NCBI RefSeq assembly: GCF_024298825.1
Contig: NZ_CP101153.1
Coordinates: 1,798,001 to 1,862,000, forward strand
Source: Haloglomus salinum
GTDB lineage: Archaea; Halobacteriota; Halobacteria; Halobacteriales; Haloarculaceae
DNA: 64,000 nucleotides
Direction: 5' to 3'
Shown: positions 1-64,000 of the stretch, in pieces
Numbering within the stretch: the stretch's first letter is position 1
Layout of the letters: every line of letters starts with the position of its first letter
Translations under genes and position numbers: made by a program
The notes under the pieces: model-generated
Database searches by the model: none
Told to the model about the DNA's origin: nothing
What the model saw: the letters and a program-made list of their open reading frames with translations, nothing else

Positions 1-343
1 CCCGCGCGTCCGTCAGGAGTCGGAGGTCGAACGGGAACTCCGCGACCGGGAACAGGTCCCGGACCGGCCCCAGCCGGCAGGCCAGGTCCATCGAGTCGGC
101 GAACTGCTCGTAGTCCGCCGCGACGAGGTCACCGACACGTGTCCGCTCGTATCCGTCCTCGCGCTCGACCACCCAGCCGCGGGCCGCGAAGTCGTCGAGG
201 ATGCGCCCCACCGTCACGTCCGATACGCCCGTCGCGGCCACCAGCTCCCGTTCGGTGTGTGGTCCCCCAGCGAGCCCGGTCAGCACGTCGACGCGGTTCT
301 CCGACCGCGTCAGGAAGCTGATGGCCTCGAACGCGTCCACCAT
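1..343 (-). CDS. Winged-helix transcriptional regulator, C-terminus beyond window
   Basis: The reading frame is open from an ATG at 341-343 to the window edge (114 codons), so the gene is truncated by the window. The N-terminus begins MVDAFEAISFLTRSENRVDV and continues through a helix-turn-helix (TERELVAATGVSDVTVGRIL, about residues 30-50) and a wing (WVVEREDGYERT). This is the layout of the haloarchaeal winged-helix regulators with a C-terminal effector domain. The domain after residue 65 is incomplete and the ligand is unknown. It was too incomplete to be found by a complete-ORF search. Confidence 0.7.
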   Translation of the reverse strand, partial: MVDAFEAISFLTRSENRVDVLTGLAGGPHTERELVAATGVSDVTVGRILDDFAARGWVVEREDGYERTRVGDLVAADYEQFADSMDLACRLGPVRDLFPVAEFPFDLRLLTDAR

Positions 344-397
344 ACGCGTGGCTGGGGAGTGTGGCGGATTAAATCCGACGCTGGCGCCGCTGGCCGT

Positions 398-447
398 CGC
401 TCACACCACGTCGCCACGCACCGGCCGCCCGTCACGCCCGCGCCGGT
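398..447. repeat. 50-bp direct repeat, left copy flanking the propeller gene
   Basis: This non-coding stretch matches 1700-1749 at 47 of 50 positions in the same orientation. The right copy is the last 45 or so coding bases, stop codon and few following bases of the minus-strand gene ending at 1703. The left copy is therefore a detached duplicate of a gene end. Similarity stops abruptly on both sides. Confidence 0.8.
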
Positions 448-532
448 CGGCCAACGACCGACGCCGGACGAGCGGACGTGGGCCGCCGTGCCGTCAGGGA
501 TTTGATACTCCGTCCACCATGACCCGCCGTGT

Positions 533-1618
533 ATGCGCGACGAGCGACGGGACGGCGGCGTCGGCGCCGAGCGGTGGCGGGTCGAAACCGGCGGGAAGAT
601 TCGAACCACGCCGGTGGTGAGACGGGGGGTCGTCTACGTCGGGAGTGACGACGGCCACCTGCACGCGCTGGATGTGGACAGCGGTGCCGAACGGTGGCGG
701 TTCGAGGCCGGGTCGATGTCCTCCTCCGTGCCCGCCGTGGCGGATGGAACGGTCTATCTCGGAGGAGACGCGCGGCTGTACGCGGTGGACGTAGCGACTG
801 GCACCCAGCAGTGGGCGTTCACCCCCGATGGGAAGCTGTATCCCACGCCGGCCGTCGTCGGGGACACGGTCTTCGTCGGTGGGTACGACGACGGTGCTAT
901 CTTGTACGCGCTGGATGCGGGCAGCGGCAGCGAACGGTGGCGGTTCGAGGGTGCGGGCGTCTCGCCGACGGTAGCTGACGGGACGGTCTACGCCGGGAAC
1001 CCGACCGGTGACGACGGGGGGCTGTACGCGGTGGATATCGACACCGGGATGGAACGGTGGCGCTTCGGCGGTGGGAGCGCGGTCGGGACCGCACCGACGG
1101 TGACCGAGGACACGATATACGTCGGCTACCGGGACGACTGCCTGTACGCGCTCGACGCGGCGACGGGAGCCGAACGGTGGCGGTTCGACGGCGGGCGGTA
1201 CCACCCCAGGTCCGCCCCGGCGGTCGCCGAGGGGGCGGTCTACGTCGGATGCAAAGATGGCTATCTCTACGCGGTCGACGCGACGAGCGGCGACCGAAGC
1301 TGGCGGTACGCGACCGGTGGGGCCATCTCGTCGGTCCCGGCGGTACGCGACGGGACGGTCTACGTCGGCAGCTACGACGGCCACCTGTACGCGCTGGACG
1401 CCGCGCGCGGAACCGAGCAGTGGCGGTTCGAGGCCGGTGGCGGGGTCTGGTCGCTCGCCGTGGTCGACGGCACGGCGTACGTCGGAAGCCACGACAATCA
1501 CCTGTACGCGGTGACCGTAGCGGAACGGACCGACGCCGCTCGCCCGGCCCCGACGCGGTCCGAGGGCGATGGGGCGGACAGCACGGACGCATCCGGGGAG
1601 CGTCGGGATGGCGCGTGA
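533..1618 (+). CDS. PQQ-binding-like eight-blade beta-propeller protein
   Basis: The 361-residue protein is made of eight repeats of about 40 residues. Each has the PQQ-propeller signature of a Gly-rich VYVGSxDGHLYALD strand followed by G-x-ERWRF, with the Trp conserved in all eight (ERWRV, ERWRF, QQWAF, ERWRF, ERWRF, ERWRF, RSWRY, EQWRF). This resembles BamB/PQQ-dehydrogenase propellers, but there is no signal peptide, lipobox or dehydrogenase active site, so it is probably a soluble scaffold of unknown partner. The repeats are also visible at DNA level, which makes the gene prone to unequal recombination. It lies alone between 50-bp direct repeats, which suggests acquisition as a unit. Confidence 0.8.
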   Translation: MRDERRDGGVGAERWRVETGGKIRTTPVVRRGVVYVGSDDGHLHALDVDSGAERWRFEAGSMSSSVPAVADGTVYLGGDARLYAVDVATGTQQWAFTPDGKLYPTPAVVGDTVFVGGYDDGAILYALDAGSGSERWRFEGAGVSPTVADGTVYAGNPTGDDGGLYAVDIDTGMERWRFGGGSAVGTAPTVTEDTIYVGYRDDCLYALDAATGAERWRFDGGRYHPRSAPAVAEGAVYVGCKDGYLYAVDATSGDRSWRYATGGAISSVPAVRDGTVYVGSYDGHLYALDAARGTEQWRFEAGGGVWSLAVVDGTAYVGSHDNHLYAVTVAERTDAARPAPTRSEGDGADSTDASGERRDGA

Positions 1619-1699
1619 CGCGACCGGAGTGCAGCCGCCGGCGCTTCCGTCGCTGTCGTGGATTCTATCCCGGACGATAGCGCCGAGGCCGCGCGAACC

Positions 1700-1749
1700 C
1701 GCTCACACCACGTCGCCACGCACCGTCCGCCCGTCGCGCTCGCGCCGGT
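1700..1749. repeat. 50-bp direct repeat, right copy (3' end of the downstream minus-strand gene)
   Basis: This is the counterpart of 398-447 (47/50 identical). It covers the stop codon and final codons of the gene that ends at 1703, the usual position of an attachment-type target at a gene 3' end. Confidence 0.8.
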
Positions 1750-2389
1750 GCGCGCGCAGTTCCGCGGCCGCCGCCTCGGCCTCCTCGGGGTCCATCTCCA
1801 GCATCTCCAGCGCCTTCGACAGCGTCGGGAAGACGAACTCCCCCTCCCGGAGCTTGCGGAACGCCTCCTCGCTCCGGACGCCGCCGTCCTCACCCTGCAC
1901 CCACAGGCACGCGGCCCGGGGGTCGAGCAACTGGGTGTAGTCCCCGCGGGCGCGGGCCCCGCGCAGGCGCTGGGTGACGTTGTTCTCGAAGCCCGTGTTG
2001 CACACCTCGAGGTGGACGGGTTCGTCGCTGTCGCCGAACAGGTGTGCGGCGAGGCACTTCTCAGGGGCGGCGTGGCCGTTCGCGTTCGCCCGGAGATGCT
2101 CCGGGTACTCGTCGGCCCACGCCGCCGAGACGGTCTTGCCGACGCCCTGCACGCCGTGGGACTTCCGGAACTCCTCGTCGCGCTCTGGGGCGTCCTTGAA
2201 CAGCAGGTCCTTCGTCAGGTACACCTCCAGGCGCTCGACCGGGTCGACCCCGAGGACGAGGTCGCCGGTCACCCACACCTCCCGCACGGGGACGGGCATG
2301 CGCTCTGCTTCGATGGTGTCGACCAGGTCGTCGAGGCGGTCGACGGCGGCCTCGCGGCTCCAACCGTCACCGGCCGCGTCGTCGGTCAT
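1703..2389 (-). CDS. Conserved haloarchaeal protein (probably DUF7095-type)
   Basis: This 228-residue acidic protein starts at the ATG giving MTDDAAGDGWSREAAVDRL; a start nine codons earlier would add an uncharacteristic MWLGKLPTP. It has a central region with two Cys in conserved-looking contexts (PEKCLAAHLF and LEVCNTGFENN) and a helical C-terminus rich in Glu and Ala. I recognise it as a protein kept across haloarchaea and think it is the DUF7095 family, but no catalytic motif is visible and I assign no function. Its 3' end is the duplicated segment of the flanking direct repeat. Confidence 0.6.
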   Translation of the reverse strand: MTDDAAGDGWSREAAVDRLDDLVDTIEAERMPVPVREVWVTGDLVLGVDPVERLEVYLTKDLLFKDAPERDEEFRKSHGVQGVGKTVSAAWADEYPEHLRANANGHAAPEKCLAAHLFGDSDEPVHLEVCNTGFENNVTQRLRGARARGDYTQLLDPRAACLWVQGEDGGVRSEEAFRKLREGEFVFPTLSKALEMLEMDPEEAEAAAAELRAHRRERDGRTVRGDVV

Positions 2390-2453
2390 AGGGGTCGGTA
2401 GCTTCCCGAGCCACAAGTCTCGCTCGGCTCCCGGCGGCCCGCTGTCCCCGCGC

Positions 2454-2951
2454 TCACTCGTCGCGCCGGACGTACAGCGTCTTCTCGACCTCGGCGTGGA
2501 CCACGCCGTCCTCGTCGACGAGGTCGACCTCGTAGACGCGGTCGGTCGACTCGCCCGGGGCGAGTTCCTCGCGGATGGCGTCGGTCTCGGATTCGGGCAG
2601 TTCGAATCGGGCGTGGAGGGTGGACTCGCCGGGCTCGCGGAACCGTATCTCGGCGGACTTGTCCCAGATGGTGAACTCGTCGCCCAGCGTCCGGATGAGC
2701 ATCAGCATGTATATCGGGTCGACGGCGGCGTACATCGAGCCGCCGAAGATGGTGCCGACGTAGTTGCGCGTCCACAGCGACCGCGGGACGGCGACGTGGA
2801 CCTCGCGCCAGTCCCGGCTGATGTACTTGACGCGCCCGCCGCCCAGCCGGTAGGCCGGGAAGAAATTGAACAGTCGCCGCTCCAGTCGCGTCCGGAGTGA
2901 CTCGTCGCGCTCGCCGGGGAACGGGCCGGCGTGCTCGCCCGTGGTTGCCAT
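2454..2951 (-). CDS. DUF4442-type hotdog-fold thioesterase-like protein
   Basis: 165 residues from the ATG giving MATTGEHAGPF. The segment RDWREVHVAVPRSLWTRNYVGTIFGGSMYAAVDPIYMLML is the typical hotdog core with a long central helix. DUF4442 proteins are distant relatives of PaaI-type acyl-CoA thioesterases. The substrate cannot be read from the sequence. The gene is divergent from the membrane-protein gene starting at 3053. Confidence 0.7.
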   Translation of the reverse strand: MATTGEHAGPFPGERDESLRTRLERRLFNFFPAYRLGGGRVKYISRDWREVHVAVPRSLWTRNYVGTIFGGSMYAAVDPIYMLMLIRTLGDEFTIWDKSAEIRFREPGESTLHARFELPESETDAIREELAPGESTDRVYEVDLVDEDGVVHAEVEKTLYVRRDE

Positions 2952-3052
2952 CGCTACGCTGCTCGGCGAGCGGGCCGGAAAGCCCTGCCGGACGCCGCCT
3001 CCACGGACCGTGGGTGTCAAGCGTTATACCCCGGGCGCTGCCACCGGCGGAC

Positions 3053-3538
3053 ATGGTGGACCCGCGCGTCCGGACGGCGATGGAGCTACTGTTCGGCTAC
3101 GAACGGGGGCGGAGCGGTATCTACCTCTCGTATGCCGCCATCGTCGCGGCGCTCGCGTTCGTCGTCACCGCCTCCGTCTGGGGTGGCCTCGCCGTGTTCG
3201 ACTTCGAGCGGTTCCGCGCCGTCGGCCGGCCGCTCCTGCTCGGCATCTGTGCGCTGGCCGCGCTGCTGGCGGGGCTCCACGGCTACGCCAACGACGGCGT
3301 CGTCATCGGCGTCGCGGTGGCGCTCGCGCCGCTCGTCGGCCTCCTCGGGTGGGGCGCGGTCGCGGTGAACCTCGAACTGGCCACGCCGGGCGCGGGCCAG
3401 TCCGGCTTCGACCGCCTCGCCCTCCTGGGGCTCGTCGTCGGCAGCCTCCTCACCCTCGTCGGCACGCTGGTCGGGCGACTGACCAGCTCGGACCCGGCTC
3501 GGAACGTCCGCGAGGAGACGCCCATCGAGGTCGACTGA
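3053..3538 (+). CDS. Small four-helix integral membrane protein
   Basis: 161 residues with an ATG start (MVDPRVRTAMELLFGYERG). Four hydrophobic segments are visible at about residues 25-47, 60-78, 80-102 and 120-142, followed by a short polar tail (SSDPARNVREETPIEVD). Proteins of this size and topology are common and unnamed in haloarchaea. No catalytic or transport motif is seen. Confidence 0.65.
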   Translation: MVDPRVRTAMELLFGYERGRSGIYLSYAAIVAALAFVVTASVWGGLAVFDFERFRAVGRPLLLGICALAALLAGLHGYANDGVVIGVAVALAPLVGLLGWGAVAVNLELATPGAGQSGFDRLALLGLVVGSLLTLVGTLVGRLTSSDPARNVREETPIEVD

Positions 3539-3643
3539 GGCGCGGCGGCACCTGTTCTCACGGTCGCAGGGGCTCTCCCGACCGACAGGGTGTTCTGTAT
3601 GTGGGCAAGCAACTCTCCAAGATGCGCGACAAGTTATTAATTG

Positions 3644-3691
3644 TGGCCCTATATTTAAAAATTGGCATATATTCTTAAAATGGCCATATGG
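3644..3691. promoter_or_regulatory. Three spaced TGGC(C)-TAT repeats, possible operator
   Basis: TGGCCCTATATTT at 3644, TGGCATATATTC at 3663 and TGGCCATATGG at 3681 recur at 19 and 18 bases, about two helical turns apart. They lie 150-190 bases before the NikR-like/CobO operon. This could be an operator array for metal-responsive control; that role is an inference. Confidence 0.4.
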
Positions 3692-3807
3692 TATGTAATA
3701 TCTGTTACAGGGACAGAACGATGTCGTGCTGTTCCGCTCTGGAGATGGCTGGAACGCAGCCGAGCCACTAGAGATTCCACGCCCGTTCCAGGGTCACACC
3801 CCACTCC

Positions 3808-3814
3808 TTAATAT
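3808..3814 (+). promoter_or_regulatory. TATA-like box of the NikR-like gene
   Basis: TTAATAT is centred 27 bases before the ATG, the spacing of a haloarchaeal leaderless transcript. It supports the ATG at 3838 as the start. Confidence 0.5.
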
Positions 3815-3837
3815 CTCGGTGCCCACCAGTTACTAAC

Positions 3838-4344
3838 ATGACCGTCGTGAGCATCTCGATGCCCGAGTCCCTCGTGAACCGGCTAGACGAGTTCGCTGAG
3901 GAACACGGCTACACCGGCCGGAGCGAGGTCGTCCGGGAGGGTGCCCGGAACCTGCTGAGCGAGTTCGAGAACAAGCGGCTGGAGGGGCGGAACCTGCTCG
4001 GCGTCGTCACCGTCGTGTTCAACTACGAGACCTCGAACGCCGAGGAGCGGATGATGCAACTGCGCCACGAGCACGAGTCGCTGGTCACCTCGAACGTCCA
4101 CAACCACGTCGGCGACCACTACTGCATGGAGCTGTTCATCGTGGAGGGGTCGCTGGAGGAGATCTCCGGCTTCGTCGGGAAGGTCCGCGCCACGCAGGAC
4201 ACCCTCAGCGTCGACTACTCCGTCCTGCCGGTTGACGACTTCGACGGCGTGCTGGAGGAGGCGATGGCGGCCGCCGAGGACGGGGACGGGAGCGACGCCG
4301 ACGGTGGGCACGACCACGGCCACTCCCACGACGACGATGACTGA
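3838..4344 (+). CDS. nikR: NikR-family nickel-responsive regulator with His-rich tail
   Basis: 168 residues. Residues 1-45 form a ribbon-helix-helix DNA-binding domain ([18 protein letters not shown]). Residues 52-132 form the ACT-like metal-binding domain. The four Ni(II) ligands of Escherichia coli NikR (His76, His87, His89, Cys95) have counterparts with the same spacing here: His77, His88, His90 and Cys96 ([10 protein letters not shown]). The last residues ([11 protein letters not shown]) form an extra acidic/histidine tail that could hold metal. The stop overlaps the start of the adenosyltransferase gene by 8 bases, so the two are almost certainly co-translated. In this context it may control Ni/Co uptake or cobalamin synthesis; the metal is inferred. 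Confidence 0.85.
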
Positions 4345-5029
4345 CGAGCCCGCGAGCCCGGCTGACACCCGGGCGAACACCCCCGGTGGGGGCGTCCGGC
4401 CGACGGCGCGGGACATCGAACCGGCCGCCCCCGACGAGTTCGGCCTCGTGCAGGCCTGGTGGGGCGACGGGAAGGGGAAGACGACGGCCGCGCTCGGGAT
4501 GGCGATGCGCGCCGTCGGCCACGGCTACCGGGTCCACGTCCTGCAGTTCATGAAGGGGGGCGCGGATTCGGTGGAGGACGTCCGCGGCGAGTACAACGCC
4601 ATCGCGGCGCTCCCGGGTTTCAGCTACGAGAACCTGGGGCACTACGGCTGGCACGCGATGCCCGACGGGAGCGAGGAGCGCGACCACTCGGCCGAGGCCG
4701 ACGCGGGCCTGGACCGCGCTCGCGACCTCGTCGCGGCGGCAGCCGACGCGAACCTGTCGACACCGTTCGACCCGGACGCCGATGCCGACGAGGGGATGCA
4801 CATGCTCGTGCTGGACGAGGTGCTCTACGCCGCCGAGCGCGAGCTGGTCGACCCGGCGGAGGTGGTGGAACTGGTCGAGTCCAAGCCCGATGACCTCGAA
4901 CTCGTCCTGACCGGTGGGCACGCCCCGCCGGAGTTCCTCGGCGACGCTGCCGACCTCGTGAGCGAGGTCCGCAAGCATCGCCACCCCATCGACGCCGGGC
5001 AGCGAGCGCGGAAGGGCACCGAGTACTGA
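4337..5029 (+). CDS. cobO: Cob(I)yrinic acid a,c-diamide adenosyltransferase
   Basis: 230 residues, CobO/BtuR type. The P-loop is [10 protein letters not shown] near residue 45, preceded by LVQAWW and followed by HVLQFMKGG, the diagnostic CobO sequence. Further family motifs are LVLDEVLYA and [11 protein letters not shown]. The enzyme transfers adenosyl from ATP to reduced corrinoid in adenosylcobalamin synthesis or salvage. The first 38 residues are a disordered haloarchaeal extension. The ATG lies inside the last codons of the NikR-like gene. Confidence 0.92.
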
Positions 5030-5357
5030 CCCGGCCGCGGGCCGGCCCGGCGAGTGCGCGCCCGCCCGCAGGCACCGGGTCAGAGGAGTGGCGTACGGCG
5101 GTCCGGGTCCGCCGTGCGTCTGACGAACCGCCGGTCAGTGTGACCACCGTCTGACGGCCGACGAACGGTATGACACAAGGCCTATTACGGAGACAGCGCC
5201 CGGGTCGAGTGGAGGATGTGGGAGTCACACGCTCCGCTCCCCGACCGCTGCGGTCGGTAACGCGGACACACGCACACACACTCCCTTTCGTTCGCCCGCA
5301 GGGCCCTGCGGTGGCCCCGGGCGACCCGTATCACACCCCGCCAGCGGCGGGACCGTT
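5030..5357. other. Intergenic region with short hairpins, no gene seen
   Basis: This GC-rich stretch lies between two convergent genes. It contains several short inverted repeats (for example the palindromes around CGCAGGGCCCTGCGG near 5297 and GACCGCTGCGGTC near 5241) that could end transcripts from both sides. I see no coding frame with haloarchaeal composition. Confidence 0.4.
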
Positions 5358-5573
5358 CTAGAAGAGTTCGATCACGAACCGGACCACGCCGAGGAGCACC
5401 AGCACCCCGAGGAGGTAGGTCAGACCGACCACAACGTTGCGCTTCCAGCCGCCGGGGACGAACCCCGGAAGCAGCCGCAACGGGCAGGGTCCGGGCCTGG
5501 AGTCGCTGTCCTCGGTACCGCGGGTCGACGAGCGGCCGCGGAACGGTGCCATCAGCGTCAGGACGCTCATCAT
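5358..5573 (-). CDS. Small single-pass membrane protein, last gene of the SipW operon
   Basis: 71 residues. A basic, proline-rich N-terminal half is followed by one hydrophobic segment (VVVGLTYLLGVLVLLGVVRFVI) at the C-terminus, giving a tail-anchored topology. Its ATG overlaps the stop of the upstream Thr/Pro-repeat gene as TAATG, which is the main reason to believe the gene. No family recognised. Confidence 0.5.
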   Translation of the reverse strand: MMSVLTLMAPFRGRSSTRGTEDSDSRPGPCPLRLLPGFVPGGWKRNVVVGLTYLLGVLVLLGVVRFVIELF

Positions 5574-6037
5574 TACTCGGTCCCCTGATTCTGACGTTCG
5601 GCCGGTGTTGGCGTTGGCGTTGGTGTCTCGGCCGGTGTTGGCGTTGGCGTTGGTGTCTCGGCCGGTGTTGGCGTTGGCGTTGGTGTCTCGGCCGGTGTTG
5701 GCGTTGGCGTTGGTGTCTCGGCCGGTGTTGGCGTTGGCGTTGGTGTCTCGGCCGGTGTTGGCGTTGGCGTTGGTGTCTCGGCCGGTGTTGGCGTTGGCGT
5801 TGGTGTCTCGGCCGGTGTTGGCGTTGGCGTTGGTGTCTCGGCCGGTGTCGGTGTTGACGTCGATGTCTCGGCCGGTGTCTCCGTCCCTGTCGGTCTCACG
5901 TCTGCACTCGCCGTGATGCTCACCGTCTCGGTGTCGCCGAGGGTCGCGACGGTCGCGACGCCGCCGATTCCGGCAGCGATGAGGAACGTGGTCACCAGCA
6001 GCGCCAGCACTGTTCTCCGCGTTCGTGTCTCAGTCAT
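5573..6037 (-). CDS. Exported protein with Thr/Pro decapeptide-repeat tail
   Basis: 154 residues from the ATG giving [20 protein letters not shown]. The N-terminus is a signal or anchor helix (about residues 8-32). A short domain ([13 protein letters not shown]) follows, then about nine copies of the ten-residue repeat [10 protein letters not shown] up to the C-terminus. Such Thr/Pro tails in archaeal surface proteins are typically O-glycosylated cell-wall spacers. The start overlaps the stop of the SipW gene by 8 bases and the end couples to the next small gene. It may be a cell-wall anchor or another substrate of the locus. The repeat number is likely unstable. Confidence 0.65.
5601..5870. 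repeat. 30-bp tandem repeat (minisatellite), 8 perfect copies plus one degenerate
   Basis: The unit starts GCCGGTGTTGGCGTTGG and ends TGGTGTCTCG. Eight units are identical from 5601 to 5840 and a ninth (5841-5870) has diverged. It encodes the Thr/Pro decapeptide on the minus strand. Because the unit is a multiple of three, copy-number change keeps the frame open. Confidence 0.97.
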
Positions 6038-7037
6038 CTGTGGACTCCTGTCCCCGCTCGGGTCCCGGGCGCGACGGGGGCGCGCTCGCACCGCCGGGGC
6101 GGTCGGTCTGTCGTTCGGGCTCGCGAGGACTGTCCTCGCCGGGGGAACGGGCGGCACGCGCCGCCAGCAGCCAGGTCACGGCGAGCAGCAGCAGGGCCAT
6201 CACGGCTCCCGCCAGTATCATCGCGGACTCGACGCGGATCTCGTTGTACAGCATCCAGCCGCTGTAGGACGCCAGCACGACGAGGACCAGGAACGTGAGC
6301 CCGAGGTCCAGCGTCTTCACGCCGTAGACGGGCTGGGACTCGCCACCGCTGGCGGGCCCGGTGTCGGTCGTCGATGTCGTCCGGCGGGGTTCCGGCGGGG
6401 TGCCGGTCGTCGTCTGCGGTGTCGCGAGCGCCCGCGATGTCGGCGCCCTGGCGTCGTCCGTCTCCTCGACCACGCGCCGGATGGCGGGCCGGGTGGCGGT
6501 CGGCGCCTTCCGACGGCGTCGGGCCGCCGTGTAGCGCCAGCCCTCCGAGAGGACCAGCAGGCCGATGGGGACGACCACCAGCGACAGGATGCCGATGGGG
6601 GTGTTGGCGAACTGGACCACGTACCCGACGTACGGGAGGACCACCACGACCTCCCCGACCACGCTGTCCGGCCGGACGAGCGCGGGGTCGGGGTCCTCGT
6701 TGGCGTCGCCCATCGTCCGGAAGGCGACCCCCTGCTCGTCGGTCACGCGCTCGACCACCCGGTGGGTCGTCGGGATACCCCCACCGCGCTCGTACGTGAT
6801 GACGTCACCCTTGCGGATGCTCGCGGCCGGGCCGGCGGCGACGACGACCGCGTCGCCGGCGGACATGTACGGCTCCATCGACCCCGAGAGAACGACGTAG
6901 CTCCGGTCGGCGCCGACCAGCTGTGGGACACCGAAGGCGGCGAACGGGGCTACCGCCGCCAGCACGACGACGAGCACCAGCGCACTCACGAGTGCGCGGT
7001 TCGCGCGCCGGACCGCGGCTGCGCCCTCGGCGGTCAT
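6030..7037 (-). CDS. sipW: SipW-type signal peptidase I (archaeal/ER S26B)
   Basis: 335 residues. After an N-terminal membrane helix (about residues 14-37) come the catalytic Ser of SGSMEPYM (Ser53), His92 in TTHRVV and Asp111/Asp115 in GDANEDPD: the Ser-His-Asp arrangement of archaeal signal peptidases, not the Ser-Lys of bacterial LepB. A second membrane region follows (about 140-160), then a long Thr/Arg-rich linker and two C-terminal helices. This is longer than minimal SipW enzymes. It overlaps the gene before it (ATGA) and after it (8 bases), so it is translationally coupled to its likely substrates. It should cleave the atypical signal peptides of the TasA-like proteins encoded upstream. 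Confidence 0.88.
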
Positions 7038-8218
7038 CGGCCGCCCTCTGGGGCGTACAGCAGTCCCGCAGTGGCGTTGTCGACGAAGTCGGTCGGGTCG
7101 GCGTAGGTGGCCTCGGTCGGCCCACCCTTGATGACGACCTTGCAGAGGTCCGGTCCGACTGTACCGTCGCTGTTCAGGAGTTCGAACGCGACAGCGTACG
7201 TCTCCGTGTCGTTGTCCTTCAACTCGACCTCGGTGACCGCGAGGTCGTACTCGCTGTCCGCGCACGAGGGATCATCGCCGTCGTCCGGGAGGTCGTATCG
7301 CCCCTTGACGATGTAGCTGTCGTCGATGGTGTCCGGGTCGTAGTCCGGGTCCTCACCGACGACATCCAGGGCCCCGCCGCAGCGGTCGACGTACTTCCGG
7401 GAGACGTCCAGCTTCCCGAGCTTCGTGCAGGTGCCGTCGAGCCTGCCCCAGACCTCGATGAAGCTGATGCCCTTGTAGTCGGGCTGTTCCTCGGGCGGGT
7501 CGTCACAGCGCCGTCCGGGGGTCCCGGCGAACGGGTTCTCCTCGCCCGCGTGGTTGCGACACTGGGCCGCGACGAAGTCGATGTCGACGCGCACGTCGCC
7601 CTGCCCCTCGAAGGAGTCACGGAGGGCGTAGTCCAGCCGGAGGCAGACCGGGTCGTCGAGACAGGCCTGGTTCCCCGGCTGGCGGTTCGGCCGCGACCGG
7701 CCATCGAGGGCGAACCCCTCGCGGAAGGTCTCGACGAACTCGCGGAGCGAGCTCCAGGGTACCACCACTGCCCCGATGTCGCCGGTGGCGCAGTCGACGT
7801 ACCGGAGCGTCATCCGGAGGTCGTCCACCAGGGTCCCGCTCGCCGCGATACACGATGGGCGGAACCAGGGATACGCCGGGTTGTTCGGCGACGCCTCGTT
7901 CCCCGTCTCCGGGAGCAGGAGTCGGAGGTCGACCTGCCCCTCGTCCCCGGGTTCCAGCTCGCCGAGGTCGAGGGTGAACCGGTCACCGTCGACGAGGCGC
8001 TCGCTGGCGCCGTTCACCGAGCTGGCGACGACGAGGTCGACGATGCCGGTCACGAACGTCCCGTCGAAGCGCTCGCGGTCGAACAGGCTGGCACCGGTCG
8101 AGAGGCCGACGAAGCCGCCGGTCGCGCCGACGGCCGTCATCGCCGCGAGCAGCTGTCGACGGCTCAGGCCGGCGACCGCGCGCTCGTCCGAGAGACCTGC
8201 ACGGGAGCCCTGGTTCAT
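7034..8218 (-). CDS. SipW-dependent-type exported surface protein (394 aa)
   Basis: The N-terminus (LSRRQLLAAMTAVGATGGFVGLSTG) is an RR-containing signal followed by SLFDRERFDGTF, the TasA/SipW substrate junction. The mature part contains the locus signature PGDEGQVDLRLLLPE, several Cys and ends in an acidic domain of about 150 residues with no recognisable name. The phrase CRNHAGEENPF resembles the CRNxDGxxNPC segment that closes the scaffold domain in neighbouring proteins, so the scaffold probably covers residues 45-245. Start and stop overlap the adjacent genes as ATGA. Confidence 0.72.
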   Translation of the reverse strand: MNQGSRAGLSDERAVAGLSRRQLLAAMTAVGATGGFVGLSTGASLFDRERFDGTFVTGIVDLVVASSVNGASERLVDGDRFTLDLGELEPGDEGQVDLRLLLPETGNEASPNNPAYPWFRPSCIAASGTLVDDLRMTLRYVDCATGDIGAVVVPWSSLREFVETFREGFALDGRSRPNRQPGNQACLDDPVCLRLDYALRDSFEGQGDVRVDIDFVAAQCRNHAGEENPFAGTPGRRCDDPPEEQPDYKGISFIEVWGRLDGTCTKLGKLDVSRKYVDRCGGALDVVGEDPDYDPDTIDDSYIVKGRYDLPDDGDDPSCADSEYDLAVTEVELKDNDTETYAVAFELLNSDGTVGPDLCKVVIKGGPTEATYADPTDFVDNATAGLLYAPEGGR

Positions 8219-9039
8219 CGCGACCCTCCGGTGAACGGGTTCTCCGCGCCACAGGACTGGCCGTGGAACCGCAGGTCGAAGCTGACGCCGTCGCCCTGGA
8301 TGTGGTTCCCCGTCGCCTCGGGAAGCTCCCAGCGGAAGCCCACGCAGCGCGCGCTCCCCTGCGAGAGGCACTCGACGACCAGCTCGCCGTCGGCGAGGGG
8401 GTCGGTCGAGCTCACGGCCGCCAGCGAGTCGTTCGCGAGGCTGGTCTCGAAGCTTGAGTCGTAGTCTCCGTCACAGCCGGTCATGAACCCGCCGTCCTTC
8501 CAGACGCGGACATCGAGGGCGTCGGCCAGCTCGCCCGAGTTCGCGTCGCCGCTCCCTGGCCCGAGCGGGTCGTCCTCGCCCGCTGTGAGGGACTCGGGTT
8601 CGTTGACGCCGTTCTCGGCATTGCCGGTCAGCCCGACCTGGAGCCAGACGTCGACGCCCTCGTCGTCGGTCTCGACGGGCTGGGCCTCCAGCCCCACCAC
8701 CAGCGTGCCCGAGTCGCCCGGGAGGACGTTCGGCAGGCTGACGACGGGGCCGGGGTCGTTCACGTAGGTCGGCTCGCTCTCGGGGTCGAAGACCGTGGTC
8801 CGATTGGTCTCGCCGGAGCTGTTGGTGCTCTCGGCGAACGGAGTACCGTCGGTGGTGTAGGTCTCGTACCACGCGACGCGGAGGCGGCGTTCGTCGGTGT
8901 CGCCGGGCGCGGCGTACGTGTACCGCGTGTAGGGTGGGTCGCGGGCTGTCGCGCGGGCGAGCCCCGCGCCGGCGAGCCCGGTGCCCACGCCGGCGACGCC
9001 GGCTGCGGCGAGTAGTTGGCGTCGTGTTAAGTGTGTCAT
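8215..9039 (-). CDS. SipW-dependent-type exported protein (274 aa)
   Basis: The signal is MTHLTRRQLLAAAGVAGVGTG followed by a short mature protein ending CGAENPFTGGSR. It keeps the scaffold features seen in the other substrates: a PNVLPGDSGTLVVGLEAQP strand, an acidic ENGVNEPESLTAGEDD loop, a Cys-containing FRWELPEATGNHIQGD strand and a final FDLRFHGQSCGAENPF strand. It has no extra C-terminal module and may be the simplest scaffold unit or fibre subunit. It is the first gene of the five-gene coupled operon that contains sipW; 206 bases separate it from the next gene upstream. Confidence 0.72.
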   Translation of the reverse strand: MTHLTRRQLLAAAGVAGVGTGLAGAGLARATARDPPYTRYTYAAPGDTDERRLRVAWYETYTTDGTPFAESTNSSGETNRTTVFDPESEPTYVNDPGPVVSLPNVLPGDSGTLVVGLEAQPVETDDEGVDVWLQVGLTGNAENGVNEPESLTAGEDDPLGPGSGDANSGELADALDVRVWKDGGFMTGCDGDYDSSFETSLANDSLAAVSSTDPLADGELVVECLSQGSARCVGFRWELPEATGNHIQGDGVSFDLRFHGQSCGAENPFTGGSR

Positions 9040-9245
9040 ACTGTGTGGTGTTCTCGCGTCGGTCGCGAGGGGCCGGGCGATGCCCGGTTCGACGCCCCCT
9101 CTTCGTCAGATGGGGGCATAGGTATGGGTCGCGTACAGCCGGATTACCGGCGGTACGGTGTCGTTACCGCCACTCATCGGACGGTTCAGCACCGTTCATC
9201 CAGCCGGTGAGCGGAGGTGTTCGGACGGCAACAGGGTGGGTCGCC

Positions 9246-10592
9246 TCAGGGAGCGACGAACCGCGGGTTGTCCAGCCCGCCGGTGTCGCTGCCGTTGACG
9301 AACTCACCGCGGATGCGGAGCGCCGTCAGGTCACCGAGCACGCTCGCGATCTCCGTCGGGGTCGCCGCAGACCCGCTGCTGGACCCGACGGTCCAGCCGG
9401 CGCTCGGGTCGAGGGGGATGTCGTACTCGGACCAGTCCGGCGTGACGTCGGGGAAGTCGGCCACGGAGTCGTACCGGTAGACGAGCGTCGTGCCGGCGCC
9501 CTCGAGGACGATGTCATCCCGGACCAGCGTCCCGTCCGGGGACTGCTGGAGGTCGTACGCCAGGCTCCCGCCCGCGAACGCGGACTGGTCGCCCAGGAAC
9601 GATGCCGGGGCGTCGAAGTACCAGATGCCGCCGGTCGCGGTGTCGACGCCCTCCAGGTACGCCCCGGGGTTGCCACCGGAGCTGACGACCTGTGCGTCCG
9701 CGGTCGTGGCGTCACCGAACAGCTGCCAGCCGGCGTCGTCCTCGTCCTCGAAGTCCGTCTGGGGGGGCGCGGGCTGCTGGCTGCCGCCGTCGCCGGACCC
9801 GGAGTCACCACCGGACTCGTCCGTACACGGATTGTCCGTCCCGTCCGTATTGCGCGACTGGACGGCGTGGAAGTCGATGGCGAAGGCCAGCGTGTCGGAC
9901 TGGACCTCGTTGCCGACCGCCGCCGGGAGCTCCCAGTCGAACCTGATGCAGGGGCCGGTGACGACGCCGGGCTCGCTGCTCGGCGGGTACGGCGTCTGGT
10001 CGCCGGGCACGGCGTCGACCGCGTCGGCGTTCAGCGCCTTCCCGCCCGCGAATGCGGCCAGCGCGCCCGCCAGCGTCACGCCGGAGGCGAGTTCGCCGCC
10101 CGCGATGGGCGTCCCGTTTTCCTCGGCGTAGTAGACGTCGACGAGGATCTCGTCGTCGAGTTCGCCGAGGCCGTCCGTGTCGGTCCCCTCGGCCGCCTCC
10201 TCGGGCTCGTTCTGGCCGTTCTCGGAATCGTCGGTCTGCTCGGTGCAGACCCACAGATACGCAGGGTTCGTGGTCAGCTCGAAACAGAACTGGAACCAGC
10301 CGCTGTCGCCGGGTTTCACGTCGTCGAGCGTGTAGAACAGCCCCGGCTCGCCGTCGACCACGCCGCTCGGGGTCGGGGCGAGGTTCTCGGCGGGCGCGCC
10401 GTTGTACTCGGAGTCGTAGTGGACCAGCAGGTCCAGCGTCCCGGCCGTGATGACGTTGTCCTCGAAGGATTCGCGGTCGTTGAACAGGGCCGAGGTGCCG
10501 AGGCCGGCGCCCGCGGAGGCGAGGCCGATGGCGCCGGCGCCGATGAGCAGCTTGCGCCGGGTCAGGTCGATGAGTCGGTCGTCGTGTGTCAT
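9246..10592 (-). CDS. TasA-like scaffold protein with C-terminal laminin-B-like domain
   Basis: 448 residues. Residues 1-40 are the SipW-type signal (LTRRKLLIGAGAIGLASAGA, then LFNDRESFEDN). Residues 45-245 are the scaffold shared with the next three upstream genes (AGTLDLLVHYD, DDVKPGDSGWFQF, NPAYLWVCTEQT, GPCIRFDWELP, FAIDFHAVQSRNTDG). A Ser/Gly linker follows, then a beta-rich domain from about residue 280 (DFEDEDDAGWQLFGD ... GGSLAYDLQQSPDG ... LRIRGEFVNGSDTGGLDNPRF) that I read as a laminin-B-type domain. Such domains bind extracellular ligands, so an adhesive role is likely. Confidence 0.8.
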   Translation of the reverse strand: MTHDDRLIDLTRRKLLIGAGAIGLASAGAGLGTSALFNDRESFEDNVITAGTLDLLVHYDSEYNGAPAENLAPTPSGVVDGEPGLFYTLDDVKPGDSGWFQFCFELTTNPAYLWVCTEQTDDSENGQNEPEEAAEGTDTDGLGELDDEILVDVYYAEENGTPIAGGELASGVTLAGALAAFAGGKALNADAVDAVPGDQTPYPPSSEPGVVTGPCIRFDWELPAAVGNEVQSDTLAFAIDFHAVQSRNTDGTDNPCTDESGGDSGSGDGGSQQPAPPQTDFEDEDDAGWQLFGDATTADAQVVSSGGNPGAYLEGVDTATGGIWYFDAPASFLGDQSAFAGGSLAYDLQQSPDGTLVRDDIVLEGAGTTLVYRYDSVADFPDVTPDWSEYDIPLDPSAGWTVGSSSGSAATPTEIASVLGDLTALRIRGEFVNGSDTGGLDNPRFVAP

Positions 10593-10628
10593 GATGGGTC
10601 CCCGCCCGCGTGTGTGCAGCGGGGAACG

Positions 10629-10702
10629 CCGGGCGGCGGAGTCGAACCGCCGGGGCCGTCGTCGGCGCGAGCGCCGAGTGGGGGCCGGAACCGTCAGCCG
10701 GT
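10629..10702. repeat. Duplicated intergenic hairpin pair, copy 1
   Basis: A GC stem-loop (GGGCGGCGGAGTCGAACCGC and its partner bases) is followed by GGCCGGAACCGTCAGCCGG. The same two elements in the same order and spacing occur at 12071-12143. Each copy lies between two TasA-like genes and so was probably duplicated with them. It may act as terminator, processing site or 5' regulatory structure. Confidence 0.6.
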
Positions 10703-10714
10703 GTGGGCGACCGC

Positions 10715-12013
10715 TCAGACGTCACGCACCGAGCAGGGGCAGTCGAGCCGCGCGCAGACGAACAGCCCGGTCGGGTTCGCCGGGTCCCCGCTCGGACTCG
10801 GGTTGTTCGTCACCTCGGCGCGCAGCGTGTGCGTGCCCGGGGTCGTGACGGCGGCCGAGTAGCTCGTCGGGTCCTGGAAGTCCGCCGGGTTGGCGTTGCC
10901 CAGGCCGGCGATCTGGACGCCGTCGAGCAGGAGTTGGCCGGTGTTGTCCGTCGCGAGCGCGCCCGACAGCGTGCAGGGGTTCTCGGTCGAGGTGGTCGCC
11001 GGCGCCACGAACGTCAGTTCGTAGACGTAGGAGCCCGCGGGCTGGTCGGTCTCTCCGTCGCCACCGTACGGGGTGATCCACTCGGCGTCGCAGTCCCCGG
11101 GTACGTCCGGGTCGTCCGGGTTGACGTTCGGGTACCACGCCGGGTGCGCCGTCACGACCTGCGCGGCGCCCGTCGTGCCGTCCGGGCTGGCGACGACCTG
11201 CCAGTCGGCGACGCCGGTCGAGAGCGAGGTCGTCGTCGGCTCGCAGCACGGGTTCTCGGTCCCATCGGTGTTGCGGGCCTGGACGGCGTGGAAGTCGATG
11301 TCGAACGCCACCGAGTCGGACTGGACCTCGTTGCCCACCCCGACCGGAAGCTCCCACTCGATGCAGAGGCAGGGTCCCGTCGTCACGCCGGGCTCGCTGC
11401 TGGCCGCGTAGGGCGATTGGTCGCCCGCCGGGACGGCCTCGGCGTCGGCGTTCAGCGGCGCCCCGGCCGCGTACGTCGCCAGGAACTCGGCGAGGCTCAC
11501 GTCCGAGGCGATGGTGCCGTCGGAAATCGCCGCCCCGTCCTCGTCGCAGTAGAACGCGTCGACGAGAATCTCGTCGTCGAGTTCGCCGAGTCCGTCCGTG
11601 TCCGCGCCCTCGGTCTCCAGTTCGGGCTCGTTCTGGCCGTTCTCATCGTCCGCCGTCTGCTCGGTGCAGAACCAGAGGTAGGCGGGGTTCGTGTTCAGCT
11701 CGAAGCAGAACTCGATGGCGCCGCTGTCGCCGGGCTTCACGTCGTCGAGGGTGTAGAAGAGCGCCGCGGCGCCATCGGCGGTGCCCGAGGGGCTCTCCGC
11801 GAGGTTCTCCGCGGGCGCGCCGTTGTACACGGCGTCGTAGTGGACCAGCAGGTCCAGCGTCCCCGCGACGACGGTGTTCCCGTCGAAGGATTCGCGGTCG
11901 TTGAACAGCGCGGACGTGCCGAGGCCGGCGCCCGCCGAGGCGAGGCCGATGGCCCCCGCGCCGATGAGCAGTTTCCGTCGGGTCAGGTCGATGAGCTGGT
12001 TGTCGTTGGTCAT
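10715..12013 (-). CDS. TasA-like scaffold protein with C-terminal Cys-containing beta-sandwich module
   Basis: 432 residues from the ATG giving MTNDNQLIDLTRRKLLIGAG. The first 240 residues are close in sequence to the protein encoded just downstream at 9246 (same signal, LFNDRESFDGN, DLLVHYD, DDVKPGDSG, CIEWELPVGVGNEVQSD). The C-terminal 180 residues are different: WQVVASPDG ... SYVYELTFVAP ... LLLDGVQIAGLGN ... GTHTLRAEVTNNPSPSG ... GLFVCARL. This has the look of a galactose-binding-like or CBM-type beta-sandwich that could bind glycans. The pair looks like a gene duplication with module replacement. Confidence 0.78.
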   Translation of the reverse strand: MTNDNQLIDLTRRKLLIGAGAIGLASAGAGLGTSALFNDRESFDGNTVVAGTLDLLVHYDAVYNGAPAENLAESPSGTADGAAALFYTLDDVKPGDSGAIEFCFELNTNPAYLWFCTEQTADDENGQNEPELETEGADTDGLGELDDEILVDAFYCDEDGAAISDGTIASDVSLAEFLATYAAGAPLNADAEAVPAGDQSPYAASSEPGVTTGPCLCIEWELPVGVGNEVQSDSVAFDIDFHAVQARNTDGTENPCCEPTTTSLSTGVADWQVVASPDGTTGAAQVVTAHPAWYPNVNPDDPDVPGDCDAEWITPYGGDGETDQPAGSYVYELTFVAPATTSTENPCTLSGALATDNTGQLLLDGVQIAGLGNANPADFQDPTSYSAAVTTPGTHTLRAEVTNNPSPSGDPANPTGLFVCARLDCPCSVRDV

Positions 12014-12070
12014 GGTTCGTGTTCCCCTTGCGTGTCGGCGTGTCCCCACCGCTCGCGTGTCGGGGTGATG

Positions 12071-12143
12071 CCCGGGCGGCGGAGTCGAACCGCCGGGCCC
12101 GCCGCCGACGCCGTGTCGCCGCCGGGCCGGAACCGTCAGCCGG
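12071..12143. repeat. Duplicated intergenic hairpin pair, copy 2
   Basis: Second copy of the paired elements described at 10629-10702, located between the vWA-carrying substrate gene and the 432-residue substrate gene. Confidence 0.6.
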
Positions 12144-12190
12144 GTACCGGGGAGCGGGCCCGTCCGGGCGCCCCCCGTGGACGGTCGCAA

Positions 12191-13915
12191 TCAGGCCGGA
12201 GCCGGACCGCTGCCGTCGTTGTTGCGCTCCTGCTCGGTGTAGAAGCCCAGGTCGAAGCCGATGGTATCGCCCTGGATCTCGTTGCCGACGTCGGCCGGGA
12301 GCTCCCACTTCAGCGCGACACAGTGCATCACGCCGTCGCCGCGGAACGCGTCCCGGTCGGGGTCGTTCGCGGGGTCGCTCAGCTCGTCGTAGATCGTCGC
12401 GCGGTTGCCGTCGAGCGGGATGCCGTTCCCGCTGGACAGCTCCGAGAGGACGTTCGCCAGCGAGTCCTCCATGATCTTCTTCTCGCCGACGAACCGCGCC
12501 GCGATGGCGCCGAACACCGACGGGATATTGAGCGGGTCGTCGACGTCGTTGAAGAACACCGGGTCGCCGCCGGAGCCGCCGGCGGGACCGGCCATCGACT
12601 GGAGCACGCTGTCGTTCCCGCTGCCGACGGAAATCGTGAAGACGTCCGTCGCGGGGGCCGGGGAGGCCGCCCGGGCGTCGTCCGCCGCCGCCGTCGGGGA
12701 GCTGAACGTCGTGGAGCCAGTGCCGTTGAACGACTCGCCGTCCGAGAGGACGATGTTGGCCGCACCGACGCCCGGCCGCCCGCCGGACGCGAGTTCGCTC
12801 TGCGCGTCGTCGACACCCTCGCCGATGTAGGTGCCGGTCGCGATGCCGCTCGCGTTCGAGAACGGGTCGGGGTCGCCGTCACCGTCCGTAGGGGTCGATC
12901 CGGGGCCGCTGCCGGTCACGAGGTTCGCGAGCTTCTGCCGGAGGCCGGAGAGTGCCCCGTCGACCGTCGACAGGCTCTGGGTGAGCGGCTGTAGGACGCC
13001 CGTCCGGGGAGCCGTGTCGTTGCTGCCCTCGCCGTCGAAGTATGCCACACCCACCTGCACGTCGGCGTTCTGCGCCTGCAGGTAGTCGATGAACTGGCGG
13101 GTGCCCTTCTCGACGAGGTCTATCTTCGTCGTCTCGTTGTAGGTCGTGCCGTTGATCGTGATGTTGTCGGTGCTGACGACGCCGCCGTACTGGTCGTACA
13201 GCATGGAGCCGGAGAAGTCCAGCGTCAGCATGATGTCGGCGGGCTCAGCGGGGTCGTAGACGTTGTCGCAGTCCTCGTCGTACCAGAGGGTGGCCTGGAT
13301 GGCCTGGCCGAGGTCGCCGAGGTTGTCGGAGTCGACGATGAGTTCGGGCTCGGCAGCGATGCCGCCGTCCTCGCTGACGTTGCCGGCCTGCATCCAGATG
13401 TAACCGGGGTTGTCACAGAGGTGGAGCGAGAAGGTGATCTCGCCCTCGTCGCCGGGTTTCACGTCGCGAAGCTGGACCAGCGTGTCGTTGGCCTCGCCCG
13501 TGATGGGGTCAGAGCCGTAGCTCGCTTCCGAGAGCGGCGGGATGTTCTCGCAGTTCAGCGTCGGGATGTTCGCGCCGTTGCTGTTCTCGTCGTCCTCGTC
13601 CGGGAAGTCGCTGTACCTGACAAAGCCGGCGTCGTTGTCCGCCGGGATGGACTGCTCGCCGTCGCCGTCGTGGTCCGGGTGGGCGTTGACGAAGACCGTC
13701 TGGTCCTCGACGCCGTCGAAGTACGCGTAGTGCTGCTGCCAGTCGACCAGCAGGTCGAGTTCGCCGGCCACGATGGAGTTGCCGGTGAAGCTCTCCGTGT
13801 CGCGGAACAGCGCGGACGTACCGAGTCCGGCGCCCGCGGACGCGAGGCCGATGGCGCCGGCTCCGATGAGCATCTGGCGCCGGGTCAGGTTGATCAGTTG
13901 GTTGTCTTGGGTCAT
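12191..13915 (-). CDS. TasA-like scaffold protein with inserted von Willebrand factor A domain
   Basis: 574 residues. A SipW-type signal (LTRRQMLIGAGAIGLASAGA, then LFRDTESFTGN) is followed by the scaffold (GELDLLVDW, RDVKPGDEGEITFSL, NPGYIWMQAG). At about residue 228 the scaffold is interrupted by a vWA domain: DIMLTLDFSGSM carries the MIDAS DxSGS triplet at Asp233-Ser235-Ser237, and IVLSDGESFNG supplies the later Asp. After the insert the scaffold resumes with FRGDGVMHCVALKWELPADVGNEIQGD and ends FDLGFYTEQERNNDG. A metal-ion-dependent adhesion domain displayed from a fibre-type subunit fits an adhesin role. Confidence 0.85.
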   Translation of the reverse strand: MTQDNQLINLTRRQMLIGAGAIGLASAGAGLGTSALFRDTESFTGNSIVAGELDLLVDWQQHYAYFDGVEDQTVFVNAHPDHDGDGEQSIPADNDAGFVRYSDFPDEDDENSNGANIPTLNCENIPPLSEASYGSDPITGEANDTLVQLRDVKPGDEGEITFSLHLCDNPGYIWMQAGNVSEDGGIAAEPELIVDSDNLGDLGQAIQATLWYDEDCDNVYDPAEPADIMLTLDFSGSMLYDQYGGVVSTDNITINGTTYNETTKIDLVEKGTRQFIDYLQAQNADVQVGVAYFDGEGSNDTAPRTGVLQPLTQSLSTVDGALSGLRQKLANLVTGSGPGSTPTDGDGDPDPFSNASGIATGTYIGEGVDDAQSELASGGRPGVGAANIVLSDGESFNGTGSTTFSSPTAAADDARAASPAPATDVFTISVGSGNDSVLQSMAGPAGGSGGDPVFFNDVDDPLNIPSVFGAIAARFVGEKKIMEDSLANVLSELSSGNGIPLDGNRATIYDELSDPANDPDRDAFRGDGVMHCVALKWELPADVGNEIQGDTIGFDLGFYTEQERNNDGSGPAPA

Positions 13916-14009
13916 TGTGTGGTGTGTGTGCCCCCGGGCAGTGTGAGTTGGTTACCCCCGCCGGGGGACGGTGCCGGGCGAGCGGCCCGGCGCGCTGGTT
14001 ATCAAGCTA

Positions 14010-14957
14010 TCAGTTCGTCGAGGTCGGGGTCGGGGTCGGGGTCGACGTCGTGAACGGGTCCGGGTTGTTGCGGACCTGCTCGGTGTCGAACACCAGATCG
14101 AACGTGATCGAGTCGCCCTGAATCTCGTTGCCGACCGCGGCCGGAATCTCCAGCAGGAGGCAGAAACTCACCATACCGGCACCGACGACCGGCTCGCCGG
14201 TCTCGTCGTCGTAGCCGACCTGGAGCAGGTTGCCGTCGTTGTCACGGAGGACCTGCCCGCTGGACAGGAAGCTGCCGAACTCGTTGACCGTCGGGTAGTC
14301 CATGTCGGACTGGACCGTCTGGCCGTAGTCAGAAGCGGTGAAGTCGTCCTGTTCGACCTCGGCGTACGGGTCGGGGACGAAGACGCCGCCCTCGTCGTTG
14401 GTCCAGCCGTCGAGGCCGGACAGGTCCGCCTTCGAGCCGCCCGGGGAGCCGTCGGTCGGGCCGCTGTAGGACTGCCAGAGCGACGCGAGCATCGCGTCGC
14501 CCAGGTCCGCGTCGTTGTCCGCGTCGCCCTCGGCTTCCTGCTCGGGCTCGGGGTTCGGGCCGCCCTCGTTGGTGACGCCGCCGGGCACGGAGACCTGGAC
14601 GTAGCCGGGGTTGGTCTGGTTCTCGATGTCGAAGCAGACGATCATCCAGTCGCCGGGTTTCACGTCGTCCACGGCGAAGGTGACGGCTGCTCCGTCCGCA
14701 ACGTCGGATTGCCCGAGAACGCCGGTCTGGTCCGCCCAGTAGTCGTTGGCCGCCACGATGGTCCCGGTGACGCTCATGTCGAGCGTCCCCGCGGTGATGG
14801 AGTTCCCGGTGAACTCCTCGGTGTCGCTGAACAGGGCGGAGGTGCCCAGCCCGGCACCGGCCGAAGCGAGACCGACCGCGCCCATGCCCGCGAGGACCTT
14901 CCGGCGCGAGAGGTTGTACAGCTGCGAGTCGTTTCCGATGTCGTCGTTGTTGCTCAT
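14010..14957 (-). CDS. TasA-like SipW-dependent protein with short Thr/Pro C-terminus
   Basis: 315 residues from the ATG giving MSNNDDIGNDSQLYNLSRRK. Signal VLAGMGAVGLASAGAGLGTS, then LFSDTEEFTGNSITAGTLDMSV. The scaffold motifs are present (DDVKPGDWMIVCFDIENQTNPGY, LEIPAAVGNEIQGDS, FDLVFDTEQVRNN). Instead of an adhesive module the tail is TSTPTPTPTSTN, a miniature version of the repeat encoded at 5601-5870. It is first in the minus-strand locus and has the longest upstream region, so it may be the major subunit. Confidence 0.78.
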   Translation of the reverse strand: MSNNDDIGNDSQLYNLSRRKVLAGMGAVGLASAGAGLGTSALFSDTEEFTGNSITAGTLDMSVTGTIVAANDYWADQTGVLGQSDVADGAAVTFAVDDVKPGDWMIVCFDIENQTNPGYVQVSVPGGVTNEGGPNPEPEQEAEGDADNDADLGDAMLASLWQSYSGPTDGSPGGSKADLSGLDGWTNDEGGVFVPDPYAEVEQDDFTASDYGQTVQSDMDYPTVNEFGSFLSSGQVLRDNDGNLLQVGYDDETGEPVVGAGMVSFCLLLEIPAAVGNEIQGDSITFDLVFDTEQVRNNPDPFTTSTPTPTPTSTN

Positions 14958-15390
14958 TTGTGTGTTTCTCCCCGGCGGCGTGTCCGGTCCGGTCCCGGCG
15001 ACCGTGTCGGCGGATCGCTTCCGGTTGCTTCCCTCTGGGAGGGTGGTGGTGTTAGACATGGAGTCGGTACCGCACCCGCATCGGCTGCCCGAATAGTACA
15101 CTACCGGCCATTGAACGTACGGTCAGCTGGTGACAGAACACGGTAGCCCGTTCATACTCGCAGGGGTGGAACCGTTCATCACGCCGGAGTTCGGCGGTAG
15201 AGAGACCGTACTCGGAGATAGGCAGACCATGTCTATACCCCCGCGGGACAATCATCGTTCGATTGCAGTACCCCGTGTCACCAACCGCAGGTAGGGGGGA
15301 GCAGAAGATGAACACGAGACACCAGACAGGGGACGGCGCATCGACCGGGAACCCGGAACCGGGGAGAGCGCTCCCGGGAGGTGGCCGACC
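14958..15390. other. Divergent intergenic region between the SipW locus and its likely regulators
   Basis: 433 bases without a convincing gene. It must hold the promoters of the first TasA-like gene (minus) and of the DUF7344-type gene (plus). CCGTTCAT occurs at 15148 and again at 15172, 24 bases apart, and also upstream of the coupled sipW operon at 9192. I see no clear long inverted repeat. Confidence 0.45.
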
Positions 15391-15948
15391 GTGAGTGACA
15401 TCGAGAGGGCGGGCGGACTCACGGGCCGCTTCCGGCGCCGGCTCCCGGCCCACGAGGTCCACGAGGTCCTGAGCAGCACGCGCCGGTCGGCCGCGCTGTC
15501 GTACCTCCGGCGAGAGGGCGAGACCAGCGTGCAGGCGCTCTCGGAGGCCGTCGCGACCGCCGAGACGGGGGCCCGCCCGGCGCCGCGGGATGTCCGGCTC
15601 AGCGTCTACAACTCGCTGGTCGGGACGCACCTGCCCAAGCTGGCCGCGCTCGGTCTCGTCGACTACGATGTCGAGCACAAGCGGATCCGGGCGCTTCCCG
15701 CCGCGCGCCAGGTGACCAGCCACACCCGTGTCCTGACGGGCCTGGGAATCACCTGGGTGGGGTACTACCGCGCGCTGGGTATCGTCGGCCTGTTCCTCGT
15801 GGTGGCGTCGCTCGCGGGCGTCCCGGTGCTGTCGGCGGTGGACCCGCTCGTGCCGGCGACGCTCGCACTCGCCGCGTTCGCCGTCTCGGGCGTCTACCAG
15901 CTCTGGATCGAGCGGCGGCGGGCCCACCGGACGTTCCAGGGCCAGTAG
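15391..15948 (+). CDS. DUF7344-type winged-helix protein with C-terminal membrane helices
   Basis: 185 residues with a GTG start (MSDIERAGGLTGRF). Residues 20-105 are the haloarchaeal winged-helix unit: EVLSSTRRSAALSYLRREGE, SVQALSEAVATAE, VYNSLVGTHLPKLAALGLVDYD. Two hydrophobic segments (about 125-145 and 150-170) follow, so the DNA-binding part would sit at the inner membrane face. It points away from the SipW locus and is followed by a paralogue, making it a plausible local regulator. That function is inferred from position. Confidence 0.72.
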   Translation: MSDIERAGGLTGRFRRRLPAHEVHEVLSSTRRSAALSYLRREGETSVQALSEAVATAETGARPAPRDVRLSVYNSLVGTHLPKLAALGLVDYDVEHKRIRALPAARQVTSHTRVLTGLGITWVGYYRALGIVGLFLVVASLAGVPVLSAVDPLVPATLALAAFAVSGVYQLWIERRRAHRTFQGQ

Positions 15949-16071
15949 CTGACGTCCGGAGCTGGAACGACATAGTGTCCGGAATCGGGGAGTAAAGAAC
16001 AGTTACGTGCTGTCTTCGGCGGAATGGGTTTTTATACCCGGGGCGCATCAGGTAGGACAATGGAGCAGTAG

Positions 16072-16758
16072 ATGAGTAGTGATAACATACCTGCTGATTG
16101 GGTGGACAGGGGAGAGGACCGCGCCGCATCGGTAGCGGCCGGTGGGACGCTGGCCAGCGACGGTGGGACGGCTGCGGCGGTCACTACCACCGAGGTGACG
16201 GAGGCTCCCGTCATCGCTCCCGAGGTGGTTTTCGAGGTGCTGAGCAACGAGCGCCGCCGCTACGTCCTCCATCACCTCAAGGCAGAGGACGAGCGGGTCA
16301 CGGTCCGTGACCTCTCGGAACAGGTCGCCGCCTGGGAGAACGACATCGAGATCGCCGCGGTGACGCCCAAGGAGCGCAAACGTGTCTACACGGCGCTCCA
16401 CCAGACACACCTGCCGAAGATGGCCGAGGTGGGCGTCATCGACTACGACCGCGACCGCGGGACGCTGTCGTTGACCGAGTCCGTCGGCGCGTTCGACATC
16501 TACCTGGAGATCGTCCCGGAGCGTGACCTGTCGTGGGGCGAACTCTCCCTCGCGCTGGGGAGTTTCGCGACGGCGCTCGTGGCGGCGGTGGCACTGGGGG
16601 TCTACCCGTTCACCCTGCTCCCGGATATCGCCTACGCCGCGATCATCGCGGCCGGGTGGCTCGCCGTCGGCGTGGTCCACACCTACCTCCAGCGTTCGGA
16701 CCGCCTCGGTGGTGGCGACCCGACGGACCTGTCGGAGTCGCTCCGCCCGCCGGACTGA
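16072..16758 (+). CDS. DUF7344-type winged-helix protein, membrane-associated
   Basis: 228 residues. A disordered N-terminal 50 residues lead into EVLSNERRRYVLHHLKAEDERVTVRDLSEQVAAWEND and VYTALHQTHLPKMAEVGVIDYDRDRG, the DUF7344 signature. Two C-terminal hydrophobic segments follow (about 160-180 and 183-203). A TTTTTATA box lies about 40 bases before the ATG. It is a paralogue of the preceding gene and of the truncated gene at the window end. Confidence 0.78.
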   Translation: MSSDNIPADWVDRGEDRAASVAAGGTLASDGGTAAAVTTTEVTEAPVIAPEVVFEVLSNERRRYVLHHLKAEDERVTVRDLSEQVAAWENDIEIAAVTPKERKRVYTALHQTHLPKMAEVGVIDYDRDRGTLSLTESVGAFDIYLEIVPERDLSWGELSLALGSFATALVAAVALGVYPFTLLPDIAYAAIIAAGWLAVGVVHTYLQRSDRLGGGDPTDLSESLRPPD

Positions 16759-16865
16759 CGCCGGGGGCAGTCGCCAGCCCATATGCCCGTTAATGCGCCG
16801 TTAAAGCCCATCTGTCGACCGGTCACGGGAGCGTGTTCATATCCTCCGTCGTCCATTGGGTGGAT

Positions 16866-17114
16866 ATGTTCGAAAACATCACACCGCTGTTCTTCGGCCT
16901 GCCGGGCGGTCCCGAGATGCTGGTCGTCCTCCTGCTGGTCGTCCTCCTGTTCGGGGCCGACCGGCTGCCGAAGCTGGCCCGGTCGTCCGGGGAGGCGATG
17001 GGCGAGTTCCAGAAGGGCCGCCAGGCGGTCGAGACCGAGATCCGGGGCGCCCGCGACCGGACACTGGCCGACGAGGACGCGGCCGACACCGTTACCGAGA
17101 CGGAGTCGGTCTGA
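16866..17114 (+). CDS. tatA: Sec-independent protein translocase subunit TatA
   Basis: 82 residues. A short N-terminus with PLFFGLPGGPEMLVVLLLVVLLFGADRLPKLARSSGEAMGEF is the TatA/E pattern: one membrane helix, the FG hinge, then an amphipathic helix, with an acidic C-terminus. The ATG giving MFENITPLF is preferred over a start 11 codons upstream. Haloarchaea use Tat for much of their secretome, and the substrates encoded at 8-15 kb carry RR-containing signals. Confidence 0.88.
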   Translation: MFENITPLFFGLPGGPEMLVVLLLVVLLFGADRLPKLARSSGEAMGEFQKGRQAVETEIRGARDRTLADEDAADTVTETESV

Positions 17115-17181
17115 GAACACGATTCCGTGACGGAGCTGCTTCTTCGACCGCGTCGCCACGTTCGACACCCGTGGCTCGGCT

Positions 17182-18018
17182 TCAGACCGGGAGCAGGCCG
17201 TAGAGGGTGACCATCATCCCGAGATAGAGCGCCCCGTTGATGACGGTCGCGAGCGCGGCCGTCTTGACCGACAGGGAGACGTACGTCTGCTGGTCGAGCC
17301 ACTCTGTCAGCGTCTGCGGGTCGCGCCGCTCGACGGCTCCGGGCGACCGCTTCGCGTCCATCGTCCGGATGTGCTCGGACGCGGACGACTCGTCGGAGGC
17401 CGGCGCGGTCGCCGCCGCGGTCGGTTCTGGTCCGGGGCCGACAGGTGCGGTCGTTGCGGCCGCTGCGGTCGACTCGGGCTCCGGTTCGGGGCTGGGAGCC
17501 GGCTGGACCGCCCGCACTGTGGGCCCGGACGGCCGGCGTGGGGCGGGCCGGATGGCCGGAGTCGTGGGCTGGGCGTTCGTCCGAGGGCGCCGCTCGACCG
17601 CGGCCGCCGCCGGTTCGACCGTTCGTGGTGCAGGGGTGACCGCCGGCGTGGTCGGGCGCTCGATACGTCGTGGGCGGAGCGTGGCGGCCGGCGTGGCGCC
17701 GTCTTCCGTCGACCGCGGGGCTGGTTCGACCGCAGGCGTCGCCGCTGCCGGGGCCGAGCGGGGCATCGAGGACCGACCCGCCGTCTCGGTTCCCTCGGTG
17801 GCCGGCCGGAACCCGCTCTCGGTGAAGGCGTCGTCCGGGTCAGTGCGCCCTCCTGTCTCCCACTCGAACGTCACCTCGTCGACACCCTCGCCCGGGTGGG
17901 CGAACCCCTCGCAGGAGTGGTGCGGGAGGTCGTGGTCGGCACAGAACTCGCGACCACAGTACCCGCAGGTGAACAGGATGACGTCCGCCGCGCCACAGGT
18001 GGCACACTGGTCCGACAT
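17182..18018 (-). CDS. AN1-type zinc-finger protein with C-terminal membrane segment
   Basis: 278 residues. The N-terminal finger has ligands Cys5, Cys8, Cys18, Cys21, Cys26, His29, His34 and Cys36 (CATCG, FTCGYCGREFCADHDLPHHSC), the AN1 pattern. Residues 60-215 are a low-complexity Pro/Ala/Thr linker with a repeated TPAxxPAPR theme. The C-terminus has an amphipathic stretch (LTEWLDQQTYVSLSVKTAALAT) and one hydrophobic helix. A cytosolic finger tethered to the membrane is likely; partners are unknown. Confidence 0.8.
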   Translation of the reverse strand: MSDQCATCGAADVILFTCGYCGREFCADHDLPHHSCEGFAHPGEGVDEVTFEWETGGRTDPDDAFTESGFRPATEGTETAGRSSMPRSAPAAATPAVEPAPRSTEDGATPAATLRPRRIERPTTPAVTPAPRTVEPAAAAVERRPRTNAQPTTPAIRPAPRRPSGPTVRAVQPAPSPEPEPESTAAAATTAPVGPGPEPTAAATAPASDESSASEHIRTMDAKRSPGAVERRDPQTLTEWLDQQTYVSLSVKTAALATVINGALYLGMMVTLYGLLPV

Positions 18019-18200
18019 CGTTCGAGTGTCTGGGCCCGACCGACTTCAACCCATACGGACCGTTCAGTCGGGAACTAGTTGAAAAATATCCGGGTATACC
18101 TGGGTCTCGATTCTTGAGCTGGGGGCGAACCGCCCGGCCGGGCGCCGGCGGGACACGCCGCAAGGGCCACCCATAAGCGCCCCGGCGTTGAACGGCCGAT

Positions 18201-19391
18201 ATGGCTGACGCGCCGAAGCGAGAGAACATCGGCAACGCGAAACTGAAAGCGGTGTACCGCCAGGGGATGCTGGAGGACAACCCGCCGGACCTCCCCACGT
18301 CGTTCGAGGATATCCGCGACGCGGCGTGGGAGAACATGAGCGAGGAGGGGCGGGCCTACGTCCACGGCGGCGCGGGCAGCGACGAGACGTTCGAGCGGGG
18401 CAAGGACTTCTCGAAGTACCGTATCGTCCCGCGGATGCTGCGCGGCGTCGCCGAGCGCGACCTCTCGGTCGAGCTGCTGGGTGAGGAGATGGACTGGCCG
18501 CTGATGATCACGCCGCTCGGGGTCCAGACCCTGCTCCACGAGGACGCCGAGCACGCGACGGCCGCCGCCGCCGAGGACCTGAACGTCCCGCTCATCCTCT
18601 CCTCGCTGTCGTCGACGCCGATGGAGGAGGTCGCCGAGGCGATGCCGAACACGCCCAAGTGGTTCCAGTTCTACTGGTCCTCGGACCGTGACGTGGCCCG
18701 GTCGTTCCTGAACCGCGCGGAGGAGGCCGGTTACGACGCCATCGTCCTCACCGTCGACGCGCCGACGCTGGGCTGGCGCGAGCGCCTCATCGACCGCGGC
18801 TACTACCCATTCATGGCGGGCGAGGGGGTCGCGAACTACTTCTCGGACCCGGCGTTCCGCGACTCGCTCGAGAAGCCGCCCGAGGAGGACCCCGATGCCG
18901 CCGTCGACCACTTCCTCGACATCTTCGGCGATTCGTCGCTGACGTGGGACGACCTCTCGTTCGTCTTCGAGAACACGGACCTCCCGGTCGTCATCAAGGG
19001 CGTGCTCCACCCGGAGGACGCACGCCTCGCCATCGACCACGGTGCTGCGGCCGTGGACGTCTCCACCCACGGTGGCCGGCAGGTCGACGGCTCCATCACC
19101 GCCATCGAGGCGCTCCCGGACGTGGTCGAGGAGGTCGACGGCGAGGTGCCCGTGCTGTTCGACTCGGGCGTGCGCCGGGCCTCGGACGCGTTCAAGGCGC
19201 TCGCGCTGGGTGCGGACTCGGTGCTGCTCGGCCGGCCGTACGCGTACGGGCTGGCGATGGCCGGGCAGGAGGGGGTGCGCCACGTCCTGGAGAACTTCCT
19301 CGCCGAACTCGACCTCACGATGGGGCTGGCCGGCTGTTCCAGTATCGAGGATATCGACCCCGACAAGCTGCGACACGAGCGGGAGCTGTAG
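18201..19391 (+). CDS. FMN-dependent alpha-hydroxy-acid oxidase (lactate 2-monooxygenase-like)
   Basis: 396 residues of a TIM-barrel FMN enzyme. Family landmarks in order are WPLMITPLGVQTLLHEDAE, KWFQFYWSSDRDVA, YDAIVLTVDAPTLGWRE, the flavin-contact Lys in VVIKGVLHPEDA, the catalytic His in STHGGRQVDGS, and the phosphate-binding FDSGVRRASD and GADSVLLGRPY. The usual SNHGGRQLD is STHGGRQVD here. It oxidises a 2-hydroxy acid, probably lactate; substrate and electron acceptor are not decided by the sequence. Confidence 0.85.
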   Translation: MADAPKRENIGNAKLKAVYRQGMLEDNPPDLPTSFEDIRDAAWENMSEEGRAYVHGGAGSDETFERGKDFSKYRIVPRMLRGVAERDLSVELLGEEMDWPLMITPLGVQTLLHEDAEHATAAAAEDLNVPLILSSLSSTPMEEVAEAMPNTPKWFQFYWSSDRDVARSFLNRAEEAGYDAIVLTVDAPTLGWRERLIDRGYYPFMAGEGVANYFSDPAFRDSLEKPPEEDPDAAVDHFLDIFGDSSLTWDDLSFVFENTDLPVVIKGVLHPEDARLAIDHGAAAVDVSTHGGRQVDGSITAIEALPDVVEEVDGEVPVLFDSGVRRASDAFKALALGADSVLLGRPYAYGLAMAGQEGVRHVLENFLAELDLTMGLAGCSSIEDIDPDKLRHEREL

Positions 19392-19944
19392 GCACAAGTC
19401 TGTTACTTCCAATATAGTGTTACAATTTGAATATTTATCCGGAATGTGGGGGGTTTGACTATGGATTCCTGTATTTCGTACTGGTGGCCCTCTCCAAAGA
19501 CTGAACGCGACTCTCAACCATCCACGGGCCGGGAGCGCGTGGCTCGCGCTAGCGAGCCCGCACGACCTGGGGAAGGGCAGGGTCGCCGCTTCGTGACATC
19601 TTCTACATTCCTGGTGGAATCGAAGGGCGAGCGCTCCTCGACGAAGGCGGCCGACGTAAGCACCGCAGGCCGAACGAAGTGAGGCCGAGGCGCGCAGCGA
19701 GGCCTCCGAGTCGAGAGCGTGAGGGCTTCGGATGCGGTTCCGTCGCCGTAGAACGGGAAGGTGTCGTAGCTCTGCTGAAACACTCGAGAGTCTGTCAGAA
19801 CTGTGGTGGCCGACTCAGTGAGTTCAGCAAGGCCAATGCCAACCTGTGAGCGAGCCCATGAACATCTGGAGATGAATTGTTAGACCGGCTCGATGACGGA
19901 GGGTAGGCCCGAAGACATTTATCTGGGTGGAGAAATCTGGAACT
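19392..19944. other. Gene-poor region with dispersed hairpin repeat
   Basis: About 550 bases with no convincing gene. It starts with an AT-rich stretch (near 19410-19440), then a GC-rich region with the imperfect hairpin at 19616-19733, and ends with the promoter area of the broken lipoprotein gene. Open frames here are by-products of the repeat. Confidence 0.5.
19616..19733. repeat. Imperfect long hairpin, dispersed repeat family copy 1
   Basis: Outer arms around AATCGAAGGGCGAGCGCTC and GAGCGTGAGGGCTTCGGAT pair imperfectly. The interior contains GACGTAAGCACCGCAG (19653-19668) followed by a GAGG-CGCGCAGCGAGGC run. The same order of elements, with GACGCAAGCACCGCAG, occurs at 45287-45395. I read the two as members of one non-coding repeat family. 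Confidence 0.6.
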
Positions 19945-20342
19945 ATGAATTCGCCCTCCCGTCGTCGGTTTCTGGCCGCCCTCGCGGGTGCAAGTACATG
20001 GGGTGTTCAGCACTCCTCTCGGACCGAGCGTCGGTTGATCTGGCTATCTTCAGCCACCTCGATGAACCTCACGAGGTCCGGCTTCGTCTGTTTCGAAGTG
20101 ATAGAGAGGCGAGATACGAAGCGAAGGTCTACGATAAGACGCTCTCGATAGAAGCGCAAGGAGAAGTCGAGCGTGAGGATTTTGTTCCCAACCGGCAGTA
20201 CGAGATCCGCTTCACAGTATCCACATCTTCAGACGGCAGAACAACGCAGGAGGACCACGTCCACTACTACCCGGTTCGAGGGAAGGAGGAGCCGTATATG
20301 GCGTTTGATCTCGACCCTGGTGGAGTGATGCGGATGCGGTGA
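19945..20342 (+). pseudogene. Frameshifted Tat-type lipoprotein gene
   Basis: The first frame gives MNSPSRRRFLAALAGAST, a Tat signal, then runs into unrelated sequence and a stop at 20151. A second frame, shifted, gives GCSALLSDRASVDLAIFSHL and a coherent beta-sandwich domain to the stop at 20342 (HEVRLRLFRSD, RQYEIRFTVSTSSDG, VHYYPV). Joined near 20000 the two make a signal, a lipobox Cys and a mature domain. A single indel in or near AGTACATGGGGTG would explain it. It is a recent pseudogene or a sequencing error. Confidence 0.55.
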
Positions 20343-20576
20343 GCGGACACACATTTTCGAGCATTGGTACTTGCGCCTCGGTTTTACGCGACCTGCTGAA
20401 TATGCGCCCTAGGTCGGTCACGAGCACTGAAACCCCTCACCGGCTGAGGGTTTCAACAGAGCCGGTGTCGTGTAGCTCACCACGGCTGTCCCCATCCTAC
20501 TGCACCCTCCGAAAACGGCGGGAACGGTTCTCGAAATCCTTTTACGCGCTTCGGAACGATTCACGCACAACGAACC

Positions 20577-20894
20577 ATGGATATCGACATCATCTCCGAG
20601 GAAGCGAACCCGATGCTGCATCGGACGGACGTGCGGTTCGAGATCGTCCACGAGGACGCGAGTCCGTCGCGGCTCTCCGTGCGCGACTCGCTCGCGGCCA
20701 AGCTCAACAAGGACTCCGACGAGGTCGTCGTCCACAAGCTCGACACCAAGTTCGGGATGCGAAAGACCGTCGGCTACGCGAAGGTCTACGACAGCCCGGA
20801 GAACGCCGCGGAGATCGAGCAGGACTACATGCTCGACCGGAACAAAATCGGCGCCGAAGCGGAGGACGCCGACGCCGAAGCCGAGGAGGCCTGA
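20577..20894 (+). CDS. rps24e: 30S ribosomal protein S24e
   Basis: 105 residues. MDIDIISEEANPMLHRTDV with FEIVHEDASPSRLSVRDSLA and the hallmark TKFGMRKTVGYAKVYD are those of archaeal S24e. An acidic haloarchaeal tail (AEAEDADAEAEEA) ends the protein. It is the first gene of the conserved S24e-S27ae-Kae1/Bud32 cluster. A TTTTACG-type box lies about 35 bases upstream. Confidence 0.95.
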   Translation: MDIDIISEEANPMLHRTDVRFEIVHEDASPSRLSVRDSLAAKLNKDSDEVVVHKLDTKFGMRKTVGYAKVYDSPENAAEIEQDYMLDRNKIGAEAEDADAEAEEA

Positions 20895-20898
20895 TTAG

Positions 20899-21030
20899 AT
20901 GCGCTCGGAGTACTACAACGACGACGGTACACACGCCAAAGAGCAGTGCCCGCGCTGCGGGGACGCCTTCCTCGCCGACCACGACGACCGCAAGCACTGC
21001 GGTCGCTGCTCGTACACCGAGTGGAAGTAG
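20899..21030 (+). CDS. rps27ae: 30S ribosomal protein S27ae
   Basis: 43 residues: [20 protein letters not shown], then [23 protein letters not shown]. Two CxxC pairs (CPRC and CGRC) form the zinc ribbon and the ending YTEWK is typical. It begins four bases after the S24e stop, so the two are co-transcribed. It is below the usual size cut-off and is easily missed. Confidence 0.95.
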
Positions 21031-21140
21031 GGCCGGCCGTTCGCGCCCACGGTTCTCCGATTCTCGCCCCCATAGCGGCGTCGCTCGCCGTCCCGACCCG
21101 ACGCGCCTAAGCGCCCCGCCCGATTCCTCCCGACCAAGCA

Positions 21141-22793
21141 ATGCGCGTGCTCGGCATCGAGGGGACCGCGTGGGCCGCCAGCGCGGCGCTCCACGACACC
21201 GCGACCGACGAGACCGTCATCGAGACGGACGCGTACATCCCCGAGAGCGGCGGCATCCATCCCCGCGAGGCCGCCGAGCACATGCGCGAGGCGATTCCCG
21301 AGGTGGTCGCAACCGTCCTCGACCGCGCACGCGAGACCCACGACGGTGACGGGCCGTCCATCGACGCCGTCGCGTTCTCGCGGGGGCCCGGACTCGGTCC
21401 GTGTCTTCGCATCGTCGGCTCCGCGGCGCGCTCGCTCGCGGGCACGCTTTCCGTGCCGCTCGTCGGCGTCAACCACATGGTCGCCCACCTCGAGATCGGC
21501 CGGCACGCCTCGGGCTTCGACGCTCCGGTCTGTCTCAACGCCAGCGGCGCGAACGCGCACGTCCTCGGCTACCGGAACGGCCGCTACCGCGTACTCGGCG
21601 AGACGCTCGATACGGGCGTCGGCAACGCCATCGACAAGTTCACGCGCCATCTGGGCTGGTCACACCCCGGCGGCCCGAAGGTCGAGGAACGCGCCCGCGA
21701 CGGCGCGTACACCGACCTCCCGTACGTCGTGAAGGGGATGGACTTCTCGTTCTCGGGCATCATGAGCGCCGCGAAGGAGGCCGTCGACGACGGCGAACCC
21801 GTCGCGAACGTCTGCTTCGCCCTGCAGGAGCACGTCTTCGCGATGCTCACCGAGGTCGCCGAGCGCGCGCTCTCGCTGACGGGGCGCGACGAACTCGTCC
21901 TCGGCGGCGGCGTCGGGCAGAACGACCGTCTCCGGGAGATGCTCGCGTCGATGTGCGAGGCCCGCGGGGCCGCCTTCTTCGCCCCCGAACCGCGATTCCT
22001 CCGGGACAACGCCGGGATGATTGCGGTGCTGGGCGCGAAGATGGCCGCCGCCGGCGACACGCTCGATATCGCGGACTCGGCCGTCGACCCGGACTTCCGG
22101 CCGGACCAGGTTCCGGTCTCCTGGCGTGACGGGGACAGTACCGTCGCGCGCGGCGCCCACGACGCCGGCGAGCACGAGGTCCAGGGCGCCGAGGCGGTCG
22201 TCACGCTCCAGCCCGAGGCCGGTCGTGTCGTGAAACGCCGACTCGCGAAGGCGTACCGCCACCCCGACCTGGACGAGCGCCTGCGCGCGACCCGCACCCG
22301 GAGCGAGGCCCGGCTCACCCACGACGCCCGGCGCGCGGGCGTCCCGACGCCGCTCGTTCTCGACGTCGACCCCCCCGAGGCCACGCTCACCTTCGAGTAC
22401 GTCGGCACCCGCGACCTCCGGGCCGACGTGACCGAGCCGCGCGTCCGGGACGTGGCCGGTCACCTCGCGCGCTGCCACGCCGCCGGTCTCGTCCACGGCG
22501 ACCCGACGACGCGGAACGTCCGCGTCGCGGAGGGCGGGAACGACGTGGGCGACGCCGACGACCGCACGTACCTCGTCGATTTCGGGCTGGGCTACTACAC
22601 CGACGACCCCGAGGACTTCGCGATGGACCTCCACGTCCTGGGGCAGGCACTGGATGGGACGGCCGCCGACGCTGGCGCGCTTCGCGAGGCGGCGCTCGAC
22701 GCCTACCGCGCGTCGGCCGACGGGGCCGACCTGGACGTCGGGGCTGTCCGCGGGCAACTGGGGGCTATCGAGGGACGCGGCCGGTACCAGTGA
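21141..22793 (+). CDS. kae1-bud32: Bifunctional tRNA t6A synthase Kae1 / protein kinase Bud32
   Basis: 550 residues. Residues 1-330 are Kae1: MRVLGIEGTAWAASAAL, the metal-binding NHMVAHLEIGR and the late VLGGGVGQNDRL and ALGAKM-type motifs. Residues 345-550 are the Bud32 kinase: VKRRLAKAYRHPDLDERL, the catalytic HGDPTTRNV and the metal-binding DFGLGYYTDDPEDFAMDL. KEOPS makes N6-threonylcarbamoyladenosine at position 37 of ANN-decoding tRNAs. The fusion is normal for euryarchaea. Another KEOPS subunit, Cgi121, is encoded at 36.7 kb. Confidence 0.96.
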   Translation: MRVLGIEGTAWAASAALHDTATDETVIETDAYIPESGGIHPREAAEHMREAIPEVVATVLDRARETHDGDGPSIDAVAFSRGPGLGPCLRIVGSAARSLAGTLSVPLVGVNHMVAHLEIGRHASGFDAPVCLNASGANAHVLGYRNGRYRVLGETLDTGVGNAIDKFTRHLGWSHPGGPKVEERARDGAYTDLPYVVKGMDFSFSGIMSAAKEAVDDGEPVANVCFALQEHVFAMLTEVAERALSLTGRDELVLGGGVGQNDRLREMLASMCEARGAAFFAPEPRFLRDNAGMIAVLGAKMAAAGDTLDIADSAVDPDFRPDQVPVSWRDGDSTVARGAHDAGEHEVQGAEAVVTLQPEAGRVVKRRLAKAYRHPDLDERLRATRTRSEARLTHDARRAGVPTPLVLDVDPPEATLTFEYVGTRDLRADVTEPRVRDVAGHLARCHAAGLVHGDPTTRNVRVAEGGNDVGDADDRTYLVDFGLGYYTDDPEDFAMDLHVLGQALDGTAADAGALREAALDAYRASADGADLDVGAVRGQLGAIEGRGRYQ

Positions 22794-22853
22794 CGACCTG
22801 ATACTGTGACAAACCGTAACACACTGGTGGCTGCAGCCCCAAGTCGACGTGCC

Positions 22854-22982
22854 ATGCACCCAATCGACCGCCAACGCTGGCTCCCGGCGGCGCCGTACTG
22901 GACCGCAGAGGTGGTCAGCTGGCTCGCGTTGCTGCTCGTCGCCCTGCTGTTCGTCCTCCTGTCGGCGGGCGTGGCGCGGTAG
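22854..22982 (+). CDS. Small single-helix membrane protein
   Basis: 42 residues: MHPIDRQRWLPAAPYW, then TAEVVSWLALLLVALLFVLLSAGVAR. A short polar start is followed by one membrane helix that runs to the C-terminus. Composition and codon use look haloarchaeal, but no family is recognised and no ribosome-binding or promoter evidence decides the case. Confidence 0.4.
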   Translation: MHPIDRQRWLPAAPYWTAEVVSWLALLLVALLFVLLSAGVAR

Positions 22983-23075
22983 TGCGGCCACGCGGCGGCC
23001 GACGGCGGACGCCGGCCCTGGGCCGGCATCGCTACCACCAGAAACCCCTTTAGGCGGCCCGTCGTACCCGGCGGT

Positions 23076-23348
23076 ATGGCTGATATGCCCAAGTCCGGCG
23101 AACTGTTCGGCATCCCGTACAACTTCGAGCGACCCTCGCTGGGGCGGATGCTCTCCTCGTACTGGCAGCCCGGCGAGGGGATGCTCGTCGAGAAGCCGTT
23201 CGGCGTCGGCTACACGCTGAACGTCGCCAACTGGCGGGCGTGGGTCGTGCTCGCGGTCGCGGGCGCCCTGTTCTACCTCGAATCACAGGGCGACGACGAG
23301 GCCGTCGAGGAGTCCGACGACCCCGTCGAGGTCGTCGTCGACGACTGA
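23076..23348 (+). CDS. DUF5808-type small protein
   Basis: 90 residues. The first half (GELFGIPYNFERPSLGRMLSSYWQPG) contains the region seen in DUF5808 proteins, linked to a hydrophobic segment (WRAWVVLAVAGALFYLE) and a very acidic C-terminus. It is probably a membrane-associated protein of unknown role, common in haloarchaea. Confidence 0.7.
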   Translation: MADMPKSGELFGIPYNFERPSLGRMLSSYWQPGEGMLVEKPFGVGYTLNVANWRAWVVLAVAGALFYLESQGDDEAVEESDDPVEVVVDD

Positions 23349-23471
23349 GAGCTTTCTACTCGTCGGGTCCCCTCGCTCGCCAGCGCCGCTGGTGCTGGCT
23401 CGCTGCGGGAACCGGCTGGCCGGCATCGCCGGCAATCCACTCCTCGCAGAAACATTCAGAAAAACTGTTAC

Positions 23472-23520
23472 CCGCTGGCTCGCTCCGCTCGCCAGCGGTG
23501 AAACGCGCGCCTTCGGCGCG
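23472..23520. terminator. Two adjacent hairpins downstream of the DUF5808 gene
   Basis: Stem CCGCTGGC/GCCAGCGG (23472-23479 with 23491-23498) is followed by stem CGCGCC/GGCGCG (23506-23511 with 23515-23520). They lie 120-170 bases after the preceding stop and just ahead of the next promoter, so transcript termination or processing is plausible. The surrounding 23360-23460 also has weaker inverted repeats. Confidence 0.4.
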
Positions 23521-23602
23521 TGTACGCAAGCGGGCGACTGACCGAACAGCGGTCGACAGGTGTTGACGCACGGCTTTTATCGTTCGACACGAAACGGAGG
23601 GC

Positions 23603-24130
23603 GTGGACCTCCACGTCCGGTACGAGGGCGACGACGACCCCGAGAAGTGTACGGCCCGGCGGCTCGCGCAGTTCGACGAGGTGACGCTGCACGAGTCGGC
23701 GCGAGCGACGCCGCGGGGCATCGTGCTGGACCCGCACGCCGAGCAGGCACTCTCGCCCGCTGACGCGGGCGGTGGAACCGCCGAGGACGCGGACGGCGAG
23801 GAGTCCATCCTCGTCGCGCTCGACTGCTCCTGGGAGACGGCCGAGGCCGAGGCGTTCAAACTCGACGGTCCCCACCGGGCGCTCCCCTTCCTCGTCGCGG
23901 CCAACCCCGTCAACTACGGGACGCCGTTCCAGCTGAACACCGCCGAGGCGTTCGCCGGGGCACTGTGCATCCTCGGGCACCGCGAGCAGGCCGAGGAACT
24001 GCTGTCGCACTTCTCCTGGGGGCACACCTTCCTGGAGCTGAACGAGGAGCCGCTGCGCCGGTACGCCGACTGCGCGGACTCGAGCGAGGTAGTGGCGGTG
24101 CAACAGGAGTATCTGGACGCTGGGGAGTGA
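23603..24130 (+). CDS. tsr3: Tsr3-type rRNA aminocarboxypropyltransferase (DUF367)
   Basis: 175 residues with a GTG start placed 28 bases after a CTTTTAT box, fitting a leaderless mRNA. Family motifs are [52 protein letters not shown] and [19 protein letters not shown]. Tsr3 transfers the 3-amino-3-carboxypropyl group of SAM to a hypermodified pseudouridine in small-subunit rRNA. An insert of about 15 Asp/Gly-rich residues follows the [10 protein letters not shown] strand. Confidence 0.9.
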
Positions 24131-24137
24131 CGCTGCT

Positions 24138-25178
24138 TCAGCGTGGCCCGAATCCGACGGGCGGGTCCAGGGGGCTCGTCGGCAGGTCGGCCGCCGGCTC
24201 GGGGTCGTTGTAGCCGCCCGGCGCCACGTCGTTCGGGCCGTCCGGGTAGCACAGCGCCGCGAGTGCCTGGATCTGGTCACGGCCGACGCCGAGTTCGAAC
24301 TGGCCGCCGCCGTACAGCGCGATGTCGTGCTCGGCGGCGTAGTCGAGCGTGTCGAACAGCGATTCGACCGTGCCGAACCGGGAGGGCTTGATGTTGAGCC
24401 AGGACGGCTCGAACGGGAGGTCCTCGACGCTCTCGACGCCCGTGATGGGGTAGTCCCAGGAGACGCGGTCCTCGTGGCCGTCGAAGACGGGCCGGGTGTC
24501 GTCGGTCAGGCGCGGGTCCTCGACGACGGCGTCGGGGAACCCCTCCACGACCCGGCGGTACAGCTCGGGACTCGGCGTCAGGTCCACCTCGGTCCCCTCG
24601 TACAGGCCCTTCAGGTCGAGCAGCCGCACCGCGCCGGTGTCGGCGAGCCGTTCCACGAGGGCGTCGTCCCAGTCGTCCGTCGGGTCGAGTTTGAACTCGG
24701 TGCCCGGGTAGTCCTCGAGCAGGCCGGCAACCCGGTCGAACCCCGCCTCGCCGAGGCGGGTGCTCACGACGAACCGGACCGGCTCGGGGTCGCGGTCGAG
24801 CAGGTCCCCGAGCCGGCGTCCGGCCTGCTTGCACGCGAGGTCCAGCGCCGCGGACTCGACGGCCCAGCGCCGGTAGTGGTGGGCCGTCTCGCGCTCGGGC
24901 GGCTCCGGGAACAGGGCCACGTCGTCTAACGCCGCCGAGAACTCGTCGAACGTCCACTCGCCCTCGAACGCGGCGAAGTCGGGGTCGGCGGCGGCGAGGG
25001 CGTCGTGGTCGGGCGTGTCGTAGGTCACGTCCTCACCACGGCCCGTCTCGCCCGCGCCCGAGAGCGCGAACGTCGTCGAGACGCGGGTGAAGCCGCTGGA
25101 GGTGTCGCGCTCGCGTCGCTCCCGGTCGTGTCCCTCGATCGTGAGTGGGAGGTCCGCGACCGCATCGTACAGGCTCAT
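24138..25178 (-). CDS. Enolase-superfamily (mandelate racemase/muconate lactonizing-like) protein
   Basis: 346 residues. An N-terminal capping domain (LYDAVADLPLTIEGHDRER) is followed by a barrel with RRWAVESAALDLACKQAGR, KLDPTDDWDDALVERLAD, LLDLKGLYEG and VEDPRLTDDTRPVFDGH. These resemble enolase-superfamily strands, but the acid ligands and the KxK catalytic pair are not clearly in place, and KPSRFGTVESLFDTLDYA takes the position of a late barrel motif. Haloarchaea keep such enolase-like proteins without known substrate. It is convergent with tsr3. Confidence 0.7.
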   Translation of the reverse strand: MSLYDAVADLPLTIEGHDRERRERDTSSGFTRVSTTFALSGAGETGRGEDVTYDTPDHDALAAADPDFAAFEGEWTFDEFSAALDDVALFPEPPERETAHHYRRWAVESAALDLACKQAGRRLGDLLDRDPEPVRFVVSTRLGEAGFDRVAGLLEDYPGTEFKLDPTDDWDDALVERLADTGAVRLLDLKGLYEGTEVDLTPSPELYRRVVEGFPDAVVEDPRLTDDTRPVFDGHEDRVSWDYPITGVESVEDLPFEPSWLNIKPSRFGTVESLFDTLDYAAEHDIALYGGGQFELGVGRDQIQALAALCYPDGPNDVAPGGYNDPEPAADLPTSPLDPPVGFGPR

Positions 25179-25270
25179 ACGGGTTCACGAGCGGCGGCGG
25201 GCATAATGGTACCCAACCCGGATGCCGCGCCACCTCCCGGTTTTTTCACCTCCCGCCGCGGCCGTCGGAT

Positions 25271-26713
25271 ATGGACGACGAGTTCGCCGCGGACGCCCTC
25301 GCCGCGGACGGCGGGGACGCCGACTACGACGCCTCCGCCATCACCTTCGGGACGGACGGCTGGCGCGCGACGCTCGACGAGTTCACCGGCGCCCGCGTAC
25401 GGATGGTCGGGCAGGCGGTTGCCGACTACCTCGACGCCGAGGACGACGACCGCGCCCTGGCTATCGGCTACGACGCCCGTGACACCTCGCGGGGCTTCGC
25501 GGAGGAACTGGCACGGACGCTGTGTGCGAACGGCCACGACGTGCTCCTTCCCGAGCGGGACTGCCCGACGCCCGCGGTCGCGTGGACGGTGACGGACCGG
25601 AACCTCGCAGGTGGGCTGATGATAACGGCGAGCCACAACCCGCCCGAGTACAACGGCGTCAAGTTCGTCCCGGACGACGGCGCCCCCGCACTGCCCGCCG
25701 TGACCGACCGCCTCGAGGACAACCTCCGGGCGCCCGACCCGCTCCCCGAACCCGAGTGGGGCACCGTCGAGGAGGACGATATCGTCGGCCCGTACGTCGA
25801 CCACCTGCTGGGCTTCCTCGGGCTGGGCGACGACGGCCTCGCGGGGCTCACCGTCGCGTACGACGCGATGCACGGGAGCGGGCGCGGCGTGACCGACCGC
25901 GCGCTCGAACGCGCGGGCGCCGATGTCGTCCGCCTCCGGACCGACGACGACCCCACCTTCGGCGGGACGCCGCCCGAGCCCTCGGAGGAACGCCTCGACG
26001 CGCTCCTCTCCCGGGTCACGGAGGGCGACGCCGACCTCGGGGTGGCCAACGACGGCGACGCCGACCGCATCGGCGTCGTCGCGCCCCGGGAGGGATACGT
26101 CGACCCGAACATGCTGTTCACGGTCCTGTACGACCACCTGCTCGACGCGCGCTCGGGCGGCGCCGTCCGCACGGTGTCGACGACGTTCCTCGTCGACCGG
26201 GTGGCCGAGGCCCACGGCGAGTCGGTGGCGGAGACGGCGGTCGGCTTCAAGTGGGTCGCCGAGGCGATGGCCGAGACCGACGCGCTGCTCGGCGGCGAGG
26301 AGTCCGGCGGCTTCGGGGTCCGGGGCCACCTCCGGAACAAGGACGGCGTGTTACTGGCGCTGCTGGCCGCGAAGACCGAACACGAGGAACGACTCGACCA
26401 CCGCCTCGGTTGGCTCCGCGAGGAGCACGGTGACATCCACCAGGACCGGGTGAGCGTCGACTGCCCGGACGACCGCAAAGAGGCGGTGGTCGCCGAACTC
26501 GGCGAGACGCTCCCCGACCGCGTGGCCGGCGTCGAAGTCGACCGGGTGAACGACGTGGACGGGTTCAAGGTGCTGCTGGCGGACGGGACGTGGCTCCTGA
26601 TGCGCCCCTCGGGGACGGAGCCGAAGATGCGCGTCTACGCAGAGGCCGGCGACCCCGCGCGGGTGGCCGCGCTGCTGACGGCGGGCCGGGAACTGGTCGA
26701 GCCGCTGGTGTAG
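25271..26713 (+). CDS. Phosphohexomutase (phosphoglucomutase/phosphomannomutase family)
   Basis: 480 residues from the ATG giving MDDEFAADALAADGG. The four family signatures are in order: FGTDGWRATLDEFT, the phosphoserine loop TASHNPPEYNGVK, the metal-binding NDGDADRIG, and sugar/phosphate loops GGEESGGFGV and LMRPSGTEPKMRVY. It isomerises hexose 1- and 6-phosphates for sugar-nucleotide synthesis, relevant to S-layer glycosylation. Which sugar it prefers is not visible. Confidence 0.93.
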   Translation: MDDEFAADALAADGGDADYDASAITFGTDGWRATLDEFTGARVRMVGQAVADYLDAEDDDRALAIGYDARDTSRGFAEELARTLCANGHDVLLPERDCPTPAVAWTVTDRNLAGGLMITASHNPPEYNGVKFVPDDGAPALPAVTDRLEDNLRAPDPLPEPEWGTVEEDDIVGPYVDHLLGFLGLGDDGLAGLTVAYDAMHGSGRGVTDRALERAGADVVRLRTDDDPTFGGTPPEPSEERLDALLSRVTEGDADLGVANDGDADRIGVVAPREGYVDPNMLFTVLYDHLLDARSGGAVRTVSTTFLVDRVAEAHGESVAETAVGFKWVAEAMAETDALLGGEESGGFGVRGHLRNKDGVLLALLAAKTEHEERLDHRLGWLREEHGDIHQDRVSVDCPDDRKEAVVAELGETLPDRVAGVEVDRVNDVDGFKVLLADGTWLLMRPSGTEPKMRVYAEAGDPARVAALLTAGRELVEPLV

Positions 26714-26757
26714 GTTGCGGACCGTTCGCCTGCCTCCCCGGGTCGCAGGACGACCGA

Positions 26758-27225
26758 CTACTCCAGCACGCCCCGATATCTCGATTCTCCGAGCCCTTCG
26801 ATATCGAAATCGAGGCTCTGATAGAAATCCCGCACTTTTCTGTCGAACTCCGCAACTAACCGCTCGCGTCGCGCGCTCGCGGCCGCGACCAGTCCGCTCC
26901 CGATGCCCTGCCCCTGCCGGCCGGGACGCACCGCGACCGCCTCGATACGTTCGCCGTCCAGCACCAGCGCGCCCAGCACGCGGCCGTCCGTGACGGCCAC
27001 GAGCACCTCGCTGTCGCCGGTCATCACCGCCTCGCGGTCCACCTGCAGGCCGGCCATGTCGACGATGCTGAGCGCGGTCGCGCGCTCGCCCTCGCGGGCG
27101 GGGCCGACGGTTACGTCCGTCGGGATGTGGGCTGCACTGGGACCGTCGTCACGACTCGGCCGTTCGTCGTCGCCGCTGCGCCGCTCGCTGTCGCCGTCTC
27201 CGCTGCTACCGTCGCGCACCACCAC
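26758..27225 (-). CDS. GNAT-family N-acetyltransferase
   Basis: 155 residues with a GTG start. About 35 residues of charged, disordered sequence precede the domain. The acetyl-CoA loop is IEAVAVRPGRQGQGIGSGLV (the Q/RxxGxG/A motif), followed by RRERLVAEFDRKVRDFYQSLDFDIEGLG. The substrate is unknown. It begins 4 bases after the stop of the redoxin gene and is probably co-transcribed with it. Confidence 0.82.
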   Translation of the reverse strand: MVVRDGSSGDGDSERRSGDDERPSRDDGPSAAHIPTDVTVGPAREGERATALSIVDMAGLQVDREAVMTGDSEVLVAVTDGRVLGALVLDGERIEAVAVRPGRQGQGIGSGLVAAASARRERLVAEFDRKVRDFYQSLDFDIEGLGESRYRGVLE

Positions 27226-27229
27226 CGTC

Positions 27230-27739
27230 CTACGCGGCCACCTCGTCCACGACCTCCAGCAGTTCCGCCTCGCTGGGGCGGTCGCCGAAGCCGTCGCCCT
27301 GGTGGACGTAGGCGATTTCGGGGTCGTCCGTGATGTCGACGACGACGGCCTCGGGCATCCGGCCGGCGAAGTCGCTCAGCTTGCCGAGCGCACCGTACTT
27401 CGTGGGCTGGTCGTACCCCTCGGCGAACGCCTTCTCCGGGTCTGCAAGCAGGGGGTACGGCACGTCGGCCCAGCCGCGGGCGCGGTCGGTCGGTTCGGGC
27501 AGCACCGCAACGACCTCGGCGCCGCGCTCGCGGAACGCCTCGTATCGGTCGGCCAGGCGGTCGGCCTGGGCCTGGCACTTCGTGCAGTAGTAGTCCCGCA
27601 TCAGGACGAGTACGACCGCGTCCGTCTCGTCGTCGAGCGCGTCGAAGTCGAAGCGGTCCGGGCCGGCACCGACGTTGGGTGCCGCGATTGCGGGTGCCGG
27701 TTCGCCGACCAGTTCGTGCGTGTCCTCGGTGTGGCTCAT
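27230..27739 (-). CDS. Peroxiredoxin-like redoxin-domain protein
   Basis: 169 residues from the ATG giving MSHTEDTHELVGEPAPAIAA. The thioredoxin-fold core has LVLMRDYYCTKCQAQADRLADRY with a CTKC pair where AhpC/TSA proteins have the peroxidatic Cys, then VVAVLPEPTDRARGWADVPYPLLADPEKAFAEGY. It belongs to the AhpC/TSA-like redoxins that reduce peroxides or act as thiol oxidoreductases. It is upstream of the GNAT gene. Confidence 0.85.
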   Translation of the reverse strand: MSHTEDTHELVGEPAPAIAAPNVGAGPDRFDFDALDDETDAVVLVLMRDYYCTKCQAQADRLADRYEAFRERGAEVVAVLPEPTDRARGWADVPYPLLADPEKAFAEGYDQPTKYGALGKLSDFAGRMPEAVVVDITDDPEIAYVHQGDGFGDRPSEAELLEVVDEVAA

Positions 27740-27834
27740 GCCCGGGAGCAGTCGCTGGAACGGCTTCAACGGCGGGGCGGCCGTGTCCGGCGCGCGCCGA
27801 ACCGGAACGGCCCGTTCATACGCACCTGTGGCGC

Positions 27835-28035
27835 TCAGCCACCCTTCACCAGCCGCAGTACCTCGACACGCTCGGCGGTGACCGGCGCGTCCTCGGGGAC
27901 CGGCGACCCCTCGACGAGCACGGTCGCCTCGTGCGGGGAGAACGAGCACGCGCGCAGGAGGTCGGCGTAGGTCGCGTCGGCGTCGAGCGTCAGGTCGCGT
28001 TCGCCCTCGCCGACGACATCCGCGGTGACCTGCAT
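27835..28035 (-). CDS. samp2: Ubiquitin-like small archaeal modifier protein, SAMP2 type
   Basis: 66 residues of a beta-grasp protein: MQVTADVVGEGERDLTLDAD, TYADLLRACSFSPHEATVLV, EGSPVPEDAPVTAERVEVLR, ending LVKGG. The C-terminal diglycine is the site adenylated by UbaA and joined to target lysines or used as sulfur carrier. The pattern matches Haloferax volcanii SAMP2 (SPHEVTVLVDG and LRLIKGG, from memory). Besides protein tagging, SAMP2 is needed for tRNA 2-thiolation. Confidence 0.93.
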   Translation of the reverse strand: MQVTADVVGEGERDLTLDADATYADLLRACSFSPHEATVLVEGSPVPEDAPVTAERVEVLRLVKGG

Positions 28036-28198
28036 GCGTGCTGATTGCCGGCGTGTCGGTTTGAGCGTGGCGCTCGGGGGCGCCGGCGAGTCGGCTGCAC
28101 AGGTGCGGCGCACCGGCGGTACCGGTAGACTGCCCGCGTGTGCACCCGTAATGTGGCAACGGCAACCCTTTTGCCGGCCGCAGGGGAACCGGAGTCGT

Positions 28199-29359
28199 AT
28201 GAGCGAGAGCGAGGAACTGCACAAGGGACTGGAGGGTGTGCTGGTCGCCGAGTCGGCGCTCAGCTACATCGACGGGAGCGTCGGCAAGCTCGTCTACCGC
28301 GGCTACGCTATCGAGGACCTGGCCGAGGACGCCAGCTACGAGGAGGTACTCCACCTGCTCTGGTACGGTCACCTGCCGGACAGCGAGGAACTCGACGCGT
28401 TCACTGACGCCATCACCGAGGAAGCCGCCGTCGACGACGTCGTGCTCGACGCGCTCGCGGGACTGGCCGAGGCCGACGAGCGGCCGATGGCCGCACTGCG
28501 GTCGGGCGTCTCGATGCTGTCGGCAGCAGACGACGGCGACGTCGACCCGCGTGACTCCGACGCCGCCCTGGAGACGGGCCGGCGTATCGTCGCGAAGATT
28601 CCGACGCTGCTGGCCGCCTACGACCGACTCCGCCGCGGTGAGGACCCCATCGAGCCCCGCGGGGACCTCTCGCTGGCCGCCAACTTCCTCTACATGCTGA
28701 CCGGCGAGGTGCCCGACGAGGCCTCGGCCGAGGCGATGGACCAGGCGCTCGTGCTCCACGCCGACCACGGGCTGAACGCCTCGACGTTCACCTCGATGGT
28801 CGTCGCCAGCACGTTCGCGGACATGTACTCCTCCGTCACGGCGGGCGTCGGCGCGCTGTCGGGCCCGCTCCACGGCGGCGCCAACCAGGACGTGATGGAG
28901 CTGTTCTTCGAGATCGAGTCGGAGGGCGCCGACCCGGTCGACTACGTCACGACCAAACAGGAGCGTGAGGACGACTGGCGGGTCCCCGGTTACGGCCACC
29001 GTGTCTACAAGGTCAAGGACCCCCGTGCGAAGATTCTCGAGAAGCGCGCGAAGGAGCTGAGCGAGGCCTCCGGCGACACCACCTACTACGACTACGCGAA
29101 GGCCATCGAGACGTTCTTCACCGACGAGAAGGGGCTCGACGAGCGCGGCATCGCGCCCAACGTCGACTTCTTCTCCGGCACCGTCTACCACCAGCTCGGT
29201 ATCCCGGTCGACATGTTCACGCCCATCTTCGCGATGTCGCGTGCCGGCGGCTGGATCGGCCACGTCCTCGAGTACCAGGAGGACAACCGCCTCATCCGGC
29301 CCCGTGGCCGCTACGTCGGTCCGGAGAACAGCGACTTCGTCCCGCTCGACGAGCGGTAA
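28199..29359 (+). CDS. citZ: Citrate synthase
   Basis: 386 residues. The start MSESEELHKGLEGVLVAESA is the haloarchaeal form. Active-site regions are HADHGLNASTF, the oxaloacetate loop GPLHGGANQDVMEL and VPGYGHRVYKVKDPRA, with the catalytic Asp in NVDFFSGTVY and the Arg in PRGRYVGP. It condenses oxaloacetate with acetyl-CoA. It could also serve the methylcitrate reaction, but the sequence does not suggest this. It is divergent from samp2. Confidence 0.95.
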   Translation: MSESEELHKGLEGVLVAESALSYIDGSVGKLVYRGYAIEDLAEDASYEEVLHLLWYGHLPDSEELDAFTDAITEEAAVDDVVLDALAGLAEADERPMAALRSGVSMLSAADDGDVDPRDSDAALETGRRIVAKIPTLLAAYDRLRRGEDPIEPRGDLSLAANFLYMLTGEVPDEASAEAMDQALVLHADHGLNASTFTSMVVASTFADMYSSVTAGVGALSGPLHGGANQDVMELFFEIESEGADPVDYVTTKQEREDDWRVPGYGHRVYKVKDPRAKILEKRAKELSEASGDTTYYDYAKAIETFFTDEKGLDERGIAPNVDFFSGTVYHQLGIPVDMFTPIFAMSRAGGWIGHVLEYQEDNRLIRPRGRYVGPENSDFVPLDER

Positions 29360-29468
29360 TCGGCCCGAACGCACGCCCTCGATTCTCCACTTCGCCTGCG
29401 GGTCGCGTCTTCGTATCAGGACATCGGCCAGAAGCTTTAGCAACGCCACAGCCGAGTCTCGTCCTACC

Positions 29469-30185
29469 GTGCCACTGGTTCCGGCCCCGACGCCCTCCCC
29501 CGGTCTCCTCCTCCAGTTGCTCTGCCCGTCGTTGCTCGCCGCGCTCTCGTCGGGTCCGCTCGCCCCAGTCAGTTCGTTGCCACTCGTCGGTGGGCTCCCT
29601 GGTGCCGACCCGGGGGCGCTCGTCTTCCAGCTGGTCGCGTTCGTCGGTGCGCCGCTGGCGACGCTCGAATCCGCCGTCGAGGGGCTGCTTCGCGGCGCGA
29701 CCGGAATCGAGGGACTCCTCCTGATATTCGTCTACTCGTTCCTCTGTGCAGTCGTCCTCCCGCTCCCCGGAGAACTGGTGCTCGCCGTACCGCTGGACCT
29801 GGGCTGGTCACCGTCGGGTGAACTCGCGGCGGTCGTCGCGGTCGCCAGCACCGCGAAGGCGGCGGGAGCGCTCGTCACCCTCGCGGTCGCCCGCGGGGCC
29901 ACCACCTCCGGTCCAGTCGCGCACCTCCTCGACGTGCTGCCACGCCCTGGCGGCCGCGCCGGCGGCGGGCGCACCGGACGGCTCGCGAGACTGACCGACC
30001 GCTACGGGTATCTCGGACTCGCGGGCGCGCTTTCGGTCCCGTTCGCCCCCGACACCGCTATCCTCTACGCCTTCAGCGTGGTCGATGTCCGGAAGCCGTC
30101 GTTCGCGGCCGCCGCCTTCGTCGGAACCACGCTCCGCCTGGCCATCGTCGCCGGCGTCGCGAGCGCGCTGCTCGCGCTGTTCTGA
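29469..30185 (+). CDS. VTT/DedA-type membrane protein
   Basis: 238 residues with a GTG start shortly after a TTTAG-type box. About five hydrophobic segments are seen. IEGLLLIFVYSFLCAVVLPLPGELVLA and YGYLGLAGALSVPFAPDTAILYAFSVVDVRKPSF carry the VTT-domain features (Pro-Glu and Gly-rich re-entrant loop followed by a conserved Pro/Asp). Relatives act as lipid scramblases or transporters. The role here is unknown. Confidence 0.78.
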   Translation: MPLVPAPTPSPGLLLQLLCPSLLAALSSGPLAPVSSLPLVGGLPGADPGALVFQLVAFVGAPLATLESAVEGLLRGATGIEGLLLIFVYSFLCAVVLPLPGELVLAVPLDLGWSPSGELAAVVAVASTAKAAGALVTLAVARGATTSGPVAHLLDVLPRPGGRAGGGRTGRLARLTDRYGYLGLAGALSVPFAPDTAILYAFSVVDVRKPSFAAAAFVGTTLRLAIVAGVASALLALF

Positions 30186-30240
30186 CTGCAGGTCAGCGTC
30201 CACCGACAGCCACAGGTCCCTCCGACCCATCCGCCCGCCC

Positions 30241-30651
30241 GTGCTGGTGTTCGTCTACGGGACGCTGACAGACCCCACCCGCGCTCGCGAGGTCCTCGAC
30301 GCGACTCCCGAGTTCGTCGCCGACGCGGTCGTCGTGGGGTGCCACCGCGTCGACGGCGACTACCCGACGCTCGTTCCGGGCGGGACGTGCGCGGGCAGGC
30401 TGCTCCGGGTCCAGAAGCCCGACCTCCACCGGCTCGACGCGTACGAGGGCGTCGACCGGGGGCTCTACACCCGTGTCTCGGTTCCGTTCGAGGGGCCGGT
30501 CGGCGACGCTTCCGCGGGAACCGTCGAGACGTACGTCGGCGCCCCCGACGCGCTGGACGCTCCCGGCTCGTGGTCGGGCGAGGGGACACTCGCGGAGCGC
30601 GTGCAGGCGTACGTCGAGAACGGGGGCGTGGTCGTCCGCCGGCTCGACTGA
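30241..30651 (+). CDS. Gamma-glutamylcyclotransferase-like (AIG2/GGCT) protein
   Basis: 136 residues with a GTG start. VFVYGTLTDPTRAREVL is the substrate-binding YGTL motif. GGTCAGRLLRV, LDAYEGVDRGLYTRVSVPFEG supply the acid and the second strand. GGCT-fold proteins form 5-oxoproline from gamma-glutamyl amines, and haloarchaea make gamma-glutamylcysteine instead of glutathione, which might be the substrate. That link is inference. Confidence 0.85.
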   Translation: MLVFVYGTLTDPTRAREVLDATPEFVADAVVVGCHRVDGDYPTLVPGGTCAGRLLRVQKPDLHRLDAYEGVDRGLYTRVSVPFEGPVGDASAGTVETYVGAPDALDAPGSWSGEGTLAERVQAYVENGGVVVRRLD

Positions 30652-30708
30652 GGGCGCGGTGCGCGGGTGCGGTGGGGTCTCGGGCGCCGTCGGTCGTTCG
30701 CCGGGCTG

Positions 30709-31335
30709 CTATCCGTCGTCGTCGTCCCCGTCGCTCCTGCCCACGTCGACAGGGAGGGGCTGGTCGCGGGTCTCGCCGAAGCCGGCGCTGAGGATGCGCG
30801 TCAGCGCGTCCTCGACGCGCTCGTTGGTCTCGGTGTACTCCTCCGGGTCGACCTCGATGACGAAGCCGGTGGTGATGTTGGGTGCGGTCGGCAGGAAGAG
30901 CACGTCACGGCCGTCTTCGGTCGTCTTACCGGTCTTGAACGCGGTCATCCGGAGTCCGTTCCACGTCTCGAGCTTGACCGGCGCCTGCAGTTCCTCGGTC
31001 CCCGATACCGCCGTCTCGACCGCCATCTTCGACGCGTTGTACACCACGCGCAGCCCCGGCAGCTGGTTGGCTACGTCGTCGATTCCTTCCTCGACGAGGT
31101 CCCCCAGCGCGGTCCGCATCAGGTAGCCCGCCGACAGCACCAGCAGACCGAACACGATGATGAGGACGAACACGCCGACGAGTTCCGCGAGGAACTCGCT
31201 GCCGTACACCTTGGGTGGGAGCGGGGAGGGCACCTTCGCGAGCTGGTTGTACAGCCACGCGATGATGTACGCGGTGACCAGGATGGGGAGGACGACGATG
31301 AGCCCCCGGGCGATGTCTCGTTTCCAGGACGACAT
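30709..31335 (-). CDS. DUF502 family membrane protein
   Basis: 208 residues. WKRDIARGLIVVLPILVTAYIIAWLY and a second helix (VFVLIIVFGLLVLSAGYLM) anchor it. The DUF502 sequence PGLRVVYNASKMAVETAVSG and later TAPNITTGFVIEVDPEEYTETNERVEDALTRILSAG follow. Function is unknown in general. It lies 99 bases after phaB in the same direction and may be read through from the PHA cluster. Confidence 0.85.
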   Translation of the reverse strand: MSSWKRDIARGLIVVLPILVTAYIIAWLYNQLAKVPSPLPPKVYGSEFLAELVGVFVLIIVFGLLVLSAGYLMRTALGDLVEEGIDDVANQLPGLRVVYNASKMAVETAVSGTEELQAPVKLETWNGLRMTAFKTGKTTEDGRDVLFLPTAPNITTGFVIEVDPEEYTETNERVEDALTRILSAGFGETRDQPLPVDVGRSDGDDDDG

Positions 31336-31434
31336 TCCGTTGTGGTTCCGGAGTGTACGGCGCGTAATCAGCGTGTCCCTTGCGAGAGCACCGTTCCCGG
31401 ACCGTATCGGGCCCCAACCGCTCTCCGGTGGCCC

Positions 31435-32178
31435 TTACCACTCCATCCCGCCGTTGACGGCCAGAATCTGCCCGGTCATGTAGCCGGCGTCCTCGCTGGC
31501 GACGAAGCGGACGATGCCGGCGACATCGTCGACGGTGGCGAAGCGGTTGAGCGGGATGCGGTCGAGGATCTTCTCCTGCACCCGCTCGGGGACCGTCTCC
31601 AGCATATCGGTGGCGACGAACCCCGGGGCCACGCAGTTTGCGGTCGACCCGCTGCTGGCCATCTCCAGTGCGATGGTCCGCGTGAAGCCGAACAGGCCGG
31701 ATTTGGTGGTGGCGTAGTTGGCCTGCCCGTAGTTCCCCTGCTGGCCGACGACCGAGGAGATGTTGATGAGGCGGCCGTCCTCGGCGTCGCAGAGGTCCTC
31801 GAAGCAGGCCTTCGTGCAGTTGAACACGCCGCCGAGGTTCACGTCGACGACCCGGTCCCAGTCCTCCCGGGTCATGCTCTCGAACTTCTTGTCGACGGTG
31901 ATGCCGGCGTTGTTCACCAGCACGTCGACGCCCCCGAACTCCTCGCGGACCCCCTCGACCATCGTCTGTACCTCGTCGTAGTCGGCCACGTCGGCCTGCG
32001 CCGGGACCGCCTCGCCGTCGCAGTCGTCCTCGATGTGGTCGCACACCTCGTGTGCGAGGTCCTCCGAGGAGCGGTAGTTGACCACGACGTTCGCGCCGTG
32101 TGTGCCGAGTTCCTCCGCGACCCCGCGACCGATGCCCCGGGAGGCACCGGTCACCAGACAGGTCTGTCCTTCTAGCAT
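31435..32178 (-). CDS. phaB: Beta-ketoacyl/acetoacetyl-CoA reductase of the SDR family
   Basis: 247 residues. NADP(H)-binding TGASRGIGRG and NNAGIT, the catalytic Ser (ISSVVGQQGN) and the Tyr-x-x-x-Lys (YATTKSG), and the C-terminal GQILAVNGGMEW are those of FabG/PhaB. It reduces 3-ketoacyl-CoA to the (R)-3-hydroxyacyl-CoA monomer for PHA. Its position beside phaC argues for PhaB over FabG, since haloarchaea lack fatty-acid synthase. Confidence 0.9.
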   Translation of the reverse strand: MLEGQTCLVTGASRGIGRGVAEELGTHGANVVVNYRSSEDLAHEVCDHIEDDCDGEAVPAQADVADYDEVQTMVEGVREEFGGVDVLVNNAGITVDKKFESMTREDWDRVVDVNLGGVFNCTKACFEDLCDAEDGRLINISSVVGQQGNYGQANYATTKSGLFGFTRTIALEMASSGSTANCVAPGFVATDMLETVPERVQEKILDRIPLNRFATVDDVAGIVRFVASEDAGYMTGQILAVNGGMEW

Positions 32179-32283
32179 GGATGGACGGTGCGCACCGGGC
32201 ATCAAATACGTGTCGTCGGTGCCCGAGAAGTGAGAGGTCGTCCGGATTCCCGCCGCCCGGACGGTTGCTGGCTCGTGCGGCGC

Positions 32284-33777
32284 TCAGTCCTGGGCCTGGA
32301 TGATCCAGTCGGTCGCGCGGTCCGTCCCCACGCCGGCGAGTTCCGCGACACGTTCGGCGTCCGCGGCCGCGAGTTCCGCGATGGTCACGATATCGCCATC
32401 ACGGAGCCGCTCGGCGTACGTCGGGCCGATACCGCTGATCTCCTCGAGGTCGCTCCCCTCGGCACCGGCAGGGTCGACATCCTCGGCGTGGATGTCGGCC
32501 TCGGCCTCGGTCTCGACGGTCTCCTCGATGGCCTCGGTCTCCTCCGCGATGGCCTCCTCGGGCGTGACGCCCTCCGCGAGGGCGGCCTCGTGGTCGATGT
32601 CGATATCGATGTCGCCGGCCGCCTCCACGGCTGCCTCCACCTCGGCCAGGTGCTCGGGGTCGGTGGCGGACTTCTCCAGATACCACTCCGCGACACGGGG
32701 CCAGACGTCACGGTGCGACGAGCCCGACACCGCCAGGCCGATGTGGCCGGTCGGGTACTCGATGATCTCGGTGTCGTCGCTCCCGATGACCTCGTTGAAC
32801 GGCTTCGAGGACTCGGCGGGGATGAGGTGGTCGTACTCCCCCATGATCTGGAGGACGGGCATGTCGATGTTCGCCAGGTCGATGTGCTTGCCGTCCAGGT
32901 ACAGCTCGTTGTTGTACAGCTTGTTGTCCTGGTAGATGTCCTCCAGGAACTGGACGTACGTGTCCCCGGCCACGTCGATTCCCTCGTCGAGCCAGCGCTC
33001 CATCCGCGCGAAGTTCTCCACGAAGTCGTCGTTCTCGACGTTGTCGAAGAAGCGGACGTACTTCGAGACGTAGTTGGCGACCGGGTCCATCAGCGCGAAC
33101 CCCACGTCCAGCATCTCCGCGGGCATGTTGCCGAAGGCGTCCGGCACGTCGCGGGGGTCGTAGTACTCGTCGTCGCCCCACAGCTCGAGGACGCCGCCGG
33201 TGTCGTCGAAGCACAGGCCCGCGGCCATCAGCCCGAGCGTGCGGACCTTCTCCGGGAACAGCGCGGCGTACATCGCGGTGAAGGTGCCGCCCATGCAGTA
33301 GCCGAGGATGTTGATGGAGTCCTGGCCGGAGCGCTCCCGGACCACGTCGACGCAGTTGTCGATATAGCGCTCGACGTAATCGTTGATGGTGAGGTGCTGG
33401 TCGAGCCGTGAGGGCTCGTTCCAGTCGATGAGGTAGACGTCGTGGCCCGCCTCCAGCAGCCGCCGGACGACCGAGCGGTCGGGCTGGAGGTCCAGGATGA
33501 ACGGCTTGTTGATGAGCGCGTAGACGATGAGGATGGGAACGCCGTGTTGTTCCTCGGTCTGTGACTCGTAGTGGAGCAGCTCCAGCTTGTTCTCCGAGTA
33601 GACGACCTCGCTGGGGGTCTCCCCGACCTCGACCTCCGAGAGACGGTCCAGCTGGTCGGGCAGCGCCTGGCTCGACTCCATCGCGTCCTGCATCGCCTGC
33701 ATGGCCTCCTGCTGGGAGTTGAGCGCCAGCCGGAACGGGTCGAACTCCTCCCGGCCCTCGCTGGCCATCTCACTCAC
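32284..33777 (-). CDS. phaC: Class III poly(3-hydroxyalkanoate) synthase subunit PhaC with HhH tail
   Basis: 497 residues from a GTG inside the phaE stop; an ATG three codons later (33768) is an equal alternative. The lipase-like box is GYCMGG with the nucleophile at Cys161, followed by the Asp in [11 protein letters not shown] and the His in [11 protein letters not shown]. After the catalytic domain (about 375 residues) comes a Glu-rich linker and a helix-hairpin-helix-type module ([20 protein letters not shown] ... [18 protein letters not shown]). The C-terminal extension is characteristic of haloarchaeal PhaC. Requires PhaE. Confidence 0.94.
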
Positions 33778-34312
33778 CCCCGTCCTCGAGGTGCTCCAGG
33801 ACGCGGTCGAGCTTCTGCTCGACGGCGTGCTGGCGCCGCTCCAGCTCGACCAGCCGCTCGCCCACCTCGTCGATGTGCGAGCCGGTCGGCAGCCCCATCT
33901 CCTCGAGGGTGTCCTCGCTCAGCTCGTTCAGCTCTTCCTGCATCTCCATCATCGACTGGACGAGCTGGCCGTTGGCTGCCGCGAACGCGCTGGTGTCCAT
34001 CACCTCTTTGAACGCCTCGTTGGCGCTCTGGAGCCAGATGTCGCGCAGCTCCGTGAACGACACGTCCTCGCCGGCGGCGGCGTCCTCGGTCCGCTCTAGC
34101 AGCTGCTCGGCCGCGTCCATCCACACCTCGTACGCCTGGCTGTACCCCTCCATCCCCTCCGCGAGTTCGTCCTCGGCCGGCATGGAGGACTCCATCGCTT
34201 CGGCCCACGACTGCATGAACGCCGACTGGGACTCCATGTTCTGCTCCATGGCTTCGTTCATCTGCTCGGCCATCTCCGCCCACTGCTGTCCGAAATCGTA
34301 TGAATCGCTCAT
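33770..34312 (-). CDS. phaE: Poly(3-hydroxyalkanoate) synthase subunit PhaE
   Basis: 180 residues, almost entirely helical, rich in Met, Gln and Glu: [40 protein letters not shown], then [20 protein letters not shown] near the end. This last part with a coiled coil is typical of the small haloarchaeal PhaE. It forms the active heteromer with PhaC. Its stop overlaps the phaC start. Confidence 0.9.
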
Positions 34313-34462
34313 GGTGTTACTACCCGTTTATTGAAGGGCCAGCGCAATAAGTGTGGGTGTGGTGAGTGCCGTCGTGTGCCGCTGGCTGGCACGCGATACC
34401 AGAACACCCCGGAGAGCCCCGCTCCCCGGGGTCGGTCCCGGTGATGCCGGGCCCCGTCCGTC

Positions 34463-34804
34463 TCAATCGTCCTCGTCGCGCTTGCGCTTGACCGGGATGA
34501 CGACTGTCTGGACGATGTCTCCCTCCTCGATGTCGAGCGCCTCGCGCTCGGCGTCCGGGATACTGATGCGGCCGCCGGACTGCACCCGTGTCTTGAACGT
34601 CGCCATCTGACTCATCGCGCTCAGTTGCGGGGCGAGGCCGCCCGCACCCCCCTCGCTGCCGGCCCCTGCCGCGCCGGCCATTCCGCCCCCGGTCAGCACC
34701 TGCTGGAGCATCCGCTGCTGCTGGCGAGTCGCGCCCTCGGCGGCCTCCTGGAGGTTCTTCAGCACGGTCGGCGTGAACAGCCCGTCGTTCTCGTCGTCTG
34801 CCAT
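34463..34804 (-). CDS. phaR: AbrB-type PHA regulator, PhaR-like
   Basis: 113 residues from the ATG giving MADDENDGLFTPTVLKNLQE. An N-terminal helix and a Gly/Ala linker lead to a SpoVT/AbrB swapped-hairpin domain: FKTRVQSGGRISIPDAEREALDIEEGDIVQTVVIPVKRK. In Haloferax mediterranei an AbrB-type PhaR was reported to repress its own operon with phasin. No phasin gene is present beside this one. A TTAAA box lies about 30 bases before the ATG, so the mRNA is probably leaderless. Confidence 0.85.
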   Translation of the reverse strand: MADDENDGLFTPTVLKNLQEAAEGATRQQQRMLQQVLTGGGMAGAAGAGSEGGAGGLAPQLSAMSQMATFKTRVQSGGRISIPDAEREALDIEEGDIVQTVVIPVKRKRDEDD

Positions 34805-34849
34805 GGTTGACTCCGCTAGCGAGGGTGGATAGTTAAACGTTGCGCGATT

Positions 34850-34864
34850 TGCCACTCAATGGCA
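34850..34864. promoter_or_regulatory. Palindrome TGCCA-N5-TGGCA upstream of phaR
   Basis: A perfect 5-bp inverted repeat with a 5-base spacer lies just upstream of the phaR TATA-like box (34833-34837), in the divergent phaR/phaJ promoter region. This is a fitting place for an operator of an autoregulated repressor. Binding is inferred. Confidence 0.4.
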
Positions 34865-34940
34865 GCTGATACCGTCAGGTACCGAACGTGGCTGGTAAGC
34901 AGCAGCGTTTTATGAATTCGAGCCGATGGTAGGGTAACGA

Positions 34941-35579
34941 ATGAGTTCTGGCTCCGGGTATCCGTCGGTCCTCGACTACTGGTCGCGCACCTCCGCGGCG
35001 ATGGTCGAGGGGATGATTGAGGCGAACCGCGCGGCGACCACGGCGTTCACCGTGACCGCCGACTCTGACTCCGACTCCGACCCCGAGGCCGAGCGTGGCC
35101 TCCGGGCGGAGGAGCGCATCACCGCGGGCGGCGACCTCCCGGAGTGGGAGACCGATATCGAGACGGCCGGTACCAGCCGCACCCTGTCGGTCGGTGACCG
35201 TGTCCGCTTCTCGAAGCGGCTCTCCGAGGCGGATGTCGAGCGTTTCGCTGCCGCCTCCGGCGACACCAACCCCCTCCATCTCGACGAGGAGTGGGCCCAG
35301 GAGACGCGCTTCGAGGGCCGCATCGCCCACGGGACGCTCGTGGCGGGCACCATCAGCGCCGCGCTCGCGCGGCTACCGGGCGGTGTCATCTATCTCTCGC
35401 AGGACCTCGAGTTCCGCGCCCCCGTCCGCATCGGCGACCAGGTCACCGCCGACGTCGAGGTCGTCGAGGACCTCGGGAAGGACCGCTTCCGTCTCCGGAC
35501 GACCGTCGAGTCCAGCGACCGGTCGGTCATCGACGGCGAGGCCGTCGTCCTCATCGAGGACGTCCCGGACCACGACTGA
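34941..35579 (+). CDS. phaJ: MaoC-type (R)-specific enoyl-CoA hydratase
   Basis: 212 residues. An N-terminal helical part of about 90 residues with a Ser/Asp linker precedes the hotdog domain. The hydratase motif is FAAASGDTNPLHLDEEWAQETRFEGRIAHGTLVAG, containing the catalytic Asp and His. The N-terminal helix (YWSRTSAAMVEGMIEANRA) resembles a phasin-like stretch and may attach it to granules. It supplies (R)-3-hydroxyacyl-CoA from beta-oxidation. A TTTTATGA box sits about 30 bases upstream. Confidence 0.87.
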   Translation: MSSGSGYPSVLDYWSRTSAAMVEGMIEANRAATTAFTVTADSDSDSDPEAERGLRAEERITAGGDLPEWETDIETAGTSRTLSVGDRVRFSKRLSEADVERFAAASGDTNPLHLDEEWAQETRFEGRIAHGTLVAGTISAALARLPGGVIYLSQDLEFRAPVRIGDQVTADVEVVEDLGKDRFRLRTTVESSDRSVIDGEAVVLIEDVPDHD

Positions 35580-35587
35580 GACGGTTT

Positions 35588-36466
35588 TCAGGCCCCGGCC
35601 AGGAACCGTCGGACGCTCCGAGCGAACCGTTCGGGCGCCTCGCGCGGTGTCCAGTGACCACAGTCACCGAACACCTCCAGCGACGCGCCCGTCTCCTCGG
35701 CCGCCGTCACCGACCACGACGCCGGGAGCAGCGGGTCCTGCTTCCCGTGGACGAACAATGTCTCGGCGTCGAGTTCGTCCAGTCGGTCGGAGAAGTCCGT
35801 CCGGAGGCCGTCGGCCCGGAACTCGTCGCGCTGCCACGACGACACCGTCCGCCCGACGGCCGCCGACCCGACGGCCTCGTACACGTCGGCCACGAGGTCC
35901 TCGGGCGGTGCACTACCGGTCATCGTCCGCAGGTGCTCGCGCACGGCCGTCCGGCTGCTCCCGATTCCCGCCCACCAGCCCCGGTGGGCGAACGGCGTCC
36001 GGAGCATCGCCGCCGCCGCCGGTCGCCACGGCGCGTCGGCGCCCAGCCCGTAGCTGTTGACGAGGACGAGCCGGTCGGCGCCGTGCGCGAGCGCGTGGCC
36101 CAGCGCCACGCCGCCACCCATCGACACGCCGACCAGGGACGGCTGGTCCAGCCCGCGGTCCGTGACGAACTCTCGGGTCGCCCGCCGGAAGAACCGTGTC
36201 GTGTACGACAGCCGGGGCTTCTCGCTCCCCCCGTGACCGGGCAGGTCGGGGGCGTACACCCGCAGGTCCTCGGCCAGCGCCGGCAGGAGGTAGCGAAAGG
36301 AGACGTCGGCAGCGTCGAGGCCGATGCCGTGCAGGCAGACGACCGGCGGGGCGCCCTCGGGGCCGGCGACACGGTAGCGCAGCTCCGTCTCCTGGGGGTT
36401 GCCGCGCCCGTCGCCGGTCTCGACCGTCGTGTGGCGGATTTCGCCCGCGCTCGTCGAGTCGCTCAC
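35588..36466 (-). CDS. Alpha/beta-hydrolase
   Basis: 292 residues. VVCLHGIGLDAADVSFRYLL with an oxyanion loop, the nucleophile elbow GVSMGGGVALGHAL, the Asp near HGKQDPLLPASW and the His in FGDCGHWTPREAPERFA complete the fold. The substrate is unknown. It is convergent with phaJ (8-base gap), so a link with PHA turnover is possible but not shown. Confidence 0.85.
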   Translation of the reverse strand: MSDSTSAGEIRHTTVETGDGRGNPQETELRYRVAGPEGAPPVVCLHGIGLDAADVSFRYLLPALAEDLRVYAPDLPGHGGSEKPRLSYTTRFFRRATREFVTDRGLDQPSLVGVSMGGGVALGHALAHGADRLVLVNSYGLGADAPWRPAAAAMLRTPFAHRGWWAGIGSSRTAVREHLRTMTGSAPPEDLVADVYEAVGSAAVGRTVSSWQRDEFRADGLRTDFSDRLDELDAETLFVHGKQDPLLPASWSVTAAEETGASLEVFGDCGHWTPREAPERFARSVRRFLAGA

Positions 36467-36652
36467 TGGGCGGGATTGGGGCCCCGTGGCTAACCCCGTT
36501 TCGCCTCGTTACGACGCTCGATTCGATGGGTATATGCGAATCAATACGTGAACAATCTGGATTATCCGATTACGTCCGGTACTGGTATCATATACTCGAT
36601 ATCAGACTATTGTGGCGGGTCTCAGATGATTACCCTCCCGGTGCGCGGGTCG

Positions 36653-37195
36653 CTACCGGTTCACCACCAGCAGCGCCACCCGCTCGCGGACGAGTGCCGG
36701 CAGGTCGGCGTCCGTCGCCGCCAGTTCCGCGTCGTCGATGTCGAAGAACGCCCGCACCCGCGATTCGTCGTAGTCGCCCAGCGTCTCCGCGGGTTCGACC
36801 AGCTCCCGGACCGCGTCCGCGGCGGCCGCCTCGTCCGCGTCGGCGTGCTCGCTGGCTACCAGCACGACCGCTCTCGTGGCTCCCGGACTGACCCCCATCT
36901 CGAGCGCCCGGTCGATCTGCCGGCGGCCGGCCGCGTACAGCAGAACCTCGACGGCACGGCCCCGAGCGATGCCCTCGCCGCGCTCGCGCTCGCGGTCGGC
37001 GAGTTCGACGGCTCGTTCGAGGTGCCGCCGGTCGACCACGAGTCCCGCGTCGAACGCCTGCACGGTGACGCCGTCCGCGGCGACGGCGTCCAGTTCGGCG
37101 ACCAGCGCGTCCACGCCGTCGAAGACGGGGACCGCTTCGGGTGCATTCGGCTCCGCCTCACCCGCGACGTGGACGATGCCCTCGACGAGCCGCAT
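36653..37195 (-). CDS. cgi121: KEOPS complex subunit Cgi121
   Basis: 180 residues. Family features are VQAFDAGLVVDRRHLERAVELADRE and ARGRAVEVLLYAAGRRQIDRALEMGVSPG, with the C-terminal helix SRVRAFFDIDDAELAATDAD. Cgi121 binds Bud32 and the tRNA 3' end in t6A synthesis. Its ATG overlaps the Hel308 stop (TGATG), so it is translated with the helicase. This pairing is a conserved archaeal association. Confidence 0.9.
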   Translation of the reverse strand: MRLVEGIVHVAGEAEPNAPEAVPVFDGVDALVAELDAVAADGVTVQAFDAGLVVDRRHLERAVELADRERERGEGIARGRAVEVLLYAAGRRQIDRALEMGVSPGATRAVVLVASEHADADEAAAADAVRELVEPAETLGDYDESRVRAFFDIDDAELAATDADLPALVRERVALLVVNR

Positions 37196-39486
37196 CAGAA
37201 CTCACCCAGGCTGGTCTGGTCCTCGTCGTCGGTCTCGTCCAGTACGGGTGCGGCGTCCGGGTCCGGTTCCACGCCGTCCATGTCGGGGGCGGTGTGCCCG
37301 GCCGCCTCCAGCACGCTCTCGGCGGTCTTCTCGCGGCCGCGGAGTGCACCCAGCACGACCGCCTTGTTCGCGTTCCGGAGCGCCTCGCGGTCCTCGATGC
37401 CCGCCTCGAACAGCCGGCGGGCGCGCTTGCGGCCGACCCCGCGCACGCCCGCGAGGTCGACCAGTTCCTCGCGGACGCCGTGCTGGACCCGGATGCGGGC
37501 CTCTCGCACCGCGGGCGCGATACCAAGGTCGAGTTCGGCAGCGAGCTGCTCGGCCGCGCCCAGCAGCCACTCGGCGGTGTCGACCTTCCCGCGGATGTCG
37601 CCGGGGCCGACGCCGTAGCGCTCGGTGATCCGGTCCTCCTCGACCTCGTCGGCCCAGTCCTCCAGCAGCCTGGCGGTCTTGAGCGCCGAGAGCCAGTCGT
37701 CGAACGCGTCGTCGAACTCGCTGGGGAGGCGCCCGCAGAACTCCGACTCGCGCTCGTAGGCCAGTTCCGTGAACTCTTCCTGCTCGCCCGAGCGGAGATA
37801 GAGCTGGTACATGTCCGGCGTGCGCGAGACGAGGTGATAGAGGCCGAGTGCCGTCGGGCGGCCCTCCGTGGCACGGAGGCCGTCGATTATCTCGGCGGCG
37901 CTCATCGGGTCGAGGTAGAGCCGCGAGACGGTGTGGCCCATGCCGGTGGCGCTGAGGTCGTCGCCGTCGGCGTCGATGAACCCGTTGCGCTCCAGATACG
38001 CCAGCATGTCGTCCATCACCTGCTCGAGGAAGGCGTCCTCGTCGGTCTGACTGGCGTACAGGGTCTCCTCGAGGAACTCCAGCAGCCCCTCGCGCGAGTC
38101 GGCGAACCCGGAGGCGATGGTGGCGAGCAGGTGGGTCCGCATCGCCGGCTCCGCGGCCAACTTCGACTGCACGGGCTCCGGGTCGGCCCAGACGTACCGC
38201 TCGAACAGCTCGTCCAGTTCGTCGTGGCTCTTCGCCAGCAGCAGCGCCTCCCCGTACGGGTCCATCCCTGGTCGCCCCGCACGACCCATCATCTGGTGGA
38301 CCTCCAGCACCGACAGCGGCTGCATCCCACCGGCCTCGCCGGAGTAGCGTCGCCAGTCCCGCACGACGACACGCCGGGAGGGGGTGTTGACGCCCGCTGC
38401 GAGGGTGGGCGTCGCGGCGATGCACTTGACGAGGCGGTCGCGGAAGGCGTCCTCGACGAGCGAGCGCTGGTCGCTGGAGAGCCCAGCGTGGTGGAAGGCA
38501 GCCCCCTTCTCGACGGCGTCCGCGAGGTCGTCGCTGGTCTCCGTGTCGCTGGTGTCCCGGATGTCGGCGGCGACCTCGCGCAGGCGGGCGAGTTCGTCGC
38601 CGTCGAGGTGGTCGTTGGTGACGTTCGCCAGCCGTTTGGCCGCGCCCTCTGCGTTGCGGCGCGAGTTGACGAAGACGAGCGAGGAGCCGCGGCCGTCGCC
38701 GTGTCCGTCGTCGGATTCGTCGTCCGGCGTTCCGTCGCCCTCGTCCTCGTCGGGCGTCAGGGTGTCACGGACGATGGTTTCGGTGGCCTTCTCGGAGCCC
38801 TGGCTGGGGAGGTGCTCCTGACTGCCGTCGTCGAAGTGGAGCGCCTCGCCGAAGTGGACGCCCTTGCGGAGTTCGATGGGGCGCCAGTCCGAATCCACGA
38901 GAGCGGCGTCGAGCCAGTCGGCCAGCGCGTCGGCGTTGCCGATGGTCGCCGAGAGCGCCACCACCTGCAGCCCGGGGTTGATGCGCCGGAGCTTCGCGAG
39001 TGTCACCTCCAGCGTGGGCCCGCGCTGGCTGTCGTCCACGAGGTGGACCTCGTCGGCGACCACGCAGTCCAGCCGGCTCAGCCAGGAGGCGTCGTTGCGG
39101 ACCAGCGAGTCGACCTTCTCGGAGGTGGCGACGATGATGTCCTTCTCGCGGAGCCAGCGCTCCTCGGACTCGTAGTTGCCCGTCGAGACACCGATGTCGA
39201 CGCCGTAGCGCGAGAACTCCTCGAACTCGTCGCGTTTCTCGGACGCGAGCGCCCGGAGCGGGACGATGTAGAGGGCCTTCCCGCCGCGCTGCACGGCAGA
39301 GAGCATCGCGAGTTCCGCCACGAGCGTCTTGCCGGAGGCGGTGGGGACCGAGGCGACGAGCGAGTCCCCCTGCGTCACCCCCGCCTCCACCGCCTCGGCC
39401 TGGGGCGGGTACAGCTCCTCGATACCGTCCGCGCGGAGGTGCTCGGGGAGCCACTCCGGCACACCCGCGACCTCGGAGACGTTCAT
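37195..39486 (-). CDS. hel308: ATP-dependent DNA helicase Hel308
   Basis: 763 residues from the ATG giving [17 protein letters not shown]. Motifs in order: Q-motif region [12 protein letters not shown], Walker [40 protein letters not shown] and [20 protein letters not shown] winged helix, ratchet and helix-hairpin-helix ([20 protein letters not shown]) follow. The extreme C-terminus QTSLGEF looks like a PCNA-interaction motif. It unwinds lagging-strand structures at stalled forks. An acidic insert (about residues 255-285) is typical haloarchaeal. Confidence 0.95.
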
Positions 39487-39629
39487 TGTCGGTGGGTGGG
39501 TCGTCCTGCGTTTTAAACTGTCGTGGGCGACCGCTCGCCCGCGGGCGCCGCCCTCCACGACATCTCACATCCCGAACAGAAATCCCCTTCAGCGGCCGCT
39601 TATGGGGGTGGCTGTCCTGTACACGTCCA

Positions 39630-41024
39630 ATGCGTCCCCGCGAACTCGTCGGCCTCCTCCGCAACCGCGACTTCGCGCTGCTGGTCGGCGGGCGCCTCGT
39701 CACGAACGCCGGCGACAGCCTCTACTACATCGCGGCGATGTGGCTCGTCTACGACCTGACCGGCTCGGAACTGTACACGGGCATCGCGGGCTTCCTGACG
39801 ATGGCGCCCGCGGCGCTCCAGTTCCTGTTCGGCCCCCTCGTCGACCGGACGCCGCTGGGCCCGCTGCTGGTCGGCACACAGGTCGTGCAGGGCCTGCTCG
39901 TGCTCGTCGTCCCCATCGCCCACTTCTTCGATATGCTCTCCGTGTGGGTCGTACTGGTCGTGATGCCGTTGCTGTCGCTGCTCAACCAGCCCGTCTATCC
40001 CGCGCAGTCGGCCGCCCTCCCGCGCATCGTCGACCGCGAGGAGCTCGTTGGCGCGAACTCCGTCCTGACCATCGCCTACCAGGGTGTCGACGCCGGCTTC
40101 AACGCCCTCGGTGGCATCGTCGTCGCGGCGTTCGGTGCCGTCACGCTGTTCCTCGTCGACTCGGTCACGTTCGCGGTCGCGACACTGCTGTTCCTGGGGC
40201 TGGACATCCCCGCGGCCGGCGCGGGCGACATCGAGGACGAGAGCGAGGATGTCGGCGACGAGGACGGTGAGGGCGCGCCGGGTGACGGGGAGACGACGTC
40301 CGACTCCGCGGACCCGGCGGCCGTCCCGGACGGCGGGACGGACCCCGACACGGACGACGGCCACACCGACGATAGCGACGAGGCCGACCGCGACGGCTGG
40401 GACGGCTACCTCGCGGACCTCCGCGAGGGCATCGGCTTCCTCCGTGGGACCGTCGTCGCCAAGCTCACGCTCGGGGTCATCATCGTCAACTTCGCGTTCG
40501 GTGGCGTGATGGCTGTCCTTCCATCGTACGGCGACAGCTTCGGCGGCGCGGGCGCCTACGGCCTGCTCGCGGCCGCCGTCGGCGTCGGGATGCTGACCGG
40601 CTCGCTCGTCGGCAACCTCGTCGAGGAGTGGCCGTTCGGCTACGTCGTCAGCGGCGGGATGGGGCTGGGCGCGGTGCTGTGGACCGCCGCCATCACCGTC
40701 GACACGATGCCCGCGACGCCCGTCCTCCTCGCGCTCGCCCTGGTGCCCGCGGGGACGATGAACGTCCTCGTCTTCTCGCTGGTCCAGGCGGTCGTCCCGG
40801 ACCGGCTGCTCGGGCGCGCGATGTCGGTCATCATGAGCGGTGCGACCGTGATGACGCCCGTCGGCGCGCTGGTCGGGGGCGCGGTCGCCGACGCCACCTC
40901 GCCCGGCCTCGTGCTGTACGGGAACGCGGTGGCGACGGCGCTGTTCGCGCTGTACGTCTTCGCGGTGCCGAGCCTCCGGCGCATCCCGCGCGTGGGCTCG
41001 GTCTCGACGCTCTCGGCGGAGTAG
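39630..41024 (+). CDS. Major facilitator superfamily transporter
   Basis: 464 residues from the ATG giving MRPRELVGLLRNRDFALLVG. The pattern RNRDFALLVGGRLVTNAGDSLYYIAAMWLVYDLTGS is that of MFS drug-efflux-like (MFS_3) proteins. About 11-12 helices are present, with an acidic cytoplasmic loop of about 80 residues in the middle. The substrate is unknown. Confidence 0.85.
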   Translation: MRPRELVGLLRNRDFALLVGGRLVTNAGDSLYYIAAMWLVYDLTGSELYTGIAGFLTMAPAALQFLFGPLVDRTPLGPLLVGTQVVQGLLVLVVPIAHFFDMLSVWVVLVVMPLLSLLNQPVYPAQSAALPRIVDREELVGANSVLTIAYQGVDAGFNALGGIVVAAFGAVTLFLVDSVTFAVATLLFLGLDIPAAGAGDIEDESEDVGDEDGEGAPGDGETTSDSADPAAVPDGGTDPDTDDGHTDDSDEADRDGWDGYLADLREGIGFLRGTVVAKLTLGVIIVNFAFGGVMAVLPSYGDSFGGAGAYGLLAAAVGVGMLTGSLVGNLVEEWPFGYVVSGGMGLGAVLWTAAITVDTMPATPVLLALALVPAGTMNVLVFSLVQAVVPDRLLGRAMSVIMSGATVMTPVGALVGGAVADATSPGLVLYGNAVATALFALYVFAVPSLRRIPRVGSVSTLSAE

Positions 41025-41051
41025 TGGAGTGGCGACGGACGGCCGTCCGCC

Positions 41052-42500
41052 TCAGAATATCTCGTCGACGTCGATGAACGCCCCGTCGCGTGCGCCGCGG
41101 ACGGTGACGTTCTGGCCCAGCGTCACGTCCGCGTCGCCGCGCAGTTTGACCGTCTCCTCGCCGTCGTCGACCTTGACCGGGTCGCCCGTCTGGACGACCG
41201 TCCCCGTGAACTCGACCGTGCCCGCGTTGGCGGTCTCGGCGGCAGCGTCCCCGCCGGCTCCGCCCTCGCTGCCGGCGTCGGTGCTCGCGTCGCTCCCGCC
41301 ATCGTCGGCGAAGGCACCCAGCCCGGTCTCCTCGTCCGCGCCAGCGTCGTCCGCTGTCGCGCCCTCGGCGTCCGAGTCGCTCTGTGTCGCCGAGAGCCCG
41401 CCCTCCAGGTGGGTGACGGTCGACTGCCAGCCGGCCGACGCCTCGAGGTCGTCCTGCCAGCCGTCCTGTATCTCGACCTCGGCGGCGAGCACCTCGTCGC
41501 CGGGCCCGATGTCGAGGTCGGCCTTGTCGCCCCAGAGCGCGACCCGGATATCGCCGCTCCCGTCCTGCAGGCGGACGTTCCGGACCTGTCCCTCGCTGCC
41601 GTCGTCGCGGTCGAAGGTCCGCTTCGGGTCCGCCGAGCGGACGACGCCGGCGATGTCGACCGTCTCCCCGATGTCGACCGCATCGATGTCCGTCGTCTCC
41701 GGGACGAACTCCACGTCGGCGTCGACGGCCTCGACCGCGCTCCGGTCGTTGACGTGGAGTTCGAGGTTGCCATCGCGCTCGCGGACGTAGCCATCGACGA
41801 TTTCGACGGTGTCGCCCGGCTCGAACTCCTCGATGAGTTCGGTCTGCTCGTCCCAGAGCGTGACGCGCAGGCGGCCGGTCTCGTCGCCGATGACGAGGTT
41901 GCCGACGCGGCCCTCGCTGCCGTCGTCGCGGTCGAACGTGCGGACGGCCTCCGTGTCCAGCACCACGCCGTCGACGGTCACGTCGGACTGGCCCATCGCG
42001 AGCGAGTCGATGCTGACCCCGCCCTCGAGGTCGACGTCGAGTTCGGCCTCCTCGTCGACCTCGACGCGGTCGGCGCTCACCTCCAGGCCGCTGTAGCCGT
42101 CCTTCGGTCGGCCCTTGATGCGCAGGACCTGTCCCGGCTCCAGTTCCTCGGTCGCGGCGGCGGCGTCCTCGTCCCACATGGCGAGGCGGACGTGGCCGGT
42201 CTCGTCGGCGACCTCGACGTTGACGACCCGGCCCTCGGCGTCCTCCTCGTCGCGCTCGAACGTCCGCAGGTCACCGACGGAGACGACCTTTCCGAGGAAC
42301 TGTACCTCCTCCATCCCCGGCTCGATATCCGCGATGCCCTCGACCTCGCTCTCGCCGAGGTCCTCGGCGATGAGCATGGCCGCGACCTCCTCGTCGACGA
42401 GCCCGCCCATCTCCTCGACCTTGGCCTCGACGGCCTCGCGGAACTCCTCCTCCTCGATGTCCGCGTCGATGTCCGCGTAGATGTCCTCGATGGCGCCCAT
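41052..42500 (-). CDS. rpa: Replication protein A-type single-stranded DNA-binding protein
   Basis: 482 residues from the ATG giving MGAIEDIYADIDADIEEEEF; a GTG/ATG further upstream would add a disordered 36 residues. Three repeated OB-folds of about 105 residues are evident (each with a TFxRDxxxxGRVxNxxxxDETGxxRxxLW segment), followed by an acidic linker and a fourth short OB-fold ending AFIDVDEIF. It lacks the zinc finger of some archaeal RPAs. It protects ssDNA in replication and repair. Confidence 0.92.
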   Translation of the reverse strand: MGAIEDIYADIDADIEEEEFREAVEAKVEEMGGLVDEEVAAMLIAEDLGESEVEGIADIEPGMEEVQFLGKVVSVGDLRTFERDEEDAEGRVVNVEVADETGHVRLAMWDEDAAAATEELEPGQVLRIKGRPKDGYSGLEVSADRVEVDEEAELDVDLEGGVSIDSLAMGQSDVTVDGVVLDTEAVRTFDRDDGSEGRVGNLVIGDETGRLRVTLWDEQTELIEEFEPGDTVEIVDGYVRERDGNLELHVNDRSAVEAVDADVEFVPETTDIDAVDIGETVDIAGVVRSADPKRTFDRDDGSEGQVRNVRLQDGSGDIRVALWGDKADLDIGPGDEVLAAEVEIQDGWQDDLEASAGWQSTVTHLEGGLSATQSDSDAEGATADDAGADEETGLGAFADDGGSDASTDAGSEGGAGGDAAAETANAGTVEFTGTVVQTGDPVKVDDGEETVKLRGDADVTLGQNVTVRGARDGAFIDVDEIF

Positions 42501-42671
42501 CCTTGTCTCATCCGGGGTGGCGGTTCCGTTAAGCGTTGCCGTCCGGTCCGCGTCCGGTTGCCCCTCACTCTCGGCGTCGGGGCGCTCCTCGGCCGTCTCC
42601 GGTTCCATACGGCTGCTGCTGCGGCTTCCGGTATGAAGTTGGGGCCGGCGTGCCGGCGATCGGATGGCCCC

Positions 42672-43268
42672 CTACGGCCAGCTCGACTCCTGCCAGCTGC
42701 CGTCCTCGTAGGCGACGATGGTGTCGAACAGCGAGGTGAGGGTGGCGATGGTTCGGTCGTCGTGCTGGTCCGGGTCGAGGTGGTAGTGTGCGGTCGCGCC
42801 GGTCGCTTTCACGCGGTTGACGAGGACGTGGAGGAAGCGGAACGCACGCTTCAGCTCGACGTGCTCCAGCAGGACGGTCAGGGACTCGAAGATGAGGAGC
42901 GACCCGGTCCCCCAGTCGGTGAGACGTTCGCTGACGGTGATTCCGAGCCCCGTCAGGTCTGCCGGCTCCTCGACGATGCGCTCGATATCGGGGTAGCTCC
43001 CTGTCCCGTCCCGCTCGGTCTCCTCGACCAACACGGTCGTTTCCGGCGGGCCACCGTTCATCTCCCAGCCGTCCAGCCAGCGTGCGGGGTCGTCGGCGTA
43101 GGAGACGACCAGCAGGTTCGACAGGTCGGGTGCGACGAGTTCGTCGAGATACGAGACCCGGGCGTCGCTATCCAGCCGCCCGGAGAGGACCAGCACGTTC
43201 GCCGCGTCGGCGAGCTTGGGGTCGTCGCTGCTCGACTCCCCCGCACCGGCCGATTCCCCCGCCGACAT
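42672..43268 (-). CDS. DUF7504-type (KaiC/RecA-fold-like) haloarchaeal protein
   Basis: 198 residues from the ATG giving MSAGESAGAG. The core NVLVLSGRLDSDARVSYLDELV, LLVVSYADDPARWLDGWE, TGLGITVSERL, GSLLIFESLTVLLEHVELKRAFRFLHVLVNRVKATGATAHYHLDPDQHDDRTIATLTSLFD is the haloarchaeal RecA-like fold without a working P-loop. The C-terminal IVAYEDG is typical. It may act in signalling, but no function is established that I can name. Confidence 0.7.
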   Translation of the reverse strand: MSAGESAGAGESSSDDPKLADAANVLVLSGRLDSDARVSYLDELVAPDLSNLLVVSYADDPARWLDGWEMNGGPPETTVLVEETERDGTGSYPDIERIVEEPADLTGLGITVSERLTDWGTGSLLIFESLTVLLEHVELKRAFRFLHVLVNRVKATGATAHYHLDPDQHDDRTIATLTSLFDTIVAYEDGSWQESSWP

Positions 43269-43469
43269 CACATGAGCGATACCGACCCCGTCGGTATAAA
43301 CACGGTGCTTATCGAGCCGCCATAAGGGGCCGGGTTCGGCCGGTTCTCGCTCCGCTGAGCGTTCAGACTGGCGAACTGCTCCGGGGCGTTCCAGCGGCGG
43401 TCGTGCCGTTCGACGCTCGAACGGCCGTTTCGAAACCCCTATACGAACGTCCGCGCTACCCGTGAGTGA

Positions 43470-43542
43470 GTCCGGTTAGGGTAGTGGACTATCCTCTTGG
43501 CTTGCGGAGCCAGGGACCAGCGTTCAAATCGCTGACCGGACG
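43470..43542 (+). tRNA. tRNA-Arg (anticodon GCG)
   Basis: The acceptor stem is GTCCGGT with ACCGGAC, followed by discriminator G43542. The anticodon stem TTGGC/GCCAG frames a loop TTGCGGA with anticodon GCG at 43504-43506, reading CGC/CGU. The T arm is CAGCG-TTCAAAT-CGCTG. The D arm has the GG pair (AGTGGACTA). No intron and no encoded CCA. Confidence 0.93.
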
Positions 43543-43675
43543 TAGACTTCTCCGAGCGTAACCCGGCGAGCGCCGGCCGTGGCTCTCGCCGTGCCGGGTC
43601 GTCCACGGGTATTTATGTCCGGTTGCGCTCCCGGCTCCCACGACCGTTTTCACCGTCCGCGCCGAACCACCGCCC

Positions 43676-44347
43676 GTGACCGACGACGCCGGCGGTGACC
43701 CGGCGGGCGCGCCCGATGCCGAGGCACACCTCCACGCCGGCGTCGCCGTGTTCAACGCCGGCGCGTACCTCGCTGCCCACGACCCCTGGGAGGCCGCGTG
43801 GCTCGGCCTCGACGAGGGGCCGGACGAGCGACTCCTCCACGGACTTATCCAGGTCGCTGCCGGAACGCACCACACCCGTACGGGGAACGTCGAGGGCGCG
43901 ACGACGCTCGCGGCCAGCGCCCGCGACTATCTCGACGGACTCGACGGCCATCGTGGCGTCGCGCTCGCTCCCGTCCGCGAGTGGCTGGACGCGATAGCGG
44001 CCGACCCCGTCACGACCGGGGAGCGTGACCCGCCACGGATTCGGGTCGGCGGCGTCGCGCTCGCCCCCGGCGACCTCGAGTTCCCCGCGGCCGCCGTTGC
44101 CGGCCCCGAACTCGCCGCGGCCCGGGGGAACGACGAGGCCGCGGACCTGTTGCGGCGGGCGGCCGCGTTCGGCCACGCGGACCTCGCCGACGGGAAGACG
44201 GGCAGCCCGTTCGTGGCGCTCACGCTGGAGGTTCTCGACCCGGACCGCCCCGACGCCCCGCCGCTCGGCCGCCTGCGCGACCACGTCCAGCGCCGCGAAC
44301 AGCGCGAGAACGATGTGGCCGGGCTGTTCGAGACGGACGGGGAGTAG
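43676..44347 (+). CDS. DUF309 family protein
   Basis: 223 residues with a GTG start. HLHAGVAVFNAGAYLAAHDPWEAAWLG is the DUF309 motif HxxxxxFNxGxYxxAHxxWExxW, and LLHGLIQVAAGTHHTRTGN completes the helical bundle with several His residues that could bind metal or form a hydrolase site. The second half is an Ala-rich helical region specific to haloarchaea. Function unknown. Confidence 0.83.
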   Translation: MTDDAGGDPAGAPDAEAHLHAGVAVFNAGAYLAAHDPWEAAWLGLDEGPDERLLHGLIQVAAGTHHTRTGNVEGATTLAASARDYLDGLDGHRGVALAPVREWLDAIAADPVTTGERDPPRIRVGGVALAPGDLEFPAAAVAGPELAAARGNDEAADLLRRAAAFGHADLADGKTGSPFVALTLEVLDPDRPDAPPLGRLRDHVQRREQRENDVAGLFETDGE

Positions 44348-44431
44348 CAACCCACCGAACTAGTCGGAAATTACACGCCTTTATTGGGATATACTCGATA
44401 TATATATAGATAATGATGTTCTCCTGGCCCT

Positions 44432-44941
44432 TCAGGTAGATTCCTTCCGCTTCTCGATGTCGAGCGTCTCGCCGTCGACGGTGGCGACCAGCATCGCCGC
44501 GATGGTCGCGGGGTCCGCGGCGGTGCAGGTGCCGGGGTTGTAGCAGGTGTAGCCCTCGTGCTCCCACTCGGCCTGCTGGTGGGTGTGCCCCGAGACGCCG
44601 ACCGTGAGCCGGTCGTCGTCGGCGTGCTCGGCGACGATACCGCCGACGCGCTCCTCGTAGCCCGCGATGTCGCCGGTGCCGTGGGTGACGACGAACCGGA
44701 CCCCCTCGACGTCCAGCGTGGCGACCTCGGGCACATCGAGGTCCGGCGGGTCGATGTTGCCGAGGACCGCGGTGAGGTCGGGCGTCACCTCCTGCACCCG
44801 GTCGTACGAGTCGTACGTGTCGAAGTCGCCGGCGTGGATGGCGAGGTCGGCCGCATCGAGTTCGTCGAGGACCCAGGCGGGAATCTCGCTCGCGCGGGAC
44901 GGGATGTGGGTGTCGCTGATGATGGCGACGCGGGTGGACAT
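44432..44941 (-). CDS. YfcE/MJ0936-type metallophosphoesterase
   Basis: 169 residues. The dinuclear metal site is readable: ISDTHIP (Asp, His), IHAGDFD, LGNID, THGTG and SGHTHQQAEW. This is a small calcineurin-fold phosphoesterase. Relatives hydrolyse phosphodiesters; the physiological substrate is unknown. A run of TATA repeats after its stop, toward 44395, may serve as terminator for both convergent genes. Confidence 0.9.
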   Translation of the reverse strand: MSTRVAIISDTHIPSRASEIPAWVLDELDAADLAIHAGDFDTYDSYDRVQEVTPDLTAVLGNIDPPDLDVPEVATLDVEGVRFVVTHGTGDIAGYEERVGGIVAEHADDDRLTVGVSGHTHQQAEWEHEGYTCYNPGTCTAADPATIAAMLVATVDGETLDIEKRKEST

Positions 44942-45089
44942 GGTCGGATGGGACTGTCGGCGTGAGCCGTGAAAAGTGTGCGTCCGTCGGATGGGTGGTC
45001 AGGGAGGCTGGGTCGCGATAGGGTGGTCGTGCGTGGTTACAGATTGGTTCCGGTGAGCGTTGAGACGCCAGCACCGACCGGACCCTGTT

Positions 45090-45198
45090 GAAAGCCCCCG
45101 CGGGCTGAGGGTCCCGCGGCTCGCTGCGGTCCTCGGGCGCCGGAGGCGCCCTGCGGTCCTTACTTCGCCGGGGCACCGCTCAGCCCGCGGCCCCTTTC
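45090..45198. repeat. Long inverted repeat with 20-base arms
   Basis: The arms 45090-45109 and 45179-45198 match as reverse complements at 17 of 20 positions (12 contiguous bases around CGCGGGCTGAG plus GAAAG/CTTTC at the ends). A smaller hairpin GGGCGCCGGAGGCGCCC lies in the loop. A transcript from either strand would fold into a strong branched structure. Confidence 0.65.
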
Positions 45199-45286
45199 AG
45201 TCCCGCCCGGGTCGGCGTTCCAGGGTCGTTTCGCACCGTGCTGGCTCGGTGCGTCGCTCCGTGGAACGAACAGCATCGGGTGGGAA

Positions 45287-45395
45287 TGGAAGGGGCTGGC
45301 CGCTCGACCCATCCCGGGCGACGCAAGCACCGCAGCGACCGCAGGGAGCGAGGAGCGCAGCGAGCCCCGGATGGTCGAGCGGGCAGGGGCTTCCA
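45287..45395. repeat. Imperfect long hairpin, dispersed repeat family copy 2
   Basis: Arms beginning TGGAAGGGGCTGGCCGCTCG and ending TCGAGCGGGCAGGGGCTTCC pair imperfectly. The interior GACGCAAGCACCGCAG (45320-45335) plus the GAGGAGCGCAGCGAGCC run matches the order of elements at 19616-19733. Confidence 0.6.
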
Positions 45396-45543
45396 ATACG
45401 GTTCAATTCGTGGTCGTCATCACTGAACCTCCCTGTAACTACACTCCTGGTACCTGTTCGCCAGAGGGGGTGCCCAACACTCGCTCCGTATTCGAACCGG
45501 GTAGCGGGCCAAACGCTCAAGCCGTCCGCCCACCCGTCCCTGG

Positions 45544-46911
45544 ATGATGCCGATTCTGGACGAGCTCTCGGGGTTCGAGTTCGAGGACGTGATGGAGGAC
45601 GTCTTCCGGAACCTCGGCTACGAGAACGTCCGGCAGGCCGCCAAGACCGCCGACGAGGGACGGGACATCGTCATGGAGGAGGTCGTCGACGGGACCCGCC
45701 GGAGTATCGTCGTCGAGTGCAAGCACACCGGCTCGGTCGGGCGGCCGGTCGTCCAGAAGCTCCACTCGGCCATCGCCACCCACGACTTCGACGGCCCGAA
45801 GCGCGGGATGGTCGTCACGACGGGCCGGTTCAGCGGCCCGGCCGAGGAGTACGCCGAGCGACTCGACGCGAACGACGACCCGTACCCCATCGAACTCGTC
45901 GACGGCCGCGACCTCCGCGAGCTGGCCGAGGAGGTCGGACTGGACCTGTACAACGGCCGTATCGAGGTGCTCTGTGACGAGACGCTCCGGCCGCGCGACC
46001 CGACCGGGACGGTCGACTCGCCGCTGTTCGAGGTCGTCCGCGACGTGGAGAACCTCTCGGTGGCGGACCTGCCACCGGCCGACCGGCGGGCGCACTTCCA
46101 GCCGGTCGTCGTCGTGTCCGCTCGCGTCCAGGCCACGTTCGAGACCTCCGTCGGCGTCGTCCACCGCGTCGACGAGGCCGACGCGATTGCCCTCCACGCC
46201 GGGCGGGGCGGCCCGACCCCCTGCTCGTCGGCGGTCGCACAGCTCGTCGCCAGCAACCTCTCGCAGGCGGTCGACCTGGACGAGGACGCGTTCGCGGAGA
46301 CGTTCGACGACCTCGTCGTCGACCGGTTCGGCCAGACCCAGACCGAGTACAAGGACTGGGCTGTCGACCGGTTCCGGCGCCGGCACACGACGACGGTCCG
46401 GTACACCGGCGACAACAACGTCACGTACACGAAGGAGTGCGAGCCCAGACAGTCCGATATCTCGGTCCAGTCGGTCACGCCCATCTACCTCCCGCAGGTC
46501 CGGTTCGGCGTGACGCTCGGCGAGTACACGCACGGCTACGAGGCCTACGTCGCCGGCCCCTCGCGGGTGACCGTCGAGGACGCGGTCCGGCGTTGCGTCC
46601 ACTGCGAGACGGATGCGAGTGACGAGACGTACACGTACTGCGCGAACTGCGGCAGCATCAACTGCGAGCGCCACACGAAGACCGAGCGGCTGGAGGGGAC
46701 CCCGGTCTGTACCGGCTGTTCGGTGACGGAGCAGTTCGCGTTCGCGACGAAGCACTTCTACGACGAGGCGAATCTCGAGACGTTCCGCGAGGAGTACGAG
46801 GCGATGGCGGTCCACGAGAAGGCGATGGAGAACCCGCCGCTGGTCGGTGGGGGCGCGGTCACGGCCGTCGTACTGGCCCTCACGCTGCTGGTGGTGACGG
46901 GGGTCATCTGA
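45544..46911 (+). CDS. Membrane-anchored Mrr-like restriction endonuclease
   Basis: 455 residues. The N-terminal 125 residues are an Mrr-type PD-(D/E)XK nuclease: GFEFEDVMEDVFRNLGYENV, DEGRDIVMEE and VVECKHTGSVGRPVVQKLHSAI supply the acid and ECK catalytic elements. A middle beta-rich domain of 220 residues is unrecognised. Then two zinc-binding knuckles (CVHCETDASDETYTYCANCG, CERHTKTERLEGTPVCTGC) and a C-terminal membrane helix. A membrane-tethered nuclease suggests action on incoming DNA, but self-DNA repair or a non-nuclease role is possible. Confidence 0.8.
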   Translation: MMPILDELSGFEFEDVMEDVFRNLGYENVRQAAKTADEGRDIVMEEVVDGTRRSIVVECKHTGSVGRPVVQKLHSAIATHDFDGPKRGMVVTTGRFSGPAEEYAERLDANDDPYPIELVDGRDLRELAEEVGLDLYNGRIEVLCDETLRPRDPTGTVDSPLFEVVRDVENLSVADLPPADRRAHFQPVVVVSARVQATFETSVGVVHRVDEADAIALHAGRGGPTPCSSAVAQLVASNLSQAVDLDEDAFAETFDDLVVDRFGQTQTEYKDWAVDRFRRRHTTTVRYTGDNNVTYTKECEPRQSDISVQSVTPIYLPQVRFGVTLGEYTHGYEAYVAGPSRVTVEDAVRRCVHCETDASDETYTYCANCGSINCERHTKTERLEGTPVCTGCSVTEQFAFATKHFYDEANLETFREEYEAMAVHEKAMENPPLVGGGAVTAVVLALTLLVVTGVI

Positions 46912-46999
46912 CGCCGGGCGCGGTCGTCACCCGTTCCGGTTCCGACTGCCCCCCGTTTCCGGTCGAACGGTTATGCTCCCCCCGCCCGACACACCGGGT

Positions 47000-48364
47000 A
47001 TGACCGACGAGGGCGCGGACGAGACGGGCGTCGTCACCGTCTTCCTGCGGAACAACTCCGACGTGCTCCTGTTCCGGCGGAGCGAGGCGGTCGGTTCCTA
47101 TAGCGGGCAGTGGGGGGCGGTCGCGGGGCACGCCGAGGGCGACCCCGAGGCGCTGGCGCGCGAGGAGCTTCGCGAGGAGACGGGCCTCGACCCCGACGAC
47201 TGCGCGTTCGTCCGGCGTGGCCCCTCGTTTCCCGTCGAGGACCCCGACCACGGCACCTGGCGCGTCAACCCGTTCCTGTTCGACTGCCCGACGCGCGAGG
47301 TGACGACGAACCGTGAGACGACCGAGCACGCGTGGGTCCAGCCGCCCGCGATACTGGACCGGGAGACGGTCCCGCGGCTGTGGGAGTCCTACCGGCGGGT
47401 CGCGCCCACGGTGGCGACCGTGCGCGAGGACCACGAGCACGGCTCCGAGTACGTCTCCCGGCGTGCAGTGGAGGTCCTCCGTGACGCTGCGGCGGCGCTG
47501 GACGCGGGCGTCGACGCGCCGGTCGACCTCCCCGACGCGGGGGGCGACTGGTCGCGGCTCGCGTCGCTCGCCGACGAGTTGCTGGCGGCCCGCCAGAGCA
47601 TGGCCGTCGTCGCGAACCGTGTGAACCGGGCGATGTGGCTGGCCGCCGGCGAGCACGATGTCGACGAGGCGTCGAGCGGCGACCCGGTCCGGTCGGCCGG
47701 GGCCGTGCAGACGGCGGCCGAGCACGTCCTCGCGAATCTCGACCCCGCCGGGCGCCGCCTCGTCGGTGAGGGCCGGCGGGCCAACTGGGGCGACGGCGTC
47801 GTGGCGACGCTCTCCCGGTCGGGGACCGTCCGGGAACTGCTGGGTCGGGTGGCCGCCAGGGTCGTCATCGCGGAGTCGCGCCCCGGCGGCGAGGGCCGGG
47901 CGGTCGCGCGTGACCTCGCGGACGCGCTCGTCGCGCCCGTCACGCTGTGTGCCGACACGGGCGTGGCGCACGCGCTCGACGCACGCGACGTGGATGCGGT
48001 GCTGGTCGGCGCGGACACGGTCCTGGCGGACGGGTCGGTCGTCAACAAGGTCGGCACGCGCACGCTGGCGAGCGCCGCTGCCGCGCAGGACGTGCCCGTC
48101 TACGTCGCGGCCCACACGGACAAGGTGGCGCCGCCCGGCCACGAGGCCGCCCTCGAACCCCGCGACCCGGCCGAGTTGCTGGACGGGGCCGACGCGTCCA
48201 GCGCGCCCGGTGCTCTCGATGTCGAGCACCCGACGTTCGACGTGACGCCGCCCACGCTGGTCGACGCCTACCTCACCGAGGAGGGGCTTCTCACCGCGGA
48301 CAGCGTCCCGACGGTGGCCGAGCGGGCCGCGGAGTGCGCAGACTGGCCGCGGCCCTCGGCGTAG
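47000..48364 (+). CDS. NUDIX hydrolase fused to eIF-2B-alpha-like (sugar-phosphate isomerase) domain
   Basis: 454 residues from the ATG giving MTDEGADETGVV. Residues 8-135 form a NUDIX domain whose box is GHAEGDPEALAREELREETGL, slightly shorter than the consensus but with the REExxEE metal ligands. Residues 190-454 resemble eIF2B-alpha/MtnA/ribose-1,5-bisphosphate isomerase: VVIAESRPGGEGRAVARDL, LVGADTVLADGSVVNKVGTRTLA and the ending DVTPPTLVDAYLTEEGLL. Fusion of a nucleotide-diphosphate hydrolase with an isomerase suggests salvage of a nucleotide-sugar or ribose phosphate. Confidence 0.85.
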   Translation: MTDEGADETGVVTVFLRNNSDVLLFRRSEAVGSYSGQWGAVAGHAEGDPEALAREELREETGLDPDDCAFVRRGPSFPVEDPDHGTWRVNPFLFDCPTREVTTNRETTEHAWVQPPAILDRETVPRLWESYRRVAPTVATVREDHEHGSEYVSRRAVEVLRDAAAALDAGVDAPVDLPDAGGDWSRLASLADELLAARQSMAVVANRVNRAMWLAAGEHDVDEASSGDPVRSAGAVQTAAEHVLANLDPAGRRLVGEGRRANWGDGVVATLSRSGTVRELLGRVAARVVIAESRPGGEGRAVARDLADALVAPVTLCADTGVAHALDARDVDAVLVGADTVLADGSVVNKVGTRTLASAAAAQDVPVYVAAHTDKVAPPGHEAALEPRDPAELLDGADASSAPGALDVEHPTFDVTPPTLVDAYLTEEGLLTADSVPTVAERAAECADWPRPSA

Positions 48365-48907
48365 TCAGTCACCCGCCGGCGGCGCGCCCTCCTCGTCGCC
48401 CGTGTACGGCTCCTCGATGTCCGCGTCACCCCCGAGCGCGGTGCCCATCGAGCGCGTCAGCAGGTCGAACGGGACGACCAGCGGCAGGAGTGCCAGCTCG
48501 ACCAGCCGGATGGGTCGCGCCACGACTGGCGCGTACCGCTCGGCGTTGCCCAGGCCGAACGACTTCGGGACGATTTCACCGAAGACGAGCACCACCGACC
48601 CCGCCACCAGCGTCGTGGCGGCCACAGCGACCCCGCCGGAGACGTACTGGGCCAGCAGGACGGTCACGATGCTCGACAGCGCGACGTTGACGAGGTTGTT
48701 GCCGACGAGCAGTGTCACGAGCAGGCGGTGGGGGTTCTCGCGGAGGGTCGCCAGCGCGCGGGCGTCGCCGTCGCCCGTTTCGGCCTGCGTATCGACCCAC
48801 TCCGACGACAGCGAGAAGACAGCGATCTCGCTGCTGGAGAAGAACGCGCTCAGCCCGAGGAGGACGACGATACTCGCGACACCGAGGGCGACGAGGGGGA
48901 CGGCCAT
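48365..48907 (-). CDS. DUF21 (CNNM-type) membrane protein without CBS domains
   Basis: 180 residues. Four hydrophobic segments and the CNNM signature are present: GLSAFFSSSEIAVFSLSSEWVD, HRLLVTLLVGNNLVNVALSSIV, VLVFGEIVPKSFGLGNAERYA. Full CNNM/CorC proteins add CBS and CorC domains; this one stops after the membrane part with a short acidic tail. Mg2+ or other cation transport is likely by family. Convergent with the NUDIX gene with no gap. Confidence 0.85.
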   Translation of the reverse strand: MAVPLVALGVASIVVLLGLSAFFSSSEIAVFSLSSEWVDTQAETGDGDARALATLRENPHRLLVTLLVGNNLVNVALSSIVTVLLAQYVSGGVAVAATTLVAGSVVLVFGEIVPKSFGLGNAERYAPVVARPIRLVELALLPLVVPFDLLTRSMGTALGGDADIEEPYTGDEEGAPPAGD

Positions 48908-49003
48908 ACGTGGCGGTCACCCGCCGGACAGAAGAACCGCCTGCCGACGGGCGTCCCGTGTCCGCGGGTCAATCCCTAAGTCACCGCCGGCCGCAGTCCC
49001 GGT

Positions 49004-49189
49004 ATGGACATCGACCTGGACGACATCGCGGGCGAGGGCGGCAACAAACTCAAGACCAGTCTCCCGGGCGTCGAGGTGACGACGCAGTTGAGCGACGCCG
49101 ATGCCGAGGAACTCGAGGCGCTCCACCGGCGGCAGCTCGAACTGGCCCTGGAGCACGCAGAGGAGGCGAAGGAAGCGACCCGGATGTAG
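49004..49189 (+). CDS. Small conserved-looking acidic helical protein
   Basis: 61 residues: MDIDLDDIAGEGGNKLKTSL, then PGVEVTTQLSDADAEELEAL and HRRQLELALEHAEEAKEATR. It is strongly acidic with a helical second half and reads like a haloarchaeal gene, with a proper start and codon use. No family is recognised. It lies between the DUF21 gene and copA and is possibly independent of both. Confidence 0.6.
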   Translation: MDIDLDDIAGEGGNKLKTSLPGVEVTTQLSDADAEELEALHRRQLELALEHAEEAKEATRM

Positions 49190-49297
49190 GTCGGCACCGC
49201 TCGCCGGCGACGAACGGCGCCGCCCCACGTCCAGGGGAACGAAACGGACGGCGACCGCCACTTTACTATCGAAGGTGAAGGGGCATCTGAACGAAAT

Positions 49298-49318
49298 AAT
49301 CGAAAGGGGAAACCGATT
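49298..49318. promoter_or_regulatory. Inverted repeat AATCG-N11-CGATT upstream of copA
   Basis: The repeat sits 27-47 bases before the copA ATG, inside a stretch rich in GAAAGGGGAAA. The place fits an operator or upstream promoter element for metal-controlled expression. No regulator gene is adjacent. Confidence 0.35.
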
Positions 49319-49344
49319 GAACGAGGGGACCGTATCACTACACA

Positions 49345-51966
49345 ATGAGCCAGCACCGAAGCCAGATAGACATCCAGGGGATGAGCTGTGCGAACTGCTC
49401 GCAGAGCATCGCCGACGCCGTCGAGGGGCTCGACGGGGTATCCGAGGCGAACATCAACTACGCTACCGACGAGGGGAGCGTCGCGTACGACCCGGAGACG
49501 GTCTCGCTGGGTCGTATCTTCGCGGCCATCGAGGACGCCGGGTACACGCCGGTCACCGAGTCCGCGAGCATCGCCATCACGGACATGTCGTGTGCGAACT
49601 GCTCGGAGACGGTCCAGGAGTCCCTCGAGCGGACGCCGGGCGTCGTCAGCGCCGACGTGAACTTCGCGACCGACGAGGCACAGGTCACGTACAACCCGGC
49701 GGAGGCGAGCCTCGCGGACTGCTACGCCGCCATCGAGGACGCCGGCTACTCGCCCGTCCGTGAGGACGATAGCGACGGCGGCGAGGAATCCAGCGCGGAC
49801 CGTCGCGACGCCGCTCGGAACGCGGAGATACGCAAGCAACTCCGGCTGACGCTGTTCGGTGCGGCGCTGGCGGCACCGATGCTGTTCTTCCTCGTCGAGA
49901 AGCTCCTGCTCGGCGGGACGGTCCTCCCCGACCGGATCTTCGGCATCGAGTTCGGCTGGGTCGAGTTCCTGCTCGCGACCCCCGTCCAGCTCGTGCTCGG
50001 CTGGCCGTTCTACCGGAACTCGTACAACGCGCTCGTGAAGAACCGGAGGGCGAACATGGACGTCCTCATCGCGCTGGGGTCGTCCACGGCGTACCTCTAC
50101 TCGGTCGTGGTCCTCCTCGACCTCCTCGCGAGCGAGGGGCTGTACTTCGATACGGCCGCGCTCATCCTCGTGTTCATCACGCTCGGGAACTACCTCGAGG
50201 CCCGCTCGAAGGGGCAGGCGGGCGCGGCGCTCCGGTCGCTGCTGGAGATGGAGGCCGACACCGCGACACTGGTCGAGGCGGACGGCACCGAGCGCGAGGT
50301 CTCCGTCGAGGAGGTCGCGGTCGGCGACCGGATGAAGGTCCGCCCGGGCGAGCAGATTCCCACCGACGGCGTGGTCGTCGACGGACAGAGCGCCGTCGAC
50401 GAGTCGATGGTCACCGGCGAGTCCGTCCCCGTCGAGAAGAGCGAGGGCGACGAGGTCGTCGGCTCCACCATCAACGAGAACGGCGTCCTCGTCGTCGAGG
50501 CGACGAAGGTCGGGAAGGACACGGCGCTCCAGCAGATCGTCCAGACCGTCAAGGAGGCCCAGTCCCGCCAGCCCGAGATACAGAACCTCGCCGACCGCAT
50601 CTCGGCGTACTTCGTCCCGGCGGTCATCCTCAACGCCGTGCTGTGGGCGGCCGTCTGGTTCCTGTTCCCCGAGACGCTCGCGGGCTTCGTCCGCGCGCTC
50701 CCGCTGTGGGGGCTGGTCGGCGGCGGCCCGGCGGCGCTGTCGGTCTTCGAGTTCGCGGTCGTCGTCTTCGCCAGCGCCGTCCTCATCGCCTGTCCCTGTG
50801 CGCTGGGGCTGGCGACGCCCGCCGCCACGATGGTCGGGACCACCATCGGCGCGCAGCACGGCGTCCTGTTCAAGGGCGGTGACATCCTCGAGCGCGCGAA
50901 GGACGTCGACACCGTCGTCTTCGACAAGACGGGCACGCTGACGAAGGGCGAGATGCGCCTCACGGACGTGGTCGCGGTCGGGCCCGAGGACCGGGCGGCG
51001 GCCGACGGCGGCGAGCCCGCTGCCGACGGTGGGCAGACGGTCGCCCGCGACCGCGTCGACGAGGACGAGGTGCTCCGGCTCGCGGCCAGCGCCGAGCGCG
51101 ACAGCGAGCACCCCCTCGCCCGCGCCATCGTCGAGGGGGCCGAGGAGCGCGGCCTCGAACTCGGTGACGCCGAGGCCTTCGAGAACGTGCCCGGGCAGGG
51201 TGTCCGGGCGACGGTCGACGGCGACGAGGTGCTGGTCGGGAACCGCAAGCTCCTGCAGGACGCCGGTATCGACCCCGCGCCCGCTGCGGAGACGATGGAG
51301 CGCCTCGAGAGCGAGGGCAAGACCGCGATGCTCGTTGCCCGACGACCCGCCGGCAGCGATGCCGGCGAACTGCTCGGGGTCGTCGCCGACGCCGACACGG
51401 TCAAGGAGAGCGCGAAGGACGCCGTCGCCCAGCTGCAGGACCGCGGCACCGACGTGATGATGATAACCGGCGACAACGAGCGGACCGCCCGCGCGGTCGC
51501 CGAGCAGGTCGGCATCGACCCCGCGAACGTCCGCGCCGGGGTGCTCCCCGAAGACAAGGCCGACGCGGTCGAGGCCATCCAGGAAGAGGACCGCAAGGCG
51601 ATGATGGTCGGCGACGGCGTCAACGACGCCCCGGCGCTGGCCGTGGCGCACGTCGGCTGTGCCATCGGCAGCGGGACGGACGTGGCTATCGAGGCCGCCG
51701 ACGTGACGCTGATGCGCGACGACCCACTCGACGTCGTGAAGGCTATCCGCATCAGCGAGGGGACGCTCGCGAAGATCAAGCAGAACCTGTTCTGGGCGCT
51801 GGGCTACAACACGGCGATGATTCCGCTGGCGTCGCTCGGCCTGCTCCAGCCCGTCCTCGCCGCCGGCGCGATGGCGTTCTCGTCGGTCTCGGTCCTGGCG
51901 AACAGCCTGCTGTTCCGGGAGTACACGCCGGACGAGGACTACGAACTGCTCGGCCGACTCCGGTGA
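49345..51966 (+). CDS. copA: Copper-exporting P1B-type ATPase with two heavy-metal-associated domains
   Basis: 873 residues. Two N-terminal HMA domains bind Cu(I) via CANC at Cys15/Cys18 and Cys83/Cys86. An Asp/Ser-rich linker leads to eight membrane helices. P-ATPase motifs are TGES ([11 protein letters not shown]), the metal-site CPC in [18 protein letters not shown], the phosphorylated Asp in [33 protein letters not shown] and [15 protein letters not shown] with two HMA domains is the Cu(I) class. It protects against excess copper. Confidence 0.96.
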
Positions 51967-52082
51967 TGGTGCCTCCGTAGCCGGAGTGGGTGCGATTTTT
52001 CACCTTCGGTGCAGTAGCGGTGGTGGCGGCGATGATGACGGTTACCCCCACCGTCTCCTGATTTCTACTAGTGGCTTCGCGA

Positions 52083-52595
52083 CTAATCGGCCTCGCAGAC
52101 ACAGACGCCTCCCTCGCGAATCTGGGCCACGACGTACTCGTGGACGCTCTCGGCGAGGGCTCGCATCGCCGTCGCCTGCTCCTCGGTCGGGCGGCGTCCG
52201 CCGTAGTAGCTATCCGTCCGATTCGTATCGTACAGCCGTCGGAGTCCCTCGGTCGTCTCCCTCGATAGCAGACCCAGGTCGGTCGCCCGGTCGTAACAGC
52301 GCGTGTGGTCGTGGAAGTCGTCCAGTTCGTCACCACCCTCCGCGAGCGCGAACGCCTCGACAGACCGTTCGGTCGCGCCGAAGCAGAGCTCCGTCGTCGC
52401 GGTGTACAACCCCGCTCCAGAGAGCCGCTCAACCGCAGTCAGCAGTCGACAGGCCTTGGTGAGTTGCGTCTTCCAGTCCGCGTCCGCATCGATACGTTCC
52501 TCGCGGGTTGGGATACCGTGCCCCTCCTCGTTGAACGCGTCGGTAGCCGCTGCGAGCGCGTCCACAATCGCTCCGGGGTCGGACGAATCACTCAT
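52083..52595 (-). CDS. HEPN-domain protein, probable toxin of MNT-HEPN pair
   Basis: 170 residues from the ATG giving MSDSSDPGAIVDAL; a GTG three codons upstream is an alternative. Helical throughout: WKTQLTKACRLLTAVERLSG, ATTELCFGATERSVEAFALAEG, HDHTRCYDRATDLGLLSRETTEGLRRLYDTNRTDSYYGG, MRALAESVHEYVV. This is the HEPN layout, although the classical RxxxxH is replaced by Arg-x6-His. Partner of the overlapping nucleotidyltransferase gene. RNase toxicity is expected from the family, not shown. Confidence 0.78.
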   Translation of the reverse strand: MSDSSDPGAIVDALAAATDAFNEEGHGIPTREERIDADADWKTQLTKACRLLTAVERLSGAGLYTATTELCFGATERSVEAFALAEGGDELDDFHDHTRCYDRATDLGLLSRETTEGLRRLYDTNRTDSYYGGRRPTEEQATAMRALAESVHEYVVAQIREGGVCVCEAD

Positions 52596-53280
52596 CCAGA
52601 TCACCGTGGAGGATCATCCCCTGGACCGTCTCGAACTTCTCGGTGCTGTGGAGGACGAGTCCATCGCTCAGTATCTCGCGGAGTTCGTCCGTGTATCCGG
52701 GAACCGCGGGAAGCGACTCGACATCGATCTCGTACTCGTACCGGCCGGTGTCGAACTCCCGCGCTTCGAGTGTCTGGCGGACATCGTTCGCGACCCGTTG
52801 TGCTGCCAGCCGGTCTTCCTCGACCAGCACCCACAGGTCGATGTCGCTCCGCCGGTCGGCTTCGCCCCGCGCGACGCTCCCGTAGAGGACTATTCCGACG
52901 AGGGCTTCCAGTTCGGTCCGTAGCTCGTCGACTGCCTCCCGTACCGGCGGCTGGAACTCCGCCTGCGGGATGTCCAGTATCGGATCATCCGGGCGGGACA
53001 GACGTTCGCGATTGATCCGGACCAATCGGGTGTTCCCCTCGCGTCGGTCCACGACGAGGTCGTTGGAGGCCAAGAGGTCGACTGCCTTCGAGACGCTGGT
53101 CCGGGAGTACTCCACGGCCGTCGCCAGGTCGGTAATGGAGAACTCGTCCGTGTGCTGTCGTGATAAAAAGTATAGAACCGCGTGTGCGGTCTCGCTTCCG
53201 AATATACGGGTATCCTGTGCGGGGATGTCGAGGGAGATTCGGGTCCTCCCACCGGACTGTGTGTTCGAGTTCGTTACCAT
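52588..53280 (-). CDS. MNT-type nucleotidyltransferase with N-terminal winged helix, antitoxin
   Basis: 230 residues from the ATG giving MVTNSNTQSGGRTRI, about 30 bases after a TATAAG box. Residues 25-95 are a winged helix (FSITDLATAVEYSRTSVSKAVDLLASNDLVVDRREGNTR). Residues 120-170 hold the minimal nucleotidyltransferase signature YGSVARGEADRRSDIDLWVL. In MNT-HEPN systems the transferase AMPylates and silences the HEPN toxin. The attached DNA-binding domain suggests it also represses the operon. Its stop overlaps the HEPN start by 8 bases. Confidence 0.86.
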   Translation of the reverse strand: MVTNSNTQSGGRTRISLDIPAQDTRIFGSETAHAVLYFLSRQHTDEFSITDLATAVEYSRTSVSKAVDLLASNDLVVDRREGNTRLVRINRERLSRPDDPILDIPQAEFQPPVREAVDELRTELEALVGIVLYGSVARGEADRRSDIDLWVLVEEDRLAAQRVANDVRQTLEAREFDTGRYEYEIDVESLPAVPGYTDELREILSDGLVLHSTEKFETVQGMILHGDLDE

Positions 53281-53359
53281 AGATAGGCTTCGTGCCTCTA
53301 TCCACTTATAGTTCATATGCATAACGGGAAGCCTTTATGAGTACTTGTGCCATCTCGGA

Positions 53360-53488
53360 CTACGAGAGCGGTTCGAAGGTACGGCCCGGGCGGGGTTCAC
53401 GGATGTCCCCGTAGCACACGGGTCGCTCGAGGAGATCCGGTCGGTCGACGATCGCGAGGTTCAGGAATGATGAGGTGTCGGCGACGAC
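53360..53488 (-). pseudogene. Remnant of a DUF3368 PIN-domain toxin
   Basis: Read on the minus strand this gives VVADTSSFLNLAIVDRPDLL and then ER, the unmistakable start of DUF3368 PIN proteins with the first catalytic Asp. It then reads YGDI-E-PRPGRTFEPLS, a mutated version of a YGxIxVPxAVxxEL strand, and meets a stop at 53360-53362. The in-frame start codon is missing (GGA in its place) and no more of the domain follows. It is a dead toxin beside a live-looking antitoxin gene. Confidence 0.7.
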
Positions 53489-53492
53489 TCCG

Positions 53493-53738
53493 TCACTGGG
53501 CGTACTCGATGTCCTCGGCGAGTTCTGTCTCGTCGTAGTGCTGTGGGACCTCGCGCTCGCCGAGGAGCTCTTGGAACTCCTGTGCCGACAGCCCGGCCAG
53601 GGCCCGCGCCTTCCCGAGCGAGAGTACGTCCTGCGCGTACAGCGACACTGCCAGCTCCCGCTTCAGAACCGCGGAGCGCTCCCCATCGGGGAGCTGGATC
53701 GCCTCGTACACCTCGTCGTCGATCTCGATGGTCGCCAC
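53493..53738 (-). CDS. UPF0175-family antitoxin
   Basis: 81 residues with a GTG start. MATIEIDDEVYEAIQLPDGE, then LKRELAVSLYAQDVLSLGKARALAGLSAQEFQELLGEREV is the UPF0175 pattern (a helix-turn-helix after a short beta strand). These are antitoxins of DUF3368 PIN toxins and lie just upstream of them. Here the toxin is a stub, so the antitoxin is an orphan that may protect against related toxins elsewhere. Confidence 0.82.
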   Translation of the reverse strand: MATIEIDDEVYEAIQLPDGERSAVLKRELAVSLYAQDVLSLGKARALAGLSAQEFQELLGEREVPQHYDETELAEDIEYAQ

Positions 53739-53828
53739 AGTCGATGTGGGACGACACCGTTATTGAGTATTTGGCCGGTGAACGCCGACGGGAAGCGGTT
53801 TCACGACGGCGGTCCCAGGCCCGGGCGT

Positions 53829-54341
53829 ATGCGCCGCCGACAGGTACTCGCCACCGCGGCCGCCTTCCTCCCGGTCGCTGGGTGTACTCTCCCCGCAGGC
53901 AGCGACGACACGACCGACGAGACGCCCACGTCGATGCCGAGCGCGACGGCCACCCCGTCTGCCACTGCCTCGCCCTCCCCGACCCCACCACCGAACGGGC
54001 AGGTCCTTACAGCGTTGACCGTCGCTAACGACGCCCGCGAGCGGACGTTCGACGTGCCCGTAGCCGTCCGCCGCGACGGGGAGGTGGTCTACGAGCGGAC
54101 GGCGACGCTCGCACCGGGCGAGGAGACCAGCCTTCCGTGTGGCTGGCCACAGATCCCTGACCGCTACGTCGTCGAGACGACCACGGCCAGCGGTGCGACC
54201 TCGGTCACGCAGATCGGCGACGACGAGGACGAGACGAGCGTGGGCGCCCGCGTCGAGGGGCGCATCCAGAGCGAGCGCAGCGTCGGCTTCCTCACCTACG
54301 ACAGCGACCGGCGCCGGTGCCAGACCCCGACACCGGAGTGA
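53829..54341 (+). CDS. Tat-type lipoprotein with Thr/Ser/Pro linker
   Basis: 170 residues from the ATG giving MRRRQVLATAAAFLPVAGCT. The RRRQVL signal with lipobox VAGC marks a Tat-exported lipoprotein. Then a Thr/Ser/Pro linker of about 30 residues and a small beta-sandwich domain (VLTALTVANDARERTFDVPVAV, GEETSLPCGWP, RYVVETTTASGATSVTQIGDD). It is of the same kind as the broken gene at 19945. Ligand unknown. Confidence 0.75.
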   Translation: MRRRQVLATAAAFLPVAGCTLPAGSDDTTDETPTSMPSATATPSATASPSPTPPPNGQVLTALTVANDARERTFDVPVAVRRDGEVVYERTATLAPGEETSLPCGWPQIPDRYVVETTTASGATSVTQIGDDEDETSVGARVEGRIQSERSVGFLTYDSDRRRCQTPTPE

Positions 54342-54540
54342 CTCTCGTATGCTCCGGGAATCACGTCTGTCCCCGGGACACTCCCAGCACCTTTGGGGAC
54401 CCCTGTCGGGTAGTCTATCCCTGTGAGAGGTTCGCGAATACGCCCCCAGCTGTGAGGCCCGCTGGGAGCCCGTAGCTGGCTACGCTCGTCCGCCCGGATT
54501 GGACACCACCTATTTGCTCCGCGGCGTGGTCACATGGGGT

Positions 54541-54951
54541 ATGGAGGACCCGGACCCGGGCGGTGACGAGGCGTTCGATACGTGGCGGGCGCTTCAGAAG
54601 GCCACGGACACGCCCCGGGCGGACCTCCTATCTGACATCGCGGGCCACCCCGAAGGCGCACCCAGCGTCGAGGAACTGGCCTACCTGAACCCCGACAAGA
54701 GCGAGGATGCGATCCGCCGGCACCTCCGACGACTTGTCGATACCCAGGTGGTTCGGGTGCTAGAGGTTGCGCCCGGCAACCGGCGCCGCGATTTCCCCAG
54801 CAAGTTCTACACCATCACCGACGAGGCGCAGGCCCTGTTCAACCAGAACGGCCTGTTTCCGCGGGAAGCGTGGCAGCGCCAGTATACGGCGGTCGAGAAG
54901 ACGGCCCGGATTCGGGATGTCGAACAGATGCCTCGGCCCAGAGCAGACTGA
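54541..54951 (+). CDS. Helix-turn-helix transcriptional regulator
   Basis: 136 residues from the ATG giving MEDPDPGGDEAFDTWRALQK. TPRADLLSDIAGHPEGAPSVEELAYLNPDKSEDAIRRHLRRLVDTQVVRVLE followed by RRRDFPSKFYTITDEAQALFNQNGLF is an ArsR/winged-helix unit with a wing and a terminal helix. Target unknown. A GTG/TTG start 14 codons upstream is possible but less likely. It leads the accessory region. Confidence 0.7.
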   Translation: MEDPDPGGDEAFDTWRALQKATDTPRADLLSDIAGHPEGAPSVEELAYLNPDKSEDAIRRHLRRLVDTQVVRVLEVAPGNRRRDFPSKFYTITDEAQALFNQNGLFPREAWQRQYTAVEKTARIRDVEQMPRPRAD

Positions 54952-55171
54952 CCCTTTCAGTCCGGACGAGACGCGACGAGGTACCGCCCGCCGCTCCACG
55001 AGACGAATCAAGCCAGCCCAAACTCGTTTATATATGGGTTTAGTATAATTTGACACAATCGAGACGGAATGGCCCCCGACGACGAGCGACGGCCCTCGGA
55101 AGAGCTGACAGTACAAATAGTTGCGCTGGGCATAGAGTTATGACGCCCTGACAGCTCACCTCCACGTAAAG

Positions 55172-55672
55172 ATGGCCGAGACGCCCCCCACCTTGGAGGC
55201 GTGGAAGGCCGAAACCACCGCCATCGACCGGGTTCAGTCGGTCGCCACAACGGTCTCCGAGCCCCAGCCGGCCTCCTACATCGCTGAGGAAGCTCTTGTC
55301 GCCGAGAATACCGCCCGGGACCACCTGCAACGGCTGGTCGACTGGAACATCTTGGTCGAGCGCGACCGCGACGGCACCACCGTCTACGCGCCCGACCCGC
55401 TCCACGCCCGGGTCCAGACCATCCGCGATTTGCTGGCTGAGTACGACCGTAACGGTCTCATCGACCTGAAGGCCGACGTGCAGGAGCGCATTGAATCGCT
55501 CCGCGCCGAGTACGGCGCCGACGGCCCCGACGCACTCCGCGGACAGGCAGCCACCACGGACACGGCGGCCGAAACCCGCGACCGACTGAAAGCCGCGAGT
55601 GACTGGGGGCTGTTGCGCTGGCGGCTGGACGCCATCGAGGCGGCCATCGAGAACTACGACACCTACACGTAG
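55172..55672 (+). CDS. DUF7342-type winged-helix protein
   Basis: 166 residues. An N-terminal winged helix (IDRVQSVATTVSEPQPASYIAEEALVAENTARDHLQRLVDWNILVERDRDGTTVYAPD) is followed by a helical C-terminal half (HARVQTIRDLLAEYDRNGLIDLKADVQERIESLRAEYG ... WGLLRWRLDAIEAAIENYD). This is a widespread haloarchaeal regulator type frequent near mobile elements. The 107-base gap to the integrase gene holds no gene. Confidence 0.75.
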   Translation: MAETPPTLEAWKAETTAIDRVQSVATTVSEPQPASYIAEEALVAENTARDHLQRLVDWNILVERDRDGTTVYAPDPLHARVQTIRDLLAEYDRNGLIDLKADVQERIESLRAEYGADGPDALRGQAATTDTAAETRDRLKAASDWGLLRWRLDAIEAAIENYDTYT

Positions 55673-55779
55673 GGGGCCGCGCCCGCGCCGTAGCGATGGT
55701 GAGGATGACCTGACCGTGGTGCAGCAGCATATCTCCGGGGTAACCGGCAGGTACTCCGGCGCCACTCGCCTGTCGAACA

Positions 55780-56877
55780 CTACGCGAGCAGTTTGAAGAT
55801 GCGGTTCAGGTACAGTCCCCTGATGTCCTCGTAATAGGCGGTGAGATACTCGTCGATGATATCGCTTGACCCGGAGTCTCCGAGTTTGTCGCCACGCATG
55901 TACTGGACGAGTTCGCGTGGAGCATCCTCCTTTACCTTCCAGTAGTTGGTGAAGAAGTATCGCCCGTAGTGGGAGGTGATGTCGCGATATCGGTCGTCCT
56001 CGTTGTGCTCGGCGAACGCTTCCTTCCAGCACTGCCTGACCATATCGCCGTTGGTCAGTTGACCGAAGGTGCGCTCGCTCAGGATAAGATAGGGAACGTC
56101 GACGGTCGGTCTGGTTGCGAGGTACTGGAGCAGTACACGTTTGGCCTCGTCGTCGATAGGAAGAACCCGTGGGCGGTGTGACTTGTTCCCGTCACGGGTG
56201 TACCGCGAAGGGACGTACAGTGCCCGGTCGTAATCGCGAATCGGGTCAGCAGTTCCCAATTCAGGGTACCACTCATCGAGCCCGGATTGAGAGAGAGCAA
56301 TATCGTCCAGCTTGATGTTCCGGAGTTCTCCGACTCGGAGGCCGAACTTCAGTTGCAGCACGAGGAACAGCCGTTCACGGATATTGGTACACTGGCGAAC
56401 GACCTCACGCACGTCTTCGATATCGAGTGGCGGATGCTTCATCTGATCAGATTGTTCGTCCAGATCGACCTCTCGCAGTGCGAGCCGAAAGGGGTTGTAG
56501 TCCGTTGGCTGCGGGAAGGCATGATGCTCTTGCCACCACTCGTACGCGCGCGTCAGGTTGCGAACCTTCTGGAGAATCGTTGAGGATTGATTCCCGCGCG
56601 CAGCCTCAAGGTGCTGCATGAAATCTTTGACGTGAGCATCGTTGGGACAGGCGAAGTGCCGGCCAGTCTCATCCATGAACGCGCGCCACTGATCAAAGGA
56701 CTGACGGTAGTTCTTCAGCGTTGAATCACTCGCATTGTTCGGCCGCTGGACTCTGTCGAGGTAGGTTGTGAGTGGGTCCGTATCGAGCTGTCTGAACTGC
56801 GCGTTGTACTGTGCGAGCGGGTCGGTGTCTCGGTCGAACGCGGCCGCGACTTCTGCGAGATCGTCTGTCTCGGACAT
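55780..56877 (-). CDS. Tyrosine recombinase/integrase
   Basis: 365 residues from the ATG giving MSETDDLAEVAAAFDRDT. An N-terminal core-binding domain (STLKNYRQSFDQWRAFMDETG) and a catalytic domain with Arg in KFGLRVGELRN, His-x-x-Arg in TSHYGRYFFTNYW, and the Tyr nucleophile in IIDEYLTAYYEDIRGLY. PIDDEAKRVLLQYL is a family signature. It begins two bases after the stop of the core-binding-only gene and is the last of a three-gene operon. A 28-kb-distant tRNA cannot be its attachment site. Confidence 0.88.
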   Translation of the reverse strand: MSETDDLAEVAAAFDRDTDPLAQYNAQFRQLDTDPLTTYLDRVQRPNNASDSTLKNYRQSFDQWRAFMDETGRHFACPNDAHVKDFMQHLEAARGNQSSTILQKVRNLTRAYEWWQEHHAFPQPTDYNPFRLALREVDLDEQSDQMKHPPLDIEDVREVVRQCTNIRERLFLVLQLKFGLRVGELRNIKLDDIALSQSGLDEWYPELGTADPIRDYDRALYVPSRYTRDGNKSHRPRVLPIDDEAKRVLLQYLATRPTVDVPYLILSERTFGQLTNGDMVRQCWKEAFAEHNEDDRYRDITSHYGRYFFTNYWKVKEDAPRELVQYMRGDKLGDSGSSDIIDEYLTAYYEDIRGLYLNRIFKLLA

Positions 56878-56879
56878 GA

Positions 56880-57353
56880 TTACTGTTTGTCGATGGCGTG
56901 CATCCACAGCCGGTGGCACAGGTCGTCGTTCACGGCGGCAATCAGAAATGGGGAGTATCGATGTGGGTACTCGGCGTGGTGGAACATCCAGCGATAGAAG
57001 CGTTCGATTGAACTCCAGTACTTGGCCGCGCTCGATACGCCCAGGTTGCGCTCCTCGGAAAGATGCGCGGCATATCCCTCAGCGTCTGATGGGGAGCAGA
57101 GCGCCGGATGTGTCCTTCTTGATCGAGCGAACGCTTTCCACCGTTCCTCTGCCCGCTCGAGATACTGATAGTGCTTGGACTTCGTCGATTCGAGCAATCC
57201 GGTAGCATCGACGAAGTCTTCCCAGGCGTCGGTCTCCTCAAGTTCGTTTTGATAGACGTGCAGTCGGAGATGTTCGGGCACGTCGGATATTGAGGTATAG
57301 AGTCCAGCCCGAACCGCTGGGTCAGTGGGAATCCAGCGTCCTCCCTCACTCAT
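56880..57353 (-). CDS. Core-binding (SAM-like) domain-only integrase relative
   Basis: 157 residues from the ATG giving MSEGGRWIPTDPAVRAGL. The central LESTKSKHYQYLERAEERWKAFARS, LCSPSDAEGYAAHLSEERNLGVSSAAKYWSSIERFYRWMF matches the core-binding domain of the following integrase in order and spacing, but no catalytic domain follows. It could be an accessory that assembles with the integrase on DNA. Its start overlaps the stop of the coiled-coil gene by 8 bases. Confidence 0.75.
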   Translation of the reverse strand: MSEGGRWIPTDPAVRAGLYTSISDVPEHLRLHVYQNELEETDAWEDFVDATGLLESTKSKHYQYLERAEERWKAFARSRRTHPALCSPSDAEGYAAHLSEERNLGVSSAAKYWSSIERFYRWMFHHAEYPHRYSPFLIAAVNDDLCHRLWMHAIDKQ

Positions 57354-57798
57354 CTGGAGCTCCCTCGGCGAGGCGGTACTCTCCGTCCTTGACGACGATC
57401 TTATCGCCATCCATCTCGTCTATCGCATGCGCGACTCGCGTGGGGGCGTCGTTGATGATGCGCTGTACGATGACTCCGAAGGGTACTGTCTGCTCCTCTT
57501 CCAGCACATCGAGGATGGCCCCTCGCTCCCCGCGGTAGAGTCGTTTTTCGAGGTATTCGATTCGCCGGCGAGCGTCGTCCAGCTCGCGCTTCAGGTCGTT
57601 TCGCTGTGTTCTGAGTTCGATAGTGTCGTCATCTTGGCTGACCGAGAGGTCGATTTGCTTCCGGCCTACTTCGACCATCGCAAGGATGAACCGACTGATA
57701 CTCATTTCCAGCTCGTCGGCGTGATTAGCCCACTCCTCATAGGTTTCCGTCTGCGGGTAGGCTGTTGCCGTCTGCCGATTATCCGAAATATCGGGCAT
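57346..57798 (-). CDS. Coiled-coil plus winged-helix protein of the integrase operon
   Basis: 150 residues from the ATG giving MPDISDNRQTATAYPQTETY. A helical region ELEMSISRFILAMVEVGRKQIDL is followed by a coiled coil (LRTQRNDLKRELDDARRRIEYLEKRLYRG) and a C-terminal winged-helix-like unit (ILDVLEEEQTVPFGVIVQRIINDAPTRVAHAIDEMDGDKIVVKDGEYRLA). First of the three genes. A conserved near-palindrome lies 36 bases upstream, so this gene may be regulated through it or encode its binder. Confidence 0.7.
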   Translation of the reverse strand: MPDISDNRQTATAYPQTETYEEWANHADELEMSISRFILAMVEVGRKQIDLSVSQDDDTIELRTQRNDLKRELDDARRRIEYLEKRLYRGERGAILDVLEEEQTVPFGVIVQRIINDAPTRVAHAIDEMDGDKIVVKDGEYRLAEGAPDE

Positions 57799-57834
57799 AG
57801 TCACCTCGCACCGTTTGAGGCATTCTGTCGTAAT

Positions 57835-57847
57835 CAATAGCCCATTG
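57835..57847 (-). promoter_or_regulatory. Shared island motif upstream of the integrase operon
   Basis: On the minus strand CAATGGGCTATTG, extended to ATTGATTA, 36 bases before the ATG at 57798. It is one of three copies in the island (see 62021-62033 and 63709-63721). Confidence 0.55.
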
Positions 57848-57869
57848 CAGAGTCTCCAGCGGGTCGCTT

Positions 57870-58052
57870 CTAATCATCCGTCGTTGCTTGATTTATCAAG
57901 AGTTTCCCCTCGGAGCTGATTCGGTATGAGATGTCACTACTATTCGCGGGGTCAACACCCAGATTCTCTAGATCTTCCGGGTCGAGGTAGATACACGCAC
58001 CAACTGGAGAATCAGCCGTAGAGCGAATCTTTGCGTTTCGTACTCTCGTCAT
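57870..58052 (-). CDS. Small AbrB-like protein
   Basis: 60 residues: MTRVRNAKIRSTADSPVGAC, then IYLDPEDLENLGVDPANSSD and ISYRISSEGKLLINQATTDD. Strand-turn-strand with an LDPEDL-type helix resembles short haloarchaeal AbrB-like/antitoxin proteins. It is transcribed toward the integrase operon and starts in the AT-rich region. Its target is unknown. Confidence 0.6.
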   Translation of the reverse strand: MTRVRNAKIRSTADSPVGACIYLDPEDLENLGVDPANSSDISYRISSEGKLLINQATTDD

Positions 58053-58244
58053 TTCACTTACTCATCTTACAACTACCTAACACTCTGTGGGCGTAGATTT
58101 ATTGACAAAATAGATATTTTATACATTCGAAAAGTGAATTCTCATTTAATACCAGATATATTTGGAGAATAGATTTTATCGGAACGAATTTGTGCACATT
58201 TCCTGGAAACTGCTCTTCAATACGTCTGGAAATAACTGACAATT

Positions 58245-59615
58245 ATGGCACTCATGCCACGCGGTGATGCGAGCCGATCGATCGGACCAGATAGCCAACC
58301 AGGTCAGCCGCTGCACAAATCGCTTAAAACACTGGGGATATTTAATGCCTTAGACCGTAACCTCGACAAGTTTGGGAGATTAGTTGCACAGAGGACAAAT
58401 ATTCTGATTAGGCGGTTAATCAAGAACCGTGCTCTAACTGATGGTGGAGTGGACTCAATTGACGACCCCGATCATCCAATTCGAGTCTTAGGACTTGCAC
58501 GAGTGAGCAAGGCACACCAGGCAACAGAGGGAGATAGCTTGGTGACACAGGTTGAGGATATCCAGGCGCTCGCTGAGGAGAAGGGATATCATCTAGAAAA
58601 AATCTTCATCGAGGAAGGTGTGTCTGGGCAGACTCTCGATCGGGAAGCCATCAAGAAAATAAGACATTATGCAAAAGAGTACGATATAAAATATCTAATC
58701 GTCTACGGAATAAGCCGCATCGGGCGAAACTCTCTGGAAGCAATTCAGTTTGTGATCGATCTCAAACTCAACTATGGTGTCCATGTTTTGACGCCCGAGC
58801 TTGAGGTTGATCCTTCAAAAAGCTGGAATATGTTACAGTACGTTTTTGAAGCCTGTTCTGCGGAGAATTCTACTCAGTATCGGAGTAATGCGTCCCAACG
58901 TAGCAAGAACAAAAATTGGAAGGATGGAAATTGGTCGACTGCAAAACGCGGTGTGCCACCTGGATATAAATATGTCAAAGAAAACGACTGGTTGGAGATT
59001 GATAAAGATACTGCTGCAGCAGTGGAGAGAGCGTTCAAGTTGTTTGTCCGGATCTGTGAGGTGCGGGGCCCGTATAAACAAGTATGGCGGGAGTATGGGG
59101 ATGAACTCGGTATAAGCGCGAGCGATATTCGGGACATGCTGACAGACCCAATATATGTTGGAATGCCTACATACGGCGGATCCGAAAATCGTGCTGGGGC
59201 CGAGATTTCTGAGGAGAAGCGACGGGAAGTGGCGATGATGAGTGACCCGGTGAAGGAAGTGTGGAAAGGTATCACACATCCAGACCCTGACCTGAGGATT
59301 ATCGACGACGACCTCTATGAGGAAGTTCAAAAAGCGGTGGAGAAGGTCTATGACCGGAACTCCAGATCAGATGATGTCACACAGATGAAACGGGATTTGG
59401 TTGATGAGTGGGGTCTACCTGCGGTCTATCATTCTGCCGATAATCTTGAATTCCACTGCGGCCGCTGCGGAGATCCGACAGTGAAAGATGGGGTATATCA
59501 AACAAGTGATGGGTATACCCACCGCTGGAAGTGCGTCAATGCCGACTGTGGAAAAGTTGAGGGATGGCCCAAGGAGGAGCACCGGTTCCGGATGGAGAAT
59601 CATGAATACCGGTGA
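58245..59615 (+). CDS. Large serine recombinase, AT-rich
   Basis: 456 residues. An unusual N-terminal extension of about 80 residues precedes the resolvase domain. GLARVSKAHQATEGDSLVTQ carries the catalytic Ser (Ser88), then EEGVSGQTLDREAIKK and YGISRIGRNSLEAIQF supply the Arg residues. A recombinase domain (KRGVPPGYKYVKEND ... DPIYVGMPTYGG) and a C4 zinc ribbon (FHCGRCGDP ... WKCVNADCG) follow. It is the large serine integrase class. Lower GC than the rest of the window suggests recent transfer. Confidence 0.85.
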   Translation: MALMPRGDASRSIGPDSQPGQPLHKSLKTLGIFNALDRNLDKFGRLVAQRTNILIRRLIKNRALTDGGVDSIDDPDHPIRVLGLARVSKAHQATEGDSLVTQVEDIQALAEEKGYHLEKIFIEEGVSGQTLDREAIKKIRHYAKEYDIKYLIVYGISRIGRNSLEAIQFVIDLKLNYGVHVLTPELEVDPSKSWNMLQYVFEACSAENSTQYRSNASQRSKNKNWKDGNWSTAKRGVPPGYKYVKENDWLEIDKDTAAAVERAFKLFVRICEVRGPYKQVWREYGDELGISASDIRDMLTDPIYVGMPTYGGSENRAGAEISEEKRREVAMMSDPVKEVWKGITHPDPDLRIIDDDLYEEVQKAVEKVYDRNSRSDDVTQMKRDLVDEWGLPAVYHSADNLEFHCGRCGDPTVKDGVYQTSDGYTHRWKCVNADCGKVEGWPKEEHRFRMENHEYR

Positions 59616-60195
59616 TCAAACAAAAAACGATCGGGAGCCGATGGGGGGAGTATCAACAAATACTGATGATAGACTTCCGCTACTGCGCCTAGAGGTGAGA
59701 GGTAGAAGTTCCAACCGTGCTCTTCAGTTCAGGCTTCGGCGGAAGCTGAGGGAGCTGCTGCGTTTTGCGATGATGGACTGGGTTGACCAGTTCCATATTA
59801 TCGTCTTGCCGGAAACCAACCTCCTAGAACCGATGATTGTCCTCTATCCTGTGAAGGAGGACGAAGCTAATAGGCTTTGCAGCGTGCGCACCGTCGTCAC
59901 AGAGCAGCCAAAGATGGGTGCAGAATCACAAATGAATCTGGTAATACCTCATTCAATTGTCAGAAAGATTTTCGACAGGAGCCGGCGTGTGGAGGAAGAT
60001 GTTGACTCGTATACTGGCAAGAATCATCTGCTCTTCTCTCCGATCATCTCATACATTGCCCCAGACGGAGGACTTGCGTCAGGAGTTATTGCCCTGTGGC
60101 CGCTGGGGTATGAAGACGATATCTCCGCCGAATATCCCTATCTAAAGAGATCGAGTTCGTCGAGTCAGTCAACGCTGAGTCAATATTCTCCCTAA
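59602..60195 (+). CDS. Protein of unknown function coupled to the large serine recombinase
   Basis: 197 residues from the ATG giving MNTGDQTKNDREPMGGVSTN, overlapping the recombinase stop by 14 bases. After a polar start it has LRLEVRGRSSNRALQFRLRRKLRELLRFAMMDWVDQFHIIVLPE, strands (MIVLYPVKEDEANRLCSVRTVV) and a Ser-rich end. I recognise no family. Overlap and shared composition make it a likely recombinase partner, such as a directionality factor; that is inference. Confidence 0.6.
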   Translation: MNTGDQTKNDREPMGGVSTNTDDRLPLLRLEVRGRSSNRALQFRLRRKLRELLRFAMMDWVDQFHIIVLPETNLLEPMIVLYPVKEDEANRLCSVRTVVTEQPKMGAESQMNLVIPHSIVRKIFDRSRRVEEDVDSYTGKNHLLFSPIISYIAPDGGLASGVIALWPLGYEDDISAEYPYLKRSSSSSQSTLSQYSP

Positions 60196-61190
60196 TCAGC
60201 CGCGGCGTCGGCCTTCCGGGGCCCAACTGAGTGGCCTTCGGTAGCCTGTTGACCAGAAGACCACTCACGATATTGATTTAGCATACGGTTGACTCGCTGC
60301 TTCTTGCGCTTGGGTTCTATTGGCTCTCTTAGCGCACCTCTCTGGAATCGAGTTCGAATTTTTTCAGCCAGTTCGAAGATTTCTTTCTCAATAATCGCAC
60401 ACTCTGGCTGGTTCTGTACTTCACCTTCGACCATCCGTTCTCCGAGGTATATCCTGTCACGGAGTATCCGGCTTATCTTTGCGGGGTTCCACTTGCTGTT
60501 CCGTGCCAAATCTCGAGAATTTAGATTCAGATTCTCGATGACAGCCGGCATCGACCGTACCGCGATGTACATGCTGAATATTTGCTTTACGAGGGCTGCT
60601 TCTTCCTTGTCAATTACCAGATACCCATCTTTATCGACTGAGTAACCAAACGGAGGGTTTCGATTTGGCCACTTGCCCTCCAGCGCTCGAGCGATTTGTC
60701 CCATCTTTGCACGCTGCCGAATCATCTCTCGCTCAAATTCAGCAGCGTTGGCCAAATTTCGAAAATTGAACTGCCCCGCTGGAGTAGTCGTATCAATCTG
60801 CTCGGTCAGGCTATGGAGCGCGACACCCCACTTCCGGAAGTCCGCCTCCAGCGTCACCGCGTGCATAATGCTACGAGAGAACCGATCCAGCTTCCAGAAG
60901 ACGAGGACATCGAATGCCCCCTGCCGAGCGAGCGAGAGCATCTGCTGGAACATCGGCCGGTCAGTATTCTTTCCGCTCGTTTCGCCGTCCTGAAACACGT
61001 ATGCCACCTCCCAGTCGAGGAGCCCACAACGCTCTACGCACAACCTCACCTGCTCTTCGAGAGAGTAGCCGAATCGCTGACCCCGAGAAGACGTTCTCGC
61101 GTAGATTGCGGCTCGCCAGGTCGAGTCCTCTGTTTTGCTTCCCCCCGGCTCGGGCTCGATTCCAAGCGAGAGGATAGATGACTCATCCAT
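60192..61190 (-). CDS. Serine recombinase (resolvase/invertase type)
   Basis: 332 residues. AAIYARTSSRGQRFGYSLEEQV holds the catalytic Ser (Ser34); DGETSGKNTDRPMFQQML, FWKLDRFSRSIMHAVTLEADF and GQFNFRNLANAAEFEREMI are the remaining resolvase motifs. A recombinase domain (NPPFGYSVDKDGYLVIDKEEAALVKQIF) completes it; the C-terminus lacks a zinc ribbon. Its start overlaps the TFB stop by 8 bases, so the two are co-translated. Its stop overlaps the convergent unknown gene by a few bases. Confidence 0.88.
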   Translation of the reverse strand: MDESSILSLGIEPEPGGSKTEDSTWRAAIYARTSSRGQRFGYSLEEQVRLCVERCGLLDWEVAYVFQDGETSGKNTDRPMFQQMLSLARQGAFDVLVFWKLDRFSRSIMHAVTLEADFRKWGVALHSLTEQIDTTTPAGQFNFRNLANAAEFEREMIRQRAKMGQIARALEGKWPNRNPPFGYSVDKDGYLVIDKEEAALVKQIFSMYIAVRSMPAVIENLNLNSRDLARNSKWNPAKISRILRDRIYLGERMVEGEVQNQPECAIIEKEIFELAEKIRTRFQRGALREPIEPKRKKQRVNRMLNQYREWSSGQQATEGHSVGPRKADAAAD

Positions 61191-61989
61191 TGGAATCCTC
61201 CACCTTCGCCCGAGATCTGTCGAGGTGTGACCCTTCCATAGCGACCCTGCAATCCTTCACACGCACCCGGATTGTCTCGCCGGTAACTCCTGCCGCGTCG
61301 GCCACCTCCCGCTGGGTGAGCTGGCCGTCTCCAGCGAGATAGAGTGCGGCGGCAGCAAGTCCTCCGGGATGGCAGCCTCCGCTTTGCTCTCCGGGAATCT
61401 GTTCGAGAATCGAACGTGCAGTTCTCCTGACCGTCTCGTCTAAATCAAGTGACGACGCGAGCGAATGCACGTACGCGGCTGGCGAATTCGGTATGCTAGA
61501 CCTTTCCAGCTCTCTTTGTACGAACCGCATCAACCGACCGAGTCGTGTAGACTCCATATCCGCAGCCTGTGCGATACGTTCGTTCGGCAGGGGCTGTTCC
61601 AGTTCACGACTGGCAATCCCGATAATCGCAGCTACGACTTCTCGTCCCGAGCGTCGCGCCGTGATGGACTCCACTGCAGCGTCTGCGTATAGTTCGGCAG
61701 CCCGGACACGGACCTCGGTGGGGAGGTCAAGCTGATCTGCAAACTCCTCTATGAAATCGAATGCGTCTCGCACCTCGGCTTCAGTGCTGGTTCTGACCCT
61801 GCTGAACTCCAGCCACGTCCGTTCTTCTGGCTCTTTCGCTGACCCGAAATCAATCGAACCGATTTCATCTGCGAGGGCTGCAACACCGCCGCAGGAACTG
61901 CACACACGACCGACGTGATCGAGTTCCTCAAGTGACCCCTGGGAACCACAGATGCCACACTCGCTACTGCCTCCCACTGCGTGAGTCAT
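61183..61989 (-). CDS. Divergent transcription initiation factor B (TFB)
   Basis: 268 residues from the ATG giving MTHAVGGSSECGICGSQ. A zinc ribbon (Cys11, Cys14, Cys30, Cys33) is followed by a short B-reader/linker (RTWLEFSRVRTSTEAEVRDAF) and two cyclin repeats (LYADAAVESITARRSGREVVAAIIGIASREL; GGCHPGGLAAAALYLAGDGQLTQREVADAAGVTGETIRVRVKD). It is shorter and more diverged than chromosomal TFBs. Haloarchaea carry many TFBs with different promoter sets. Being co-translated with a recombinase, it may serve promoters of this element. Confidence 0.87.
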   Translation of the reverse strand: MTHAVGGSSECGICGSQGSLEELDHVGRVCSSCGGVAALADEIGSIDFGSAKEPEERTWLEFSRVRTSTEAEVRDAFDFIEEFADQLDLPTEVRVRAAELYADAAVESITARRSGREVVAAIIGIASRELEQPLPNERIAQAADMESTRLGRLMRFVQRELERSSIPNSPAAYVHSLASSLDLDETVRRTARSILEQIPGEQSGGCHPGGLAAAALYLAGDGQLTQREVADAAGVTGETIRVRVKDCRVAMEGSHLDRSRAKVEDSNG

Positions 61990-62020
61990 CACCCGACAGG
62001 TCGGCCCAGAGTAGGTTACT

Positions 62021-62033
62021 CAATGGCCCATTG
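62021..62033 (-). promoter_or_regulatory. Shared island motif upstream of the TFB-recombinase operon
   Basis: On the minus strand CAATGGGCCATTG, extended to ATTGAGTA, 31 bases before the TFB ATG. It is a perfect match to CAATGG-N-CCATTG style dyad apart from the central base. Confidence 0.55.
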
Positions 62034-62078
62034 TTTCCACTCGACTACGCTTCAGAGCGGCCTCCAACCCCCCGTCAC

Positions 62079-62570
62079 TTAGCCCTCACTGGTCCCCCCG
62101 AACTCCCCCAATTGGAGGACGTAGCGCACGGGAAGCGGAAGCGTGGGGCGCGGCGCATTCCGGTGGCGTCTGATGGACTCGGATTTCCGGGCTCGTTGCT
62201 GAATTGCTCGCAACATCGGTACGCTGGCGAGGTAGCCCAGCTCTCCGAGAATAATCACTCCATACGTCGTTGGGCCGTAGAACCGACGTGGGGAGCCGGG
62301 GTTCCACTTATCGGAATCATACGTGTACTCGGCTATGATGCCGTGTTCAACCAGCCTCTGGAGATGATATCCGACTACAGGCAGGGGATTACCGGGCAGG
62401 AAGTGGGCTATCTCGGACTTGCTCGCCAGGGCGGCAGGGTGTCCGAGGATAGTCTGGATTATCAGGTAGCGATGCTCCTGAGAGAGAAATCTGGCAATCT
62501 GAAACAAATACTGCACAGGGCCCAGTGTCGTGCCCTTCCGTGGAACTCCCGATCCATCACGCGGGGTCAC
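62079..62570 (-). CDS. Winged-helix transcriptional regulator
   Basis: 163 residues from the GTG giving MTPRDGSGVPRKGTTLG; this GTG overlaps the nuclease stop as GTGA, which decides the start over an ATG 27 codons upstream. LGPVQYLFQIARFLSQEHRYLIIQTILGHPAALASKSEIAHFLPGNPLPVVGYHLQRLVEHGIIAEY with a wing PRRFYGPTTYGVI is an ArsR-like winged helix. Positioned after the nuclease and before the TFB promoter, it is a candidate to bind the shared motif. Confidence 0.75.
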   Translation of the reverse strand: MTPRDGSGVPRKGTTLGPVQYLFQIARFLSQEHRYLIIQTILGHPAALASKSEIAHFLPGNPLPVVGYHLQRLVEHGIIAEYTYDSDKWNPGSPRRFYGPTTYGVIILGELGYLASVPMLRAIQQRARKSESIRRHRNAPRPTLPLPVRYVLQLGEFGGTSEG

Positions 62571-63703
62571 GACTCTGGCTCGACCATGGGAACAGCCTGT
62601 TTCTCGGGGGAGGGGCCGGTGAGCTCGGCTGGAATCTCCCTGTGTCTGCAATCAGGGCAGCTGGGGAGCTGGTCTACGTCCCCATCCCAGTCGACGGCCC
62701 GCATGGTGTGCGAGGACCCACAGACCGAGCATCGCCAGTCGTAGCTCCCGTATTCCGATGCTAGCTCCGGAAACTCGTGTGCGAGCGTGGGGGTGAGCTT
62801 CGCCGTCGGATGAGCCGCCAGATACGTCCTGATTTGCTCTCGCGGATAGTCCGCCACGAGTGGGAGCAACCCGGTTGGACCAGCGTCGGCATGCGGACCA
62901 TCCCCCTTCCCGCAACGGCGTCGATATGGGCAGTACTGACACTCCCATTCGTATTCTGGCACGGCAGGTGGGAGCTCTTTCGACTGCCGGAACGCTGTAT
63001 TCTGTTCGGCCCACGGTAGCACCCGATCCTCCCAGAACGCGAGGTCGAAATCGACGTGGAACGTTCTGACCTCGAAGTCCTCACGGCTCGCGTAGAGAAC
63101 CACTGCTTCGCGGAGCTTGCAGTCGTACTTCTCCGATAGCCCGTACAGGTAACAGTGGACCTGAGCAAGGTGTTGCTCCTTCGGCTCTTGCAGGTGTGTG
63201 ACGGAGGACGTGGTCTTGATTTCGGTCAGGAGTAGCGGGGTGCTGTCTTCGTCAACCACAACTGGGTCGGTTTCGCCTCGGATTCGGAGGTCGTCCCCCT
63301 CGCGCCGAATCGTGAAGTCGACCCACATCGAGTTCCGCACGTACTCGTCTGTCCCGGTCTGGTCCCTGAGAAACGGAACGGCGATGTCCGTCTCGAACTT
63401 CGACCCGAACCAGAAGATTCCCTGCGGTGCGGCCGTCTCCTTGGGGGCATTGAATGTATCGTAGAAGCTCCGTCGATGACACCGGAGGAGGCGGCTGGGT
63501 GAGTGGCGACCGGACTCTGGAATCCGTGGCGGCCCGTTGAAGTAGGGTTTACCGTTCTCGATGTTCTGTCGCTGCTGTCGATTCTGATACCATCTGGAGA
63601 ACTCTCGACCAGTGACTCTGGCCGATCGAGGAGACCCGTTTTCGGCTGTCGTTTGCGGTTTCTGAGACGCTGGAGGCACGTCTGTGATTTCCGCCACGGC
63701 CAC
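62567..63703 (-). CDS. Cas4-like PD-(D/E)XK nuclease with iron-sulfur cysteines and zinc ribbon
   Basis: 378 residues with a GTG start. Cys75 (RLLRCHRRSFY) and Cys255, Cys258, Cys264 (ECQYCPYRRRCG) match the four Fe-S Cys of Cas4/AddB-type nucleases. Catalytic residues are Asp146 (IRGETDPVVV) and Glu161-Lys163 (LTEIKTTSS), with a following Gln (EQHLAQVHCYLYG). A C-terminal zinc ribbon is added (WRCSVCGSS ... PSCPDCRHR). No CRISPR array or other cas genes are nearby. It probably processes DNA ends for the island or a relative. Confidence 0.85.
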   Translation of the reverse strand: MAVAEITDVPPASQKPQTTAENGSPRSARVTGREFSRWYQNRQQRQNIENGKPYFNGPPRIPESGRHSPSRLLRCHRRSFYDTFNAPKETAAPQGIFWFGSKFETDIAVPFLRDQTGTDEYVRNSMWVDFTIRREGDDLRIRGETDPVVVDEDSTPLLLTEIKTTSSVTHLQEPKEQHLAQVHCYLYGLSEKYDCKLREAVVLYASREDFEVRTFHVDFDLAFWEDRVLPWAEQNTAFRQSKELPPAVPEYEWECQYCPYRRRCGKGDGPHADAGPTGLLPLVADYPREQIRTYLAAHPTAKLTPTLAHEFPELASEYGSYDWRCSVCGSSHTMRAVDWDGDVDQLPSCPDCRHREIPAELTGPSPEKQAVPMVEPES

Positions 63704-63708
63704 TTGCT

Positions 63709-63721
63709 CAATGGGCCGTTG
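63709..63721 (-). promoter_or_regulatory. Shared island motif upstream of the Cas4-like gene
   Basis: On the minus strand CAACGGCCCATTG, extended to ATTGAGCA, ending 5 bases before the GTG at 63703. Closer to the start than in the other two copies, so it probably overlaps the transcription start. Confidence 0.5.
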
Positions 63722-63733
63722 AGCTTCGGATAT

Positions 63734-64000
63734 CTATCTCCGGGGGGATACCCTGGTGTCTCTGAGAACCGCGTCAATAGCAGCCTCGTTGACTGCAGAC
63801 ACAACAGCGGCAATCAGGAGGTTTGGTCCGCGGGAAACACGCTGTCGCTCGGGGTCGTAGATGACGATGTCTGCTTCCGCCAGGGTGGGTAGATGAGTCT
63901 GAGAGAGCGCATTGTAGACGTTCCGATAGGGCTCGCCAGTAGCATGAGACGGTGCGACGAACTGCTCCATCGCGGCTATCTCCCGCGCGAGTTCTCTCGT
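63734..64000 (-). CDS. DUF7344-type winged-helix protein, N-terminus beyond window
   Basis: The frame is open from 64000 down to the stop at 63734. The visible part reads TRELAREIAAMEQFVAPSHA, then NVYNALSQTHLPTLAEADIVIYDPERQRVSRG, the second half of the DUF7344 winged helix, and a 35-residue end. No membrane helices are visible, unlike the paralogues at 15-17 kb. It is cut by the window edge. Confidence 0.75.
   Translation of the reverse strand, partial: TRELAREIAAMEQFVAPSHATGEPYRNVYNALSQTHLPTLAEADIVIYDPERQRVSRGPNLLIAAVVSAVNEAAIDAVLRDTRVSPRR

Follow-up and report, generated by a model that had tools for sequence, protein, structure and literature searches.

In TasA fibres, each subunit is filled by the N-terminal strand (F29, I32, F39) of its neighbour, whereas the monomer complements itself, according to excerpts of two reports (PMC9674648, PMC9715654). 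Pilus adhesins offer a second point of reference. The pilus subunits Mfa5, RrgA and GBS104 carry a vWA domain with a complete MIDAS inserted in a beta-sandwich, as excerpts of PMC7835359 describe, and the vWA domain of PilB is an adhesin with a metal-binding MIDAS, as excerpts of PMC8179133 describe. A paper on the Halorubrum pan-genome mentions exchangeable islands that encode hypothetical proteins bearing peptidase and vWA domains (PMC11078007, in part); those proteins might correspond to the cluster described below. No open-licence paper that we found describes, by title or abstract, a vWA domain inserted in a TasA-like protein, and because the literature covered was open-licence only, this is weak evidence of absence. 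To our knowledge, a vWA-bearing fibre subunit on a TasA-like scaffold has no earlier report.

We analysed 64,000 nucleotides of Haloglomus salinum (NZ_CP101153.1, positions 1,798,001 to 1,862,000; hereafter the window), whose genome is a single contig of 4.19 Mb. A preliminary description had proposed that the protein encoded at 12191-13915 is a TasA-like scaffold interrupted near residue 228 by a vWA domain, which a fibre would expose and which would bind ligands through a metal.

The gene cluster and its secreted proteins

Seven consecutive minus-strand genes (6030-15101) encode one SipW-like signal peptidase and six secreted proteins (Table 1). The frame of the vWA protein, read from 13915 to 12191, has 574 codons and no internal stop, and the plus-strand translation contains a stop. 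Four of the six secreted proteins exceed the TIGR04088 cut-off for a SipW-type signal, the vWA protein with 20.3 bits (cut-off 19). The peptidase falls below the Bacillus SipW equivalog NF046067 (104.9, cut-off 190). Among 55 related loci 7 kb or longer, some of which may share a species, 50 encode a SipW-like peptidase. Twin arginines occur in 192 of 196 family signals, and signal cleavage in the vWA protein would follow TSA. The neighbouring subunit at 14010-14957 is a candidate main fibre subunit.

Table 1. Features of the vWA-encoding gene and its cluster, in window coordinates (residue numbers refer to the vWA protein).
Feature	Position	Strand	Basis or remark
Whole gene: SipW-type signal, TasA-like scaffold, inserted vWA	12191..13915	minus	open frame, 574 aa
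Twin-arginine SipW-type signal peptide, residues ~1-35	13811..13915	minus	TIGR04088 match
Mature N-terminus, candidate donor strand, residues 36-50	13766..13810	minus	conservation; TasA analogy
Scaffold N-part, residues 51-218, ends WYDEDCDN	13262..13765	minus	hhalign to insert-less paralogues; model strands
Inserted vWA with linker, residues 219-477 (borders approximate)	12485..13261	minus	profile, fold matches, hhalign, junctions
MIDAS motif 1, D233-F-S235-G-S237	13205..13219	minus	D233 91/91, S235 88/91 (Thr in 3), S237 91/91
Hairpin arm after MIDAS motif 1, residues 239-263	13127..13201	minus	short strands 246-248, 252-254, 257-259; putative role
Acidic loop just before T362, residues 335-361 (DGDGDPD)	12833..12913	minus	sequence; putative metal binding
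MIDAS T362	12830..12832	minus	T in 90/91
MIDAS D392	12740..12742	minus	D in 87/91, N in 4
Scaffold C-part, residues 478-567	12215..12484	minus	hhalign; model strands 480-485, 531-538, 551-562
SipW-like archaeal signal peptidase I	6030..7037	minus	TIGR02228 104.1 bits, cut-off 51.85
Tat-signal secreted protein, weak family membership, least certain member	7034..8218	minus	sequence
Family member, closing-strand motif, plain Tat-like signal	8215..9039	minus	sequence and own-genome match L019
Paralogue with C-terminal Laminin_B	9246..10592	minus	PF00052 54.9 bits; TIGR04088 30.5 bits
Paralogue without insert at vWA loop, C-terminal extra domain	10715..12013	minus	scaffold model, TasA match
Neighbouring TasA-like subunit without vWA, 315 aa	14010..14957 (frame 14010-15101)	minus	PF12389 28.6 bits, cut-off 22.5

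The nearest named relative, Haloglomus halophilum (L049), shares 80% identity. Within the H. salinum genome, a second cluster at 1150 kb holds a vWA protein 52% identical to the one studied here, and further scaffold matches lie at 2040 kb. C-terminal extra domains occur on some family members, a tail of ~175-200 residues being common in insert-less relatives; the tail of the 10715-12013 paralogue (10718-11242) gave zero Pfam matches.

Several features border the cluster. Just past it, on the opposite strand, are two DUF7344 genes (15391-15945 and 16072-16755, plus strand; 78.0 and 116.2 bits), possibly regulators, and a TatA-like gene lies near the RR-signal proteins of the cluster (16833-17111, plus strand; PF02416, 50.1 bits). 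At the other end, a minus-strand frame (5573-6157) contains many near-identical PTPTPAET-type repeats.

Position and fold of the inserted domain

To place the insertion borders, the vWA protein was compared with its paralogues. A profile of 52 vWA proteins (A1) was aligned by hhalign to a profile of 42 paralogue scaffolds that lack the insert (A3). Signal, N-part and C-part aligned with a probability of 100% and E 4e-86, and roughly residues 224-479 were skipped. Both ends are thus kept, and the scaffold resumes with the paralogues' closing strands, as the preliminary description had it. The scaffold runs to N218, a linker spans 219-223, vWA strand 1 covers 226-233, the vWA domain ends near 477 and the scaffold begins again at about E478-I481, so that the interruption proposed near residue 228 was correct to within about ten residues. 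At sequence level the junctions read TLWYDEDCDN, then VYDPAEPADIMLTLDFSGS, the vWA domain and ARFVGEKKIME, then DSLANVLSELSSGNGIPLDGN; the adjoining insert-less paralogue reads DAFYCDED, then GAAISDGTIASDVS, then LAEFLATYAAGAPLNAD.

Structure prediction points to the same arrangement. The model of the vWA protein, built from 52 sequences, has a mean pLDDT of 80.5 and a pTM of 0.75, with residues 1-51 (the signal and candidate donor strand) below 50. Ahead of the insert, its main strands correspond to those of the 10715-12013 paralogue as 55-66/54-64, 147-150/83-90, 157-166/97-107, 171-183/111-123 and 207-212/150-156. The vWA domain then follows in the vWA protein, whereas the paralogue makes a plain turn. 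Behind the insert site come strand 480-485/162-173, helix 486-494/174-180 and strands 531-538/215-221 and 551-562/234-245. Extra short strands (71-100) in the vWA protein occupy a stretch missing from the paralogue. Because the strand order is the same on both sides and the paralogue has a turn, the vWA domain is inserted within a beta-hairpin, in keeping with the loop insertion proposed earlier. Prediction confidence is good for the scaffold strands on either side of the insert. Taken together, strand assignment, pLDDT and pTM suggest that the two scaffold halves pack against each other.

The fold of the scaffold had to be read through the paralogue, since the best 50 rows of a fold search with the whole vWA protein were all vWA matches. 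The paralogue scaffold model (pLDDT 74.3, pTM 0.72) has TasA as its top Foldseek matches (fibre 8aur, 1.2e-4; 5of2, 3.3e-3). VIA-align likewise gave TasA entries Z 10.1, 10.1 and 9.3, with rmsd 3.7-3.8 over 145-157 residues, and the row after these three reached only Z 6.7. Carried over by the profile alignment, this fold is predicted for the scaffold of the vWA protein as well, which bears out the earlier label of TasA-like. The likeness is structural, resting on the modelled paralogue. In sequence, the vWA protein gave no PF12389 match at E 0.1 in the Pfam scan, was not listed for the TasA equivalog NF046066 (score over 450 required; the 9246-10592 paralogue scored 12.8 bits), and returned no TasA match when A1 was searched against the PDB, where all 47 matches fell within the vWA part. 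Past the KPGD motif, the A1 and A3 profiles could not be aligned to the TasA sequence and A2 only loosely, and the insertion is therefore not placed on TasA residue numbers.

The mature N-terminus is well conserved, F37, D39, E41, F43, N46 and A50 each being kept in at least 90% of A1. By analogy with TasA, residues 36-50 may be the donor strand. Since these residues are kept, the vWA protein should possess both a donor strand and an acceptor body. The C-terminus reads TEQERNNDGSGPAPA, and a C-terminal LPXTG sorting signal with membrane helix, as in RrgA and SpaC, is absent from the protein. A1 shows no variation at W211, Y212, D213 and N218, which lie just ahead of the insert, and the DxDxDN found there appears to resemble a calcium loop. 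C167, C216 and C532 are kept in at least 90% of vWA proteins; C532 lies across the insert from the other two and could take part in a disulfide bond spanning it.

The insert itself has a vWA fold. Its structural matches include PTMP1 (Z 21.4), the Mfa5 vWF domain (21.0), SpaC (19.7) and integrin alpha1 (19.6) and span ~180 residues, with collagen VI and TFIIH also among the matches; for the whole protein, the top Foldseek match is the pilus adhesin SpaC. Searched against the PDB, A1 retrieved vWA structures with a best E of 6.1e-8 (4rck). Against Pfam VWA PF00092 (cut-off 23.8), the protein scored below threshold (19.9 bits whole, 23.6 for the insert alone), and other inserts at the same junction scored well over it (91.0 and 94.8 bits). 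The DxSGS motif and later Asp noted previously correspond to DFSGS at 233-237 and D392; with T362 added, the protein has a full MIDAS (D233, S235, S237, T362, D392).

We asked whether the MIDAS is lost in close relatives. Loci came from a similarity search and genome searches, and two loose signal and closing-strand patterns gave 252 frames, 224 once duplicate short loci were removed, of which 203 matched signal, N-part and C-part profiles. After correction, the stretch between the parts exceeded 100 residues in 111 of these 203. A single sequence cluster, that of the vWA inserts, took in 93 of the 111; removing two duplicated loci left 91. These were collected by similarity, independently of the MIDAS motif. 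A1, by comparison, was chosen using a DxSGS-type motif, which makes its 100% conservation there uninformative. All five MIDAS residues are present in 87 of the 91 non-duplicate haloarchaeal inserts: close relatives retain the site. In the other four (L079_6546, L082_9158, L091_7743 and L105_3742), Asn replaces Asp and three also read DNTDS, which from their sequences may possibly make them non-metal or altered ligand sites. A chance vWA-like motif was ruled out by the agreement of fold, profile and conservation.

The hairpin loop across haloarchaea

The vWA inserts at this one junction range from 187 to 279 residues and often occur in two genes per cluster. The junction follows the pattern WYDxDxDN, insert, GTLxxxLxxLxxGxPLDG. 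Three proteins (cluster 2), close scaffold relatives, carry an unrelated insert at the vWA junction. Of two such 'PROP' inserts scanned, one weakly matched DUF6923 (E 0.0057), and a profile of the three weakly matched WD40/YVTN-type propellers at E 0.11 or worse; that the cluster 2 inserts are propeller-like is our guess from these matches. L103_5610, with the unrelated insert, and L042, which has a vWA domain, agree at 66% of 190 scaffold columns. The L042 junction reads TVWWYDTDGNN, vWA, GTLADDLAALSSGAGVPLD and that of L103_5610 reads TVWWYDARGDN, the other insert, GTLGGDLAALSSGNGIPLD; the last residue blocks are set off by short linkers, which we counted within the inserts.

In a 62-row tree from the scaffold columns alone, L042 and two sampled 'PROP' proteins form a starred group (100/98), and a single clade for the 17 vWA-bearing rows was rejected (log-likelihood 211 lower, p-AU 3.7e-7). 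With 190 columns, the tree has many weak branches, and gains, losses and recombination of half-scaffolds are not separable in it. It is an even call, in our judgement, whether the hairpin loop is a plug-in socket in which domains (a longer vWA, a compact vWA, a propeller-like domain) were inserted, lost or swapped several times, giving exchangeable binding heads, exported folded by Tat, on donor-strand fibres.

Other inserts lie elsewhere. A giant member, L103_15080 (L103:15080-17995, minus strand; 972 aa frame), has PKD domains inserted at a different loop, and we set it aside as a same-site case because its WYDDGD comes after the insert. Fourteen proteins of clusters 1 and 4 (for example L040_31_2235 and L052_7562_9226) seem to have another insertion site, past the helix next to the vWA site, as the junctions of two suggest, and they too were set aside as same-site cases. 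Three of these inserts were scanned, with zero Pfam matches. Five proteins (L101_2878, L103_7718, L084_7639, L085_7627 and L086_7392) have 263-305 residues between signal and KPGD part, far above the others, and the one spacer scanned had no Pfam match.

Matches occur in 15 of 59 relatives at E 1e-15 or better and, for A1 at E 1e-30, in 60 of the 194 genomes from the class, several of these matches covering the scaffold alone; in the phylum, 66 of 294 genomes match at 1e-10. A full-length span is no proof of a vWA domain, as some such spans cover propeller-like proteins. Outside the order of H. salinum, the matches listed comprise the vWA part alone, in other frames that are mostly larger, or a scaffold piece alone (G320, G358). 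Among the matches listed, the combination of vWA and TasA-like scaffold is confined, on sequence evidence, to haloarchaea. Matches are also present in ten plasmid records, four of them covering 80% or more of the query at a single place, with annotations as vWA protein or SipW-dependent signal protein. A virus-borne element was rejected: a scan of viral contigs gave 24 pattern matches, of which 0 were confirmed as relatives.

Proposed function and comparison with known fibre subunits

We consider it probable that the 12191-13915 protein is a TasA-like (camelysin-type) fibre subunit whose loop vWA domain serves as a metal-dependent adhesin. The Tat route in haloarchaea carries folded proteins, and since nearly all family signals bear RR, the vWA protein would be exported by Tat with its vWA domain already folded. 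Cleavage would then fall to the cluster's own SipW-like peptidase. As in TasA, the freed N-terminal strand could complete the beta-sandwich of the next subunit, an arrangement suggested by the fold and the conserved N-terminus. Because both connections of the vWA domain run through a hairpin, the subunit would retain its donor strand as well as its acceptor body, and it could take a place within the fibre or at its end, displaying the vWA domain sideways. There the MIDAS would hold Mg2+, and the metal in turn an acidic group of a ligand, joining cells to cells or to a surface.

This adhesin reading is supported by the hhalign result, the Z scores of scaffold and insert, the conserved MIDAS, the clustered peptidase, the RR counts and the absence of HExxH. 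Against it stand the low pLDDT of residues 1-51, the missing TasA sequence match, the four degenerate sites among the 91 and the fact that some vWA domains, such as that in TFIIH, have no adhesin role. Of the earlier interpretation, the TasA-like fold, the two retained ends, the loop insertion and the MIDAS conservation stood; fibre assembly, vWA exposure and ligand binding we infer.

The vWA domain might instead bind fibre subunits, cell-surface proteins or the S-layer, and so cap, bundle or anchor the fibre in place of holding foreign ligands. Many related clusters do place two vWA-bearing subunits beside insert-less ones, bundling of TasA fibres uses a protruding loop (excerpts of PMC9674648), and, with no C-terminal anchor visible in the vWA protein sequence, something must tether the fibre to the cell. 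A MIDAS would be used in either role and the present results fit both; because Mfa5, RrgA, GBS104 and PilB provide precedents, adhesion through the MIDAS is our first choice, and this organising role comes second, as a rather unlikely one.

Two further explanations dispense with the fibre. The protein could be secreted without polymerising, its scaffold only supplying the signal and carrying a soluble vWA domain, as might be argued from the weak sequence similarity to TasA proper and from the fact that we found direct fibre evidence for no haloarchaeal member. The conserved mature N-terminus, the TasA-like fold and the clustering of several subunits with a SipW-type peptidase make this improbable. 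Most improbable by far is a camelysin-type protease with the vWA domain as substrate-binding module, an idea prompted by the match of the neighbouring 14010-15101 frame to PF12389, which is named Camelysin metallo-endopeptidase: HExxH was found in 0 of the seven cluster proteins checked, and TasA, which shares the fold, forms fibres (PMC9674648, in part).

For work on haloarchaeal biofilms, the adhesin reading offers concrete genes and point mutations, and it marks a loop of TasA-like fibre subunits as tolerating folded inserts of about 190-280 residues.

Among known systems, TasA of Bacillus subtilis (5of1, 5of2, 8aur), which forms a donor-strand biofilm fibre, is alike in fold (Z 10.1), SipW-type signal, clustered SipW-like peptidase and conserved N-terminal strand region. 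It differs in having no inserted domain; the signal of the haloarchaeal protein is of RR (Tat) type, and full-length sequence similarity is very weak. The archaeal bundling pilin AbpA (7ueg) and the thread subunit Saci_0406 (7pnb) also form archaeal donor-strand fibres, but their matches (Z 5.9 and 6.0) are no better than those of unrelated jelly-rolls, and the available excerpts on them describe no vWA insert. PilB of Streptococcus sanguinis, a type IV pilin, likewise has a vWA adhesin grafted as a module on a fibre subunit (PMC8179133, in part); its vWA domain is joined to the end of the pilin module, whereas the haloarchaeal one is inserted in a loop. The tip adhesins Mfa5 (Porphyromonas gingivalis), RrgA, GBS104 and SpaC share the vWA-in-sandwich design (Z 21.0 for Mfa5 and 19.7 for SpaC). 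In these adhesins, however, the host is a CnaA-type Ig-like domain with an isopeptide bond, from another class of pilus, whereas here it is a TasA-type scaffold in archaea. If our reading is true, the protein is an archaeal, non-type-IV counterpart of the vWA-bearing pilus adhesins on another fibre scaffold, and with this case added, a vWA domain in a beta-sandwich would be a recurrent answer to fibre adhesion.

Follow-up and report, generated by a model that had tools for sequence, protein, structure and literature searches.

A diverged paralogue of the archaeal transcription factor TFB (hereafter TFBx) is tied to a serine recombinase (hereafter SR1) across haloarchaea: the two genes overlap in the analysed window (64,000 nucleotides of the Haloglomus salinum genome), and they are co-directional neighbours at all 34 TFBx loci examined. 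Judged from sequence, the pair belongs to a conserved module that consists of a Cas4-like nuclease of the Fe-S type, TFBx, SR1, another serine recombinase in convergent orientation (SR2), a divergent winged-helix gene and, often, tyrosine recombinases, and the carriers of this module are haloarchaeal integrative islands with predicted anti-phage cargo. Our best overall explanation, which we regard as plausible and evenly poised, is a conserved recombination module on mobile defence islands with TFBx as a trans-acting cofactor. The relevant features of the window are as follows.

52025..52053, plus strand: left half of a split C/D-box sRNA gene at the island left end, ending in GTTACCCCCACCG (empty site in G393; partial Rfam sR1 match, 0.024).
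55780..56919, minus strand: tyrosine recombinase (Phage_integrase 1e-6 and a SAM-like domain; NCBIfam XerA 8.5e-18, under the cut-off).
56880..57410, minus strand: protein resembling a tyrosine-recombinase N-terminus (Phage_int_SAM_4 1.8e-5, under the cut-off; homologue in locus L043 of G282).
57346..57837, minus strand: companion ORF of the tyrosine recombinases (order kept in L043; without a significant family).
58245..59615, plus strand: SR2, second serine recombinase with a C-terminal zinc ribbon, convergent with SR1 (Resolvase 1.7e-17, Recombinase 6e-6).
59602..60195, plus strand: putative ORF between SR2 and SR1 (listed as ORF 59488-60195; no Pfam or NCBIfam match).
60192..61190, minus strand: SR1, serine recombinase with catalytic and Recombinase domains and without a zinc ribbon (Resolvase 3e-35, Recombinase 1e-12).
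61183..61992, minus strand: TFBx, TFB paralogue with a zinc ribbon and two cyclin repeats (Pfam, alignments and AF2 model).
62079..62651, minus strand: small HTH ORF between nuclease and TFBx (HTH_20 2e-5, under the Pfam cut-off).
62567..63703, minus strand: Cas4-like PD-(D/E)XK nuclease with Fe-S type cysteines and an extra zinc ribbon, upstream of TFBx in the module order (PDDEXK_1 1e-8, Cas4 models 3e-10).
63734..64000, minus strand: DUF7344 protein at the operon start, running on to 64111 (PF24035 4e-14).

In the ORF list, TFBx (269 aa) and SR1 (332 aa) overlap by 8 nt; the minus strand at the overlap reads AATGGATGAG, and the SR1 start contains the TFBx stop TGA. The initial annotation had described a TFB gene overlapping a serine recombinase gene, which is borne out by this overlap and by the Pfam matches (TFIIB, Resolvase and Recombinase). 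Its span of 60192-61989 covers the same genes, although the end at 61989 is one codon off the longest start at 61992. It had also proposed a survey of TFB-recombinase adjacency, which gives a sharp separation: against the 34/34 TFBx loci that are linked to SR1, no recombinase occurs in the 1.5 kb checked to either side at any of 18 canonical TFB loci. The pairing is therefore more than chance. The two genes overlap or lie no more than 10 nt apart at 33 of the 34 loci (in the remaining one, L118, SR1 is broken), with TFBx preceding SR1 at 22 loci and following it at 12.

Searches from either gene lead to the same pair. A TFBx query against 392 genomes of the order returned 17 further matches, near full length, all of which adjoin SR1 (17/17), and most of these loci have a Cas4-like gene before the pair and a convergent SR2 after it. 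An SR1 query against the 392 genomes matched 27 genomes, with TFBx beside SR1 in 27/27 and in the order SR1 then TFBx in nine. When 391 genomes of the class were searched with a profile, TFBx came up at 32 sites with E <= 1.4e-66, while ordinary TFBs scored 3.5e-52 and weaker; at loci that had not been used earlier, SR1 is adjacent to TFBx in 6/6 cases, against 0/2 for control ordinary TFBs. TFBx is thus found in about 8% of sampled haloarchaeal genomes. The 34 loci include a divergent relative on the Haloarcula marina plasmid NZ_CP100409.1, which was reached via SR1 and is annotated in that record as a hypothetical protein. A scan of genome contigs and viral contigs with the TFBx protein gave no match, nor did phage and plasmid collections at the limits used, and the SR1 matches on viral contigs are generic serine recombinases without a TFBx or Cas4-like partner. 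The original claim of a diverged TFB coupled to a recombinase in a mobile element thus holds as a conserved linkage.

TFBx is a monophyletic offshoot of TFB. It carries two stretches of the Pfam TFIIB repeat (2e-21), and its best solved relative is Pyrococcus TFB (1d3u; phmmer against PDB, 1e-21). The complete 4.19-Mb host genome holds nine other TFB matches (27-35% identity). In the tree, TFBx forms a single clade separate from ordinary TFBs (support 100/99), with long branches included. The AlphaFold2 model (pLDDT 86.8) predicts a ribbon, a double cyclin fold and a weakly predicted linker at residues 42-53, and its top PDB matches are TFIIB/TFB structures (1d3u, TMt 0.79). Both cyclin repeats are kept, which we take to be a contrast with Sulfolobus TFB3. 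A CxxC..CxxC zinc ribbon is present at the N-terminus, and an alignment of 27 members has C12, C15, C31, C34, E239 and T240 invariant, i.e. the four ribbon cysteines and an E-T pair that replaces the V-T of ordinary TFBs in an otherwise present second-repeat recognition helix. The V of V-T presumably matches human TFIIB V283, which we take to contact the BRE (V283 and R286 being the BRE residues). Compared with 18 canonical TFBs, about 50 residues between ribbon and core are missing from TFBx; the B-reader, together with most of the B-linker, is gone from all TFBx members aligned, and with them the parts that position the template in the active site of the polymerase. This makes a stand-alone role as an 'archaeal sigma factor' unlikely, while the kept zinc ribbon argues for polymerase contact.

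The 20-kb neighbourhoods of TFBx run in the order divergent winged-helix gene, DUF7344, Cas4-like gene, TFBx, SR1, facing SR2 and tyrosine recombinases, beyond which the genes vary. Catalytic-type residues of SR1 such as S34, R103 and R106 are near-invariant among 27 homologues, and no CxxC zinc ribbon was found in the SR1 sequence after the Recombinase domain. The D, ExK and QxxxY motifs and the Fe-S cysteines of the nuclease are near-invariant among 22 homologues, and its conserved neighbours are the recombinases and TFBx. A convergent SR2-type gene is present at most module loci and a DUF7344 cluster at 10/18, while the small HTH ORF at 62079..62651 is absent from most other module loci. 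Pairwise distances of TFBx and SR1 correlate at 0.80 (26 pairs), a value that common ancestry by itself raises. Outside the haloarchaeal order, G649, which belongs to another family of the phylum, contains a Cas4-like protein (recognised by its motifs, with no Pfam match), SR1, a facing SR2 and a tyrosine recombinase (L155 7102-10294). Its SR1 is equal in size to that of the module and has no adjoining TFBx. This suggests that TFBx is dispensable for recombination as such and looks like a later addition to an older nuclease-recombinase core.

Two types of palindromic operator lie upstream of the operon, GTCTNNAGAC and TTCC..GGAA beside a TATA-like stretch, in the intergenic stretch that separates the DUF7344 and winged-helix genes (64112-64294 in window numbering) and in the same region of L040-L056. 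The operator type tracks the class to which the divergent winged-helix gene belongs, which suggests that this gene is the likelier switch of the operon.

The module of H. salinum lies in an island of 52.4 kb (52041-104427, extending past the window), as defined by comparison with an empty site in the close relative G393. The G393 sequence matches the window to 52051 and resumes at 104415, and the two ends meet within 11 bp. A 13-bp direct repeat, GTTACCCCCACCG, occupies 52041-52053 and 104415-104427 (the latter outside the window), and the empty site carries GTTACCCCCAC. The mobile context that had been proposed for the pair is thereby confirmed. We also observe CTACTAGTGG in direct orientation just inside both island ends (52066-52075 and about 104397-104406), where it may serve as an arm site for a recombinase. 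What looks like an inverted att copy at 55737-55765 (72%) is taken as chance, and inverted repeats at 52-64 kb delimit no convincing invertible segment. Separately, about 2 kb at 44950-46943 of the window are missing from the same place in G393.

The target of this island is a predicted C/D-box guide sRNA gene, which the island splits and of which it contains an intact copy. In the empty-site sequence, C, D', C' and D boxes are accompanied by a terminal stem, and several relatives have this sequence too; the boxes are also found in the internal copy and in G307, and the D' box is CTCA in G393. Rfam C/D-box models match exactly at the site in three genomes (sR1 1.5e-5, 9e-5 and 3e-4), with a best score at the site of 33.4 bits, which does not reach the gathering score of 45. 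The core of the repeat is the D' guide of the sRNA and pairs at 11/12 positions (G-U allowed) with LSU rRNA at ~1938. The right part of the split gene lies beyond the window at 104415-104460 and has no Rfam match. The intact copy within the island (92931-92995 in window numbering; Rfam sR1 7.6e-6) is 86% identical to the G393 site over 71 bp (E 1.5e-16). Split gene and internal copy fit one island that carries a replacement copy; alternatively, they fit two tandem cassettes (52041-92947 and 92947-104427), each restoring one half.

The element of G339 (~36.9 kb) begins at the 3' end of a tRNA-Arg and is bordered on the right by a tyrosine integrase, so the elements that carry the module do not share one target. 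G119 and G271 have a common element, of which the left border alone is approachable (against G319); the empty-site search for G282 gave scattered matches only, no clean element ends are readable in G343, and no att motif common to different elements was found.

The island cargo includes a DISARM-type set (PADLOC: DrmA 7e-151, DrmB 4e-53, DrmMI 3e-100, DrmMII 4e-87 and DrmD 7e-114), i.e. the combination of DrmA, DrmB, a methyltransferase and a DrmD-type helicase by which DISARM is recognised. Besides this set, with its DrmD/BrxHII-like proteins, the island encodes an ion channel, a PolB and a pair of PDC-S11 candidates. Near the modules of other genomes are PbeA/PbeC and a methyltransferase (G339), type I restriction genes (G135) and defence-related helicases (G124 and G168), the last three genomes being described by neighbourhood. 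Two other observations concern the island here. A nucleotidyltransferase (NTP_transf_2 6e-9) and a small companion ORF at its left end (52083-53322) may be a HEPN-MNT type pair, and a 417-aa protein (L011 1078-2331; 93077-94330 in window numbering), with no Pfam or PADLOC match, has a start resembling that of a G271-element protein.

Four explanations of TFBx were ranked. First, and tentatively preferred, TFBx may be a dedicated, element-specific, trans-acting transcription cofactor of the TFB3 type. In the proposed mechanism, the winged-helix protein would gate the operon; TFBx, without a B-reader, would act with a host TFB, like Sulfolobus TFB3, its ribbon docking RNA polymerase and its altered recognition helix picking element promoters; mobility genes would go up solely when the element calls; and the nuclease and recombinases, possibly jointly with the tyrosine recombinases, would mobilise the island. 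SR1 may be the excision enzyme, but tyrosine recombinases are also present, one of them bordering the G339 element.

The second explanation, possible though less probable, is that TFBx is a recombination partner, i.e. a TFB-derived DNA-binding subunit that would bind att or accessory sites together with SR1 and there set site choice or direction. That TFBx always adjoins SR1 and is translationally coupled to it, whichever gene comes first, suits a physical partner of SR1 no less than a regulator. The distance correlation, though raised by ancestry in any case, points the same way, as do the changed recognition helix and an SR1 without the C-terminal zinc ribbon that SR2 carries. Against it, the equal-sized SR1 of G649 has no TFBx beside it, the invariant TFB-type ribbon suggests retained polymerase contact, and the elements have yielded no common att motif. 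A fuller version, in which a basal factor has turned into a subunit of a recombination machine and TFBx guides or gates the serine recombinase at DNA sites, on defence islands able to use a C/D-box sRNA gene and bring a spare copy, strikes us as rather unlikely.

The third explanation, in which TFBx would act as a complete alternative initiation factor that serves the excision genes, is improbable. The initial annotation had suggested such a factor, brought by the element as a counterpart of phage sigma factors. The TFB fold and ribbon are retained, multiple TFBs are used for promoter choice in haloarchaea (PMC7289017), and a putative TFB is known from a rod-shaped archaeal virus. The suggestion nevertheless lacks support: all members have lost the B-reader and the greater part of the B-linker, V-T has become E-T, and TFB3 works only with canonical TFB, in trans, and cannot replace it (PMC7289017). 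A repressor or dominant-negative role, in which TFBx would hold TBP-DNA or the polymerase dock, leaving promoters unopened and the element silent, accords with the anatomy expected of a non-productive TFB and is just as improbable, TFBx sharing its operon with the very recombinase to be silenced and a separate winged-helix candidate repressor being present.

The TFBx-SR1-Cas4-like linkage appears to be new, while element-borne TFIIB in thaumarchaeal integrative elements and a predicted viral TFB are known; a literature search, thin on subscription papers and hence weak evidence, did not find this linkage. The family is testable: a basal transcription factor locked to a recombinase in the stated share of haloarchaeal genomes offers a way to study how the mobile elements of archaea regulate or direct their mobility. 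Furthermore, the module islands are identified as a vehicle by which type I restriction, DISARM and Pbe genes are carried between archaea, and a C/D-box sRNA gene is recognised as an integration target. Archaeal serine recombinases have, according to a 2021 review, never been fully investigated (PMC8371274).

Among known systems, the staphylococcal cassette chromosome (SCC) also has two large serine recombinases on a chromosomal cassette (CcrA and CcrB), and SR1 and SR2 score against Ccr models. SCC elements carry defence cargo and form tandem cassettes. The module here differs in scoring far under the NCBIfam Ccr cut-offs, which SR1 does not reach (106 bits against 900 for CcrB and 77 against 700 for CcrA), in its target gene, in its convergent recombinase genes and in the extra nuclease and TFBx. 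Islander-type islands at tRNA genes likewise restore a split target with island DNA (PMC4383910); their target is a tRNA gene rather than the C/D-box sRNA gene used here, although the G339 relative does use tRNA-Arg. The module nuclease has RecB-type motifs and cysteines in common with solo-Cas4/pfam12705 nucleases, for which we found no TFB or serine recombinase linkage in a Cas4 phylogenomics paper (PMC5704561). The island resembles DISARM in its DrmA-, DrmB-, DrmMI-, DrmMII- and DrmD-like cargo and differs in having one more helicase, of the BrxHII/DrmD type, and one more methyltransferase. In thaumarchaeal ICEs, an element-borne TFIIB gene stands beside a gene for element maintenance, with which it probably forms an operon (PMC6563490), but its partner is ParB, whereas that of TFBx is SR1. 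The nearest tested analogue of TFBx is Sulfolobus TFB3, a TFB paralogue that activates in trans (PMC7289017); TFB3 is a chromosomal DNA-damage regulator, whereas TFBx resides on mobile elements and is linked there to a recombinase.
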